Virus record (IMG/VR): IMGVR_UViG_3300028393_004369
Coordinates: 1 to 41,060 of that record
Length of the DNA: 41,060 nt
From: a virus
Direction: 5' to 3' (one strand)
Shown piece by piece: positions 1 through 41,060 of this stretch (position 1 is the stretch's first letter; the number at the start of each line of letters is the position of its first letter). The position numbers and the translations under genes are program-made. A model generated the notes under the pieces. That model searched no databases and had not been told where the DNA came from. It worked only from the letters and a program-made list of their open reading frames with translations.

Positions 1-3
1 TGA

Positions 4-246
4 TTTATTCAAAGTCTTGATTTTGTTATAACAACTTGTACAAGTATTGCCCACCTTTGTGCTTCAAGTGGGAAGGAAGTATTCATAATGGTTCCGATTT
101 CTGCTTATTATGTTTGGAGTCATAGTGGTGATAAATCTCCTTGGTATGGTGACAATGTGACACTTTTACGACAAGAAAAGCCAAGATGTTGGAAAGCACC
201 ATTGGAGAAATTAAGGAAGATATTATTTGAAAAAGGACTTTTTTAA
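4..246 (+). CDS. C-terminal fragment of a GT9/TPR-type glycosyltransferase-like protein
   Basis: The reading frame ending at TAA 244-246 encodes FIQSLDFVITTCTSIAHLC, then a segment with SPWYGD and LLRQ. This matches the C-terminal nucleotide-sugar-binding end of heptosyltransferase-like (GT9/GT41-related) domains found after TPR repeats, where the usual pattern is LDLVI-x-x-D-T-S-x-A-H-L-A-G followed by SPWYP and LFRQ. The usual Asp before the TSIAHL motif is Cys here. The first in-frame codon of the window is TGA, so this frame cannot be extended leftwards as it stands. Either the gene is a remnant, or the upstream part lies in another frame. The next gene starts at the base after its stop. 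Family resemblance is clear; intactness is doubtful. Confidence 0.55.
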   Translation, partial: FIQSLDFVITTCTSIAHLCASSGKEVFIMVPISAYYVWSHSGDKSPWYGDNVTLLRQEKPRCWKAPLEKLRKILFEKGLF

Positions 247-447
247 ATGATAAGATCTGATTACGATTATTCTGATTTTCAGTTTAGCATTTTTTCTTTT
301 TCATTTTGGCTTTCTGGTAAAATTGAAAAATTAATGAAAAACGAATATTACATTTTGTTCTTGGTGATAGCAATGATTTTCGTATTGCAAATTGGTGTTC
401 CTTTGATTGTAGATTATTTTATGATGGAGAATGACGATGACAACTGA
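247..447 (+). CDS. Small single-pass membrane protein (66 aa)
   Basis: No family is recognised. The ATG directly follows the TAA of the preceding frame and the stop overlaps the next gene (431). A hydrophobic segment of about 24 residues (roughly 35-58) is followed by a very acidic tail ending ENDDDN, and two Lys-containing stretches precede it, so an N-in, single-pass topology is plausible. The N-terminal 29 residues are aromatic and Ser-rich and may not be translated: an internal ATG at 334 would give a 37-aa protein that is little more than the membrane segment and tail. Confidence 0.5.
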   Translation: MIRSDYDYSDFQFSIFSFSFWLSGKIEKLMKNEYYILFLVIAMIFVLQIGVPLIVDYFMMENDDDN

Positions 448-1714
448 AGATCCAATGTATGTCTCAGTGGAAATGAATCTTTATTCGTTTCACATCTATA
501 AGATTGTACTTTATGGACTTGAACATCACCCTGCTGGTCAGCAAGGAAGAATGCGTCTTACGAAAATAGAGTCCATAGATAGTAGTAAAATTTCCGAAGA
601 AATAATTGTTGTCAAGGCATGGTCTGAGATGACGGAACCTGCATCTGTAGTCTCGATAGACTTATCAATGAAGCAATTCAATAGAATTATTTGGGGTGGC
701 TTCCAACGATATTTCGGTCCATCTGTCTATACGGTTACATGTGTTGGCGTGTCTCATCTTGTCGATTCAATTCTTTCTTCGTATCTCTTGAAAGTAACTT
801 TTCGTGGCGAATTGGACAAAACAGACGAAGAAAAATGTTTTTCGCACATGCTTGAAATGGCTGATCCTGAATTGTTCCATCAAAATCAAAAAGATAGAGA
901 AAAAAGACTGCATGCGGAATTGGGTAAATTCAAGGGAGATGAGGCATCATCACGAAACGAATTTCGGGATGATATCAAAGAGAGACATATCGGCAAGGAA
1001 TGGGAGGAATGGGATTCAACTCCTCCCCTTACGGAAGCAACTCCTCCCCTTGCTACCAACATAAAGGGGGAAGCTACCAACACAAAGGGGGAAGCTACCA
1101 ACACAAAGGGGGAAGCTACCAACACAAAGGGGGAAGCTACCAACACAAAGGGGGAAGCTACCAACACAAAGGGGGAAGCTACCAACACAAAGGGTGCAAG
1201 TGGAGTAGTAGGACATCTTGGAAAAGAAGGTGAGGCTGGAAAAAGCCCACAGCAATACATAGTTGAACTGGAAAGGGCTATGCTTGACGATAGCGAATGC
1301 AATCTTGAGATTCAAAAACATCAAAAAGAATACATTGAAGAACTTAAAAGGATTATTGACACCAACAACGAATACAACAAAAGGATTACTGGATACAATC
1401 TGGAACTTCAGTCTTATCATGGTCTGCTTGAGTCGTTGGTCGAGCGATACGAAAAAGCGATACGAGAACATCAAAAAGAAATGACACAGCATTGGAAAAA
1501 TCTTGGAATTGATGAAGTTCAGATACCAGATTTGGACATGAACAAAAAGCTGTGGTCGGAAATTTACAATCCAGAAATTATAAGGTCACAAACTGTGACC
1601 AAAGAACTATTGAAGGAAAATGCAGATTTGAAAGTCAAATTGAAAATGGCTTTAGAATTGCTTTCCGCTAGGGAACAAATGCTGGTAAACTTAGAAGAGA
1701 GCAGTCAGAAATGA
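431..1714 (+). CDS. Coiled-coil protein with seven TNTKGEA heptapeptide repeats (427 aa)
   Basis: No known family is recognised. Three parts are visible. Residues 1 to about 140 look globular and beta-rich. About residues 150-205 are charged and polar, leading into a low-complexity linker of seven near-identical 7-residue repeats (TNTKGEA, first copy TNIKGEA) at about 208-256. The C-terminal 160 residues are strongly helical and Glu/Lys/Leu-rich, probably a coiled coil. The repeats come from a 21-bp tandem DNA repeat that keeps the frame, so copy number can change without breaking the gene. It overlaps the upstream gene by 17 nt and the downstream gene by 4 nt (ATGA), which suggests translational coupling. 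A structural or scaffold-like role is possible but unproven. Confidence 0.75.
   Translation: MTMTTEDPMYVSVEMNLYSFHIYKIVLYGLEHHPAGQQGRMRLTKIESIDSSKISEEIIVVKAWSEMTEPASVVSIDLSMKQFNRIIWGGFQRYFGPSVYTVTCVGVSHLVDSILSSYLLKVTFRGELDKTDEEKCFSHMLEMADPELFHQNQKDREKRLHAELGKFKGDEASSRNEFRDDIKERHIGKEWEEWDSTPPLTEATPPLATNIKGEATNTKGEATNTKGEATNTKGEATNTKGEATNTKGEATNTKGASGVVGHLGKEGEAGKSPQQYIVELERAMLDDSECNLEIQKHQKEYIEELKRIIDTNNEYNKRITGYNLELQSYHGLLESLVERYEKAIREHQKEMTQHWKNLGIDEVQIPDLDMNKKLWSEIYNPEIIRSQTVTKELLKENADLKVKLKMALELLSAREQMLVNLEESSQK
1017..1198 (+). repeat. 21-bp in-frame tandem repeat
   Basis: Seven consecutive 21-bp units of GCTACCAACACAAAGGGGGA plus A start at 1052, 1073, 1094, 1115, 1136, 1157 and 1178. 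The first differs by one base (ATAAAG) and the last decays to GGGTGCA. Just upstream, CAACTCCTCCCCTT occurs twice (1017 and 1038), also 21 bp apart, so the array probably once extended further left. The near identity of the central copies points to recent slippage or unequal exchange. Confidence 0.95.
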
Positions 1715-1902
1715 GCAAGGTTGAAAACAAAAGTGATGAAGTGATTCGCAATTTTGATTCTGACACTTTGAGAGATTTAAATCTAAGAGGTGCGATTATA
1801 TTGCAAAAGGATATGACTGGTGCGGATGTTCTTGATGCGTATTTGAATGGTGTGCATGCGATTCCTATTGATCTGAACAAGGAAATGAAAAATGATATAT
1901 AG
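1711..1902 (+). CDS. Hypothetical protein (63 aa)
   Basis: A short, mostly soluble protein of no recognised family, with a central GAIILQKDMTGADVLDAYLN segment that suggests a small alpha/beta fold. The start overlaps the previous stop by ATGA and the end overlaps the next gene by 11 nt, so it sits in a translationally coupled series. Retention of the overlaps on both sides is the main evidence that it is real. Confidence 0.6.
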   Translation: MSKVENKSDEVIRNFDSDTLRDLNLRGAIILQKDMTGADVLDAYLNGVHAIPIDLNKEMKNDI

Positions 1903-2365
1903 AGTAATTGAAAGAAAGACAAATCTATATCGTAATCAATTTACCTATTGGGATAATAAAGTCCTTTACTGTGGCATAAATAACACACAAGCTAGAGTGA
2001 CTTATCTTTCAAGTAAGCCTAATGACTATAATAATGGATTTGGGGAAACTGCTTCTGAAACTGTTATAGAAGAGTTTGAAAGCTACTCGAAAGATATTAG
2101 ATCAGAAGAAGTAATTTTTACTAATAAAATTGAAATAGATGAACAAGCAGTAAAAAATACTATTGCCGAAATAAAAAAATTAAACTGTTCTGATACTGTT
2201 TCGACATCACATGTGAGACTATCAAGAAAAAATAATGATTTGAATGTAGAGATTAAAGTTGGAGAAAAATGGATATGTGTGATCAATGATATTTATGATC
2301 AAGATTTCGTGCATGTCATTACAGTTTCAGACCTTTCTGAAGTCAACAAGAAATTTAGGATGTAA
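1892..2365 (+). CDS. Hypothetical protein (157 aa)
   Basis: Not recognised. It is a soluble, mixed alpha/beta protein without a signal peptide or membrane segment. The N-terminal 65 residues look beta-rich (WDNKVLYCGINNTQARVTYL). The C-terminal half carries a helix (EQAVKNTIAEIKKL) and then beta strands (NDLNVEIKVGEKWICVIND). The start lies inside the end of the previous gene. Composition and codon use match the neighbours. Confidence 0.65.
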   Translation: MIYRVIERKTNLYRNQFTYWDNKVLYCGINNTQARVTYLSSKPNDYNNGFGETASETVIEEFESYSKDIRSEEVIFTNKIEIDEQAVKNTIAEIKKLNCSDTVSTSHVRLSRKNNDLNVEIKVGEKWICVINDIYDQDFVHVITVSDLSEVNKKFRM

Positions 2366-2370
2366 AAAAT

Positions 2371-2466
2371 ATGGCTTTGAATCATTTAATTTTGGCATTG
2401 CTATTTTTGGCGATATTGTTTCAAATCGTAATATTACTTAGTCCAAACGATGAGATCGAAGAATGA
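2371..2466 (+). CDS. Tiny membrane peptide (31 aa)
   Basis: A 31-residue reading frame that is almost one hydrophobic helix (LILALLFLAILFQIVILL) followed by the acidic tail SPNDEIEE. It fills the only gap between 2365 and 2463, and its TGA overlaps the ATG of the next gene (ATGA at 2463), a strong sign of real coupling in this gene run. The Shine-Dalgarno upstream is weak. Tiny transmembrane proteins of this kind are common in large phages and their function is not known here. Confidence 0.55.
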   Translation: MALNHLILALLFLAILFQIVILLSPNDEIEE

Positions 2467-2699
2467 ATCTACAGGAATTGCAGCAAGAGGTTTTAGACGC
2501 TTCTTTTTCCGTTCACAAATCAAAGTTAGCTTTGCGAAATGCAAGAATTGCTACTTTTGAATCTCATAAAAGATATAATATTGTCTCGAAGAAATATCAA
2601 CTTGCGTTAAAAGAGCAAGATAAAATCGCATACGAAGCAGTAGTTAGTGGTTGTGCAACATTGGCTTGTTCCGCTAGAGCTATTGTGAGATTGCGATGA
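2463..2699 (+). CDS. Small helical protein (78 aa)
   Basis: No family is recognised. The whole protein appears alpha-helical and basic, with Leu/Ala/Glu/Lys spacing that suggests a coiled coil (LQQEVLDASFSVHKSKLALR). The end holds two Cys (GCATLACSARA). It is overlapped by four bases on both sides (2463 ATGA, 2696 ATGA), so it is part of a coupled operon. Confidence 0.6.
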   Translation: MNLQELQQEVLDASFSVHKSKLALRNARIATFESHKRYNIVSKKYQLALKEQDKIAYEAVVSGCATLACSARAIVRLR

Positions 2700-3052
2700 A
2701 GGCAGAAGAATTTGACGAGAAGTTTGATAGTGGAGAAGATATATCAGGTTGTTTGAATATCGGGGAAAATATGACTTTGCCATACGAAAGAACTAGATCA
2801 ATTGCACAGACAAGAAAATTCTTGGTTGATCTTGCATTTAACTTAAAGAGAATTCCAAAAGAAGTACGAGAAATGGCGAAGGGATGTTTGCGACATTACC
2901 CTGATGTTTCACATATTCAAGAAATGTGCGAAAAATGTCCAGAGATAATGGATATGCAAACTACCAATTCTATGATAGAATGTTTTCGTTGGACTGGTGT
3001 TGATGATGCTGTTAAATTAGGCAAGAAAATCAAGAAAGAAAGAAAGAAGTAA
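2696..3052 (+). CDS. Hypothetical protein (118 aa)
   Basis: A soluble protein with a conserved-looking helical core (RTRSIAQTRKFLVDLAF, then IPKEVREMAKGCLRHYPD) and three cysteines in its second half (CLRHYPD...MCEKCPEIMD). The paired CEKC could bind a metal, but a second pair is missing. It overlaps its upstream neighbour by ATGA and is separated by a single base from the homing endonuclease. Similar small proteins with a RTRSIAQTR-like segment occur in phages, but I cannot name the family. Confidence 0.65.
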   Translation: MKAEEFDEKFDSGEDISGCLNIGENMTLPYERTRSIAQTRKFLVDLAFNLKRIPKEVREMAKGCLRHYPDVSHIQEMCEKCPEIMDMQTTNSMIECFRWTGVDDAVKLGKKIKKERKK

Positions 3053-3053
3053 T

Positions 3054-3611
3054 ATGCCTAGGAACTCCAAACCTAAAGAATTGAACTGGGATTTTTTGAG
3101 CCAATACTTTGAAGTAGATCCTTCAAGTGTTACTGGATTGACATGGAAAGAGAGAGAAGAAAGTGTTGGTCGTTGGAATGAACAATATGCTGGAGGACAG
3201 GCTGGAACCGTATTTACAGATGAAGACGGAAGAAAATATTGCAGTGTAATGTTAACTGTCGATGGAGTTGAAAGAAGAATTTCAACTTGGAGGGCTGTTT
3301 ACATGATTTCCAAAAAAACAAATATAAAAAAAGGTTTGACCATTGGGCATATTGATGGAAATAATTTGAACAATGATATATCTAATTTGAAAGTTTGCCC
3401 TCATGTTGAAAATTTAGTTAATGCAAAGATTCATTGCAAAAACACATCTGGAGTTAAGGGTGTTCATTGGGATCATCGTAAGCAGAGATGGATTGCACAG
3501 ATAACAGTAAAATCTAAAAAAATAAAACTTGGAGCATTTTTGACAAAACAGGAAGCAATTGATGCTAGGTTAGAAGCTGAGAAAAAATACCGAAGTCAAT
3601 ACGCCAGATAA
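3054..3611 (+). CDS. HNH homing endonuclease with AP2 DNA-binding domain
   Basis: An HNH_3-type nuclease core lies at about residues 75-125: a His-rich strand and the pattern GHIDGNNLNNDISNLKVC, where the His and the Asn/Asp residues form the metal-binding, hydrolytic site. It is followed by NTSGVKGVHWDHRKQRWIAQ and LGAFLTKQEAIDARLEAEKK, a textbook AP2/ERF-type DNA-binding domain (about 125-180). This HNH plus AP2 order is typical of free-standing phage homing endonucleases that spread by cutting a cognate site. The protein appears complete (185 aa). It sits in a run of small genes one base after its neighbour, so the likely homing site is the allele lacking this insertion between 2696-3052 and 3635. 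Confidence 0.9.
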   Translation: MPRNSKPKELNWDFLSQYFEVDPSSVTGLTWKEREESVGRWNEQYAGGQAGTVFTDEDGRKYCSVMLTVDGVERRISTWRAVYMISKKTNIKKGLTIGHIDGNNLNNDISNLKVCPHVENLVNAKIHCKNTSGVKGVHWDHRKQRWIAQITVKSKKIKLGAFLTKQEAIDARLEAEKKYRSQYAR

Positions 3612-3634
3612 TTTATACTTTTTTTGAGGCAAAA

Positions 3635-4012
3635 ATGAAACTTAATTCTCCAGTTATTGCGATATACATTCTTTTCACATTGATTCCTATTTCGTACTGC
3701 ATGTATTTAAATGCAGAGATAAAAAACTCAATAGAAGATTATAGATCTTTGCAGAGCAAGGCGTTTGTTCTGGAAGACAATGCGGATTACGAAGGATTAA
3801 AGAATTACAATACTGGATTTAGTGATGGATACGAGACTGCGAAAAACGAAAACAAATTGATTGATTGGCAGTCTTCGATTTTGACAAAAGGATATGAAAG
3901 TGGAATTATAAAATGTTATTATGTTTCAAATGAAGGCAAACAGATAGAGTTTCCGCTTAAGAAATGGGTTAATGTTGAATTCCCTTTGAACAAGTGGATG
4001 CCAAGTAAGTGA
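3635..4012 (+). CDS. Membrane-anchored small protein (125 aa)
   Basis: An N-terminal hydrophobic helix (residues 5-24, VIAIYILFTLIPISYCMYL) is followed by a soluble domain with a short coiled-coil region and a central FSDGYETAKNENK segment. This layout resembles the 167-aa protein at 37335-37838, which also has an N-terminal anchor and a YYRGMDQ/YEDGYHRA-type segment, so the two may be distant relatives. Start support: GAGG 10 nt upstream. It overlaps the next gene by GTGA. Function unknown. Confidence 0.6.
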   Translation: MKLNSPVIAIYILFTLIPISYCMYLNAEIKNSIEDYRSLQSKAFVLEDNADYEGLKNYNTGFSDGYETAKNENKLIDWQSSILTKGYESGIIKCYYVSNEGKQIEFPLKKWVNVEFPLNKWMPSK

Positions 4013-4230
4013 TTGCTGTATTTTTTATATTGATGCCAATAACTATTATTGGCATTTTATTATATTTATCATATTTAACATTTCAATTATTGGTAGAAGT
4101 TGTTAAATTGAAAAAGCTTCGTAAAAATGTTGAATCTGAAAAAAGATTTCCGAAGATAAAAAGAAAAATAAACAAGGCAGTTTTAAGAAAAAAAATTAAA
4201 AAAGGAAGATTCACAAGTTTGATAAAATGA
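4009..4230 (+). CDS. Small basic membrane protein (73 aa), GTG start
   Basis: The GTG start overlaps the TGA of the preceding gene. Residues 2-35 form one long or two short transmembrane helices, and the remaining 38 residues are extremely basic (KLKKLRK, KRKINKAVLRKKIKKGR), consistent with a cytoplasmic tail touching nucleic acid or phospholipid. No homolog is recognised. It lies between a membrane-anchored and a soluble small protein, in an operon of short genes. Confidence 0.55.
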   Translation: MIAVFFILMPITIIGILLYLSYLTFQLLVEVVKLKKLRKNVESEKRFPKIKRKINKAVLRKKIKKGRFTSLIK

Positions 4231-4251
4231 AATAACACGCTATTTTAATAT

Positions 4252-4443
4252 ATGAAAAACTATAAAAAAGAATTTGAAGAATTAAAAGAAATTTCAATAA
4301 AACTTGCTGCAATTGCAAGAAATAATGCAGTTTACAAAAGTTCAACTACAGACCTTTATAACAATTGTATAAAGAAGATGTTTGATCTTGGATGTTTTCC
4401 AAAAGAATTTGATCAAGAAATTCTTATAGATGATTTAAGGTAA
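4252..4443 (+). CDS. Hypothetical helical protein (63 aa)
   Basis: A short, charged, mostly helical protein with no recognised family. There is no Shine-Dalgarno. The AT-rich TATTTT at 4241-4246 lies at the distance expected of a -10 box for a transcript starting near the ATG, so it may be leaderless. The stop is followed after one base by the first GT25-like gene. Confidence 0.5.
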   Translation: MKNYKKEFEELKEISIKLAAIARNNAVYKSSTTDLYNNCIKKMFDLGCFPKEFDQEILIDDLR

Positions 4444-4444
4444 A

Positions 4445-5122
4445 ATGGAAATATTAGAACCAACACTTAACTGGAACTATAACACAGAAGTAAGTAATTC
4501 TTATATTATCACTATCAAAGATCATAAGAATTCAGAGCTTATGGGGCAACGATGTCTTGAGTCTTGTGGTAGGGTTGGTCAAAAAGCAGTTATATGGGAT
4601 GCCTTTGATGGCACTGGCGAAAAGATCAAAGTTCCAGAACATGCTAGAAATACTAATTGGTTAAAGTGGTTAAAATTAACAAATTACAGTTTAACTAAAC
4701 CAGAAATTTGTTGTTGGCTTTCTCATTTTTCTCTTTGGTGTAAGTGCATAGAAGAAGACATGCCTTTGGTAGCACTAGAACATGATGCTATTATGCTTCA
4801 ACCTTTTACGCATCACAATGTTTTCAATTCAATTGTTTATTTGGGCAGCAGCGAACAGGTTAAAAGTAATTATTGGAATCCCATACCACCACATGCACAA
4901 ATGGGTCACAATTATCGTTACATTCTCAGAACACACGCTTACTCAATTGATCCATTAGTCGCTAAAAATTTAGTATCACATGCGATTGAAAGAGGAATTT
5001 ATACTGCGGTTGATGTAATGATGAAGGTGCAAGAGTTTTCAATAGTATCATTTGGTATTTTCGCAGCAGACATGGCAGGAGAAACCACCATATACGAACA
5101 TGATGTTCCATTTAAGGCTTAA
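4445..5122 (+). CDS. GT25-family-like glycosyltransferase, copy 1
   Basis: It resembles the LPS/collagen glycosyltransferase 25 family. The N-terminus has a strand SYIITIKDHKNSE, then WDAFDGTG (family pattern W-x-A-x-D-G), EICCWLSHFSLW (family: A/C-x-x-S-H-x-x-x-W) and LVALEHDAIML, which corresponds to the family's ilEDDa metal/nucleotide-binding strand but with EHD in place of EDD. Expected role: transfer of a hexose from a nucleotide sugar to a glycan acceptor. It is tandem with a paralog two bases downstream; the two share the framework NTEVSNSYIITIK/NTEIESAYIITIK. A cytoplasmic enzyme acting on LPS-type or virion glycans is inferred. Confidence 0.75.
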   Translation: MEILEPTLNWNYNTEVSNSYIITIKDHKNSELMGQRCLESCGRVGQKAVIWDAFDGTGEKIKVPEHARNTNWLKWLKLTNYSLTKPEICCWLSHFSLWCKCIEEDMPLVALEHDAIMLQPFTHHNVFNSIVYLGSSEQVKSNYWNPIPPHAQMGHNYRYILRTHAYSIDPLVAKNLVSHAIERGIYTAVDVMMKVQEFSIVSFGIFAADMAGETTIYEHDVPFKA

Positions 5123-5124
5123 CA

Positions 5125-5838
5125 ATGGAAAAACTAAAAGAAACATTAAATTTCAATTACAACACAGAAATAGAATCTGCATATATTATTACGATAAAAG
5201 GTCATGAACTTTCGGAGTCGATGTCTAGAAGATGTGCAGAAAGCTGTGATAAAGTTAAAATGCCATATAAGGTATCAGAAGCATTCAATGGAACTACTGG
5301 AGAAATAATAGTTCCAGAACATTTGAAAAATCAAAATTGGGTGAAATGGGTTAAAGTTGCAAATGAAGCATTGGCACTTACTGAAATTTGTACTGTTTTA
5401 AGTCATGTTGCACTTTGGTCTCATTGTGTTGAAATAGACAGACCAATTATTGCTTTGGAACATGATGCAATTGTTTTACAGAATTTCACACATCATCCAG
5501 CATTTAATGCGATTATATATTTGGGAAGCATTGAACAGCTTCAGAATAATTATTGGGGTAGTATTCCAATTCATGGTCAGTTGAATTGTAATTATAGATT
5601 TTGTTTAAGAACACATTCTTATTCTGTTGATCCAGTCATGGCTAAAAGGCTTTTATCTAGTATTGTTAAAAATGGCATTACGACATCAATTGATGTAATG
5701 CTTAGAAGTGATATTTACACAATATTACAATTTGGAATATTTGCTTATGATCAAGCAGATGGAGTTAGTACAGCACCAGAAAAAGATGACAAGAAGAAAG
5801 ATGTTAGGCTTATGAGGATCAATAATAAGATTTTGTAA
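5125..5838 (+). CDS. GT25-family-like glycosyltransferase, copy 2
   Basis: A paralog of the preceding gene, aligned over nearly its whole length: NFNYNTE, AYIITIKGH, EAFNGTTGEI, EICTVLSHVALW, IIALEHDAIVL, YWGSIPIHGQ and FGIFAYDQ. As in copy 1, the metal-binding-type strand reads EHD. The C-terminus carries an extra charged tail after the conserved FGIFA segment (DDKKKDVRLMRINN). The two bases between copies and the shared architecture point to tandem duplication followed by substantial divergence, hence probably different acceptors or donors. The downstream intergenic region contains a hairpin cluster. Confidence 0.75.
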   Translation: MEKLKETLNFNYNTEIESAYIITIKGHELSESMSRRCAESCDKVKMPYKVSEAFNGTTGEIIVPEHLKNQNWVKWVKVANEALALTEICTVLSHVALWSHCVEIDRPIIALEHDAIVLQNFTHHPAFNAIIYLGSIEQLQNNYWGSIPIHGQLNCNYRFCLRTHSYSVDPVMAKRLLSSIVKNGITTSIDVMLRSDIYTILQFGIFAYDQADGVSTAPEKDDKKKDVRLMRINNKIL

Positions 5839-5858
5839 TTAATTTATGTTAAGTTTCC

Positions 5859-5984
5859 CTTAACTAAAGAATGTCCTTAGTTAAGAGAAAGCGGTTTGCG
5901 TGAACTAAGGAATGTTCTTAGTCCAGCAAAGTGAACTAAGGAATGCTCTTAGTTCACGGAAACGCATTTGCGTGAACTAAGGAA
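5859..5984. repeat. Cluster of four related hairpin repeats (AACTAAGGAATG)
   Basis: Four copies of an AACTAAGGAATG-like core occur in 126 bp between two convergent genes. Unit 1 (5859-5885) is a perfect 9-bp stem, CTTAACTAA/TTAGTTAAG. Unit 2 (5901-5922) has a 6-bp stem. Unit 3 (5931-5957) is a perfect 10-bp stem, GTGAACTAAG/CTTAGTTCAC, with loop GAATGCT. Unit 4 (5972-5984) is a half unit lacking its 3' arm. TTTGCGTGAACTAAGGAAT is directly repeated at 5895 and 5967, and ACGCATTTGCGT (5962-5973) is a further small hairpin. Stop codons of both flanking genes lie just outside. Confidence 0.85.
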
Positions 5985-6413
5985 TTATATTTCTTTGTCC
6001 AATATTTCTAAAGGACTGTGTTCACTTAAGATTTTTCCTTGTTCATGCCTTGCTTCTTCATCTGTTGGTTCTGCTTTGCATATAAACTGCTTATCTCCAA
6101 TCCAAACAAGGAATTCATCAGTATAACCTTCTCTTTTTTTAATTGCCATTTCTAATTCAAGTTTTCCTTGTTTTATATCTATATGAAGAAAATCAGAGCT
6201 TTCTTCGTATAGCGAGGAGCTATTCCAAACTTTTGCTTTCCAATTTGATCTAAAATTCCAAGTTTCTTCTTTTAGAACTTTATTTCCATGGTCTACATCT
6301 GCAAAATATCTTTCTAAACAACAGAGTGGACAAAATGCATTTTTTGGCAATTCTCCTTTGAAATATCTGTTATCTAAAAAAATATTTCCACAATCTTCGC
6401 ATTCTCTTTCCAT
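5985..6413 (-). CDS. Hypothetical protein with N-terminal Cys4 zinc ribbon (142 aa)
   Basis: The first 35 residues contain CEDC and CPLCC spaced about 20 residues apart, as in a treble-clef or zinc-ribbon metal site. The rest is alpha/beta with a segment EFLVWIGDKQFICKAEPTDEE. The AEPTDEE motif recurs in the neighbouring gene (GEPTRDE), preceded in both by a similar strand, which suggests a shared C-terminal domain. A good Shine-Dalgarno (AAGGAGAAT on the minus strand) precedes the ATG. The function is not known; nucleic-acid binding through the ribbon is a possibility only. Confidence 0.65.
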   Translation of the reverse strand: MERECEDCGNIFLDNRYFKGELPKNAFCPLCCLERYFADVDHGNKVLKEETWNFRSNWKAKVWNSSSLYEESSDFLHIDIKQGKLELEMAIKKREGYTDEFLVWIGDKQFICKAEPTDEEARHEQGKILSEHSPLEILDKEI

Positions 6414-6424
6414 TGTGATTCTCC

Positions 6425-6859
6425 TTAACTAGCTGTTAGTTGTTTATACTCTTCGTGAAGTTTTTCGAGGTTATTGATCAGGTCTATACCATTTAATCCT
6501 AGTTCTTTTGTCCTTTTTAAGACATATTCATCTCTTGTTGGTTCTCCTTTCATAAGAAACCTATGGGCAGTCGATTTAATTGCCCTAATTTCGACAATTA
6601 CTTCGTTATTACCATCTGCATCAACTCTGTATTTTTTGACGATTTTGACTGGATCTGCTTCAACTTCGCCAGTTTCAAGGTTGACGAAATCACCACCAGC
6701 TTCAAGTACTTTGTGTGTAACATCGTAATCCCTGTCATCCATTCCAAATTCATCCAAAACTAATGGAATTCCCATCAGATCGGCCATCTTATCCATTGGT
6801 ATAATGTAATACCTGCTGCAATTACAATTTAGAATATTTTCTTCATCTTCTCGAATCAT
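6425..6859 (-). CDS. Hypothetical protein (144 aa), possible partner of the downstream Cys4 gene
   Basis: No family is recognised. It has a short acidic N-terminus with NCNCSRY, a central beta-rich part (KKYRVDADGNNEVIVEIRAI), then FLMKGEPTRDEYVLKRTKEL and a C-terminal helix. The GEPTRDE segment and its position before a Lys-rich helix resemble AEPTDEEARHEQGKIL in the next gene of the same strand, so the two may be diverged duplicates of one domain. An AAGGAGAATC-like Shine-Dalgarno is visible. It is first in a two-gene minus-strand unit. Confidence 0.6.
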   Translation of the reverse strand: MIREDEENILNCNCSRYYIIPMDKMADLMGIPLVLDEFGMDDRDYDVTHKVLEAGGDFVNLETGEVEADPVKIVKKYRVDADGNNEVIVEIRAIKSTAHRFLMKGEPTRDEYVLKRTKELGLNGIDLINNLEKLHEEYKQLTAS

Positions 6860-7033
6860 TTTGATTCTCCTTGGGTTAAAGTTATCTGCCTACTATGTTG
6901 TTCGTTTGAAGTTGGAAAATATTCAATTAAAAATGGATATTTTCTCAAAATAAATTTCTCTCTACTTATACTGGACAGGATATTGCCTGTTTGTAGTAGA
7001 AAAATCAATTTTTTTTGGTTATAATAATTTTTC

Positions 7034-7106
7034 GCCCCTATAGCTCAGGAGATAGAGCAATAAATTTCTAATTTATTGGTCGCAGGTGCGAATCCTGCTA
7101 GGGGTA
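7034..7106 (+). tRNA. tRNA-Arg (anticodon UCU)
   Basis: A full cloverleaf can be drawn: acceptor GCCCCTA with TAGGGGT (closing G-U at 1-72), D-stem GCTC/GAGC, anticodon stem ATAAA/TTTAT with loop TTTCTAA giving anticodon TCT, a five-base variable loop, and T-stem GCAGG/CCTGC. The T-loop reads TGCGAAT instead of the usual TTCGAAT. CCA is not encoded; discriminator A is followed by TTTT. It should read AGA/AGG, the dominant Arg codons of this AT-rich window. A TATAAT box at 7020-7025 lies only 8 bases upstream of the tRNA's first base. Confidence 0.93.
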
Positions 7107-7178
7107 TTTTTCTTCAATCATATGATGAAATGTTAGAATGCCGTTGTTTTTCAGATATGGTCGGGGTAATTCACAACC

Positions 7179-7207
7179 AACTACTAATTTTTTTTAAATT
7201 AGTAGTT
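7179..7207 (+). terminator. Perfect 12-bp hairpin between tRNA-Arg and methyltransferase gene
   Basis: AACTACTAATTT (7179-7190), a five-T loop, and AAATTAGTAGTT (7196-7207) form an uninterrupted 12-bp stem of low G+C. No T-run follows, so an intrinsic terminator is not certain. It ends 24 bases before the GTG start of the methyltransferase gene and could instead be an RNA processing or leader element. Confidence 0.5.
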
Positions 7208-7231
7208 CGTCATAATTAATAGGAAAACATA

Positions 7232-7810
7232 GTGGATTTGGAAAAAACATATCAAGAAAAGTTTGGAAAAGAAGTTGGTGTTAGGTCATTAGGATGGAGC
7301 AACGAATACACCCAAAAAATAAGATTCAAAATATTGATGGAAATATCTGGATTGGAGATCACGGATAGTGTTTTGGATGTTGGTTGTGGTCATGGCGATT
7401 TGATCCATTATTTTGATGATTATCTTGGAATTGATTTGCGAAAGTCAGCCATCATTACAGCTAGGGAAAAGTACGAAGATAAATGGAAGGGTTTGTTTCG
7501 AGGGAATTTTTTGAATCAATCTGTATTTGAAACTGAAGGCAAATTTGATTGGTGTTTTGCATCTGGTGTTTTTGCATTGAAAAATAATTGGGAAGAAACA
7601 ACACAAAAGACAATTGAGAAAATGTTTTGCTTGTGTAAAAAAGGAATTGCGTTTAATTTGCTTTCTGATTCTTGTGAAAACAAAGATGTTGATATGAAAC
7701 ATTGCACAATAGATGATGTTTCATTTTTGATGCAATCAGTTACTGATAAATATGTAATAAGGAATGATTATTTGTCAAATGATCTAACTGTTTACGCTTA
7801 CAAAAGTTAG
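7232..7810 (+). CDS. Class I SAM-dependent methyltransferase (192 aa)
   Basis: Motif I VLDVGCGHGDLIHYF (about residues 47-61) is the glycine-rich SAM-binding loop. LGIDLRKSAI follows as motif II with the acidic residue that holds the ribose, and FDWCFASGVFAL is the motif IV strand. The length suits a single Rossmann-fold enzyme with no extra target-recognition domain. The acceptor cannot be told from sequence; glycan or small-molecule methylation would fit the sugar genes nearby, DNA methylation is less likely (no DPPY/NPPY motif). It uses a GTG start with AGGA 9 bases upstream. The 3' end overlaps by 4 bp, tail-to-tail, with the minus-strand gene. Confidence 0.85.
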   Translation: MDLEKTYQEKFGKEVGVRSLGWSNEYTQKIRFKILMEISGLEITDSVLDVGCGHGDLIHYFDDYLGIDLRKSAIITAREKYEDKWKGLFRGNFLNQSVFETEGKFDWCFASGVFALKNNWEETTQKTIEKMFCLCKKGIAFNLLSDSCENKDVDMKHCTIDDVSFLMQSVTDKYVIRNDYLSNDLTVYAYKS

Positions 7811-8145
7811 CAGCGACATTTCCAAACCCTCAAAGCTGCATTGATTTTGCTTTTCGGATCATTTGCAGTTTTTGATGATGTGTTCTTCTTTTTATGACCG
7901 CACATCCTGGCACAGAATGATTTTCTTCTTGTCTTTGTTTTATCTGACATTTTATCAATGCCACCCTTTTTTTCTGCTTCACGCTTAGTTTCAATACCTG
8001 CATGAATGCCTAGTTTTTTGGCGTAAGATGGTTTAAGCCCACCTTCTGGATGGTTCTTTTTTTTGTTGAAATTTTTGAATGGTTTTTTGCCTTCATTCAA
8101 CATTTCGGGATCACGATTTTGTAGCCATTCTTTAAAGTTTTGCAT
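7807..8145 (-). CDS. Basic Cys-containing phage protein with FKEWL N-terminal tag (112 aa)
   Basis: It begins MQNFKEWLQNRDPEMLNEGK, a tag shared with several proteins of this window. The remainder is very basic and carries the segments GGLKPSYAKKLGIHAG, RRKSFCARMCGHKKKN and INAALRVWKCRC. This series is familiar from small conserved proteins of uncultured phages (I associate it with a DUF6321-like family from memory). The LNE-G sequence right after the tag fits the (L/I)-x-E-(A/G/S) cleavage rule of T4-type prohead proteases, which would release a basic core. A DNA-binding internal head protein is a reasonable inference, not shown. Confidence 0.7.
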   Translation of the reverse strand: MQNFKEWLQNRDPEMLNEGKKPFKNFNKKKNHPEGGLKPSYAKKLGIHAGIETKREAEKKGGIDKMSDKTKTRRKSFCARMCGHKKKNTSSKTANDPKSKINAALRVWKCRC

Positions 8146-8149
8146 AATT

Positions 8150-9031
8150 TTATCCTATCGTAGTTATAAAGTCATAATCTGTAGTGTTTTCCATTCTAGT
8201 ATCGAAAGTGTCGCCATCTTTTAATTTTCCTACAACTTTTTGATTATTGCCATTTTTAACAATTATGCTATTCATAGTTCTTTGTATAGAAACTCCATTA
8301 ACAACTGAAGTATCCAAAGAACCTTCAGTATCTACATTAACTTCATCTGGAGTCAATTGAACTGTGTAATTTACTGCTGCTGCTGCGTATTCCAAAGCAT
8401 TAGCCATTATTGTTGCACCATCAGTAGCAGGATTCCAGAAATCAACTCTAACATCTGAAGAAGGCGGGTAAAAATTTAAAGCAACACATCTACCAGCTAT
8501 TGGATCACCATTATCTTTATTTGATTTTTCTGCAATTAAAGGTGATCCATTAGTCCAATTTGCAATTAGAGTAGTATAAGGGGAAAGACTTCCTGTTCCA
8601 TAATAACTAGAAGAACCGCCATCAAATGTAGTAACACCGACCATGATAGGATGATTCGGTAGCAATACAGTTCCAAGATATAATTGAGTATCCTCATCCT
8701 GTCCATCTGGATCAATAACATAGTATCCTTCATCATACCATCTTCCATCCAAATAGCCTAATCCCCCTGCTGTTTCAAAAACCGAGGTGACAACTCCCCT
8801 TCCAGTATCAATGTAATCAGCAATTATATTTCCTAATGCAATACTGTCATCGTAAGAATCATCATTAAAAACCAATAAAGAGTCATAGTTCAACAAAGTT
8901 GAAAGAATTGGTGTAGAATTTAAAACATCAACAATATCAATTGATTGAAATTTGTTAGTTGCCATCAATTTAGTTTGAATATCTTCAAGCCAAGTTGGTT
9001 CGTCTGTTGCTCCGAGTATTGCTATGTTCAT
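8150..9031 (-). CDS. GATase1/ThuA-like domain protein (293 aa)
   Basis: Residues 1-215 show a flavodoxin-like/class I glutamine amidotransferase-like layout: NIAILGATDE at the first strand, YDSLLVFNDDSYDD, a helix IALGNIIADYIDTGRGVVTSVFE (nucleophile-elbow position, but no Cys), then LPNHPIMVGVTTFDGG and GRCVALNFYPPS. This order is seen in ThuA-like and related non-enzymatic domains of secreted or structural proteins. The last 80 residues form a separate beta-rich domain (VQLTPDEVNVDTEG onwards). No signal peptide. The catalytic Cys is absent, so a binding or structural role is more likely than amidotransfer. Strong AAAGGA Shine-Dalgarno. It ends 4 bases before the tagged basic protein on the same strand. 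Confidence 0.6.
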   Translation of the reverse strand: MNIAILGATDEPTWLEDIQTKLMATNKFQSIDIVDVLNSTPILSTLLNYDSLLVFNDDSYDDSIALGNIIADYIDTGRGVVTSVFETAGGLGYLDGRWYDEGYYVIDPDGQDEDTQLYLGTVLLPNHPIMVGVTTFDGGSSSYYGTGSLSPYTTLIANWTNGSPLIAEKSNKDNGDPIAGRCVALNFYPPSSDVRVDFWNPATDGATIMANALEYAAAAVNYTVQLTPDEVNVDTEGSLDTSVVNGVSIQRTMNSIIVKNGNNQKVVGKLKDGDTFDTRMENTTDYDFITTIG

Positions 9032-9121
9032 ATAATTCCTTTAATGATTTTCGTTATGTATTTATTATTTGGTCAATAGCCATCATTTAAAGTTTTGCAT
9101 ATCAATATATATTAAACAAAC

Positions 9122-9127
9122 TATAAT
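9122..9127 (+). promoter_or_regulatory. -10-like TATAAT seven bases from a start codon (leaderless start)
   Basis: TATAAT ends at 9127, and position +7 from its last base is 9134, the A of the GNAT start codon. There is no Shine-Dalgarno, so transcription from this box would give a leaderless mRNA. No good -35 is seen at 16-18 bp. Confidence 0.4.
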
Positions 9128-9133
9128 AAAATT

Positions 9134-9586
9134 ATGATTAGACACGCAAAACCAGAAGACTTTGATTTTATAGACCACATTGGAACAAGTAGTTATCCTG
9201 ATAATTACTATGAGGGAAGTGAATCTTTTCGTTCCAAGATATTAGGATATCCAGAAGGTTGTTTCGTTTGTGAGATCAACAAGGAAATAGTAGGATATAT
9301 TATTTCGTTTCCTTATACTTTGTGGGAGTATTACCCAATAAACGAGAATTATAAAAAAGTTGAAGATCCTGACTGTCATTATATTCATGATCTTTGTGTA
9401 GAAAAAACACATCGTGGTAAGGGTTATGGACTTGCTTTGGTTGATCAAGTTTTAAGAATAAAATCAAGTCCAAAAGTTCTTATGTCTGTTCTTGAATCTG
9501 AAAACTTTTGGAATAAGTTTGGATTTCAAAGTCAGAAAACGATTGATTATTATGGTTTGAATGCAGTCTATATGGTAAAAACATGA
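9134..9586 (+). CDS. GNAT-family N-acetyltransferase (150 aa)
   Basis: The acetyl-CoA-binding motif A is clear: IHDLCVEKTHRGKGYGLALV, with the R/Q-x-x-G-x-G/A loop (RGKGYG). MIRHAKPEDFDFIDHIG is the usual GNAT first strand and helix, and FWNKFGFQSQ the terminal signature. The length is typical. The acceptor amine is unknown. It overlaps the sulfotransferase gene by ATGA, so the two are probably made together and may modify the same product, for instance an amino sugar. It has no Shine-Dalgarno; a -10-like box lies 7 bases upstream. Confidence 0.88.
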   Translation: MIRHAKPEDFDFIDHIGTSSYPDNYYEGSESFRSKILGYPEGCFVCEINKEIVGYIISFPYTLWEYYPINENYKKVEDPDCHYIHDLCVEKTHRGKGYGLALVDQVLRIKSSPKVLMSVLESENFWNKFGFQSQKTIDYYGLNAVYMVKT

Positions 9587-10374
9587 AAAAATCTATATTT
9601 TTCCTTAGTGGATTGCCAAGAAGTGGTTCAACTCTACTTGGTTCTATTTTAGGTCAAAATTCAAAAATAACAGTTACACCAACAAGTCCTTTGCTGGACT
9701 TATTGTGCTTAAATAACGAAGCATTTTCTAAATTAAACTCTAACTACACCTTTGATGCAGAAAGCGTATCTAATGGTGTATACGGAGCTATAATTGATTC
9801 CTATTACAATCAATTTAAAACTGACATAGTATTTGATAAGCATAGAGGATGGCCGAGAAACATAATTCCAGCAAAAATGTTTGTAAGTTCTAGCCCAAAG
9901 ATAATTTGTACTGTTAGACCAATTAGTGAAGTTATAACATCGTATATAAAATTGATCATAAACAATAAGCAAGAAGATAATTTTGTTGATAACACATTAA
10001 GAAGTAAAAGATTACACATTAGCACAGAAAATAGAGCAAAGGTATTATGGGAAGAATATATTTCTGACCCATATCAAAGCACTATTCACGGAATAAAAAA
10101 TCACCCAGAATGTTTGCATTTAGTTAAATATGATGATTTGGTAAAAAGCCCAATCGAAACAATGGAAAAGATATATGATTTCATTGGTTTAGATGAATAT
10201 AAAAATTACAATTTTAATAGCATTGATAATGTTTGTGCGGAGACTAAAGATAAAGCGTGGGGTTTAGATAATCTTCATGCGATTAGAAGTAAATTAGAAA
10301 AGACAAGTACAGACCCTAAAGAAATTTTAGGAGAGTACTTGTCTAGACATTATGACAATTTCAACATTGTTTAG
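9583..10374 (+). CDS. Sulfotransferase-family protein (263 aa)
   Basis: The 5'-phosphosulfate-binding loop LSGLPRSGSTLLGSIL (residues 8-23) is canonical for PAPS-dependent sulfotransferases, and KIICTVRPISEVITSYIKLI (about 105-124) is the 3'-phosphate-binding segment with the conserved Arg and Ser. HLVKYDDLVKSPIETMEKIYDFIGL is the typical C-terminal block. It should move a sulfate from PAPS to a hydroxyl or amine, probably of a glycan. It is translationally coupled to the upstream GNAT and overlaps, tail to tail, by 4 bp with the minus-strand fusion protein. PAPS would come from the host. Confidence 0.88.
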   Translation: MKKSIFFLSGLPRSGSTLLGSILGQNSKITVTPTSPLLDLLCLNNEAFSKLNSNYTFDAESVSNGVYGAIIDSYYNQFKTDIVFDKHRGWPRNIIPAKMFVSSSPKIICTVRPISEVITSYIKLIINNKQEDNFVDNTLRSKRLHISTENRAKVLWEEYISDPYQSTIHGIKNHPECLHLVKYDDLVKSPIETMEKIYDFIGLDEYKNYNFNSIDNVCAETKDKAWGLDNLHAIRSKLEKTSTDPKEILGEYLSRHYDNFNIV

Positions 10375-12716
10375 TGTATCAATTTTCCTTTAAGATATTC
10401 CATGTTTTTCAATACTCTTGGTTTTTGAGATTCTGGAATTTTATTTAAAAGATTTTCAGTTACTTTGATTCCTTCATTTATATGTTCTGTCCAATAAGAC
10501 ACGATGCTGTATTCGTCATCGATGCCATAATCCCATATCCAGTTTTCTGAAAAAAGACCTGTTTTATTTACAGGCATTGATCTTGCGTATGTGGCCATCA
10601 TGAATGCTTGGTGATTTCTTCCATTTCTTCTACAATAGCTTATTGCACCATGTAACGCTTCGATTCTTTCTGGACACACTTCATATGCTCTCATATAGCT
10701 TTGAACTATGTCATCACCTGGGTATTCGAGTGATTCTTTAATTTTGGCTATGTGATACAATGAAATATAAATTTCTTGATTCCAAAATCCTTGCTTTGCT
10801 CTTTCGTTGTACCAATAGATTGCTTTTTCTTGCTGTCCTGAATCTCTACATGATTGTGCTAGATAAAATGTATATCTTGAAATCATAAATTTGTCAGTTT
10901 CTGTTTTCAATGTACCTTCTAGAATTTTTACATCATTCTGAAATTTCTGATTACTTTCATTCCTTGCAGAATCTTGCAAAGGAACATTATAAATTCCTTT
11001 GAAAAAATCTCTGCTTTTAATTGGTTCGTGGCATTCAAGAAACTCATGAACTACGCCTTTGTAATAATAAGGCATATTATTTTTTGTTATAGATGTTCGT
11101 GCGTATTCTATACTTCCAAATTTACAATTTATATTGTAAAGATCATGGTTCATATTTCGTTTTTCTTTAGCGATATCAATTCCATCTTCGTATTTTAAAA
11201 CTTCATCAGCATCAATCATTAATGCGTAATCAATATCTTTTTGTTCACGAAGTTTAGCCAAAGCAAAACTTCTATTGTGTGCAAAATTTTTCCAAGGTTC
11301 CGATATAACCTGCCCAGATATATTGTTTTTATCAAGCCAAGAATTGATGATTTTAATCGTATTGTCTGTTGATCCAGTATCGACAATAGATACATAATCT
11401 ATCATTGGTCTAACGCTATCTAAGCATCTTTCAATTATTTTGGATTCATTTTTAACGATCATGCACAAACCAATTTTTTTATTTTTTGAAAATTCAAAAG
11501 TTAATTCTTTTGTGCCATTGGCTGGTTTTTTTGTTAAAACACATTGTTCATCGTATTCTTTTAAAGTAAAAGAATGATTGTTATTCATGAATTCTTTAAT
11601 TGCTTTTTCGACACCTTTGCAATTTTCCCACTTATAGTCATCAAAAAACATTTTTCCGTTGTCAACCATAATTGGAGCAAAATAATCTAATGTAGCTTTT
11701 GTGCCAGCATAAGTATCGGTGTCGCTATGAACAAATGAAAATTTTTCATTTTCTTCGTTAAATGTATTGGGAAAAATTCCAACTTTATAAACAATGTTGT
11801 TTTCACCTAATAAATCTTTAACATCATTCAAACCGCACGAGAACTCTCCGTTTTTATGAAAATCTATATTAGAGTCTGAAAGGTCTATTCCGCTAAATGT
11901 ATCGTAGCAATAATGAGTTTTATGTTTACATAATTCATGTATTAGTTTAGATGTATGGCCTTTATACACTCCAATTTCTGCCGTATGTCCTTCTAGGTCG
12001 AAAGTATCAATTAACTCTTCGTAGACTATTTTTGTTTTATCTAAACCATTGAAGCTATGATGGCTCATTGAATCCCATATTTCATGAAATGTTTTTTTGT
12101 TTTTATCATTTGGTTTTTCTAACATAAACCAATCGTCTGCTTTAACTTGTTTAATGTAAGTGTACCCTTTGCTTTTTAGTAGATCCTTAATATGTGTTCG
12201 CCTTGGCTCTTCATAATTGTGTTCTAAAGAAATGCATCCAAATTTATACCTATCAAAAGGAAAAGTTTTTAAAACTTCTAATTCTACTCCTTCGATGTCT
12301 ATGCTTAAGTATTCGATAAATTCTGGAGCGTTGTTAGCATCAAGGATTTCATGTAGCAATTGTGTTTTAACCTTGATGATTTTTTCTATATAAGGCTCCC
12401 ATCCAGTATAAGCTGCCGTTCCTTTCTTCCCAAGATATTCAGTTATTCCACTGATTTCTGGAGCCTTAGATATCATGAAATCTAATTCTAGATCTTTTAT
12501 TCCATGCAACGCAGCTTCAACAACTTTAGAATTAGGTCTTTTTTCAAAATTAGTTGGAAATACATCTATGCATATGCCACTCCATCCTAATTTTTCAAGT
12601 TTATAAGTATTGCTTATGTGTTCACCATCGCAACATCCAGCATCGACAAAATAGCCTTTTTTGTAATGACTTAGAACCCAGTCATCTGCTCCCAATTGAC
12701 TTATTGTTTCATTCAT
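10371..12716 (-). CDS. Fusion of FkbM methyltransferase, TylF-like methyltransferase, GT2 glycosyltransferase and TPR-like repeats (781 aa)
   Basis: Four modules in order. (1) About 1-200: FkbM-type methyltransferase (FVDAGCCDGEHIS as SAM loop, then YLSIDIEGVELEVL, the family's I-D-x-E-G). (2) About 205-395: TylF/macrocin-O-methyltransferase-like domain (AEIGVYKGHTSKLI; FSFVHSDTDTYAGTKATLDYF; KMFFDDYKW), with metal-binding-type acidic residues. (3) About 413-560: GT2 (IGLCMIVKNESKIIERCLDS; VDTGSTDNT; YALMIDADEVL as the D-x-D-like motif). (4) About 600-760: helical repeats resembling TPR. The protein could glycosylate and then methylate one glycan. It overlaps the GT9-like gene by 4 nt on the same strand. 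Not typical of single-function bacterial enzymes. Confidence 0.85.
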   Translation of the reverse strand: MNETISQLGADDWVLSHYKKGYFVDAGCCDGEHISNTYKLEKLGWSGICIDVFPTNFEKRPNSKVVEAALHGIKDLELDFMISKAPEISGITEYLGKKGTAAYTGWEPYIEKIIKVKTQLLHEILDANNAPEFIEYLSIDIEGVELEVLKTFPFDRYKFGCISLEHNYEEPRRTHIKDLLKSKGYTYIKQVKADDWFMLEKPNDKNKKTFHEIWDSMSHHSFNGLDKTKIVYEELIDTFDLEGHTAEIGVYKGHTSKLIHELCKHKTHYCYDTFSGIDLSDSNIDFHKNGEFSCGLNDVKDLLGENNIVYKVGIFPNTFNEENEKFSFVHSDTDTYAGTKATLDYFAPIMVDNGKMFFDDYKWENCKGVEKAIKEFMNNNHSFTLKEYDEQCVLTKKPANGTKELTFEFSKNKKIGLCMIVKNESKIIERCLDSVRPMIDYVSIVDTGSTDNTIKIINSWLDKNNISGQVISEPWKNFAHNRSFALAKLREQKDIDYALMIDADEVLKYEDGIDIAKEKRNMNHDLYNINCKFGSIEYARTSITKNNMPYYYKGVVHEFLECHEPIKSRDFFKGIYNVPLQDSARNESNQKFQNDVKILEGTLKTETDKFMISRYTFYLAQSCRDSGQQEKAIYWYNERAKQGFWNQEIYISLYHIAKIKESLEYPGDDIVQSYMRAYEVCPERIEALHGAISYCRRNGRNHQAFMMATYARSMPVNKTGLFSENWIWDYGIDDEYSIVSYWTEHINEGIKVTENLLNKIPESQKPRVLKNMEYLKGKLIH

Positions 12717-13594
12717 AATTTAATTTTTTCAAACACCATTTCTGGGGTTATACCTTTCATGCAAGCGTGTTGTGGATTTTCGTAAGTTTGATTTGGAGGA
12801 TTGTTACATAATTCCAATGGAACCCTGCTAACTTTTGGATCTTCTTTAAAACATGGCTGACAAGACAATCTTAATGATATGTTTTCATTGTGTGGATATC
12901 CACTTGCATCTGCTTGTGTCGAGCCAAAAAGTATAATGCTTTTTATTTTTCCCTTGTTGAGCCAATTTATATTAGTTGTATGATTAAAAACTGAATCTAA
13001 TCCAATGTGGGTGTTTGCCCATGCTTGTGCCGCTAGATTGTCTTCAAAAGAATCTCCGCAAAAGCTACCATCTATGTTTTCTATTTTAGGATCATTTGAT
13101 CCACCTATTTGATATATTTCGATATTTGGTTTTTTTTCTTTTATAAGATTTATGAGTTCTTGCCATCCCCACCATTCTTTGTAAGTAGACCAACCAGTCT
13201 TATTTTGAAAAGTCATATAGCGAGGAGTGTTTCTATTATTTATTTTTTTTGGAAACTTTGGCAGGGTTAATGTAAATTGATCAAACGAAAAGTTAGTTTC
13301 CATCTCACTTGCAAAATATTCAAGTAAGTGTCGATTCATTTTTTTATATGGATATCCTTCGTTTAATGGATATCCAATAAGATGGATGGTTTTGTCAAAG
13401 TTTTCTTTTTTGTATTTTTCTAATGGTTGGAAATTTACGAGGTTATTGTTTGATATGAAATTATTTAAGATCGAATGAATACCAGAGCTACAGAAAAAAG
13501 TTACTTCTTTTTTGCTTTTTAATTCTTGAACAAAATTGAGAGCCATCATTATATCACCGATGGCTCCAGGTCTTATTAGTGCTATTTTTTCCAC
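12713..13594 (-). CDS. GT9/heptosyltransferase-like protein (293 aa)
   Basis: The N-terminus IALIRPGAIGDIMMALNFVQ is the hallmark glycine-rich strand of ADP-heptose:LPS heptosyltransferases (GT9). GLDSVFNHTTNINWLN corresponds to the C-terminal D-T-x-x-x-H-x-x-A donor site, and IKSIILFGSTQADASGYPH to the following strand. The C-terminus has several Cys (LSCQPCFKED...ELCNN...HACMKGI), matching the CxPC-type ending of some GT9 enzymes. A donor could be ADP-heptose, which fits HldE at 17244. It is the first gene of a minus-strand pair; the second is the fusion methyltransferase/GT2. Divergent from the GT2 gene at 13667. Confidence 0.82.
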   Translation of the reverse strand: MEKIALIRPGAIGDIMMALNFVQELKSKKEVTFFCSSGIHSILNNFISNNNLVNFQPLEKYKKENFDKTIHLIGYPLNEGYPYKKMNRHLLEYFASEMETNFSFDQFTLTLPKFPKKINNRNTPRYMTFQNKTGWSTYKEWWGWQELINLIKEKKPNIEIYQIGGSNDPKIENIDGSFCGDSFEDNLAAQAWANTHIGLDSVFNHTTNINWLNKGKIKSIILFGSTQADASGYPHNENISLRLSCQPCFKEDPKVSRVPLELCNNPPNQTYENPQHACMKGITPEMVFEKIKL

Positions 13595-13666
13595 AAGTTA
13601 ATATAGAAAAAATAATATCATTCTATTATATTTTCAATAAAGTTTGATTAACAGATAAATAAAATT

Positions 13667-14548
13667 ATGTCTAAAATTAAGTTGACCATTGGATGGGCTT
13701 GTCACGATGATCTTGAGGGAAGTTTTTGGACTTCTTCTGCGTTAAGGCTTTATCATTTAGGAACAGCAGAAGGCTGTAAAGATGTTCAAATATTAATATG
13801 TGACGATACTCCCAAGGAAATAGAAGGTCTTAAAAATTTAGCTAATTTGTCTCATTCTAAATATATTCATTGCCCAAAAAACAAAGGACCAGCACATGCT
13901 AAAAACTCTGTGTTTGAACATGCAGATGGCGAGTATGTGTTGTTGTTGGATAGTCATGTTATGCTTCAAAATGGTGCCATAGATTATATTTTAAAAGGAA
14001 TAGACGAAGATTCAATTAAAAAAGACATGTGGTGTGGTCCGCTTTTAAATGAAAATAAATCATGTATAGCAACACATATGGAACCAAAATGGCGGGGTGA
14101 TTTTTTTGGTATATGGCAAACTGAATCGCCAATACCTGAAGTTTTTGAAATTCCAATGCATGGAACGGCTATGTTTTTAATGAAAAAAGAATTTTTCCCA
14201 AGGTTTAGTGACAACTTTATGGGGTTTGCTGGAGAAGAAGGTTATATCCATGAAAAAGTAAGAAACAATGGCGGTAAAGTATATTGTCATTCGGCACTTG
14301 GTTGGGTACATAGATTCTTGAGAAGCAAACCAGTTACATATAGATTATATGTGGAAGATAAAATTTATAATTATTTAATTGCGTTTTATGAAATTGGCAA
14401 AAACCCAAAACAAGTAATCAATTTCTTTTCTAAAACACATTCAGAACCAGTAGTGAATACAGCTAAGAACCAAGCATTAGCCATTTATCCAGACCTATTG
14501 GAAAAGTTTTCTAATCTTACTGATATTCCTGATATAGCATCAAGTTAA
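13667..14548 (+). CDS. GT2/GalNAc-transferase-like glycosyltransferase (293 aa)
   Basis: LTIGWACHDDLEGSFWTSSAL starts the GT-A fold. ILICDDTP, NKGPAHAKN and YVLLLDSHVML (D-x-H in place of D-x-D, as in polypeptide GalNAc-transferases) give the nucleotide-sugar site. Further matches are GPLL, the DFFG...HGTAMFLMKKEFF segment and FAGEEGYIHEKV (family GGEE-like acceptor loop). It should use an undecaprenyl- or protein-linked acceptor, unknown here. The start has no Shine-Dalgarno; GATAAATA at 13654-13661 would give a leaderless or nearly leaderless transcript. Stop at 14548 is followed by a minus-strand gene in convergence. Confidence 0.8.
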   Translation: MSKIKLTIGWACHDDLEGSFWTSSALRLYHLGTAEGCKDVQILICDDTPKEIEGLKNLANLSHSKYIHCPKNKGPAHAKNSVFEHADGEYVLLLDSHVMLQNGAIDYILKGIDEDSIKKDMWCGPLLNENKSCIATHMEPKWRGDFFGIWQTESPIPEVFEIPMHGTAMFLMKKEFFPRFSDNFMGFAGEEGYIHEKVRNNGGKVYCHSALGWVHRFLRSKPVTYRLYVEDKIYNYLIAFYEIGKNPKQVINFFSKTHSEPVVNTAKNQALAIYPDLLEKFSNLTDIPDIASS

Positions 14549-14584
14549 TATGCAACAAGTAAAAAAAAATCGTTTTTATGAAAT

Positions 14585-14956
14585 TTAAAATTCATTTTTA
14601 TTTTTCATTTTTTCTTTTATTTCTTTTTCTGCATCTTCACGACTGACTATATTTTTTCTAATATTTTTAATATTTTCATTAGAAAAGATATATTCTCTTG
14701 GTTCTTCGTTTGCTGCTTGTGTAAGATTTATTGCCATGATACGAAGATCATCTTTTAGCTTTTTACTTTCTTCTTTATCAAGCATAGTAGCATAAGATAG
14801 CCTTCCATCTTCGTTGGTTCCGTAAATATCTCCTTTGTGCTTAAAGAAAAGCATTAAATCGTGATCATCGATTAATTCTTTAATTTTGCCTTCTAGAGCA
14901 AGGTACTTATCCCAAGCTAATTGTATTTCCTTATATGTTTCTGAGAAGTTTTTCAT
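14585..14956 (-). CDS. Hypothetical helical protein (123 aa)
   Basis: Soluble and highly charged, with predominantly helical character (YKEIQLAWDKYLALEGKIKE; DREDAEKEIKEKMKNK-like end) and no recognised family. A central DGRLSYATMLDKEESKKL segment suggests a short beta hairpin. AGGA precedes the ATG by 7 bases on the minus strand. It diverges from the gene at 14977, with only 20 bp between the start codons, so they share a control region. Confidence 0.6.
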   Translation of the reverse strand: MKNFSETYKEIQLAWDKYLALEGKIKELIDDHDLMLFFKHKGDIYGTNEDGRLSYATMLDKEESKKLKDDLRIMAINLTQAANEEPREYIFSNENIKNIRKNIVSREDAEKEIKEKMKNKNEF

Positions 14957-14976
14957 TTTTGTTTCCTATATAATGT

Positions 14977-15462
14977 ATGAATTATTTATTCAATAACTTT
15001 AAAAGATTTTTCGAAGAAATAGATCAAACTTTAGAAAAGAGGTCTGATACTGATAGTTCATCGGAAGATCCAGCGGGTAGTAATTACTTTGATACACTCG
15101 AAGATGAATTTGGAATTGATTGGAAATCTTTAAAAAACATATTCTCCAGTGAGCCTTGGATATCATCACATTTTGTTTTGGGAAGCCCAAACAAAGAAGT
15201 TGCTTATAAAATGTCTGCTTGGGAAATAGTACCAGATTCAATTACCGAAAAAGGTGCAGCCATAAGAATTAAGCCAACAAAAGGCGGAAATAGAAGTTAT
15301 TTGAAGGATGGAATACTCAAAAAAGATTCACCAGATCAAAATATGTATTACTTATCAAAAAACGATCTAATCAAATTCTTAACAACTGGATGGACTCCAC
15401 CAGCAGCACCAGCAGGTGGCGATGATATGAGTGCAATGGGCGGAATGGGTGGAATGGCATGA
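14977..15462 (+). CDS. Small acidic protein with FKRFF-type N-terminus (161 aa)
   Basis: It starts NYLFNNFKRFFEEIDQ, a weaker version of the F-K-x-W-L tag, then a short acidic serine-rich linker. The middle (about 40-135) looks globular (DWKSLKNIFSSEPW, FVLGSPNKEVAYKMSAWEIV, RSYLKDGILKKD). The last 25 residues are Ala/Pro/Gly/Met-rich. No family recognised. No Shine-Dalgarno; TATAAT at 14969-14974 is close to the ATG. It overlaps the next tagged gene by 4 bases (ATGA). Confidence 0.6.
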   Translation: MNYLFNNFKRFFEEIDQTLEKRSDTDSSSEDPAGSNYFDTLEDEFGIDWKSLKNIFSSEPWISSHFVLGSPNKEVAYKMSAWEIVPDSITEKGAAIRIKPTKGGNRSYLKDGILKKDSPDQNMYYLSKNDLIKFLTTGWTPPAAPAGGDDMSAMGGMGGMA

Positions 15463-15716
15463 AATTAAACTTTAAAAATTGGTTTCAAAATGAGGTGGCA
15501 ACTGTTGCTGCTACAGCAGGTGGTTCTGGTGGCATGACATCTACTGTTGATGTTGCGAAATTTGCAAGACCTTTAGGCATGGGAGTGGTAACTAGAACAC
15601 CTCCAACCCTATTGACTGTTGATGATCTTGAGAAAAAAAAGAAAAAAAAAAGTAAAATTTTAAAAATGTTTCCTAATTTGCCAGATGTTGTGATGGGAGA
15701 TATTGGTTACTTTTAA
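15459..15716 (+). CDS. Small basic protein with FKNWF N-terminal tag (85 aa)
   Basis: Begins KLNFKNWFQNEVATVAATAG: the F-K-x-W-(L/F) tag followed by Glu and a Gly/Ala/Thr linker, a layout like the targeting leader of T4 internal head proteins, whose leader ends at a Glu. The rest has a Lys8-type stretch (EKKKKKKSK) and a hydrophobic C-terminus. Coupled to the upstream gene through ATGA. It ends 2 bases from the stop of the minus-strand NDK. Confidence 0.6.
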   Translation: MKLNFKNWFQNEVATVAATAGGSGGMTSTVDVAKFARPLGMGVVTRTPPTLLTVDDLEKKKKKKSKILKMFPNLPDVVMGDIGYF

Positions 15717-15718
15717 TA

Positions 15719-16201
15719 TTAGGAACATCTATTTTTAAGCCATTCTTTAAAATGTGGAAGTTCATTTGAAGACGATGGAGACAAATAAGAATTTCCAAAC
15801 CACAAGCTAATTTCCCTTTTGCCACTTTCTTCGGAATCAGAAGCATGAATTCCATTGTCCATTACTCCAAATTTTTCTATTACTTCTTTTATTCTATCTC
15901 CCATCAATTCTTGACGAAATCCACCCCTTTGTGCCTTTGGGTGACCAATTGCTTCTTTTAATTTTGCTATATCTTCTACTTCCACTATCCACACTCTTAC
16001 TTTTTTTCCCACATAATATTGTGTCATTGTTGGATAAAAGTCTTTGTCTGCATGTTCTTTGTAATGTTCTTTTATAATTCGCTCATCTACCAAAACATCT
16101 TTTTCTGCAATTATTCCGTTTGTATTTTCTTCAAGCCAATCTTTGATTATTCCAATTCTGTCTCTTGCTGCTGGTTTTTGCATTACTAATATTTTGTACA
16201 T
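15719..16201 (-). CDS. ndk: Nucleoside diphosphate kinase-like protein with C-terminal FKEWL tag (160 aa)
   Basis: The central part follows nucleoside diphosphate kinase: IKEHYKEHADKDFYPTM (family: EHYxEHxxKPFF), RVWIVEVEDIAKLKEAIGHP (family: V-x-M-V-x-G-x-x-A-V), and NGIHASDSEESGKREISLWF, where His is the phosphate-accepting catalytic residue of the N-x-x-H-G/A-S-D-S motif. The N-terminal KP motif is present (VMQKPAARDRIG) without the usual Asp. It should convert NDPs to NTPs with ATP as donor, feeding DNA synthesis with the neighbouring ThyX. Unusual: the last residues (LPHFKEWLKNR) copy the F-K-x-W-L tag at the C-terminus instead of the N-terminus. Confidence 0.82.
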   Translation of the reverse strand: MYKILVMQKPAARDRIGIIKDWLEENTNGIIAEKDVLVDERIIKEHYKEHADKDFYPTMTQYYVGKKVRVWIVEVEDIAKLKEAIGHPKAQRGGFRQELMGDRIKEVIEKFGVMDNGIHASDSEESGKREISLWFGNSYLSPSSSNELPHFKEWLKNRCS

Positions 16202-16253
16202 TATTGCCTTGTTATTATTTATTTTAATTGTTTTTGTTGTTGATTATATCTAT

Positions 16254-16283
16254 TGTTTAATTGGATTTATTTTTGCTATAATT
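16254..16283 (+). promoter_or_regulatory. Sigma70-like promoter for thyX
   Basis: TTGTTT (16254-16259), 18-bp spacer, TATAAT (16278-16283). The start codon lies 38 bp downstream, with AAAAGGAA as Shine-Dalgarno 7-8 bases before the ATG. It lies between divergent ndk and thyX. Confidence 0.55.
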
Positions 16284-16320
16284 TGAAATGTTAATTATTG
16301 ATTTTTAAAAGGAAAATATC

Positions 16321-17193
16321 ATGCATGATGTTTTGACAAATGTTTCAGAAAAAACAATTAAATGCTTGGACAAGGGTCATGTGACGATTGTTGATGTTAT
16401 GCCAAGACTTGTTCCAGATGACAGGAAGACCGCAGATTACGCAATAATTCAAGCTGCTAGAGTTTCTTATGGAGATGGAACTAAGACCATTAATGAAGAT
16501 AGAGGATTGATTCGTTATCTGCTTCGTCACAAGCACACAACCCCATTCGAAATGATTGAAATAAAATTCAATATGAAAATGCCTATATTCATAGCCAGAC
16601 AAATGGTAAGGCATAGAACCGCTAATATTAACGAATATAGTGGAAGATATTCAATGATGAAGGATGAATTTTATAAGCCAGAAATTGAAAATGTGAGGCA
16701 ACAATCATCAGTAAATAAACAAGGAAGTGGCGAATCAATAAATGAAGTTGATGCTTCTAACTTCATTGAAAAGATAGATTTTATCTGCAATCAATCATAC
16801 GAGGAATATGAAAAAGCAATTCAAAAAGGTGTGGCTAGAGAGCAAGCAAGGATGCTTCTTCCAGTTAATTTTTATACAGAGTGGTATTGGAAAGTAGATT
16901 TGCATAATCTTTTGCACTTTTTGGCCTTGCGTTGCGATCCTCATGCTCAATGGGAGATTAGAGTGTTCGCAGATGCCATGTTAGAACTTATAAAGCCTAT
17001 TGTTCCTTGGGCTATTGAAGCATGGGAAGATTATCATGAACATCGTGGAGCTATGAGGCTAACAAGATTGGAAGTTGAAGCTTTGTCAAAATCTTTGCAA
17101 GGAACTAAGGTTTCAAAAATTGATTCTGACAATAAAAGAGAACAGGAAGAATGGGTGCAAAAGATACAAAGTCTTGGATTAACTATTGAATAA
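16321..17193 (+). CDS. thyX: Flavin-dependent thymidylate synthase ThyX
   Basis: The ThyX signature R-H-R-x7-S is exact at residues 97-107 (RHRTANINEYS), followed by GRYS. RHKHTTPFEMIEIKF (substrate/FAD-binding helix region) and EQARMLLPVNFYTEWYWKVDLHNLLHFL with RCDPHAQWEIR are also conserved. The enzyme makes dTMP from dUMP using FAD, NADPH and methylene-tetrahydrofolate, as is common in large phages. At 290 aa it is somewhat longer than the 220-250 aa norm: extra residues are an N-terminal VTIVDVMPRLVPDD and a C-terminal coil. It has its own promoter-like sequence and strong Shine-Dalgarno. Confidence 0.96.
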   Translation: MHDVLTNVSEKTIKCLDKGHVTIVDVMPRLVPDDRKTADYAIIQAARVSYGDGTKTINEDRGLIRYLLRHKHTTPFEMIEIKFNMKMPIFIARQMVRHRTANINEYSGRYSMMKDEFYKPEIENVRQQSSVNKQGSGESINEVDASNFIEKIDFICNQSYEEYEKAIQKGVAREQARMLLPVNFYTEWYWKVDLHNLLHFLALRCDPHAQWEIRVFADAMLELIKPIVPWAIEAWEDYHEHRGAMRLTRLEVEALSKSLQGTKVSKIDSDNKREQEEWVQKIQSLGLTIE

Positions 17194-17201
17194 TTTGTTT
17201 A

Positions 17202-17239
17202 TAAACTCAAATAATTACATAAACAATTATTTGGGTTTA
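17202..17239 (+). other. 15-bp hairpin directly upstream of the heptose kinase start
   Basis: TAAACTCAAATAATT (17202-17216), an 8-base loop, and AATTATTTGGGTTTA (17225-17239), pairing completely with a single G-U. It lies 8 bases after thyX and ends 4 bases before the ATG of hldE, which has no Shine-Dalgarno. It may be a translational block, attenuator, or a processing site. Confidence 0.6.
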
Positions 17240-17243
17240 CAAA

Positions 17244-18620
17244 ATGAAAGATATTTTAGAGAAAATAAAAAATAGTAACATACGAATTGCCGTTATAGGT
17301 GATTCTATGCTGGATGAATACTTTGATGTAAGTGTCAGAAAAATATCGCCAGAATTTCCCATACCAGTAATGCATTCTGATAATGAAGATCCGACAAATG
17401 TTTTCCCAGGCGGAGCAGCAAATGTCGCATTCCAGTTGAAAAACTTCAACAAGAATACATTTCTTTGTTCTTTTCTTGATGCAAATGCAAAAGCAATTTT
17501 AAGCGAACATGGCTTGGACACCTCTCTTTCTATTGATATTCCAAATAATATTTCAAGAAAAAAAAGATTTTATAGCAATGAATTTCCAACATATAGATGG
17601 GATGTGGAAAAGTCTAATTGTGGTTTGTCTGAGATCGAAATAACTAAATATTGTTGTGATTTGTTTGATCGTATTATGGAACAAGAATTTGATGTTATTA
17701 TATTTTCCGATTATGATAAGGGCGTTTTTTATAACAACATAGTTTCAAATTTGGCTAAAAATCATAAATGTCAAATTAAAATTGTTGATCCAAAAACAGA
17801 TATTTATAAATGGCTTGGTTGTAGTCTTATAAAGCCTAATTCAATAGAAGCAAAGAATATTACAGGACAATCAGATCACAATAAGCAAATTGAAAAAATT
17901 ATAAATATCACCAATGCTAAAAATGTAATCATAACAAATGGTGGTGATGGATTGTATGGATATGATGGTGATTATTTTGATTACAAGTGTGAAGAAATTT
18001 TGGATGCCCCAAATAGCGTTATTGGTGCTGGTGATTGTTTTATAGCATTTTGTGGATTGTGTTTGGGAAATGAAATATCATTAAGAGATGCTTCAAAATT
18101 TTCTTTTAAAATGGGTTCTATTTATGTAAAGGAAAAACATAATAAGCCATTGGATTTCAATAAAATAAATTCAATTTTAAATAAAGTTGAATCAAAGTAT
18201 GTCACACCAGAATTTTTTGAGAATAGAAATTTTAAATTGTGTATGACAAATGGATGTTTTGATATTCTTCACTCAGGCCACATAAGTAACTTGAATTATG
18301 CTAAAAGTTTTGGAGATAAGTTATTGGTTGCTGTAAATGCAGACGAATCTGTTTCTAAATTGAAGCCAAACAGACCAATCAATAAGCTAGAAGATAGAAT
18401 GTTATTGCTGGCTAATTTGCAATGTGTTGATTATGTTTTACATTTCGATGAAGACACTCCATACGAAATTATAAAGAAAATAAAACCTGATTTTTTGGTT
18501 AAAGGTATGGAGTATCAAAATTCTAATGTAATTGGTCGTGAATTTGCCAAGAATACAATTTTTGCTCCTATGGTAGAGAATATTTCAACGACCAAGATAA
18601 TTAATCGCATAAACATTTAG
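17244..18620 (+). CDS. hldE: Bifunctional D-glycero-beta-D-manno-heptose 7-phosphate kinase / heptose 1-phosphate adenylyltransferase (HldE-like)
   Basis: Residues 1 to about 320 are a PfkB/ribokinase-type sugar kinase: VIGDSMLDEYF, PGGAANVAFQL (sugar site), VIFSDYDKGV, IVDPK and VIGAGDCFIAF (G-A-G-D with the catalytic Asp). Residues about 333-458 are a cytidylyltransferase-like adenylyltransferase: TNGCFDILHSGHISNL (nucleotide-binding H-x-G-H), KPNRPINKLEDRM and FLVKGMEY, ending STTKIINRI like HldE. The E. coli protein has 477 residues, so the length is right. Expected role: two steps of the ADP-L-glycero-beta-D-manno-heptose pathway, supplying GT9-type heptosyltransferases. It overlaps the next gene tail-to-tail by 20 bp. 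Confidence 0.92.
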   Translation: MKDILEKIKNSNIRIAVIGDSMLDEYFDVSVRKISPEFPIPVMHSDNEDPTNVFPGGAANVAFQLKNFNKNTFLCSFLDANAKAILSEHGLDTSLSIDIPNNISRKKRFYSNEFPTYRWDVEKSNCGLSEIEITKYCCDLFDRIMEQEFDVIIFSDYDKGVFYNNIVSNLAKNHKCQIKIVDPKTDIYKWLGCSLIKPNSIEAKNITGQSDHNKQIEKIINITNAKNVIITNGGDGLYGYDGDYFDYKCEEILDAPNSVIGAGDCFIAFCGLCLGNEISLRDASKFSFKMGSIYVKEKHNKPLDFNKINSILNKVESKYVTPEFFENRNFKLCMTNGCFDILHSGHISNLNYAKSFGDKLLVAVNADESVSKLKPNRPINKLEDRMLLLANLQCVDYVLHFDEDTPYEIIKKIKPDFLVKGMEYQNSNVIGREFAKNTIFAPMVENISTTKIINRINI

Positions 18621-18804
18621 TTTTGCATGGTTCTTTTTCGTGTGGGCAATTACATTTTTTTTCGCACACGCATTTTTGACAGGTTTTGTGATCATGTTTT
18701 TCTTTTTCGTTTTCTTTTATAAGTTGTGTTCCAATAATAAAAAAACAAAGAAAAAATCCAAAAATAGCACTAAAGAACATATTGTAAAAGCAACAAAATT
18801 TCAT
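18601..18804 (-). CDS. Small Cys-rich membrane protein (67 aa)
   Basis: An N-terminal transmembrane segment (residues 3-28, very Phe-rich) is followed by a charged linker (KENEKEKHDH) and a C-terminal stretch with eight Cys in 25 residues: C-x-x-C-x-C, C-x-C, C, C-x-x-x-C-x-C. Such spacing could bind two metal ions or form disulfides. AGGTG is a good Shine-Dalgarno. It is a single gene antiparallel to hldE, ending inside it. Unrecognised. Confidence 0.6.
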   Translation of the reverse strand: MKFCCFYNMFFSAIFGFFLCFFIIGTQLIKENEKEKHDHKTCQKCVCEKKCNCPHEKEPCKTKCLCD

Positions 18805-18859
18805 TTTTCACCTAATTAAAGATTTGTGACAAATATATATAGATTGAAAAGGGGTATAA

Positions 18860-19159
18860 ATGATTAATTTTAAAAATTGGCTAGAATCAGATGAAAAACA
18901 AGTTGGAACATTTAACGACTTATTGAAAAATTTACCGCAAGTATATGGTACAGATCCTAAAACCAACAAACCTTTGACACCTGCTCAAACTTGGAAAATG
19001 ACTCAAGAAGATCCTAAATACAAAGCTTCATTGGCTAATATGAAAAAATCAGGCATTCCTTTACAGCCTGATCCTATTGCCATTCAAAATATGATTAAAC
19101 AGCAACAAAGTAAAAAAACAGCGGCTCCAGTAGTTGGCACAATAGGAACTGCAAAATGA
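18860..19159 (+). CDS. Small phage protein with FKNWL N-terminal tag (99 aa)
   Basis: Begins MINFKNWLESDEKQ. The middle is polar with helical segments (TFNDLLKNLPQVYGTDPKTN; TPAQTWKMTQEDPKYKASL), followed by a Pro/Gln/Lys/Ala-rich end. AAGGGG Shine-Dalgarno. It overlaps the next tagged gene by ATGA. Role unknown; see the tag finding. Confidence 0.65.
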   Translation: MINFKNWLESDEKQVGTFNDLLKNLPQVYGTDPKTNKPLTPAQTWKMTQEDPKYKASLANMKKSGIPLQPDPIAIQNMIKQQQSKKTAAPVVGTIGTAK

Positions 19160-19317
19160 TAACATTCCAACAATTTTTAATTGAAAAATTTTATGGTTTT
19201 AGGTCAAAAGGTGCCAATTCCCCAAATATGCTTATGGCAAAAAAAGTTAGCCCAGCAAAGCCAACAAGCCTAAAATTCACTTCTATATACAAATCAAAAA
19301 AAGAAGATCATATTTAA
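19156..19317 (+). CDS. Small basic protein with FQQFLIE N-terminal tag (53 aa)
   Basis: A 53-residue reading frame beginning MITFQQFLIEKFYGFRSKGA, closest of all tagged proteins here to the T4 internal protein leader (MKTYQEFIAEA). The rest is basic (Lys-rich; net strongly positive) and Pro/Ser-rich. Its start overlaps the upstream stop as ATGA. The LIE after the tag would suit prohead protease cleavage, although the next residue is Lys, which is not preferred. Small basic proteins of this form fit internal head proteins. Confidence 0.6.
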   Translation: MITFQQFLIEKFYGFRSKGANSPNMLMAKKVSPAKPTSLKFTSIYKSKKEDHI

Positions 19318-19343
19318 TTTTATCTTTCATTCTCAATTAATGC

Positions 19344-19964
19344 ATGATTACAAGTACTGGCGAAAATTTAAGTGTTTTAATTTGTTGCGATCATAGCATC
19401 GCAAGTGATTGGATGGCTTTTCTTAGTGCCTATTCATTTTCTAAATACTTACCTGAAGCAAAAATAGCAATAGCATGTCAAAGAAAAGATATAAGGCGAA
19501 ATTTGTTTATGTGGGCAAAAAAGCTAAATTTTAATTTTGAAATTTTAAAAACAAGCGATAATTTGTCATACTTGAGTTATTTTCTCGAAAAAGAAAAGCT
19601 AAGTTTACCAGCTTTGATTGTTAGTCCTGATATAATTTGTGTTCGTGAGCTAGATCAAAATAGTTTTTTACATTCTACAAAAAATTATAAAAAAAATAAT
19701 TTTTATTTAGTAAATGACTTAAATTCTAATTTTGAAGAGAAATCTGATTTATATTGTGATGTAAAAGAAGATAAAATTGTGAATTTTGTGACATATTCTA
19801 ATGGTTGGGGCAACTTTAATTTGTCTTCATGGATAAATAAAGATGAGTATCCATTTCATCCTTTGGCCAAATACAATCGTACTTTGTTAGGCCTAAACGA
19901 AAGAAGATTGGATGATATATGGATGTCGGCTACAAACATATTTGAATGCATATTCAGAGGTTAA
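19344..19964 (+). CDS. Probable GT-A-like glycosyltransferase (206 aa)
   Basis: Not firmly identified. LSVLICCDHSIASDWMAFLSAYSFSKYLPEAKIAIACQR reads like the first strand and helix of a nucleotide-diphospho-sugar transferase, and LIVSPDIICVREL occupies the position of the D-x-D-like strand (usual pattern: LDSDV). The C-terminal half contains YSNGWGNFNLSSWI. Acidic residues of a full D-x-D are missing, so binding or catalysis is uncertain. The gene has no Shine-Dalgarno and follows the tagged proteins after 26 bases. It is separated by one base from the next coding region. Confidence 0.5.
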   Translation: MITSTGENLSVLICCDHSIASDWMAFLSAYSFSKYLPEAKIAIACQRKDIRRNLFMWAKKLNFNFEILKTSDNLSYLSYFLEKEKLSLPALIVSPDIICVRELDQNSFLHSTKNYKKNNFYLVNDLNSNFEEKSDLYCDVKEDKIVNFVTYSNGWGNFNLSSWINKDEYPFHPLAKYNRTLLGLNERRLDDIWMSATNIFECIFRG

Positions 19965-19965
19965 A

Positions 19966-20250
19966 ATGAAACGATTTGAATTTGAAGATAATGACGAAGA
20001 AGATGAAGAATTCGAAGAAGAAATGAACAGGCCTATTTCTCCTGAAGAATACAAAGAGCTATTGGCAGAAGAGCAAGCACTACAACAAGAAAATGTAGAA
20101 CTTACTTATATGGCATTAAATCAAAAGCTTATTGATAAGGCAATTAAATTTTGCAGTAAATCTTTTTGGTGGAACTTTTATAAACTTGATACTAAATTAG
20201 ATAAAATCTCTACAGTTTATAAAAAGTTTAGAGATTTACAAAATTTATAG
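19966..20250 (+). CDS. Acidic helical protein (94 aa)
   Basis: The ATG at 19966 is one base after the upstream stop; a longer in-frame start at 19912 would lie inside the previous gene and lacks a good ribosome site. Residues 5-22 are almost all Asp/Glu, then an amphipathic helix (EEYKELLAEEQALQQEN) and a C-terminal basic region (KAIKFCSKSFWWNFYKLDTK). No known family. Confidence 0.6.
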   Translation: MKRFEFEDNDEEDEEFEEEMNRPISPEEYKELLAEEQALQQENVELTYMALNQKLIDKAIKFCSKSFWWNFYKLDTKLDKISTVYKKFRDLQNL

Positions 20251-20259
20251 GATTATAAA

Positions 20260-20625
20260 ATGCCGAATTATGCTTTTGAATGTAATAAATGTAAAAAATC
20301 TTGGGAAGAGATTGCCGACTTCGATAAGACAGGAAAATACAAAAATGTTTCCTGTCCAAAATGTAAATCCAAATCAAAAACAAAACTCCTTACTGCCTGT
20401 AGGGTTAAATTCACCAATCCAATTGGCACAGATGTTTGGAACAGTGATTCTTCAGGTCATGACTATAGACATAAATGGAATATGGAACGACCTGGCGGTG
20501 TCACAGATCAAAGGTCTAACGCACAAGAAAATTCTCATATGGGATCTAATCCCTATGGCGAAGCTGAACGCTCCAACCCATTAAATGATATTGAAAATGA
20601 TAGTGCATGGGGTGAGGTTAAATAA
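20260..20625 (+). CDS. FmdB-type zinc-ribbon protein (121 aa)
   Basis: MPNYAFECNKCKKSWEEIAD and CPKCKSKSKTKLLT form the CxxC...CxxC zinc ribbon of the FmdB regulatory-protein family (residues 3-50). The remaining 70 residues are polar, Asn/Gly/Ser-rich and probably disordered (GHDYRHKWNMERPGG). FmdB-like ribbons in phages are common and their function is not established. It is the last gene before the prkA promoter; the downstream region holds that promoter. Confidence 0.85.
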   Translation: MPNYAFECNKCKKSWEEIADFDKTGKYKNVSCPKCKSKSKTKLLTACRVKFTNPIGTDVWNSDSSGHDYRHKWNMERPGGVTDQRSNAQENSHMGSNPYGEAERSNPLNDIENDSAWGEVK

Positions 20626-20637
20626 TTTAGAAATTTA

Positions 20638-20666
20638 TTTACAAAATAAAAGATTCACCTTATAAT
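20638..20666 (+). promoter_or_regulatory. Sigma70-like promoter for the prkA-DUF444-spoVR operon
   Basis: TTTACA (20638-20643), a 17-bp spacer, TATAAT (20661-20666), about 42 bp before the ATG of prkA, with CGGAG as Shine-Dalgarno. This is the best match to a host-type promoter in the window. Confidence 0.65.
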
Positions 20667-20708
20667 GAATTAGTTGTACCATTACGGAAAATATAACGGA
20701 GATAGCAG

Positions 20709-22781
20709 ATGAACTCTTTAAGCAAGTTTATAGGTAGATTCGATCAAAGTAAATTTAAAATTCTAAATAACGAAATGTCGTTTTCTGAATATGTAGATTT
20801 GTGTTACACTAATCCAAAGTTACTTAGAAATTCTTGGCAAATTATTTTTGATATGGTGATAGAAAAAGGATTCTACCCAGTAGAAGAATATCGTAAGACA
20901 TATAAACATTACAATTTTTTCGACAACCCAGAATATCCCATTATTGGCTTGACACCAACTAAAGATTCTCTTGTTAAATTCATCAAGGGTGCTGCTGGTC
21001 ATTTTGGAACAGAAAAGAGAATCTTGCTTCTTCATGGTCCTGTCGGAAGCTCAAAATCAACTCTTTGCAGACTGTTTAAAAGAGAAATGGAGCGTTATTC
21101 CACCACCGATGCTGGGGCTTGGTATAGCTTTAAATGGATTAATCTTCCAACAGGTGTCGATGGTATTTACTTAAAGGATGAAGATGAATGCCCAATGCAT
21201 GAACAGCCATTAAAGCTACTGCCACCAGAAATACGAAAGCCAATCATGGAAGAGCTTAATCGTGCTTTGTTAGAATCAGTTCCAGAAAGTGAAAGATCTG
21301 AAATTTATGAATTGCGATGCGAAGGAGAATTAGACCCAAGATGTAGATTTTTCATGAATGCATTGTTGAAGAAATATGATGGTGATTTGGAAAAGATTCT
21401 TGAAAAACATATTCGTGTTATTCGTAAGACATTTAGTGAATCTGATCGTTGTGGTATTGCAACATTTCAACCTAAAGATGAAAAAAATCAAGACAGCACT
21501 GAACTTACTGGCGATATAAACTTTGGTAGAATTGGAACATTCGGTGCCGATTCTGATCCTAGAGCTTTTAATTTTGACGGGGAATTTTGTGTGGGAAACC
21601 GGGGAATGATCGAATTTATAGAGGCTTTGAAGCTAGATCAAGCATTCTTATACGATCTCTTAGGAGCATCACAAGAACAAAGCATCAAACCAAAGAAATT
21701 TAGTCAAGTCGGTATCGATGAGGCTATATTTACACACACCAATAATCCAGAATACGAAAAACTTAGAAGCAATCAATATATGGAAGCACTTAGAGATAGA
21801 ACTGTAAAGATTGATGTTCCTTATACCTTGCGTTGGGAAGAAGAACTAAAGATTCTTGAAAAAGATTATGGGCCAACAAAAGTAAAGCAACATATTGCTC
21901 CACATACTTTAGAAGTAGCTGCATTGTGGGCAATTTTGACAAGACTAAATGACGACAAAGATGGAAAGATATCTTTGGTCGAAAAAGCAGAATTGTATGA
22001 TGGTAAGCTTTTGCCAGGTTGGACAGATGAACAGGTCAAAGAGCTAAAAGACAGATATCCAGATGAAGGCATGACTAGAGGTGTTTCTGTTCGATATATT
22101 CAAGACAAACTTTCTAATTGTCTTGCGAACAATCATGATTATGTAAATATGTTCATGGTTTTAAATGAACTAAGAGATGGCTTAGAAGGTAGTTCTTTGC
22201 TAAATAATAAAGATGATGTTGGTCGATATATTACTTGTGTTGATTTGGTGGTTAAAAAATTGACTGAAATTTTGAAAGCAGAAGTTCAAAAGGCCTTGGT
22301 TGGAGATGAAGATGCGGTAATTCGATTATGTGCCAACTATATCGATAATATCATGGCCTATATCAATAAGTCTAAAATCAAAGATCCAATTACTGGACAA
22401 GATAGAAAGCCAGACGAAAGGCTTATGAGGGCTGTTGAATCCAAAATAGATATCCCAGAGCAAGGTGCTGATGATTTCCGCAGACAAATCGCTGCATTCA
22501 TTGGAGATCTTGCAATCAAGCATAAGACATTCCGATGGGATTCTAATTCTAAATTGAAAAAAGCATTGGAAGCTAAATTGTTTGAAGATGTTAAAGACAC
22601 TATTAAACTTTCTGCTTTGAATGTCTCTGGTGCCACAGTAGTTGATAAAGACATACAAGAAAAGATCGATGCAATAAAAACTCGTTTGATAAAACAATAC
22701 GGGTACAATGAAAGATCGGCAACAGATGTTCTTGATTTTGTAGGAAGCATATTTGCTAGAGGCGATTTGGCAGAAGAATAA
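20709..22781 (+). CDS. prkA: PrkA-family AAA/serine protein kinase (YeaG-like)
   Basis: The PrkA AAA module is unmistakable: LLLHGPVGSSKSTLCRLFK (Walker A, about 106-124), GDINFGRIGTFGADSDPRAFNFDGEFCVGNRGMIEF (Walker B/sensor region), LYDLLGASQEQSIKPKKFSQVGIDEAIFTHTN and YMEALRDRTVKIDVPYTLRW. Residues from about 400 on form the PrkA C-terminal domain. At 690 aa it is close to bacterial homologs (about 640). In bacteria PrkA (YeaG) is a Ser kinase/ATPase whose gene lies with yeaH and ycgB (spoVR). Here the same order follows a promoter at 20638. Presence in a phage-like element is unusual. Host regulation via phosphorylation is possible; targets are unknown. Confidence 0.96.
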   Translation: MNSLSKFIGRFDQSKFKILNNEMSFSEYVDLCYTNPKLLRNSWQIIFDMVIEKGFYPVEEYRKTYKHYNFFDNPEYPIIGLTPTKDSLVKFIKGAAGHFGTEKRILLLHGPVGSSKSTLCRLFKREMERYSTTDAGAWYSFKWINLPTGVDGIYLKDEDECPMHEQPLKLLPPEIRKPIMEELNRALLESVPESERSEIYELRCEGELDPRCRFFMNALLKKYDGDLEKILEKHIRVIRKTFSESDRCGIATFQPKDEKNQDSTELTGDINFGRIGTFGADSDPRAFNFDGEFCVGNRGMIEFIEALKLDQAFLYDLLGASQEQSIKPKKFSQVGIDEAIFTHTNNPEYEKLRSNQYMEALRDRTVKIDVPYTLRWEEELKILEKDYGPTKVKQHIAPHTLEVAALWAILTRLNDDKDGKISLVEKAELYDGKLLPGWTDEQVKELKDRYPDEGMTRGVSVRYIQDKLSNCLANNHDYVNMFMVLNELRDGLEGSSLLNNKDDVGRYITCVDLVVKKLTEILKAEVQKALVGDEDAVIRLCANYIDNIMAYINKSKIKDPITGQDRKPDERLMRAVESKIDIPEQGADDFRRQIAAFIGDLAIKHKTFRWDSNSKLKKALEAKLFEDVKDTIKLSALNVSGATVVDKDIQEKIDAIKTRLIKQYGYNERSATDVLDFVGSIFARGDLAEE

Positions 22782-22817
22782 TATGTCAAATAATTTTTGT
22801 AAAGAGGTTCTTAAAAT

Positions 22818-24038
22818 ATGTGTCCTAGAAGAATTGAAGAAGATCACAAAGATTTTATTGATGTTGTTTCTGGCAAGCTACGCAAAGCTTTAAAGAAATT
22901 TATCAAAAGTGGCCAAATTGTTAAGTCTAGAGGTAAGCGTGGTAAAATATCGATATCCATTCCAAAAATCGATATTCCACAAATCCTTTATGGCGATAAT
23001 GGAAATGGAACAGGAAGAGGAAAAGGCAAAGATGGCGATGTGATCGAAAAGGGCAAAAAGGGTAAGGGTAATGGCAATGGTGCTGGTCAAGACGAAAGTG
23101 AAGGAATCACTATAAGTCTTGACCTTGAAGAAGTTTTAAAATTCATGCAGGGAGAATTAGAACTTCCAAATCTAAAGCCAAAAGTAAGCGACACATTTGA
23201 TGAAGTAAAAATAAAATATAACAACATATCTTTGGTAGGCCCAGAATCACTAAGGCATAACAGAAGAACATTTTTAGAAGCTCTAAAAAGACAAGCAGCA
23301 GATGGAACTATAAATGATTTGGAAATAGTACCAGGCTGCAAAGATCCAATTAAGGCAATCAAGCCAATAAAAAGAGATAAGAGATATAGGCAATACAAGG
23401 AAATTAAAGTTCCTTCAAGTAATGCTTTGATCATATATGCTAGAGATGGATCTGGAAGTATGGATCAGCAAAAGTGCGAAATAGTTTCTGATATGGCTTG
23501 GTGGATTGATGTTTGGATTAGAAGATTTTACAAAAGAGTAGATAGACTTTTTGTTTGGCATGATTCTTCTGCTATGGAAGTAGATGAAGAAAAATTTTAT
23601 AATTACAGATTTGGTGGTGGCACTACTTGTAGCTCCGCTTTGAAATTCATTTCTAAGCAATTTGAAAATCGATATCCTCCAGAAAAATGGAATATATATG
23701 TATTTTATTTTACCGATGGCGACAATTGGGAAGAAGATAATCAAGTTTTTATAAACACATTAAAAGAATCGTTTGGAGAAAGAGTCGTAAATCTTGTTGG
23801 AATAACACAAATACTTCCTTGGAATTACGCAAACTCAATAAAAAATGTAGTTGACCAAGCTTTAGAAAAGGGAGATCTTAATAGAGAAAATATTAAGACC
23901 ACTGAAATAAATGCAGAAGATGGTGCTGTTTTAACAGAAGAAAAAAGAAATCAACAAATATTAGAAGCTATTCAAAAATTAATGGGTTCAGATAAATCAA
24001 AAGCTAAATTGAATACGGAGTCCGATAATGTCTTCTAA
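22818..24038 (+). CDS. DUF444 protein (YeaH/YhbH-like), von Willebrand A-type domain
   Basis: Homology to YeaH/YhbH is clear: ELPNLKPK, YKEIKVPSSNALIIYARDGSGSMDQQK (MIDAS motif D-x-S-x-S), EVDEEKFYNYRFGGGTTCSSALKFI, YPPEKWNIYVFYFTDGDNWEEDN. The N-terminal 110 residues are basic, then Gly/Lys/Asn-rich (GNGTGRGKGKDG) as in the family. The DVSGSM of E. coli reads DGSGSM here. In bacteria this protein accompanies PrkA and SpoVR; in spore formers YhbH is linked to sporulation. It overlaps the spoVR start by 11 nt. A 36-codon frame (22783) overlaps its start and is probably not a gene. Confidence 0.95.
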   Translation: MCPRRIEEDHKDFIDVVSGKLRKALKKFIKSGQIVKSRGKRGKISISIPKIDIPQILYGDNGNGTGRGKGKDGDVIEKGKKGKGNGNGAGQDESEGITISLDLEEVLKFMQGELELPNLKPKVSDTFDEVKIKYNNISLVGPESLRHNRRTFLEALKRQAADGTINDLEIVPGCKDPIKAIKPIKRDKRYRQYKEIKVPSSNALIIYARDGSGSMDQQKCEIVSDMAWWIDVWIRRFYKRVDRLFVWHDSSAMEVDEEKFYNYRFGGGTTCSSALKFISKQFENRYPPEKWNIYVFYFTDGDNWEEDNQVFINTLKESFGERVVNLVGITQILPWNYANSIKNVVDQALEKGDLNRENIKTTEINAEDGAVLTEEKRNQQILEAIQKLMGSDKSKAKLNTESDNVF

Positions 24039-26928
24039 TAAGTTCATGCATGGCTCTTCTCTTCTTATTGGCGATAACACTATCCCTGGTGTTCAACTTC
24101 CAAAACAATTAAAAGAACATGCTCAAATAATTTTGAATGTTTGTAGAGATTGGGGCTTGGATTTTTATCCAACTGTAGTGCAACTTCTTACCTACGATGA
24201 AATTTCCGAAGTAGCAGCTTATGGTGGTTTTCCAGTACGATATCCACATTGGTCATTTGGCATGCAATATGAAGAATTGCAGCGTGGATATGAAAATCAA
24301 ATGCATAAGATATATGAAATGGTAATCAATTGCTGTGAACTTAATGCTCCAGTTTTGACTAAGCGTGGTACAATTATAGCTGGAGATGTGAAGGTGGGCG
24401 ATCAAGTTATTGTTGGTAATGAAACTAGGAATGTTGTTGCGATAAAGAGACAAAACGCTTCTAAAACTAAGAAAATTTGTTTGAAAGATGGCCAAACATT
24501 AGTATGTACGCCAAATCACAAATGGCGTGTTCTTTCTAATAATGGTTTAATCTGGAAAAAAGCATCGGATGTTGTATCTGGTGATATTTTTGTAGGAACT
24601 GATTCATATGAAAGTAATTGGGATGCACCAAGAATTGATTGGTCATCCGAACAAGTTTTTGAATCAACAAGGCCCAACATTAGGCATTGTATTAAAGAAA
24701 TTTATCCACCGAATCATATTACGATAGAATTGGCGGAACTTCTTGGAATTTTGGTTGGAGATGGGTCGATAGGAGTAAAGTCTGCTGAAAATATGTTAAC
24801 CGTTGCTGTTGGTAAAAAACACAGGACATATGCAGAACATGTTGTAGATTTATTTAAAAAGGTATTTGGAGTTGTTGCAGAGATTTACGAAAAACCAAAT
24901 TGTTTCAATGTAACATTATGCTCAAAAAACGCAGTTGATTTTGTTAATTCGATTGGTTTAAAGAAAGGTAAAACATTTAAGGAAAAAATAATTCCAGATA
25001 TTATTTGGAAGTCTCCTCCTGCCTATAGATGTGCTTTTATTCGTGGTTTGTTCGATACTGATGGCTATGTAGCTAACCATGTTGGTTTTAGTTGTTATAA
25101 TAAGAAATTGGCAGATGATGTTCAGATTATGCTTTCGGAAATGGGAATTCTTTCTAATTTAAAAACATTGAAAAATGGCAAGGGTAAAAAAGGTGATCAA
25201 AAATATATTAATGTTGTTAAAATTAAGGGAATTTGGGCTGAAAATAAATTTTACAATAGAATAGGTTTTGTGCTTAACTATAAGCAAGAATTACTTAAAA
25301 AATTACTTGATAGAAAATTTTGTCGTAGTTCTGGAATGGAGTTGCCTTACATTCAACGACAATTGATTATGTGGGCAAAAAGTGTAGGAATCACAACATA
25401 TAACAACCATAGTCTTGGTTATTCAATTAAAATGTTCGAGAAACAAAAAGTTGGGATTAATTCTTTTTCTTCATTTGTACAAAGAGCAGAAAATCAAGGA
25501 TTAAGTGTTCCAAATGAAATTAAAGATATTATTTCAAATCCTTTATTTGTTGTTGAGCATGTTGTTGATGGAGATGAGATCGAAACTGTTGATATTGCAT
25601 TGGATCATGATTCTCATGATTTTATTGCATATGGATTGATTACCCATAATACATCACCTTGCTACATATATTGCTTAGATAGTAATACTCTATTGGATCA
25701 TTTGACAGTTATTGCTCATGCTACTGGTCATAATGATTTCTTTAAAAACAATATTCATTTTTCTGCCACTGATACAAACATGTTGAATAACATGGCGAAT
25801 CATGCAAGTCGTATAAGAAAATATATGGCTAGATGGGGTAAAGAAAAGGTTACTGAATTTCTTGATTATTTGCTTCGCATCGACAATCTAATTGATGGTG
25901 CATCAGCTTGGCATCAAAAAGTAATTAAAGATAAAAACATTATTGATAAAAAAAATTATCGTTTTCCAAAGCGACTAAAAGTTGGCAATGATAGACTTTA
26001 TATGGATTCCTATATCAATACCAAAGATTTCAAAGACAGAGAGAATGAAAAGGTTAAAGATAAAGATTTGGCAGAAGAACTTGGATTTTTTATTGAACCA
26101 GTTAAAGATGTTTTTGGATTCTTGCGTGATAATGCTCCACTGAAGCCATGGCAGCAAGATATCATGTCTATGATCTATGAGGAATCAATTTATTTTTTCC
26201 CACAGAGACAAACTAAGGTATTAAACGAGGGCTGGGCTTCTATGACCGACCATGTCATTATGGCGGAACAGGGTTATGTTTCATTAGGCCAGAAAACACA
26301 TGATGATGGAATCATAGAATATGCTGCACATAAGATGGGTGTTCTTGGAGGAAAATATAGCACTAATCCATATAAGCTAGGCTATAATCTTCTTTCAGAC
26401 ATAAGAAAAAGATGGGATAAAGGTCAATTTGGAACTGAATGGGATGATTGCACAAATTCAACCAAAAAAGATAATTGGGATACAAATGTAAAATTAGGAA
26501 AAGAAAAAATATTTGAAGTTAGAAAGTATTACGATGATCTGACTTTGATACATGAATTTTTTACTGAGGATTTTTGCAGAGAGCAAGAATATTTTGAATA
26601 TAAAAAATATCCAAGTGGTGATACAATCTTGGAAAGTCACGAATATAAAAAAATAAAAAAACTCCTTATGGCAAGACATGTTAATGGTGGATTGCCAGAT
26701 ATTAGATTGACCGAGCCAAATTATCGTGGTAAAGGTTATCTTATGTTGGAGCATAATTATGAGGGAAGAACACTATACGAGCCTTATGTTCGTGATGTTC
26801 TTTGTTCTTTAAGGTTTATTTGGCAAAACGATGTGTTTCTATCGACTAAAGGTCATGATGGGAGCGAAATCGTTTTTGAGTGTTTTGACAATGATCCTTT
26901 AAATGTAAGAATACGAGCAAAAAGGTAA
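24028..26928 (+). CDS. spoVR: SpoVR-family protein interrupted by an intein (966 aa precursor)
   Basis: The flanks are SpoVR/YcgB: N-extein 1-101 (WGLDFYPTVVQLLTYDEISEVAAYGGFPVRYPHWSFGM... KIYEMVIN) and C-extein 542-966 (TSPCYIYCLDSNT... HATGHNDFFKNN... LNEGWASMTDHVIM...). Joined they give about 526 aa, the usual length (E. coli YcgB is 510). The insert is at MVIN|TSPCY, one of the most conserved segments of SpoVR, where bacteria read VINTNP-x-Y. Cys102 and the terminal His-Asn541 mark the intein. The start overlaps DUF444; GGAG lies 8 bases upstream. SpoVR's biochemical role remains poorly known; it acts with PrkA and DUF444 genetically. Confidence 0.96.
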   Translation: MSSNKFMHGSSLLIGDNTIPGVQLPKQLKEHAQIILNVCRDWGLDFYPTVVQLLTYDEISEVAAYGGFPVRYPHWSFGMQYEELQRGYENQMHKIYEMVINCCELNAPVLTKRGTIIAGDVKVGDQVIVGNETRNVVAIKRQNASKTKKICLKDGQTLVCTPNHKWRVLSNNGLIWKKASDVVSGDIFVGTDSYESNWDAPRIDWSSEQVFESTRPNIRHCIKEIYPPNHITIELAELLGILVGDGSIGVKSAENMLTVAVGKKHRTYAEHVVDLFKKVFGVVAEIYEKPNCFNVTLCSKNAVDFVNSIGLKKGKTFKEKIIPDIIWKSPPAYRCAFIRGLFDTDGYVANHVGFSCYNKKLADDVQIMLSEMGILSNLKTLKNGKGKKGDQKYINVVKIKGIWAENKFYNRIGFVLNYKQELLKKLLDRKFCRSSGMELPYIQRQLIMWAKSVGITTYNNHSLGYSIKMFEKQKVGINSFSSFVQRAENQGLSVPNEIKDIISNPLFVVEHVVDGDEIETVDIALDHDSHDFIAYGLITHNTSPCYIYCLDSNTLLDHLTVIAHATGHNDFFKNNIHFSATDTNMLNNMANHASRIRKYMARWGKEKVTEFLDYLLRIDNLIDGASAWHQKVIKDKNIIDKKNYRFPKRLKVGNDRLYMDSYINTKDFKDRENEKVKDKDLAEELGFFIEPVKDVFGFLRDNAPLKPWQQDIMSMIYEESIYFFPQRQTKVLNEGWASMTDHVIMAEQGYVSLGQKTHDDGIIEYAAHKMGVLGGKYSTNPYKLGYNLLSDIRKRWDKGQFGTEWDDCTNSTKKDNWDTNVKLGKEKIFEVRKYYDDLTLIHEFFTEDFCREQEYFEYKKYPSGDTILESHEYKKIKKLLMARHVNGGLPDIRLTEPNYRGKGYLMLEHNYEGRTLYEPYVRDVLCSLRFIWQNDVFLSTKGHDGSEIVFECFDNDPLNVRIRAKR
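24331..25650 (+). mobile_element. Intein with LAGLIDADG homing endonuclease inside spoVR (440 aa)
   Basis: Splicing block A: Cys102 followed by CELNAPVLTKRGTIIAGDVK and VGDQV. Block B: LVCTPNHKWRVL (T-x-x-H). Two LAGLIDADG motifs: LAELLGILVGDGSI and CAFIRGLFDTDGYV, both with the acidic metal-binding residue, so the endonuclease is probably active. Blocks F and G: ETVDIALDHDSHDFIAYGLITHN, ending His-Asn, followed by Thr542 as the +1 nucleophile. All residues needed for splicing are present. An extra Cys103 lies next to the N-terminal Cys. The coordinates give 1320 nt, in frame with the host gene. Its homing target would be an intein-less spoVR at MVIN|TSP. Confidence 0.95.
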
Positions 26929-26936
26929 GGTGAATT

Positions 26937-27158
26937 ATGGATTGGCTATTGAGCGAAGAATTTGTATCTTTTTCACAAAAAGTGTCTGACATTTATGGTG
27001 AAAAAAAGAAATTAAAACAAGAATTAAAAGATTATTACGAAAAATCTCAAACAAAACTTAAAGAATTAGAGCAACAGGCTCAAGTTCTTCAAGAAGAGTT
27101 TGAAAAATGGAAAAAAACTCAAACAGATGATCAAAAGTCATTAACCAAAGCGAAATAG
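26937..27158 (+). CDS. Coiled-coil protein (73 aa)
   Basis: Almost entirely a charged heptad-like helix (YGEKKKLKQELKDYYEKSQ; LKELEQQAQVLQEEFEKWKK), with a short hydrophobic N-terminus. AAGGTG Shine-Dalgarno; it begins 8 bases after spoVR and so probably belongs to the operon. It could be an oligomerisation partner. No known family. Confidence 0.6.
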   Translation: MDWLLSEEFVSFSQKVSDIYGEKKKLKQELKDYYEKSQTKLKELEQQAQVLQEEFEKWKKTQTDDQKSLTKAK

Positions 27159-27163
27159 ATTAG

Positions 27164-27191
27164 TTTACTTTGATATTTTTTTTGGTATATT
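27164..27191 (+). promoter_or_regulatory. Possible promoter upstream of the membrane-protein/dnaE-N genes
   Basis: TTTACT (27164-27169), 16-bp T-rich spacer, TATATT (27186-27191), 40 bases before the next start. The match is moderate. Confidence 0.3.
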
Positions 27192-27231
27192 ACATCAGGA
27201 TGATTTGACACACTGCAAGGAGTAGCAATTA

Positions 27232-27369
27232 ATGTTTGATCTTAATTTCTGGATTGGATTTTTTGTAGGTTCATTTTCCATACTTTTGGTTTCAATAGCC
27301 GTAGCAATGGGAGTGTTTTACAAAATGGCCACTTTCAATGATTCATTTTTTGAAAAAGAACAAAAATGA
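27232..27369 (+). CDS. Small membrane protein (45 aa)
   Basis: A 45-residue frame with one transmembrane helix (IGFFVGSFSILLVSIAVAMGVFY) and a short acidic and Lys-containing tail. AAGGAG lies 8 bases before the ATG, and its stop overlaps the next gene as ATGA. These two features make it a real gene. No family known. Confidence 0.65.
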   Translation: MFDLNFWIGFFVGSFSILLVSIAVAMGVFYKMATFNDSFFEKEQK

Positions 27370-27617
27370 AAAAATTAATTTTTCCTTTTTTGTTTTTATT
27401 GTTTTTTGCTTTTCATCTTTATAAAGTTAATCAGATAGAAAAAAATACAGCACTTGAAATCCTTGATGATTTAATATCAATGGAGCGTGAAGTAAAGCCT
27501 GATGAATCTAATGAAGATGACGAAAAAATATACCTCTCCCCAAGAAAGTACGCTAGAAGAATTGCAATTATGGATTGCGAAGCTCTAGTTTATGAAAAAT
27601 ATAAACTCTGGAAGTAA
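27366..27617 (+). CDS. Signal/anchor-containing small protein (83 aa)
   Basis: KKLIFPFLFLLFFAFHLYKV is an N-terminal hydrophobic helix that could be a signal anchor; there is no clear signal-peptidase site. The remainder has a long acidic helix and a C-terminal segment KYARRIAIMDCEALVYEKY. It overlaps the upstream gene by ATGA. The stop precedes the start of the N-terminal polymerase gene by 16 bases. No family recognised. Confidence 0.6.
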   Translation: MKKLIFPFLFLLFFAFHLYKVNQIEKNTALEILDDLISMEREVKPDESNEDDEKIYLSPRKYARRIAIMDCEALVYEKYKLWK

Positions 27618-27633
27618 ACAAAAGGATTGAACA

Positions 27634-29020
27634 ATGACATTTATGAAAGGAGTTCCAATGAAGGTGGAGATTGTCGGTTTCGAACATCTCCACCTTCATT
27701 AGTTATTCCGATTTCTCCGTTTTAGATGGGTTTGGTACTTGTGAGGAATATTCACTCAGAGCTACCCAAATCAATCAAAACTTTTTAACTATTAGTGATC
27801 ATGGTATGTTGGGTGCTGTTCCAAGACAAATAAAAGCTTGTGAGAAAATTTGTGATAAGTTTGGTAAAAACAAACTTTCTCCTATATTCGCAGCAGAAAT
27901 ATATGTTAATAGGTTGCAGCCATCAAGTGATTCTTTGCAAGACATGCAAAATTTCTCTAAAAACTTAAACGAAATAGAATTAAAGGAATTGAGAGCTAGT
28001 CCACACCTTCTTGCGATTGCACATAGCGAAATAGGTTATAAAAATCTAGTAAGACTTACATCTTGGGGATGGACAAAAGGATTTTATAGAAAGCCAAGAG
28101 TAAATTACGAACAACTTGAGAAACATAAAGAAGGTTTGTTTTTTACTAGTTGTTGTTATAACAGCGAAGTTGGTAGAGCATTTGATTCTGGTGGTGAAGA
28201 AGCTGCATTTCAAATGATCGAAAGATACATTGAGATGTTTGGTAGAGATAATTATTTCCTTGAAATTATGCTTTTAGATTTTGTCAAACAAAAGCCTTAT
28301 GATGCATTTATCATCAAGGCTTATGAAAAGTATAAATTAAAAATAATTCTTACAAATGATTGTCATTATTGTCGAAAGGAAGATAGTCACTTTCAAAGAC
28401 TTATGTTGATGGTACAGACAAATAGAACAATTCAAGAAATTCAAAAGGCAATGAAAGAAGATGCCATGAAAGACTTTTTTGAATTGCAAGATGCCAACTT
28501 ATGGATGAAGTCAGAGGAAGAGCTTAACGAAAAATGGGCTAAAGATTATAGTGATGTTATTCCATATGAAATTTTTTGTGAAGCTAAAAAGAATACAGTA
28601 GAGATTTGCAGAATGGCAAAAGGAGTTGAACTTGATAGAAGTTTGAAATTACCAATTTTGCCTGATTGTGACGAAAAACTTAAAGATTTAGTCATACAAG
28701 GATTCAAACAGAGAAACTTGCCTAAGACCAAAGAATATAAAGACAGAATAATTGAAGAATTGAGCCTTATAACTCGAAAAGGATTTAGTACATATTTTCT
28801 TATTCAAAAAATGATGACTGATGAGGCAAGAAAGTGGTGCAAAGAGAATATAGGTGGTGATGGAACTCAAGCTGTAGGGCCAGGCAGGGGAAGTGCTTGT
28901 GGTTCTTTAATCTGCTATTGTCTTGGAATTACAGATGTTGATCCAGTATTTGAAGGTCTTTTGTTTAGTCGATTTATGTCTGAGGCTAGAGGTGGTAGAT
29001 CTATTTGTTTTGATTTGTAA
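27634..29020 (+). CDS. dnaE: DNA polymerase III alpha, N-terminal half (PHP and start of polymerase domain), with apparent +1 frameshift
   Basis: Frame 1 from ATG 27634 or 27658 gives MKVEIVGFEHLHLH then UAG (27700-27702). Skipping one base (T27700) continues in the next frame as SYSDFSVLDGFGTCEEY, restoring the PHP N-terminus HLHxHS-x-Y-S-x-LDG. The rest follows DnaE: ISDHGMLGAVPRQIKACEK, KIILTNDCHYCRKEDSHFQ, VGPGRGSACGSLICYCLGI-TDVDP, ending LLFSRFMSEARGGRSICFDL. The protein stops just before the PDxDxD catalytic motif, which is in the gene at 38344. About 453 residues if read through the shift from 27658. Each candidate ATG has a Shine-Dalgarno (AAAGGA, AAGGAG). Confidence 0.88.
27657..27700 (+). 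promoter_or_regulatory. Perfect 15-bp inverted repeat from the dnaE-N start codon to the frameshift site
   Basis: AATGAAGGTGGAGAT (27657-27671) and ATCTCCACCTTCATT (27686-27700) pair perfectly around a 14-base loop. The 5' arm contains the ATG at 27658; the 3' arm ends on T27700, the first base of the UAG and the base that must be skipped. Folded RNA would hide the start codon and sit at the shift site. The same inverted sequence could also be an assembly or amplification artefact. Confidence 0.75.
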
Positions 29021-29071
29021 AAAATATTTTTAAAAATCAAAAAAATAAAAATATAAAACTATATTAATTTT

Positions 29072-29491
29072 ATGGAAAATACAATCACTGTAGATCTTAG
29101 CACGATGCCAGATCTCATTTATATGATCATCAAGGATGAAACCTTATTCGCTGAACTAAAGGCGGAATTCCCAGATATTCTTGCCGACCTAACAACACTA
29201 AAGACCAATCCGAACTGTTCATGCAGGGGTAAGGTTGGTAAGTTCTTTTCAGATAAAGTAACTGCTGATCCGAATATCTTGGAAAAGTATTACAAGGACA
29301 AAGCTGCTATAGTTAAAGAACTTGAAGATATTAAGTTAAGAAGAGTCAACAATTCAGTTGTAGGCAAAGTATTCAAGGTTCAACTTGGTGATGAAGCTTG
29401 GGCTAATTTCAACAAGATTATTTCTGGAAAAACCTTCAGAAGTTTCTCTGTTGTTAGAGAATTTGACTATATGTGGGTTTATTTCCTATGA
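29072..29491 (+). CDS. Hypothetical protein (139 aa)
   Basis: Soluble, with a helical N-terminal two-thirds and a C-terminal beta part (VVGKVFKVQLGDEAWANFNKI; KTFRSFSVVREFDYMWVYFL). A lone pair CSC precedes RGKVGKF. No known family is recognised. No Shine-Dalgarno; TATATT at 29060-29065 places a predicted transcription start exactly on the ATG. It overlaps the membrane protein gene by ATGA. Confidence 0.6.
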   Translation: MENTITVDLSTMPDLIYMIIKDETLFAELKAEFPDILADLTTLKTNPNCSCRGKVGKFFSDKVTADPNILEKYYKDKAAIVKELEDIKLRRVNNSVVGKVFKVQLGDEAWANFNKIISGKTFRSFSVVREFDYMWVYFL

Positions 29492-29775
29492 TATTTTTGA
29501 TTTATTTAGTCACATGTCTCGGTGTCGCTTATGCTTGGTCCGACACCGATGTTGCAAGACCATTTAGAAATTTGGTAGCTAAGATACCATATGTTAATGT
29601 TCCAATGCTTTGTCATGAATGCAGCAGTTTTTGGTTTTCGTTGGGAATCTCATTTTTACTCAATCCAGTAGGCGAACTATATGTTCCATTTGCTGGAAAT
29701 CTCATTTCTGCCTTTTGCGGTTTTTTTGCAAATCTTTTATTTGTTCGTAACCGATGGGTATCCTACAAAGAATAG
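29488..29775 (+). CDS. Integral membrane protein with CHECSSFW motif (95 aa, DUF1360-like)
   Basis: The ATG at 29488 overlaps the previous stop as ATGA; an in-frame ATG at 29473 is less likely. It has a first transmembrane helix (MIFLIYLVTCLGVAYAW), an amphipathic loop, then MLCHECSSFWFSLGISFLL, and a third hydrophobic segment (NLISAFCGFFANLLF). The C-x-x-C-x-x-F-W motif before a helix is typical of DUF1360-type small phage and bacterial membrane proteins. Function unknown. A strong terminator follows. Confidence 0.65.
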   Translation: MIFLIYLVTCLGVAYAWSDTDVARPFRNLVAKIPYVNVPMLCHECSSFWFSLGISFLLNPVGELYVPFAGNLISAFCGFFANLLFVRNRWVSYKE

Positions 29776-29794
29776 AAAAAATTCTAAATTAAAG

Positions 29795-29829
29795 AAAAAA
29801 ACAGGCTTGAAAATCAAGCCTGTTTTTTT
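29795..29829 (+). terminator. Strong rho-independent terminator (16-bp stem)
   Basis: AAAAAAACAGGCTTGA (29795-29810), AAA loop, TCAAGCCTGTTTTTTT (29814-29829): a perfect stem with a GC-containing core and a T7 tract on the plus strand. A-tract symmetry means it could work on both strands. It ends the operon containing 29072-29775. Confidence 0.92.
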
Positions 29830-29888
29830 GATATTACAAGTGTTTCCGCAAGTCTCATATTTTTTTGCTTATATTTATTTATCTCACA

Positions 29889-29916
29889 AATAAAACATAA
29901 AGAATGATGTTTTATT
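29889..29916 (-). terminator. AT-rich hairpin at the end of the Cys-rich gene
   Basis: AATAAAACAT (29889-29898) and ATGTTTTATT (29907-29916) form a 10-bp stem that includes the minus-strand stop codon. G+C is very low, so as a terminator it would be weak. Confidence 0.35.
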
Positions 29917-32900
29917 ATAGTGGAACGCAAAAACCATTAACACATTGCTTAGATTCACCACAATAATTATCGCAATTGCCACAATTATTGTTGTCTGTTA
30001 GTCGATGTGCCTTACTTAGACATTGACCAGTACTACAACATTGATATCCGTCTTCGGTTGCTGCACCTTCGGGTGGGCAAACATTTTCTCCCCAACAATT
30101 TAAACAGGTATCAACATAACTCAACGGTTTGCAAAAACCATCGCAACACTTGTAATTACTAGGGCAACAAATGTCTCGGCAACATGTAACACCTTCGTCA
30201 CAACAAACAGTTCCACAACCTACACCGTTATTATCGCAACACTTACCATTGCTGCATCTTTGGGTTTGTGTACATGCATTTGGGCAATCTCCACATTGCC
30301 ACCTAATGCATGTTCCGCTACAGCATTTTTCATCGGAGTAACAAGATGGATTGCAATTTGCACACTTGCCATTATTGCAAAATTCCCCAGCAGCACAACA
30401 CACTCCTTCACAACAAACATTACCCTCTAGACAACATGTTTTATTATCACAACAGTAATTCTTACGACCACTAAGATCACCACCACCGCAGCACCTGCCA
30501 TTACAACAAATATCACCAGACTTGCAACATTCGCCCATCGGTGGAGTTGGGTTATCAGGCGAAGGAGTTATCTGACTCTGACTGGAACAACAGGTTTGTC
30601 CATCAGCACATGCTGGGTCACAATCTACACATTGACCATTAGGACCACATAATTGCCCAGAAGGACAGCATGTCTTATGGCCTTCTGCACCGCAGCAAAC
30701 TGCGCAGCATTCTAGATTACAACATACATCAAGTCCAGTACAAGGAGGAGTACAACCAGTACATACACCAGCAACACATTTTTCACCTGCTGCTGTGTCA
30801 CATTTTTTATTGCAAAGGCCACAATTGTCATTATCGGTTTGTGTTTCTTTACACGCTCCAGCACAACATTTTCCACCTGTACAAGCAGCACCGCAACCAG
30901 TACAATCTGTATCGGTTCCAAGAGTGGTACACCCAGTAGTACAACAAACTTGACCAGCGGTACATACTACTCCGCAACCCTTGCAGTTTGATGTTGTTGT
31001 AATATCTGTACAAACTTTATTGCAACACTTCTGTGTTCCTGTACAAGCATCACCACAACCAGAACAATTTGTGTCGGTTCCAACGGCAGTACACACCTCA
31101 TCGCAACAATCTTGACCTATAGAACAACACACTTCTTGACCGGGCAAACCGCAACAAACTATTTCAGCAGAAGCACATGCATTTGGGCAATCGCCACATT
31201 TCCACCTAACACATGTTCCAGAACAGCATGTCTCGTCTGGATAGCATACTGGACTGCATGTTGCACAACTTCCGTTTTCGCAAAATTCACCAGCAGCACA
31301 ACAAGTATTACCACAGCATATTCTTCCAGCATCGCAACATGATCCTCCACAGCAGGTTTGTCCAGCAGTACAGGGTGGCTCGCATGTGGCACATACTCCA
31401 TCAACACATGATTGCCCCGATGGACAACATGCGTCAGCACAACAAATTGCACAGCATGTCGTTCCGCCTTCGCAGCATGATTCGCCAGATGCACATGGAG
31501 GTGTACATCCTGTGCAAGCTCCATTTTTGCAAGTTTCACCAGCAGGACAAGGGGGTGCATCACAACTACCGCAATGGGCGTTGTTGGTTTGCATGTCTAC
31601 ACATGTAGATGAACAACAGGTCAATCCATTGCCACAAGGAGGATCGCAACTGCTTCCATCTCCACTACAACCAGCAGCACAGTTTTCTGCTCCGATGTAC
31701 TCTCCGATTTTTGCTTGTGTTTCAGGGTTAAACGATGCTTTTGGTATACAATAAGTTGCCATATTTTGTCCTTCTATGTTATTTACACAAAAATATATAT
31801 CTCCAACACACGCTAATTTGTCGTCTACGCAAGAAATTCTATCATCTGCACAATATGTGTAATCTGGTTCGTGTCCGCAAGTTCCATAAAATGCAATTCC
31901 AGCTTCTTCGTGTAGAACCCAAGCCCCTCCTGCGGCTTCAAAATAACAAGATCCATCACAACTTACCGTGTTGCCAACGCATGAAGCCACGAAAGCGACA
32001 TCATGTGGCCCAGGTTGTGGTGGCATTCCTTGTTCATATCCCTGACATTCGCAGTGTGGTTCAGCACAGTTTCCCAAGAAACATTTCGGAACTTTAAATG
32101 TGTCATTGGGAGGTTCTTGACATACTCGTCCGCAAAAACCGCAGTTTTCTGGATCAGTTTTTAGGTTCTTGCACTTGCCATTGCAGCACTGCCACAGATT
32201 GGTCTGGTTGATCATTTGCGGACACTCTATTCCGCAATCACCACAGTTAAACATGGTATTCAAATCTAATACGCAAGATCCATTGCAGCACTTGCCAGCA
32301 CAAGGTATGTTGCAACCACCACAGTTGTTTTCGTCAGACAATATGTCGATGCACTGATTGTTGCAGCAAGCAGTTCCAGCCTCTAGACATGGGGGAAAGC
32401 ATGGAACGCAAACACGATCAATGCACTGATCTGAGTTAGGACATGTAAATCCGCATTGTCCACAGTTGTTTCTGTCGGTATTTTCGTTTACGCAAATTCC
32501 ATTGCAGCAGGTTTCCCCAATGCCAGTCTGGCACTCGTGTGCGCATGACCCGCAATTATAATTGTCTGTGTTACGATTTTTGCAAAAACCATTACAACAG
32601 ACTTCGGGAAATGTACATACATTTGTACAATTTCCGCAATTCAAATCTCCTGTAAGTGTGTTTACGCAGTTTCCATTACAACAAGTGTCTCCAGCAGCAG
32701 ATCCGCAATCTCTTCCGCAATCTCCGCAATTACGAACATCTGTAAGTATGTTTTTACAAACATGATTGCAGCATTTTTGATTAGCACCACAATCAGGAAT
32801 ACAGTTTTTACAGGGAGAAGAAACTTTTTCAAGATCGGCTGTACCCGGTCGAAATGGCTCGTTTATTGGACATTTGCAGCTTGGGCATGGCGTTTCGTTC

Positions 32901-34231
32901 CAAAATGGAGTACAGTCAAAACTGTAAGTCGTTCCTGAACAGGCTGGCTCTGGAGGATCTACTGGTACTGGACAACCAACCCCACCCCTGTCGCAATTGC
33001 TTATCATTTCCCATGTTCCTCCTGCCCAACCTGTAACTGGATCTAGAACAGGGAAAATTGTACATGGATACTCTGCTCCAAAATCCATGTGATGACATGG
33101 GCAGTCGAAAGTAGATCCAAAGCATGGTCCGTTAGTAACTGCAATCCAAAAATCGCCACAACTGCCCATGTAAATTCCCGATGATGAAAATGTGCTACAG
33201 TTATTTGGATATTGACAGGCAGCAATTTCCTCGTAATGACCTGTGCATGTAGGAAACATCGGATCGCCTTGAGGAGGTCCAGTTGGAACCCATCTTATGG
33301 TCGCATTTCCTGAGCATATTTTATACCCATTTGGGTTATTGTACATGAATGTGCATTTTGGTTGATTCCATGTGTATGAGCATTCTTCAGCCGTACAAGG
33401 GTCCATGCAAACACCATCCTTGCAAACCTCTCCTACAACGCAACTTCTGTCGCAATCGCCACAGTTCAAGCGATCATCGCCAACTACATTTTTGCACACA
33501 CCGGAACAGCATATGAATCCGACAGGACAAACATTCGGACATGATCCGCAATGACTTTCATCTAGTTGTGTATTGACGCAATCACCAGAACAGCATGTTT
33601 CTTCGGCTGCACAAGGATGGTCGCATCTTCCGCAATGATCATGATTGTTTGTTACATCAATGCAAGTAAGTGTGTCGCCAACGAAACAACAATTCGCTGT
33701 TGTACAGCAATTACCGTTGCAGCAAGTTGGTGTTGCTTCGGGGCAAACATTTCCGCAATGATCGCAATTATTGCTGTCTTCATATATGTTTTTGCATTCG
33801 CCAGCACAGCAGTCTTGATCTGGACCGCAAGCTATGGGGCAACCTCCACAATGGTCATGATTCGTTTGTGTATCTACGCAAACATTGTCGCAGCATGTCT
33901 GTGATGGTTCGCATGCAACACCACCACAATTACAGCAGGTTCCAGTGCATTCAACTTGAACGATACCTTCGCAGCACCCGACCATGGTTGCTGGTGGGCT
34001 TCCATTATAATCTGGCCAACATGGAGGGGGGTTTGTCGGTAAATAGGGAGGTGGAGAAGATGAGCATCCCGCTGGGCAAGGAACAGTCAGAACCCATTGG
34101 ACATTGTCAAGTTGTCCTCCACACCTTCTTGGGTCCCAGACTTCAGCTTCGTAAGAGGCAGAGTATCCACAAACTTTATCGGCAAGTGCGAAAACTATAT
34201 TCCATTTCTCCACCATTTTTTCGTCTGTCAT
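29915..34231 (-). CDS. Giant cysteine-repeat protein (1438 aa), Stig1/myxobacterial-type Cys modules
   Basis: Well over 15 modules of the form CCNGxC-x-N-x-x-TDxxNCGxCGxxC cover most of the chain (for example ENCGFCGRVC, RNNCGQCGFTC, NDNCGLCNKKC, DNNNCGNCDNYC). Modules of this kind (like plant Stig1 or the Cys repeats of myxobacterial surface proteins) are disulfide-rich. At about residues 280-430 a domain with fewer cysteines (CTFMYNNPNGYKICSGNATI; CHHMDFGAEYPC) interrupts them. The first 45 residues (KWNIVFALADKVCGYSASYEA) are not a signal peptide. The gene appears richer in G+C than its neighbours, which may indicate separate origin. A virion-exposed fibre or adhesin role is plausible; no proof. 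It overlaps the CapK gene by 4 nt. Confidence 0.85.
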   Translation of the reverse strand: MTDEKMVEKWNIVFALADKVCGYSASYEAEVWDPRRCGGQLDNVQWVLTVPCPAGCSSSPPPYLPTNPPPCWPDYNGSPPATMVGCCEGIVQVECTGTCCNCGGVACEPSQTCCDNVCVDTQTNHDHCGGCPIACGPDQDCCAGECKNIYEDSNNCDHCGNVCPEATPTCCNGNCCTTANCCFVGDTLTCIDVTNNHDHCGRCDHPCAAEETCCSGDCVNTQLDESHCGSCPNVCPVGFICCSGVCKNVVGDDRLNCGDCDRSCVVGEVCKDGVCMDPCTAEECSYTWNQPKCTFMYNNPNGYKICSGNATIRWVPTGPPQGDPMFPTCTGHYEEIAACQYPNNCSTFSSSGIYMGSCGDFWIAVTNGPCFGSTFDCPCHHMDFGAEYPCTIFPVLDPVTGWAGGTWEMISNCDRGGVGCPVPVDPPEPACSGTTYSFDCTPFWNETPCPSCKCPINEPFRPGTADLEKVSSPCKNCIPDCGANQKCCNHVCKNILTDVRNCGDCGRDCGSAAGDTCCNGNCVNTLTGDLNCGNCTNVCTFPEVCCNGFCKNRNTDNYNCGSCAHECQTGIGETCCNGICVNENTDRNNCGQCGFTCPNSDQCIDRVCVPCFPPCLEAGTACCNNQCIDILSDENNCGGCNIPCAGKCCNGSCVLDLNTMFNCGDCGIECPQMINQTNLWQCCNGKCKNLKTDPENCGFCGRVCQEPPNDTFKVPKCFLGNCAEPHCECQGYEQGMPPQPGPHDVAFVASCVGNTVSCDGSCYFEAAGGAWVLHEEAGIAFYGTCGHEPDYTYCADDRISCVDDKLACVGDIYFCVNNIEGQNMATYCIPKASFNPETQAKIGEYIGAENCAAGCSGDGSSCDPPCGNGLTCCSSTCVDMQTNNAHCGSCDAPPCPAGETCKNGACTGCTPPCASGESCCEGGTTCCAICCADACCPSGQSCVDGVCATCEPPCTAGQTCCGGSCCDAGRICCGNTCCAAGEFCENGSCATCSPVCYPDETCCSGTCVRWKCGDCPNACASAEIVCCGLPGQEVCCSIGQDCCDEVCTAVGTDTNCSGCGDACTGTQKCCNKVCTDITTTSNCKGCGVVCTAGQVCCTTGCTTLGTDTDCTGCGAACTGGKCCAGACKETQTDNDNCGLCNKKCDTAAGEKCVAGVCTGCTPPCTGLDVCCNLECCAVCCGAEGHKTCCPSGQLCGPNGQCVDCDPACADGQTCCSSQSQITPSPDNPTPPMGECCKSGDICCNGRCCGGGDLSGRKNYCCDNKTCCLEGNVCCEGVCCAAGEFCNNGKCANCNPSCYSDEKCCSGTCIRWQCGDCPNACTQTQRCSNGKCCDNNGVGCGTVCCDEGVTCCRDICCPSNYKCCDGFCKPLSYVDTCLNCWGENVCPPEGAATEDGYQCCSTGQCLSKAHRLTDNNNCGNCDNYCGESKQCVNGFCVPL

Positions 34232-35508
34232 TTTTCCTCTACATTAACAGATAGAGTTCTATTTTGAATTTTTTGCGATGCCAATTGGTCTGGAACAACC
34301 TTGAACTTCAACTTGTGCGATTTAAATATTTCGGCAACTTCATCTTTTTTGATAGGATCTATTTCTTTGTTTGACACGATTTCTATGAAGTCGATTCCGC
34401 AATTTACTTGTCTTATCTCCGTTAAACCAGTCTCCATGAGTTTTTTCTTATACTCGTTAATCGAATGCCCTTTTATGGCAAATGGTCGATTTTCTAAGAA
34501 TTTAAAATCTCTGTACAACCTTCCGCACGAACATCTTTGGTATTTATCTTTTATCTTGCACCTATCGCCATTCCAGAATTTGACAAAAGGACAAGCCAAG
34601 GAGAAGTAATCGGTTGATATAAGTCTTTCCTCATTTTCGACACACCAAGAAAGGTTGTCCATCAAGTGATAGTTTTTGTCTTTACATGTGAAGAAGGAAG
34701 CTCCTCCATCCCAACACCTCATGTGGTCGCATATATGTGACACATAGTTGTTTTCGAGAAGGAATTTAGCATCTTCATCCAGAATTTTTTCATTGCTATT
34801 GCTCAATAAGTTGCATAGTTTACCTTTATATTTTTCTTTTTTTATATAAGAGCATATTTTTTTTATTTGTGGGCCTGGGGCAAAAATTACATTCATTTTT
34901 TTTAAATTTAAATATCTGAATAGGTATTTCTGAAACACTTCTTCTTTTTCTTTTTGTAGTTTCGTGTTTGCATAATGAACCATTGCGGTTCTTTTTGTTC
35001 CGTGATGTTCCATGAAGTTTTTGCTTTTCGATGTATTGTTTATGTATCTTGAGCCACTTCCGAACGAAGAATTAAAGAAGTACATGATGTCTGGATTTTG
35101 CGGTATTTCATATTCATCCAGAATCAGATCATAGTGGTTTTCTCCTTCGATGAAATAAAGGAATGGTTCCCATCGTAAGTATTCGAATCCCTCGCCAGTG
35201 GTGCTTCCGCTACTTTTCATTGGCATGGATTCATTTTCTAAGGATTTTACATACCACTTGTCTTTGTCTATGAGATCATTTTTACTCAAAAAATTGAGGT
35301 TTTTTTTGTTTGCGTAAGCTTTAGAATTTTTTTCTGCCCAAGATGATATGTTTCTTTTTAGTATTTCTATTGTTTCGACAACGAGTTCTTCATCGTGCAG
35401 GAGCAAGTCTTTGCATATTGGTTTGTAGTCGTAAGGAATTTGCGTGGAAGGATCGGTGAAGTTTTTCCACTTATGGACGAACTGTTTTATTTCCTGTGTA
35501 TTCCGCAT
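34228..35508 (-). CDS. Adenylate-forming enzyme, CapK/PaaK-like (426 aa)
   Basis: KSSGSTTGEGFEYLRW (about residues 98-113) is the P-loop-like motif of the AMP-forming acyl-CoA ligase family, and the C-terminal half contains CDHMRCWDGGASFF, RLISTDYFSLACPFVKFWNGDRC (PaaK/CapK: LITTL-x-N-x-x-P-L-I-R-Y-x-T-G-D) and QRCSCGR (zinc-knuckle-like). This is closest to CapK/PaaK-type proteins of polysaccharide clusters. Expected reaction: ATP-dependent activation of a carboxylate, possibly to decorate a glycan. It overlaps the neighbouring GT2 by 22 nt and the Cys-rich gene by 4 nt, so the three are one minus-strand operon. Confidence 0.8.
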   Translation of the reverse strand: MRNTQEIKQFVHKWKNFTDPSTQIPYDYKPICKDLLLHDEELVVETIEILKRNISSWAEKNSKAYANKKNLNFLSKNDLIDKDKWYVKSLENESMPMKSSGSTTGEGFEYLRWEPFLYFIEGENHYDLILDEYEIPQNPDIMYFFNSSFGSGSRYINNTSKSKNFMEHHGTKRTAMVHYANTKLQKEKEEVFQKYLFRYLNLKKMNVIFAPGPQIKKICSYIKKEKYKGKLCNLLSNSNEKILDEDAKFLLENNYVSHICDHMRCWDGGASFFTCKDKNYHLMDNLSWCVENEERLISTDYFSLACPFVKFWNGDRCKIKDKYQRCSCGRLYRDFKFLENRPFAIKGHSINEYKKKLMETGLTEIRQVNCGIDFIEIVSNKEIDPIKKDEVAEIFKSHKLKFKVVPDQLASQKIQNRTLSVNVEEK

Positions 35509-36188
35509 CCATCCCTTATAAAGAAATTAAGTGTTACCTTGTTGGTGTGACTCCATTTCACATCGGGAATCCATCTTGATATTAAATCCCAATCATTGCA
35601 TTTTTTTACATAACGCCATCCGCCATGTTTATCTATTAGATATCTAGTGTGCATGATCTCAGAAGTATCTATATATCCAGCTTTTGGAATAGAATTGTGA
35701 ATTCTTTCTCCTATTATATTTTTATTAGAATCATACAATCTAGTGCCAGTGTAGGCTAAGTTATAATCACCAGAAGTAATTGTTTTATAAAGTGATTCTA
35801 TATGATCTTTTTCGTACCAATTATCATCGTCAAGATATGCGATATAATTATGATCTGTGTTCATAATGGCAAAATTTCTAGGACCCCAACCAGCACCACT
35901 TAGATGAATTGGCAAAATATTAAATTTAAATCTTTTGTCGTTTTTTGCAATTTTTTTAAAAAACTTTTTTGTTAATTTGCAGTTTTCACATTCAATACAT
36001 GTTTTATTTGTTGTATCTATTGTGCAAGATTCACAGCATCCATCTTTCACAATATAACAATCAAAATTTTTATAAGTTTGTGATTTTATAGAAATGGTAG
36101 ATCTTTCTAGCCATTCTATTGGGGAGTGGTATGTTGGCATGCATATTAAGATTTTATCTTTTTCGCATTTTCTCAGATGACCCCACAT
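35487..36188 (-). CDS. GT2 glycosyltransferase with Cys insertion (233 aa)
   Basis: Family-2 pattern: ILICMPTYHSPIEWLERSTISIKSQTY (N-terminal strand and helix), CYIVKDGC, and YIAYLDDDNWYEKDHIESLY (D-x-D with DDD). GAGWGPRNFAIM is the usual region before it. Unusual: a short insertion after VKDG with CCESC...CIECENC, several Cys that may bind zinc. A C-terminal helical part ends FFIRDGCGIHRK. It is the first gene of the operon CapK-like/Cys-rich; a terminator-like hairpin lies right upstream and the acidic gene further back. Confidence 0.82.
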   Translation of the reverse strand: MWGHLRKCEKDKILICMPTYHSPIEWLERSTISIKSQTYKNFDCYIVKDGCCESCTIDTTNKTCIECENCKLTKKFFKKIAKNDKRFKFNILPIHLSGAGWGPRNFAIMNTDHNYIAYLDDDNWYEKDHIESLYKTITSGDYNLAYTGTRLYDSNKNIIGERIHNSIPKAGYIDTSEIMHTRYLIDKHGGWRYVKKCNDWDLISRWIPDVKWSHTNKVTLNFFIRDGCGIHRK

Positions 36189-36190
36189 AC

Positions 36191-36216
36191 AAAAACCTTC
36201 TTAGTAGAAGGTTTTT
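36191..36216 (-). terminator. Terminator-like hairpin after the acidic-repeat gene
   Basis: AAAAACCTTC (36191-36200), loop TTAGTA, GAAGGTTTTT (36207-36216): a perfect 10-bp stem flanked by A/T tracts, usable on both strands. It separates the gene at 36222 from the GT2 gene on the same strand. With only 2 bases to the GT2 start codon, the GT2 transcript must begin inside it or read through. Confidence 0.75.
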
Positions 36217-36221
36217 GTTGG

Positions 36222-37178
36222 TTAAAATTCATCAGATGGTTCTGGTCGTGGCCCCATTTTTCTAAGGGCATGAGAAGCATGGCCTTTGCCAAACGGATCA
36301 GATAATGCAGAATCGTCATCTTTGTGAGAATCATCATCATCTGACATTTCATCATCATCTGACATATCATCTTCATCATCGTCTGACATATCATCTTCAT
36401 CATCATCTGACATATCATCATCATCATCATCTGACATATCATCTTCATCATCATCTGACATATCATCTTCATCATCTGACATATCATTTTCTTCTTCGTC
36501 ACTATCATCATCTGACATATCTGGTTCGTATTCATCATTTGACATATCATCTTCATTATCTGACGACATATAGCTCATTTCATTAATTGCTTTTTGAAAA
36601 AGAGTATTTTTTTTAATTTCTTCTACGATCGCCTTGATACCAGTTCCATGTTTGCAAGCTTCTGTAATAAATTTTCCTAATAATTTGTGGCGTTTTAATT
36701 CAAAAATAAGTTGTTGAATATTTTTAGAATTATTTTCGCATAAATTTACTGTTTCTTTGATTTGTCCGATTGAAGTTCCACTTGTTTCATTTCGCATCTG
36801 ACTTACAAATTTTGCACCAGAAAGGTTGCGAGTTTTATTGAGCCATTCTGTTACGCTTGAAGAATCAAGCCAAGATTTAACTTCATCGCCACCATAGTTG
36901 CTCTTTTTTACATTTGTGGTTGGTTCATACTTAAGATCTGAATCTCCTTCATGAGCAAATCCCTTTTCTGCTTTATTGGGATTTTTAGCATCAGTACCAG
37001 CTTTATATGGCTTGTTAGTAGATTTAGAATCTTTGGCACCACCAGCATTTGGGTCTTTTTTGGTTTTTTCTGGAGATGTTGGGGTTTCTCCTTCATATCC
37101 AGCAACCACTTTAACTTCTGGCTTTTCAACCATTTTGCCAGTATCGTTTAAATATTCTTGAAAGCTCTTGAATGACAT
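36222..37178 (-). CDS. Acidic-repeat protein with FKSFQEYL N-terminal tag (318 aa)
   Basis: Begins MSFKSFQEYLNDTGKMVEK, a member of the tag group. Residues about 20-105 are Lys/Asn/Pro/Gly-rich and probably disordered. About 105-205 is a helical, mostly globular part (VKSWLDSSSVTEWLNKTRNL, IKETVNLCENNSKNIQQLIF, HKLLGKFITEACKHG). From about 205 to 290 the chain is a DMSDDDED repeat (around ten units) of nearly pure acid, followed by a short polar end. The acid-rich tail and the tag suggest a capsid scaffold or core type protein, similar in kind to the acidic core proteins of T4, but this is inference only. GGAG precedes the ATG. Confidence 0.75.
   Translation of the reverse strand: MSFKSFQEYLNDTGKMVEKPEVKVVAGYEGETPTSPEKTKKDPNAGGAKDSKSTNKPYKAGTDAKNPNKAEKGFAHEGDSDLKYEPTTNVKKSNYGGDEVKSWLDSSSVTEWLNKTRNLSGAKFVSQMRNETSGTSIGQIKETVNLCENNSKNIQQLIFELKRHKLLGKFITEACKHGTGIKAIVEEIKKNTLFQKAINEMSYMSSDNEDDMSNDEYEPDMSDDDSDEEENDMSDDEDDMSDDDEDDMSDDDDDDMSDDDEDDMSDDDEDDMSDDDEMSDDDDSHKDDDSALSDPFGKGHASHALRKMGPRPEPSDEF
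36330..36545 (-). repeat. Acidic MSDD repeat (about 24-bp units)
   Basis: On the plus strand, ATCATCTGACATATCATCTT and near copies (with CATCATCATC extensions) recur about ten times, coding D-D-M-S-D-D on the minus strand. Units vary between 18 and 27 bp in multiples of 3, keeping the frame. Confidence 0.85.
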
Positions 37179-37334
37179 ATCATCTCCATAGTATAAATTT
37201 TTGCAAAATACGACTGTTTGTATATAGGCTTAAATGAGTTGAAATTATTTCAATTTTACTTATTGATTTTTTCAAAAATATTTGTTAGCCTAATATCTTG
37301 TTGTTTGGTTTTCAAATGTGGTTAAGGAGTTATT

Positions 37335-37838
37335 ATGAGCAATTATGTTGTTTATGCTATTTTAGCATGTTCTGTTCTTACAAATGGTTATCAAATATAC
37401 AGAATTGATAACATGAAAAGCGTTCAAGATTTGTTGATGCAAAAAGATTTGTTAACACAAAGTGGATTTAACGAAATTCTTTATGGTCATGTCAACAGTG
37501 TGAAAAATGAAAATATGGAGCTTGCTAAAAATCAAGGAAAGATCGAAGGTATCATTAGTGTGGTGAATAATATTAAGCCAGAAAGCAATGATATTTCTGC
37601 GATTTGGCATAGCGGTTATTATCGTGGTATGGATCAAGTTGAATATGTAAGATTGGCTTCTTACGAAGACGGATACCATCGTGCTTGTGAAGATATTTCT
37701 TGTCCTGTTGGCTCTGGTACAAATGTAAACAAGAAGTTAATGTTGGATAAAATTCCAAGTGTTAATCCAACTAAGCCAACTGAAGAAAAGCCTTCTAAGC
37801 CAACTGAAGAAAAGCCTTCTAAGCCAACTTCTAAATAA
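37335..37838 (+). CDS. Membrane-anchored protein with Pro/Lys/Glu tail (167 aa)
   Basis: An N-terminal transmembrane segment (SNYVVYAILACSVLTNGYQIY), a helical middle, a conserved-looking IWHSGYYRGMDQVEYVRLASYEDGYHRACEDISC and a C-terminal direct repeat KPTEEKPS (twice, 24-bp DNA units) that looks like a spacer. AAGGAG lies 6 bases before the ATG. The YYRGM/YEDGYHRA segment resembles FSDGYETAKNE of 3635-4012. A terminator follows. Function unknown. Confidence 0.65.
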   Translation: MSNYVVYAILACSVLTNGYQIYRIDNMKSVQDLLMQKDLLTQSGFNEILYGHVNSVKNENMELAKNQGKIEGIISVVNNIKPESNDISAIWHSGYYRGMDQVEYVRLASYEDGYHRACEDISCPVGSGTNVNKKLMLDKIPSVNPTKPTEEKPSKPTEEKPSKPTSK

Positions 37839-37867
37839 GCATTTAGATTAAATATCAAGCAGATAAT

Positions 37868-37901
37868 ATGGAATATCAATTAAATTTGATATTCCATTTT
37901 T
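37868..37901 (+). terminator. Rho-independent terminator
   Basis: ATGGAATATCAA (37868-37879), loop TTAAAT, TTGATATTCCAT (37886-37897), then TTTT. A perfect 12-bp stem, ending transcription of the membrane-anchored gene. Confidence 0.85.
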
Positions 37902-38272
37902 CATTTTGTGTCTTTGTATCTAATTAGCAATTCACCTAAGACTTCAATTTTCCCGACAAGCTTTTGAAATTTTGTTGGATCAATATTTTCAATTTTATTC
38001 ATATAAGAATGTAATTCAGAACATAAGCTTTCATATTCTTTTTTTACTTTTTTAAAATCAAATTTTCCTTTTGAAGCTTCCTTGTAGTATGGAAGTTTTA
38101 CAATAAAGTGGCTATATGTAAGAAGTGCTATACCACCTTTTTCCTTGGCATTATTGGCTATTTTTTCTGCACCATCATGTCTTTTTTTAGCGAACTCATC
38201 TAAAGTAATTTCAGTTTTTTGTTCGACAAATAAACCAGACAATTTTAAAATTTCTTCAATTTCGTTGTTCAT
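37901..38272 (-). CDS. Hypothetical protein (123 aa)
   Basis: Soluble and helical, with an acidic N-terminus (MNNEIEEILKLSGLFVEQ), a central NAKEKGGIALLTYSHFIVKLPYYKEASKGKFD, and a C-terminal helix. The ALLTY-x-H-F-x-VKLPYY segment is familiar from small conserved phage proteins but I cannot name it. It stands alone on the minus strand between the membrane gene and the polymerase gene. Confidence 0.65.
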   Translation of the reverse strand: MNNEIEEILKLSGLFVEQKTEITLDEFAKKRHDGAEKIANNAKEKGGIALLTYSHFIVKLPYYKEASKGKFDFKKVKKEYESLCSELHSYMNKIENIDPTKFQKLVGKIEVLGELLIRYKDTK

Positions 38273-38309
38273 TTTTTTCCTTTTGCGTTGTGCTATATGT
38301 AGTGTGTTG

Positions 38310-38318
38310 TGATATAAT
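38310..38318 (+). promoter_or_regulatory. Extended -10 promoter of dnaE C-terminal half
   Basis: TGATATAAT (TGn plus TATAAT at 38313-38318), with a poor -35 TTGTGC at 38288 (19-bp spacer). ATG at 38344 follows after AAGGTG. It means the C-terminal half has its own promoter, independent of the N-terminal half. Confidence 0.5.
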
Positions 38319-38343
38319 AATTTTTCATTTTAAGGTGATTAAT

Positions 38344-41060
38344 ATGTTAACGACAGTTCAAAAAATCGAACAGCTTTTGTGGCATATCTTTGAAAGAAGA
38401 CAATTATGTGAAAAGCATAAAAAAAGACTTGAGTGGGAAATCAAAGAAATTGATATTCAAGGAAAGTCAGAATATTTTTTGAATTTATTTAAAGAAAAGA
38501 AAAAATTCCCCAAGAATGAAAACAACACCTTAGTTCCATATATTTTGGGCATAGTTGATGATTTTGATATCAATAAAGATCCCAAGTTTGTTCAAGGCGA
38601 CATGCCAGATATTGATGTTGATTATCTTTCTGAAGTTAGAGATTATTTGAAAAACAAGTGGGCTTCTGAAACATTTGGCGAGGAATATGTTTGCAATATT
38701 GGTAATTATACAACATTTGGAATGAAGAGTGCTTTAATTGATATGGCTAGAGTTCATGGAGAGGCAAGAGGAGAAATACTTGAGCTTACAAAAGAGCTTG
38801 AGGCAAAAGATGATGAGGGAAAGCCATTGACTTGGGATGTTGCCCTATCACAATATCCAAAATTGAAAGAGTATTGTGAAAAGTATCCAGATGTATCAAA
38901 CGCAGCCAAAAGACTTATAAATAGAAATAGAGGTATGGGTCAACATGCTGGTGGTTTGATTATAAGCTCTATTCCACTACACGATCTTGTTCCATTGGTT
39001 AAGAGAAAAGACAATCCACAAGCATCTGCATGGGTAGAAGGCCTTAATGGTCAAGATTTACAACCAGTAGGATTAGTCAAGTTTGATTTACTTGTAATTT
39101 CTAATTTGATGCAAATCAGTAAATGTTGTGAGTTGGTAAAAAAAAGAAAGTTAATTGATAGTATTTGTGCTATGCCAAATCAATCTGATTGGACAGATAT
39201 CATCAAATGGCGTAATGATTCTAAAGCCTTAGAGATGGCAAACGAAGGTGATTTAAAATGTATTTTTCAATTTGATTCGGAAGGTATTAGAAAATTAGTT
39301 AGGTCTGGTGGAGTTGATTCATTTGAGGATTTGGTTGCATACACTGCTCTTTATAGGCCTGGCCCTTTGAACATGAAAATGCATGAAAGATATATTGAGA
39401 GGAAGAAGGGCAACGAAGAATATAGTTTGCATCCTCTTGTTGAACCTATTCTTGGAAAAACTTATGGAGTTATGGTTTTTCAAGAACAAATTATGAAAAT
39501 TTTGAATGTCGTTGGAGAAATACCATTCAGAGATTGTGAAATTGTTAGAAAAGCTATTTCAAAAAAGAAAGCGGATGCCTTTAAGAAATATGAAATTATG
39601 TTCATAGAGAAAGGTCAAAAAAATCTTAACATATCTGAAGAAGAGGCAATCAATTTATTTGATCAAATAAAATCATTCGCAGAATACGGATTCAACCTAA
39701 GTCATTCCGTAGCTTATACTTATGTCTCTTCTCGTCTATTATATTTAAAGGCTCATTATCCTCACGAGTTTTATGCTGCTGTTTTAAGTTGTGAAACATT
39801 AAGCGAAAAGATTAAAGACTATAAAATGGAAGCAAAAAGACACAACATAGAGATGCACAAGATTGACATCAATAAGTCTAAGAAGAATTTTGAGCTTATT
39901 GATGATGTTATTTATTATGGCTTGTCAAATATAAAGGGTGTTGGAGAAGCACCAGCGGAAAAAATTGTTTCTGGTCAACCATATAATGGATTTGGAGATT
40001 TTCTTTTTAAGTTTGGTACAGACGCTAGTGTTATAAAATGCTTGATTGGATTGAGGTGTTTTAATGAATCTGATCCAATCACATTGTGGAAATTTTACGA
40101 ACACTATAAAGAATGTGCGAGAAAGATAGAAGATAAAAAGAAAAGATTTGCTGTTAGTATGTCGCAATACGAAGAAGAATTTAAAGAGCTTTTTCCTGAC
40201 GATACAAGATTGTTGAATAGTTTTCATGGAGCTAATCCATTTGATGGTGATGATTGGAAAAAATATGATGTAAATGAAATGGTAGAATCAGAAAGAAAAT
40301 TTGAGTGCGAAAAGGGTCAGGGTGAACCTAAATTAGAAATTACTTATGTTTCAATTGAAGGAACTGAAGATTTTATTGAAGTTCAAAAAACAAGATATTA
40401 TAAAATCACAAAGACGAATAAAGTTTTCAATAGGTTGAAAGAACTTAAAAAGCTTTGGGTCAGAAATTTAAAAAGCATCGAAAGACTTGAAGATTCTAAA
40501 AAATTATTGTTACCTACTATCGAAGCATTTAATCCTAATGATTATGAAATTGATCCAAATTTTGAAAAAGAACTTAAAAGCATTGTGGCTTGTGAAATGA
40601 AGTATTATGGATTTGCTTGGACTCATAATTTGGAAAAGAGCAAGGATTTTAAAGGGTACACATTCGAAGCATTTAAAGAAAACATCGGTGTTATTTGTCC
40701 GGTTGAAGTAGAAATAGTTGTTAAAAAAATGTGTAAAAGCAAAAAAGGAACAACTTATTGTCAATTGGAAGTAGAAGATGCTCTTGGAGAAAAAAATAAA
40801 ATAAACATTTGGGAAGACGATCTTAAAAGATGGGGTTCAGAATTAGAACAAGGTAACTTAGTTAGATTAAGATTACAACCACCAGATAAAGGATTCCCAA
40901 CATATACATTAGAGCAAAATAAAAAATTGCCTAACCAAAAATGGGTCTATAAGTTTCCAACGAAAGAAACTGATTATAGGGTATATTTGATGAAACCTGC
41001 TGTGGCCGAAGAAGATAAATATTTATCTGAAGAAGAAATTTTAGAACAGTTTTCAAATTA
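38344..41060 (+). CDS. dnaE: DNA polymerase III alpha, C-terminal catalytic half (partial at window end)
   Basis: An open frame from ATG 38344 to the window's right end (at least 905 aa). After an 85-residue N-terminal extension with no obvious counterpart, it carries PDIDVDY (catalytic Asp89 and Asp91), NRGMGQHAGGLII, VGLVKFDLLVI (third catalytic Asp248), FQFDSEGIRKLVRSGG, ALYRPGPLN, GVMVFQEQIMKI, FAEYGFNLSHSVAY, IKGVGEAPAEKI (helix-hairpin-helix) and, near the end, an OB-fold-like segment (KKGTTYCQLEVEDALGEKNKINI). It lacks the PHP domain and GRGSA loop, which are in 27634-29020. FAEYGFN-SHS, the cyanobacterial split-intein site, is intact and intein-free here. The two proteins together would rebuild a single polymerase. 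Confidence 0.95.
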   Translation, partial: MLTTVQKIEQLLWHIFERRQLCEKHKKRLEWEIKEIDIQGKSEYFLNLFKEKKKFPKNENNTLVPYILGIVDDFDINKDPKFVQGDMPDIDVDYLSEVRDYLKNKWASETFGEEYVCNIGNYTTFGMKSALIDMARVHGEARGEILELTKELEAKDDEGKPLTWDVALSQYPKLKEYCEKYPDVSNAAKRLINRNRGMGQHAGGLIISSIPLHDLVPLVKRKDNPQASAWVEGLNGQDLQPVGLVKFDLLVISNLMQISKCCELVKKRKLIDSICAMPNQSDWTDIIKWRNDSKALEMANEGDLKCIFQFDSEGIRKLVRSGGVDSFEDLVAYTALYRPGPLNMKMHERYIERKKGNEEYSLHPLVEPILGKTYGVMVFQEQIMKILNVVGEIPFRDCEIVRKAISKKKADAFKKYEIMFIEKGQKNLNISEEEAINLFDQIKSFAEYGFNLSHSVAYTYVSSRLLYLKAHYPHEFYAAVLSCETLSEKIKDYKMEAKRHNIEMHKIDINKSKKNFELIDDVIYYGLSNIKGVGEAPAEKIVSGQPYNGFGDFLFKFGTDASVIKCLIGLRCFNESDPITLWKFYEHYKECARKIEDKKKRFAVSMSQYEEEFKELFPDDTRLLNSFHGANPFDGDDWKKYDVNEMVESERKFECEKGQGEPKLEITYVSIEGTEDFIEVQKTRYYKITKTNKVFNRLKELKKLWVRNLKSIERLEDSKKLLLPTIEAFNPNDYEIDPNFEKELKSIVACEMKYYGFAWTHNLEKSKDFKGYTFEAFKENIGVICPVEVEIVVKKMCKSKKGTTYCQLEVEDALGEKNKINIWEDDLKRWGSELEQGNLVRLRLQPPDKGFPTYTLEQNKKLPNQKWVYKFPTKETDYRVYLMKPAVAEEDKYLSEEEILEQFSN

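Follow-up and report, generated by a model that had tools for sequence, protein, structure and literature searches.

In cyanobacteria, DnaE is encoded by two genes whose products are joined by split-intein protein splicing. Phage polymerase genes can be in pieces as well, and the MIJ3 PolB gene is fractured by a split intein (PMC6892783; Dassa 2009, cited therein). In the group 2.2 jumbo phages a minimal Pol III alpha is split at the same functional seam as the one described here, between the NTP-binding and the Mg-binding subdomains; it lacks the PHP and other Pol III domains and is found alongside a family B polymerase (Iyer et al., 2021; PMC7824862). A different kind of interrupted gene is gene 60 of phage T4, in which the ribosome leaves a GGA codon followed by UAG, bypasses a gap of 50 nt and lands on a matched codon, with a 5' stem-loop that is thought to act as the motor (PMC5009743). 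The gap was perhaps derived from a group I intron, and the gene was split by a homing endonuclease (PMC5009743). The mitochondrial byps of Magnusiomyces capitatus are short inserts with landing codons that match at two of three positions, and their bypassing is said to be independent of the mRNA context (PMC5009743).

Here we looked at a window of 41,060 nucleotides (the whole stretch of viral DNA that was analyzed), in which Pol III alpha is encoded by two genes that are separated by 9.3 kb (Table 1). Nucleotides 27658-29020 encode the N-half (dnaE-N), with the PHP domain (PF02811, 2e-29) and the GRGS loop. The other gene, dnaE-C, encodes the C-half, with the PDIDVDY and KFD motifs, the finger and HHH domains found by Pfam (PF17657, 3e-40; PF14579, 3e-12) and an OB fold found by structural match. 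The Pfam family PF07733 is cut cleanly between them, with positions 2-98 on the N-half (28676-28990) and 100-259 on the C-half (38599-39093), and these are the only two PF07733 matches within the record. The PHP, DNA_pol3_alpha, finger and HHH domains and the GRGS, PDxDxD and KFD motifs of bacterial Pol III alpha are thus all present, but on two chains and not on a single polypeptide. The initial annotation had placed the break after the GS loop and before the catalytic Asp residues, with an N-half that terminates just past GPGRGSACGSL...LLFSRFMSEARGGRSICFDL and a C-half that has its own ATG (38344), AAGGTGAT ribosome site and TGATATAAT extended -10; all of this agrees with our analysis, as the N-half reads GRGSACGSL...FSRFMSEARGGRSICFDL and then stops at 29020. 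In a 99% identical contig (L003) the complete dnaE-C protein has 913 amino acids, so that about 8 C-terminal residues are absent from the window. The explanation that we favor, with a probability of about 0.7, is that the two genes encode a two-chain replicase which originated from a duplicated or moved dnaE and whose N-half is read through a ribosome hop.

Table 1. Positions of the dnaE features in the window.
Feature	Position	Strand	Basis or remark
Shine-Dalgarno-like AAAGGAG of dnaE-N	27646..27652	+	sequence
Perfect hairpin with 15-bp stem, from start codon to take-off codon; candidate 5' stem-loop for bypass	27657..27700	+	dG -25.8 kcal/mol, z -6.2
dnaE-N coding part 1, MKVEIVGFEHLHLH, first PHP metal-binding motif	27658..27699	+	same 14 codons unbroken in L013
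Candidate take-off codon CAU (His14)	27697..27699	+	
7-nt coding gap TAGTTAT with in-frame UAG; putative landing triplet UAU at 27704-27706	27700..27706	+	insert relative to uninterrupted relatives, e.g. L013
dnaE-N coding part 2: remaining PHP domain, palm entry, GRGS loop, short tail past FSRFMSEARGGR	27707..29020	+	
GPGRGSACGSL phosphate-binding loop	28877..28909	+	R406, G407 and S408 unchanged across 26 relatives
Probable equivalent of the reverse-strand gene that is found between the two halves in relatives and upstream of the intact dnaE in LR756511	36222..37178	-	N-terminal sequence, not a search match
Extended -10 TGATATAAT of dnaE-C	38310..38318	+	sequence
dnaE-C: catalytic palm part, fingers, HHH, OB fold	38344..41060	+	905 of 913 aa; gene open at record end
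dnaE-C N-terminal extension: a degenerate copy of the palm segment that leads up to and surrounds GRGS, with invariant NxNN in place of the GS loop	38344..38595	+	
PDIDVDY catalytic motif, invariant Asp	38605..38625	+	

The split is certainly a conserved gene arrangement. Searches in IMG/VR gave relatives of the N-half in about 60 distinct phages, and the phages that carry the split replicase are a group of large freshwater phages. In every locus with both motifs readable, the halves are encoded separately, with N upstream of C on one strand at a distance of 0.9 to 9.3 kb; in two further relatives the contig coordinates place them about 13 kb apart. The exceptions are four records with an intact dnaE (LR756511 and three IMG/VR contigs), where it is one gene of 1177-1190 amino acids, with FSRFLSKxRxDxPDxDVDF in the two inspected. 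Misassembly was considered and rejected, since the 9.3 kb spacing recurs in an independent contig of 165 kb (L003/L009) that is 99% identical and arranged as in the window. No full-length dnaE was found in 15 larger contigs (38-343 kb), each of which has two PF07733 matches and nothing further. An overlapping set of fifteen records gave no family B polymerase, and in 14 of them there is one short family A polymerase. The catalytic residues were also retained: GRGS is invariant in 26 N-halves and the Asp motifs are invariant in 18 C-halves. The initial annotation saw no split intein at the break, and indeed neither half matches an intein family, nor was an Rfam intron found there; the tail of the N-half is short and variable and the start of the C-half is palm-related. 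Split-intein breaks do occur in two relatives (L007 and L023), further along dnaE-C and away from the main break.

Judged from the sequences, a split at this seam is already known from the jumbo phages and the present form differs from it. The cut between the NTP-binding and the Mg-binding subdomains is the same as in group 2.2, but here the PHP, fingers, HHH and OB parts are kept, no PolB match was found in 15 contigs, the C-half carries a remnant of the palm entry, and intact syntenic relatives exist. As in cyanobacteria the polymerase is encoded by two genes, but the split site is another one and there is no intein at the break; likewise, the gene is in pieces as in MIJ3 PolB, but the main break is without an intein.

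How the split originated can be approached from the N-terminal extension of the C-half. Residues 3-47 of the C-half align with residues 335-380 of the N-half, the segment preceding GRGS (hhalign 92%, E 6e-7, in one comparison), and the Pfam model matches from position 3 in two C-halves. Further on, the dnaE-C sequence NNLLVPYLLGI...DFDI resembles SLICYCLGITDVDP, which follows GRGS in the N-half, and the GS loop itself is replaced by NxNN, with N58, N60 and N61 invariant. The break therefore lies in the palm as was first described, but it is not a bare cut, because of this degenerate copy and the short tail of the N-half. In the intact relatives the gene order is SpoVR, reverse-strand gene, tmRNA (in three of the four), AAA ATPase, dnaE, d212, d380 and d382, and in the split relatives it is SpoVR, dnaE-N, reverse-strand gene, tmRNA, AAA, dnaE-C, d212, d380 and d382, although some genes were not found at some of the loci compared. 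These orders indicate that dnaE-C stands where the intact gene would be and that dnaE-N was copied or moved upstream. Together with the degenerate palm copy, duplication with complementary decay is the likely source of the split: an intact dnaE would have been duplicated or moved, the upstream copy retaining the N-terminal part and the original locus retaining the C-terminal part with what is left of a decayed palm entry. On the N-half tree the four intact relatives nest within the split ones, but monophyly of the split ones is not rejected (AU p 0.107) and the base of the tree is unresolved, so that one or several splits are possible.

Both halves appear to be functional, as pN/pS between the window and its relatives is 0.09-0.35, which indicates purifying selection even if these are rough counts with saturated synonymous sites. 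The AF2 model of an N-half (from relative L013, mean pLDDT 77.5) matches DnaE-type Pol III alpha chains with Z of 24.7-29.5 (27.4 to E. coli 2hnh and 29.5 to 2hpi) and covers E. coli alpha from residue 1 to about 394. The C-half model (from L003, mean pLDDT 74) matches residues 388-908 of E. coli alpha (2hnh) with Z of 21.4, which places the break at about E. coli residue 390-395. Its pLDDT falls below 50 over residues 82-125 and 194-250, which form the palm around the Asp residues. It is quite likely that the two halves assemble into one active site. The only C-family replicase of the phage would then consist of two polypeptides, for which we infer activity and a non-covalent joining, with the PHP and the GRGS phosphate-binding loop of the N-half and all catalytic Asp residues, fingers, HHH and OB fold of the C-half contributing to one palm active site. 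One other option is that the C-half is a self-sufficient polymerase in which NxNN replaces GRGS, while the N-half is a separate PHP nuclease outside catalysis. The invariant asparagines of the degenerate palm entry would fit such a role, but a pure nuclease would not need the GRGS and flanks that are invariant in 26 N-halves, and AF2 folds the C-half palm alone without confidence, which is weak evidence; we consider this option unlikely. If the two-chain assembly is correct, a replicase with its triphosphate loop and its catalytic Asp residues on different products tests the divisibility of the palm domain, and the intact syntenic relatives provide a before-and-after comparison for the split.

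Another question is raised by the start of dnaE-N. When all frames upstream of 27671 are read, the ATG at 27658 opens MKVEIVGFEHLHLH, which ends at a TAG, and SDFSVLDGFG resumes in a different frame. The initial annotation, which is supported in part, missed this interruption at the 5' end and took TTG 27671 as the start. That choice is very probably wrong: MKVEIVGFEHLHLH is the conserved N-terminus, in another frame and 7 nt before SDFSVLDG, and ATG 27658 would be the real start. The joined product of 14+437 residues would have 451 amino acids, the length of the uninterrupted L013 protein.

Such interruptions were surveyed in 61 distinct split N-halves, of which 32 are uninterrupted. In 16 of the 61 (type A) an insert of 5, 6, 7 or 8 nt opens with a stop right behind HLHLH. 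In seven (type B) an insert of 40-47 nt with an internal hairpin follows HLH[ST]D, and in three (type C) UAA and a Leu codon stand ahead of LDG. Two others carry a group I intron (RF00028) of 223-227 nt near LDG, and one has one base missing. One contig (L148) combines a type A gap with a second, 46-nt hairpin gap, and in a Neisseriaceae MAG contig (L228) the stop gap measures 6 nt and lies one codon earlier. Gap length and sequence vary between close relatives (8 nt in L045, 5 nt in L046, 6 nt in L049, 8 nt in L052 and none in L047), which argues for a rapid turnover of the gaps.

The best reading of this interruption, as far as sequence can tell, is bypassing, and programmed ribosome bypassing like that of T4 gene 60 is likely to occur at the dnaE-N start. 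The ribosome would translate MKVEIVGFEHLHLH and reach the UAG while tRNA-His occupies the P site; the hairpin of the codons that it has just translated would refold behind it and pull the mRNA through; tRNA-His would re-pair at UAU, 7 nt on, the first triplet that matches at two of three positions; and decoding would resume at UCC to give a single protein.

Several comparisons support the hairpin part of this reading. In 15 type A regions (the window and its near-copy count as two), the 42 nt preceding the gap fold with -18 to -25 kcal/mol and with z of -5.8 to -9.2 relative to synonymous recoding, whereas the mean z by the same recoding is -0.2 in 28 uninterrupted relatives. All 12 stem pairs are retained in 13 distinct sequences, three of them with changes on both sides, and the covariation score of the stem was not matched by shuffles or slid controls. 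With regard to landing, at least two positions of the triplet that precedes the resume codon pair with the take-off anticodon in 26 of 27 cases, compared with 55 of 358 other gap triplets (15%) and about 24% expected from composition; the match is mostly at two of three positions and not full. In 15 of 17 type A cases this triplet is the first of its kind 3' of the take-off codon, while about 1.6 such landings are expected over 20 type A and C cases, and the nominal significance of these landing tests is overstated because the events share ancestry. The landing GTC in L045 is one exception to the rule. When 1853 ORFs were compared with all loci, frame breaks of this kind turned up essentially at the dnaE-N site only; bypass elements in other genes were thus rejected, as the remaining breaks look like intergenic or gene-fusion artefacts.

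Ordinary +1 or -1 frameshifting or stop readthrough could also join the frames without hopping, and in the window one +1 slip would bridge the 7-nt gap. Yet gaps of 5, 6, 7, 8 and 40-47 nt would demand +1, -1 and readthrough at one site, and the +1 and +2 offset triplets pair with tRNA-His at one position at most, compared with at least two for the predicted landing, which makes this improbable. Recoding of the stop codon was rejected, since genes in the window end with TAA, TGA and TAG and most gaps shift the frame. It is slightly less probable still that the N-half is initiated downstream of the gap, for example at TTG 27671, without HLHLH, and that the 14 codons before the gap encode a leader peptide and contain a regulatory hairpin. 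This TTG is in frame in the window and the hairpin does cover the start region, but in the frame of the resume codon most of the 5-, 6- and 8-nt cases have no ATG, GTG or TTG ahead of it. Uninterrupted relatives have this 14-codon peptide as their normal N-terminus, and the loop codons differ mostly by silent or conservative changes. It is very improbable that the interruption comes from a sequencing or assembly error or marks a dying gene: all records are metagenomic, but 26 IMG/VR contigs match the DNA pattern, the Neisseriaceae MAG contig, which was assembled separately, shows a version of its own, and purifying selection on the remainder of the gene is strong.

Compared with T4 gene 60, the bypassing reading shares a stop right behind the take-off codon, a 5' stem-loop, related take-off and landing codons, a split gene, HNH genes next door in relatives and a link to a group I intron. 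It differs in the gap, which is 7 nt in the window and 5-8 nt elsewhere (or 40-47 nt in seven relatives) and not 50 nt, in a stem that ends exactly at the take-off codon, in landing at two of three positions, in a take-off only 14 codons from the start, and in the gene itself, which is dnaE. The short inserts and two-of-three landing resemble the byps of Magnusiomyces capitatus, but here the hairpin is strong and covarying and the system is not mitochondrial. No description of bypassing in dnaE was found in the literature searched, which for the most part left out subscription papers.

Taken as a whole, the loci probably represent a natural family with 27 or more bypass cases of several architectures near one spot, together with a replicase active site on two products. 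By the same estimate these architectures would be a short gap with an upstream hairpin, a 40-47 nt gap with an internal hairpin and a 6-nt stop hop, and the family would supply the counterparts of gene 60 that have long been sought, often located beside HNH endonuclease genes and only a few codons away from the point at which relatives have a true group I intron. If this is true, T4 gene 60 would no longer be a nearly unique phage curiosity, since the candidates would place it in a comparative system, which offers the same codons with many gap lengths, covarying hairpins and a simple landing rule that predicts the product, and which is extended by close relatives whose site holds an intron or no insert. 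The origin of bypassing, as a defence of the gene against homing endonucleases and possibly from decayed introns, would become directly testable.

Ribosome hopping at this site and a role of HNH endonucleases are both inferred. No solved structure was found for one of the adjacent endonucleases. In several of the interrupted relatives and in one of the intact ones, but not in the window, HNH genes (phrog_559) lie directly next to the start of dnaE-N; these endonucleases are recognized by PHROGs and were missed by Pfam.

Inteins occur at several additional sites in both halves of the divided polymerase gene, dnaE-N and dnaE-C, of related loci (L007, L023, L024, L027, L035, L055 and L059), some of these calls being inferred from in-frame inserts alone. 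Four loci (L007, L016, L023 and L024) have an intein that is divided in its turn, across about 1 kb, and three gene pieces therefore encode their polymerase. The dnaE annotation of the Bacillus phage vB_BauM_KLEB27-3 (L208) consists of two CDS with an HNH gene in between.

Group I introns (RF00028) were found early in dnaE-N of L098 and L056, adjoining the site at which other relatives carry bypass-like gaps, which are read as candidate programmed ribosome bypassing. A single gene in L148 (3325-3445) has two candidate gaps in succession, one of 8 nt after the HLHLH motif and one of 46 nt with a long hairpin that contains a stop codon. In L228 (8001-8042), a Neisseriaceae MAG contig that probably belongs to a phage, the 6-nt stop gap UGACUA lies one codon earlier than in the others and is preceded by a hairpin whose end is the take-off codon. 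In the dnaE-N of L131, which an HNH gene abuts, a single base is missing from the FSLLDG motif (5954-6010), and this breaks the frame without an insert.

No tmRNA gene was found in the window. Many relatives have a phage tmRNA gene between the dnaE halves, and three of the four relatives with intact dnaE have one upstream of it.

Features of the window and of related loci
Feature	Position	Context
Group I intron, RF00028	L098:5767-5992	dnaE-N, near LDG codons
Group I intron, RF00028	L056:9769-9996	dnaE-N, near LDG codons
tmRNA gene	L056:16721-17096	between dnaE halves
tmRNA gene	L022:12501-12853	between dnaE halves
tmRNA gene	L037:13786-14142	between dnaE halves
tmRNA gene	L040:13703-14059	between dnaE halves
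tmRNA gene	L062:3692-4044 (LR756511)	upstream of intact dnaE
SpoVR-like gene	window:24028-26928	interrupted by LAGLIDADG intein
Cysteine-rich repeat protein, 1438 aa	window:29915-34231, reverse strand	between dnaE halves
Gene with long acidic repeat tract DDEDDMSDDD	window:36222-37178

Follow-up and report, generated by a model that had tools for sequence, protein, structure and literature searches.

The N-terminal gene of a naturally split DNA polymerase III alpha subunit (dnaE-N), located in the window (the whole 41,060-nt stretch of viral DNA analysed here, IMG/VR record IMGVR_UViG_3300028393_004369), is interrupted inside its PHP active-site motif and is probably read by programmed ribosomal bypassing, as part of a mobile, endonuclease-linked cassette that resembles T4 gene 60 and mobA but has a very short gap. 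We infer the hop itself from the layout of the site, the gap lengths among relatives, the hairpin behind the take-off codon, the constraint on both open reading frames and the pattern of codon re-pairing.

The interrupted dnaE-N gene

The reading frame is arranged exactly as claimed in an earlier note on this DNA, with an ATG-initiated frame encoding HLHLH, a UAG at 27700-27702 and the polymerase continued in the next frame (Table 1; the ATG at 27658 is an alternative start of ORF1). After the gap, the frame resumes at TCC (Ser, 27707) and reads SDFSVLDGFGT..., and ORF2 encodes the PHP domain together with the beginning of the polymerase domain of the DNA polymerase III alpha subunit. The joined sequence HLHLHSYSDFSVLDG, which had been taken to match the family exactly, does not do so: intact homologs have HLHLH[ST]DFS.LDG, and this sequence is restored only when all seven nucleotides TAGTTAT (27700-27706) are left out, whereas skipping T27700 alone leaves a surplus Ser-Tyr.

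The gene ends before the catalytic core, and its C-terminus (..ARGGRSICFDL*, 28990-29020) falls at the polymerase active-site region. Locus L002, whose dnaE-N is a near-copy of the gene in the window, has in its 165-kb record a dnaE-C (finger-domain) gene with an open frame of 916 aa, located a few kb from dnaE-N. Thus, the polymerase is naturally split and it is the N-terminal gene that is interrupted. Since the relatives end at the same place with variable tails, the split of dnaE is common to the group; for the same reason, an intein or split intein at this end (..RSICFDL*) was considered and rejected. Both strands of the window were scanned for the combination of hairpin, stop and reopened frame, which yielded the dnaE-N site only; no convincing bypass site was found in 580 kb of neighbouring loci or elsewhere in the records of L002 and L070.

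Table 1. Features of the interrupted dnaE-N gene (positions in the window)
Feature	Position	Strand	Basis or remark
ORF1, MTFMKGVPMKVEIVGFEHLHLH followed by UAG	27634..27702	+	N-terminal 22 codons of DnaE-N, ending at the take-off codon
AAAGGAG, internal Shine-Dalgarno-like motif	27646..27652	+	Shortly before the hairpin; most class A relatives have it or a similar motif; putative function
Hairpin 5' arm, AATGAAGGTGGAGAT	27657..27671	+	15-bp inverted repeat; compensatory changes
Hairpin 3' arm, ATCTCCACCTTCATT	27686..27700	+	Encodes HLHLH, contains the take-off codon, ends on the stop codon
Proposed take-off codon CAU (His)	27697..27699	+	Comparison with intact homologs
Untranslated gap UAGUUAU, 7 nt, stop codon first	27700..27706	+	No counterpart in intact homologs; length 5-8 nt elsewhere in class A
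Proposed landing codon UAU	27704..27706	+	His tRNA pairing at codon positions 2 and 3
ORF2, SDFSVLDG..., rest of DnaE-N, 437 codons	27707..29020	+	PF02811, PF07733, phrog_405; purifying selection in relatives

Recurrence and forms of the interruption

Relatives of ORF2 were collected from IMG/VR (n = 53), more diverged ones were added by further scans, and the annotated set holds 69 distinct dnaE-N genes, of which 32 are interrupted and 37 intact. The alignment with related phages that had been proposed as a check showed that the interruption recurs in relatives, while the intact homologs, which read an unbroken GFEHLHLH[ST]DFSxLDG, supply the uninterrupted sequence. No similar DNA was found among named phages, and the nearest named record (LR756511) has an intact dnaE-N. 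Several independent assemblies (L002; L003, L004, L026, L027, and L047; L005 and L051) have nearly the same interruption, and dozens of diverged relatives are interrupted as well, which rules out a sequencing error.

All interruptions are confined to about 10 codons, and leaving out the insert yields the same protein junction in every case, although the gaps fall in different frames. In class A (n = 20, including the window), a CAY codon is followed by a gap of 5, 6, 7, or 8 nt that begins with UAG or UGA, and then by the resumed frame; the gap is 7 nt long in the window and in L003, L005, L008, L011, L029, and L041. Class B genes (L009, L015, L022, L095, L099, and L103) carry, behind HLHLH[ST]D, an insert of 40-47 nt that contains a strong hairpin. 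Class C genes (L037, L043, and L046) have UAACUA or UAACUU inserted in frame behind SVL and flanked by Leu codons, so that the hop in L046 would lead from CUU to CUU across UAA. A Neisseriaceae metagenome-assembled genome (L164) has an in-frame 6-nt UGACUA after HLHL, and group I introns occupy the same hotspot, at FSL^LDG, in L033 and L049. The stop codon stands straight after the take-off codon in class A, class C, L103, and L164, and is absent from this position in the other five class B genes (L009, L015, L022, L095, and L099). Gaps are in frame in L042, class C, L095, and L164.

A single dnaE-N gene, that of L070, carries two interruptions (3039-3110), a class A gap of 8 nt and a 46-nt gap with a hairpin; as these total 54 nt, the frame before the first is also the frame after the second. 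Two relatives with an interrupted dnaE-N encode a tmRNA (L033, 8703-9061; L094, 5692-6081). In the dnaE-N genes of L028, L048, L052, L153, and L164, ORF2 exceeds its usual length by about 380-420 codons (823-856 aa), the additional length probably representing inteins.

A hairpin behind the take-off codon

The inverted repeat that ends on the stop codon had been overlooked in the earlier note. In the window it was also detected as a longer pair with 90% complementarity, and none of 300 synonymous recodings of the same peptide folded equally well. Throughout class A, the inverted repeat measures 10-15 bp and its 3' arm consists of the HLHLH codons, ending at or beside the take-off codon. These hairpins reach z values of -3.6 to -8.2 against synonymous recoding, with at most two of 300 recodings as good, compared to a mean z of +0.3 for the intact homologs (n = 37) in the same test; no hairpin was found in the intact gene of L006, in which the peptide MKVEIVGFEHLHLH is identical. 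When 19 class A elements were aligned, 99% of 192 cells were paired (36-56% in slid controls), and four hairpin pairs were altered on both sides. These comparisons indicate that synonymous codon choice creates the class A hairpin and that compensatory changes maintain it. A covariance model scored class A elements at 48 bits or more and intact genes at 32 bits or less, but as the model was built from class A, this separation is only a consistency check.

Class B genes have upstream hairpins as well, in addition to the separate downstream hairpin inside the insert. For class C, a wider hairpin (CACCGTGAAATC / GATTTCTCGGTG) was seen by eye; its arms are set wider apart and extend beyond the 16-codon window of the recoding test, within which class C gave no significant result. 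At some loci, part of the gap could pair with sequence 5' of the hairpin, making the exact take-off structure uncertain.

Both reading frames show constraint. Across class A, pN/pS is 0.023 in the arm encoding HLHLH, 0.11 in the loop encoding VGFE, and 1.0 in the 5' arm, indicating that the peptide is kept where it is needed, while elsewhere base pairing is kept and the 5' arm changes its amino acids. Between interrupted genes, ORF2 has a pN/pS of about 0.08-0.26, that is, it is under purifying selection.

Re-pairing at the landing codon

The landing triplet was defined as the triplet before the resume codon and was thus set by homology alone. In 18 of 19 element types, at least two of its three positions can pair with the take-off tRNA, compared to 4.4 types expected from local sequence (P = 4e-11, an optimistic value since the element types are partly related by descent); the exception is L038, with pairing at one position only. 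In most class A genes the two codons differ (CAY to NAY). They are identical only in L046 and synonymous in L037, L041, L043, and L164.

Proposed mechanism and alternatives

Programmed bypassing fits the combined evidence of gap lengths in all frames, the stop codon, a hairpin that borders on the take-off codon, and the pattern of re-pairing. The ribosome would read 22 codons up to CAU, which brings UAG into the A site; its peptidyl-tRNA(His) would then release, the mRNA would shift by 7 nt, and re-pairing on UAU would allow translation to restart at UCC, giving ...GFEHLHLH-SDFSVLDGFGT... with a normal PHP active-site motif. The predicted junction peptide is HLHLHSDFSVLDG, as opposed to the HLHLHSYSDFS expected from a +1 shift. 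The hairpin, with the take-off codon in its 3' arm, may re-form behind the ribosome and pull the mRNA forward, and the AAAGGAG 5' of it may help to set the landing point.

A programmed +1 frameshift at CAU UAG, skipping one base to give HLHLH-SY-SDFS, was the mechanism originally put forward. It could equally join the other 7-nt gaps, but the 8-nt gaps would require a +2 or -1 shift, those of 5 nt another shift, and those of 6 nt none, which amounts to three mechanisms at one site. Moreover, the AUU reached by the slip is not paired by the His tRNA, as the earlier note had cautioned with regard to CAU, and the shift would leave two extra residues at a junction where no intact homolog carries any. 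Such a frameshift is unlikely; what stands of the original reading is a genuine and probably programmed recoding site rather than an error, while its +1 mechanism is contradicted by the gaps of 5, 6, and 8 nt in relatives, all of which a short bypass would accommodate. Removal of the gap from the mRNA, e.g. by a degenerate intron or by hairpin cleavage and ligation, appears still less probable. Group I introns with a conserved catalytic core do share the hotspot in L033 and L049, and class B inserts have strong hairpins of their own, yet the stop codon and the landing-codon pattern are features of translation, and a gap of 5-8 nt is much smaller than introns are known to be. The only Rfam match in the window is a tRNA, and no Rfam intron was found there.

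It is similarly improbable that ORF2 is translated alone via internal initiation or reinitiation, with ORF1 as a separate short or leader peptide. Although dnaE is already divided between two genes here, and an in-frame TTG precedes the gap in the window, at 27671, most interrupted genes lack a usable in-frame start for ORF2 from the gap to about +80 nt, and the product of ORF2 alone would be without the metal-binding HLHLH motif. Furthermore, GFEHLHLH is kept in ORF1, with a pN/pS of 0.02 in the HLHLH codons, and a leader peptide would not need such constraint, making this role of ORF1 unlikely. An out-of-frame insert with a stop codon in an essential-looking gene might also be taken for a pseudogene or an assembly error. 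This is highly improbable given that the layout is repeated in independent assemblies and many lineages, ORF2 is open for about 430 codons under purifying selection, and compensatory changes preserve the hairpin; sequencing error and pseudogene were rejected on these comparative data. For the in-frame gaps only (L042, class C, L095, and L164), simple stop readthrough would produce a full-length protein too.

Endonuclease association and mobility

An HNH-like endonuclease gene or its remnant lies directly upstream of dnaE-N in 14 of the 32 interrupted but only two of the 37 intact genes (L091 and L153), an association with p = 3e-4 in a statistic that ignores relatedness. Among 24 records searched in full, a set that does not include L091 and L153, the endonuclease was found in interrupted ones only. 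The upstream endonuclease carries zinc-finger repeats; in L070, another kind of zinc-finger protein matches a homing endonuclease. As a Pfam scan of the endonucleases matched no HNH model, the HNH assignment rests on PHROG matches and the conserved motif WHxDHIFPIKAF..NL.P....N..K; a fold search with an AlphaFold model gave no informative match. The endonuclease gene is absent from the window and from the 165-kb record of L002, and may have been lost from the former.

An ORF2 tree requires at least 20 changes of the interrupted state, whose placement is near random; the interruption is gained or lost rapidly. Between interrupted L041 and intact L012, identity is 95% over the 40 nt that directly follow the gap, 60% over the 40 nt that precede it, and about 40% farther upstream. 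However, since the upstream flanks differ between many of these phages, this contrast alone is no proof of element transfer. The insert in the window would be one form of a recurrent cassette with a free-standing HNH-like endonuclease gene beside dnaE-N; the endonuclease would cut uninterrupted dnaE-N, while the insert would shield its own copy, allowing the cassette to spread. The coupling of polymerase synthesis to release-factor level, which the earlier note had envisaged, found no support, and the scattered presence of the interruption together with the adjacent endonuclease genes instead suggests a tolerated mobile insertion.

Comparison with known systems

To our knowledge, efficient bypassing has been proven in phages for hardly any case besides T4 gene 60, and the essential signals of that gene are therefore hard to single out. 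In T4 gene 60, UAG follows the take-off codon, a 5' stem-loop aids sliding, and the gap is linked to a homing endonuclease (PMC11194080, PMC5009743, PMC2988022), namely the HNH endonuclease mobA (PMC2988022). Folding of the stem-loop behind the ribosome favours forward movement (PMC11194080, PMC5009743). The dnaE-N elements share the stop after the take-off codon, the 5' stem-loop behind the ribosome, and the restoration of a single protein when the gap is omitted, and they too lie in a replication gene with a free-standing HNH-type endonuclease nearby. In contrast, most of their gaps measure 5-8 nt instead of 50 nt, and the landing codon, identical to the take-off codon in T4, usually matches it at two of three positions (CAU and UAU in the window). 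The small A-site stem-loop that begins at the T4 take-off codon is unmatched, the dnaE-N take-off codon sitting in the 3' arm of the upstream hairpin, and unlike T4 with its KKYK nascent-peptide signal, the 22-codon ORF1 has no KKYK. Lys-Gly is frequent in class A ORF1, but coincides with AAAGGAG. The host gene also differs, being dnaE rather than a topoisomerase gene, and the elements recur in several forms and in many lineages. Given these differences in codon identity, A-site stem-loop, and nascent peptide, we propose that dnaE-N works like T4 bypassing and claim no homology to T4 gene 60.

Short bypassed inserts and non-identical take-off and landing codons are reminiscent of the byps of Magnusiomyces capitatus mitochondria, where many short inserts are bypassed and the two codons sometimes differ (PMC5009743). 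Unlike byps, the dnaE-N elements occur in phages with the standard code, at one hotspot, with a conserved upstream hairpin and linked endonuclease genes. Class C and L164, with similar codons flanking a stop, represent natural arrangements of the stop-hop type described in synthetic Escherichia coli constructs (Weiss et al. 1987, as cited in PMC5009743), from which they differ in being natural, conserved, and preceded by a hairpin. The +1 frameshifts of RF2 and antizyme likewise have a stop at the shift site, but dnaE-N offers no overlapping slip and its gaps vary from 5 to 8 nt. A possible, unproven case of bypassing lies beside an HNH gene in mycobacteriophage Corndog (PMC4351075). Among the open-access papers searched, we found no report of bypassing in a phage dnaE gene.

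Taken together, it seems fairly likely from these sequences that the dnaE-N elements constitute a second natural phage bypassing system that comprises three or more structural forms with very short gaps, is distributed over many lineages at one replicative-polymerase hotspot and spreads with an HNH-like endonuclease; in it, an upstream hairpin alone, without a long nascent-peptide signal, would drive an imperfectly re-paired short hop. The signals are minimal, consisting of a hairpin, a stop codon, and a few bases, and with some 30 natural variants to set against about 37 uninterrupted controls, the roles of re-pairing and of the upstream hairpin become open to direct tests. The elements also connect bypassing with homing endonucleases and group I introns, as alternative occupants of one site, and gene callers will miss or truncate such interrupted polymerases.

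Other features of the window

Genes for PrkA, a DUF444 (YeaH-like) protein, and SpoVR lie in a row at 20709-26928 (+), forming a bacterial sporulation/stress operon on a phage, and the SpoVR gene contains a LAGLIDADG intein. Finally, a 1438-aa protein encoded at 29915-34231 (-) has several STIG1-like stretches, which is unusual for a phage.
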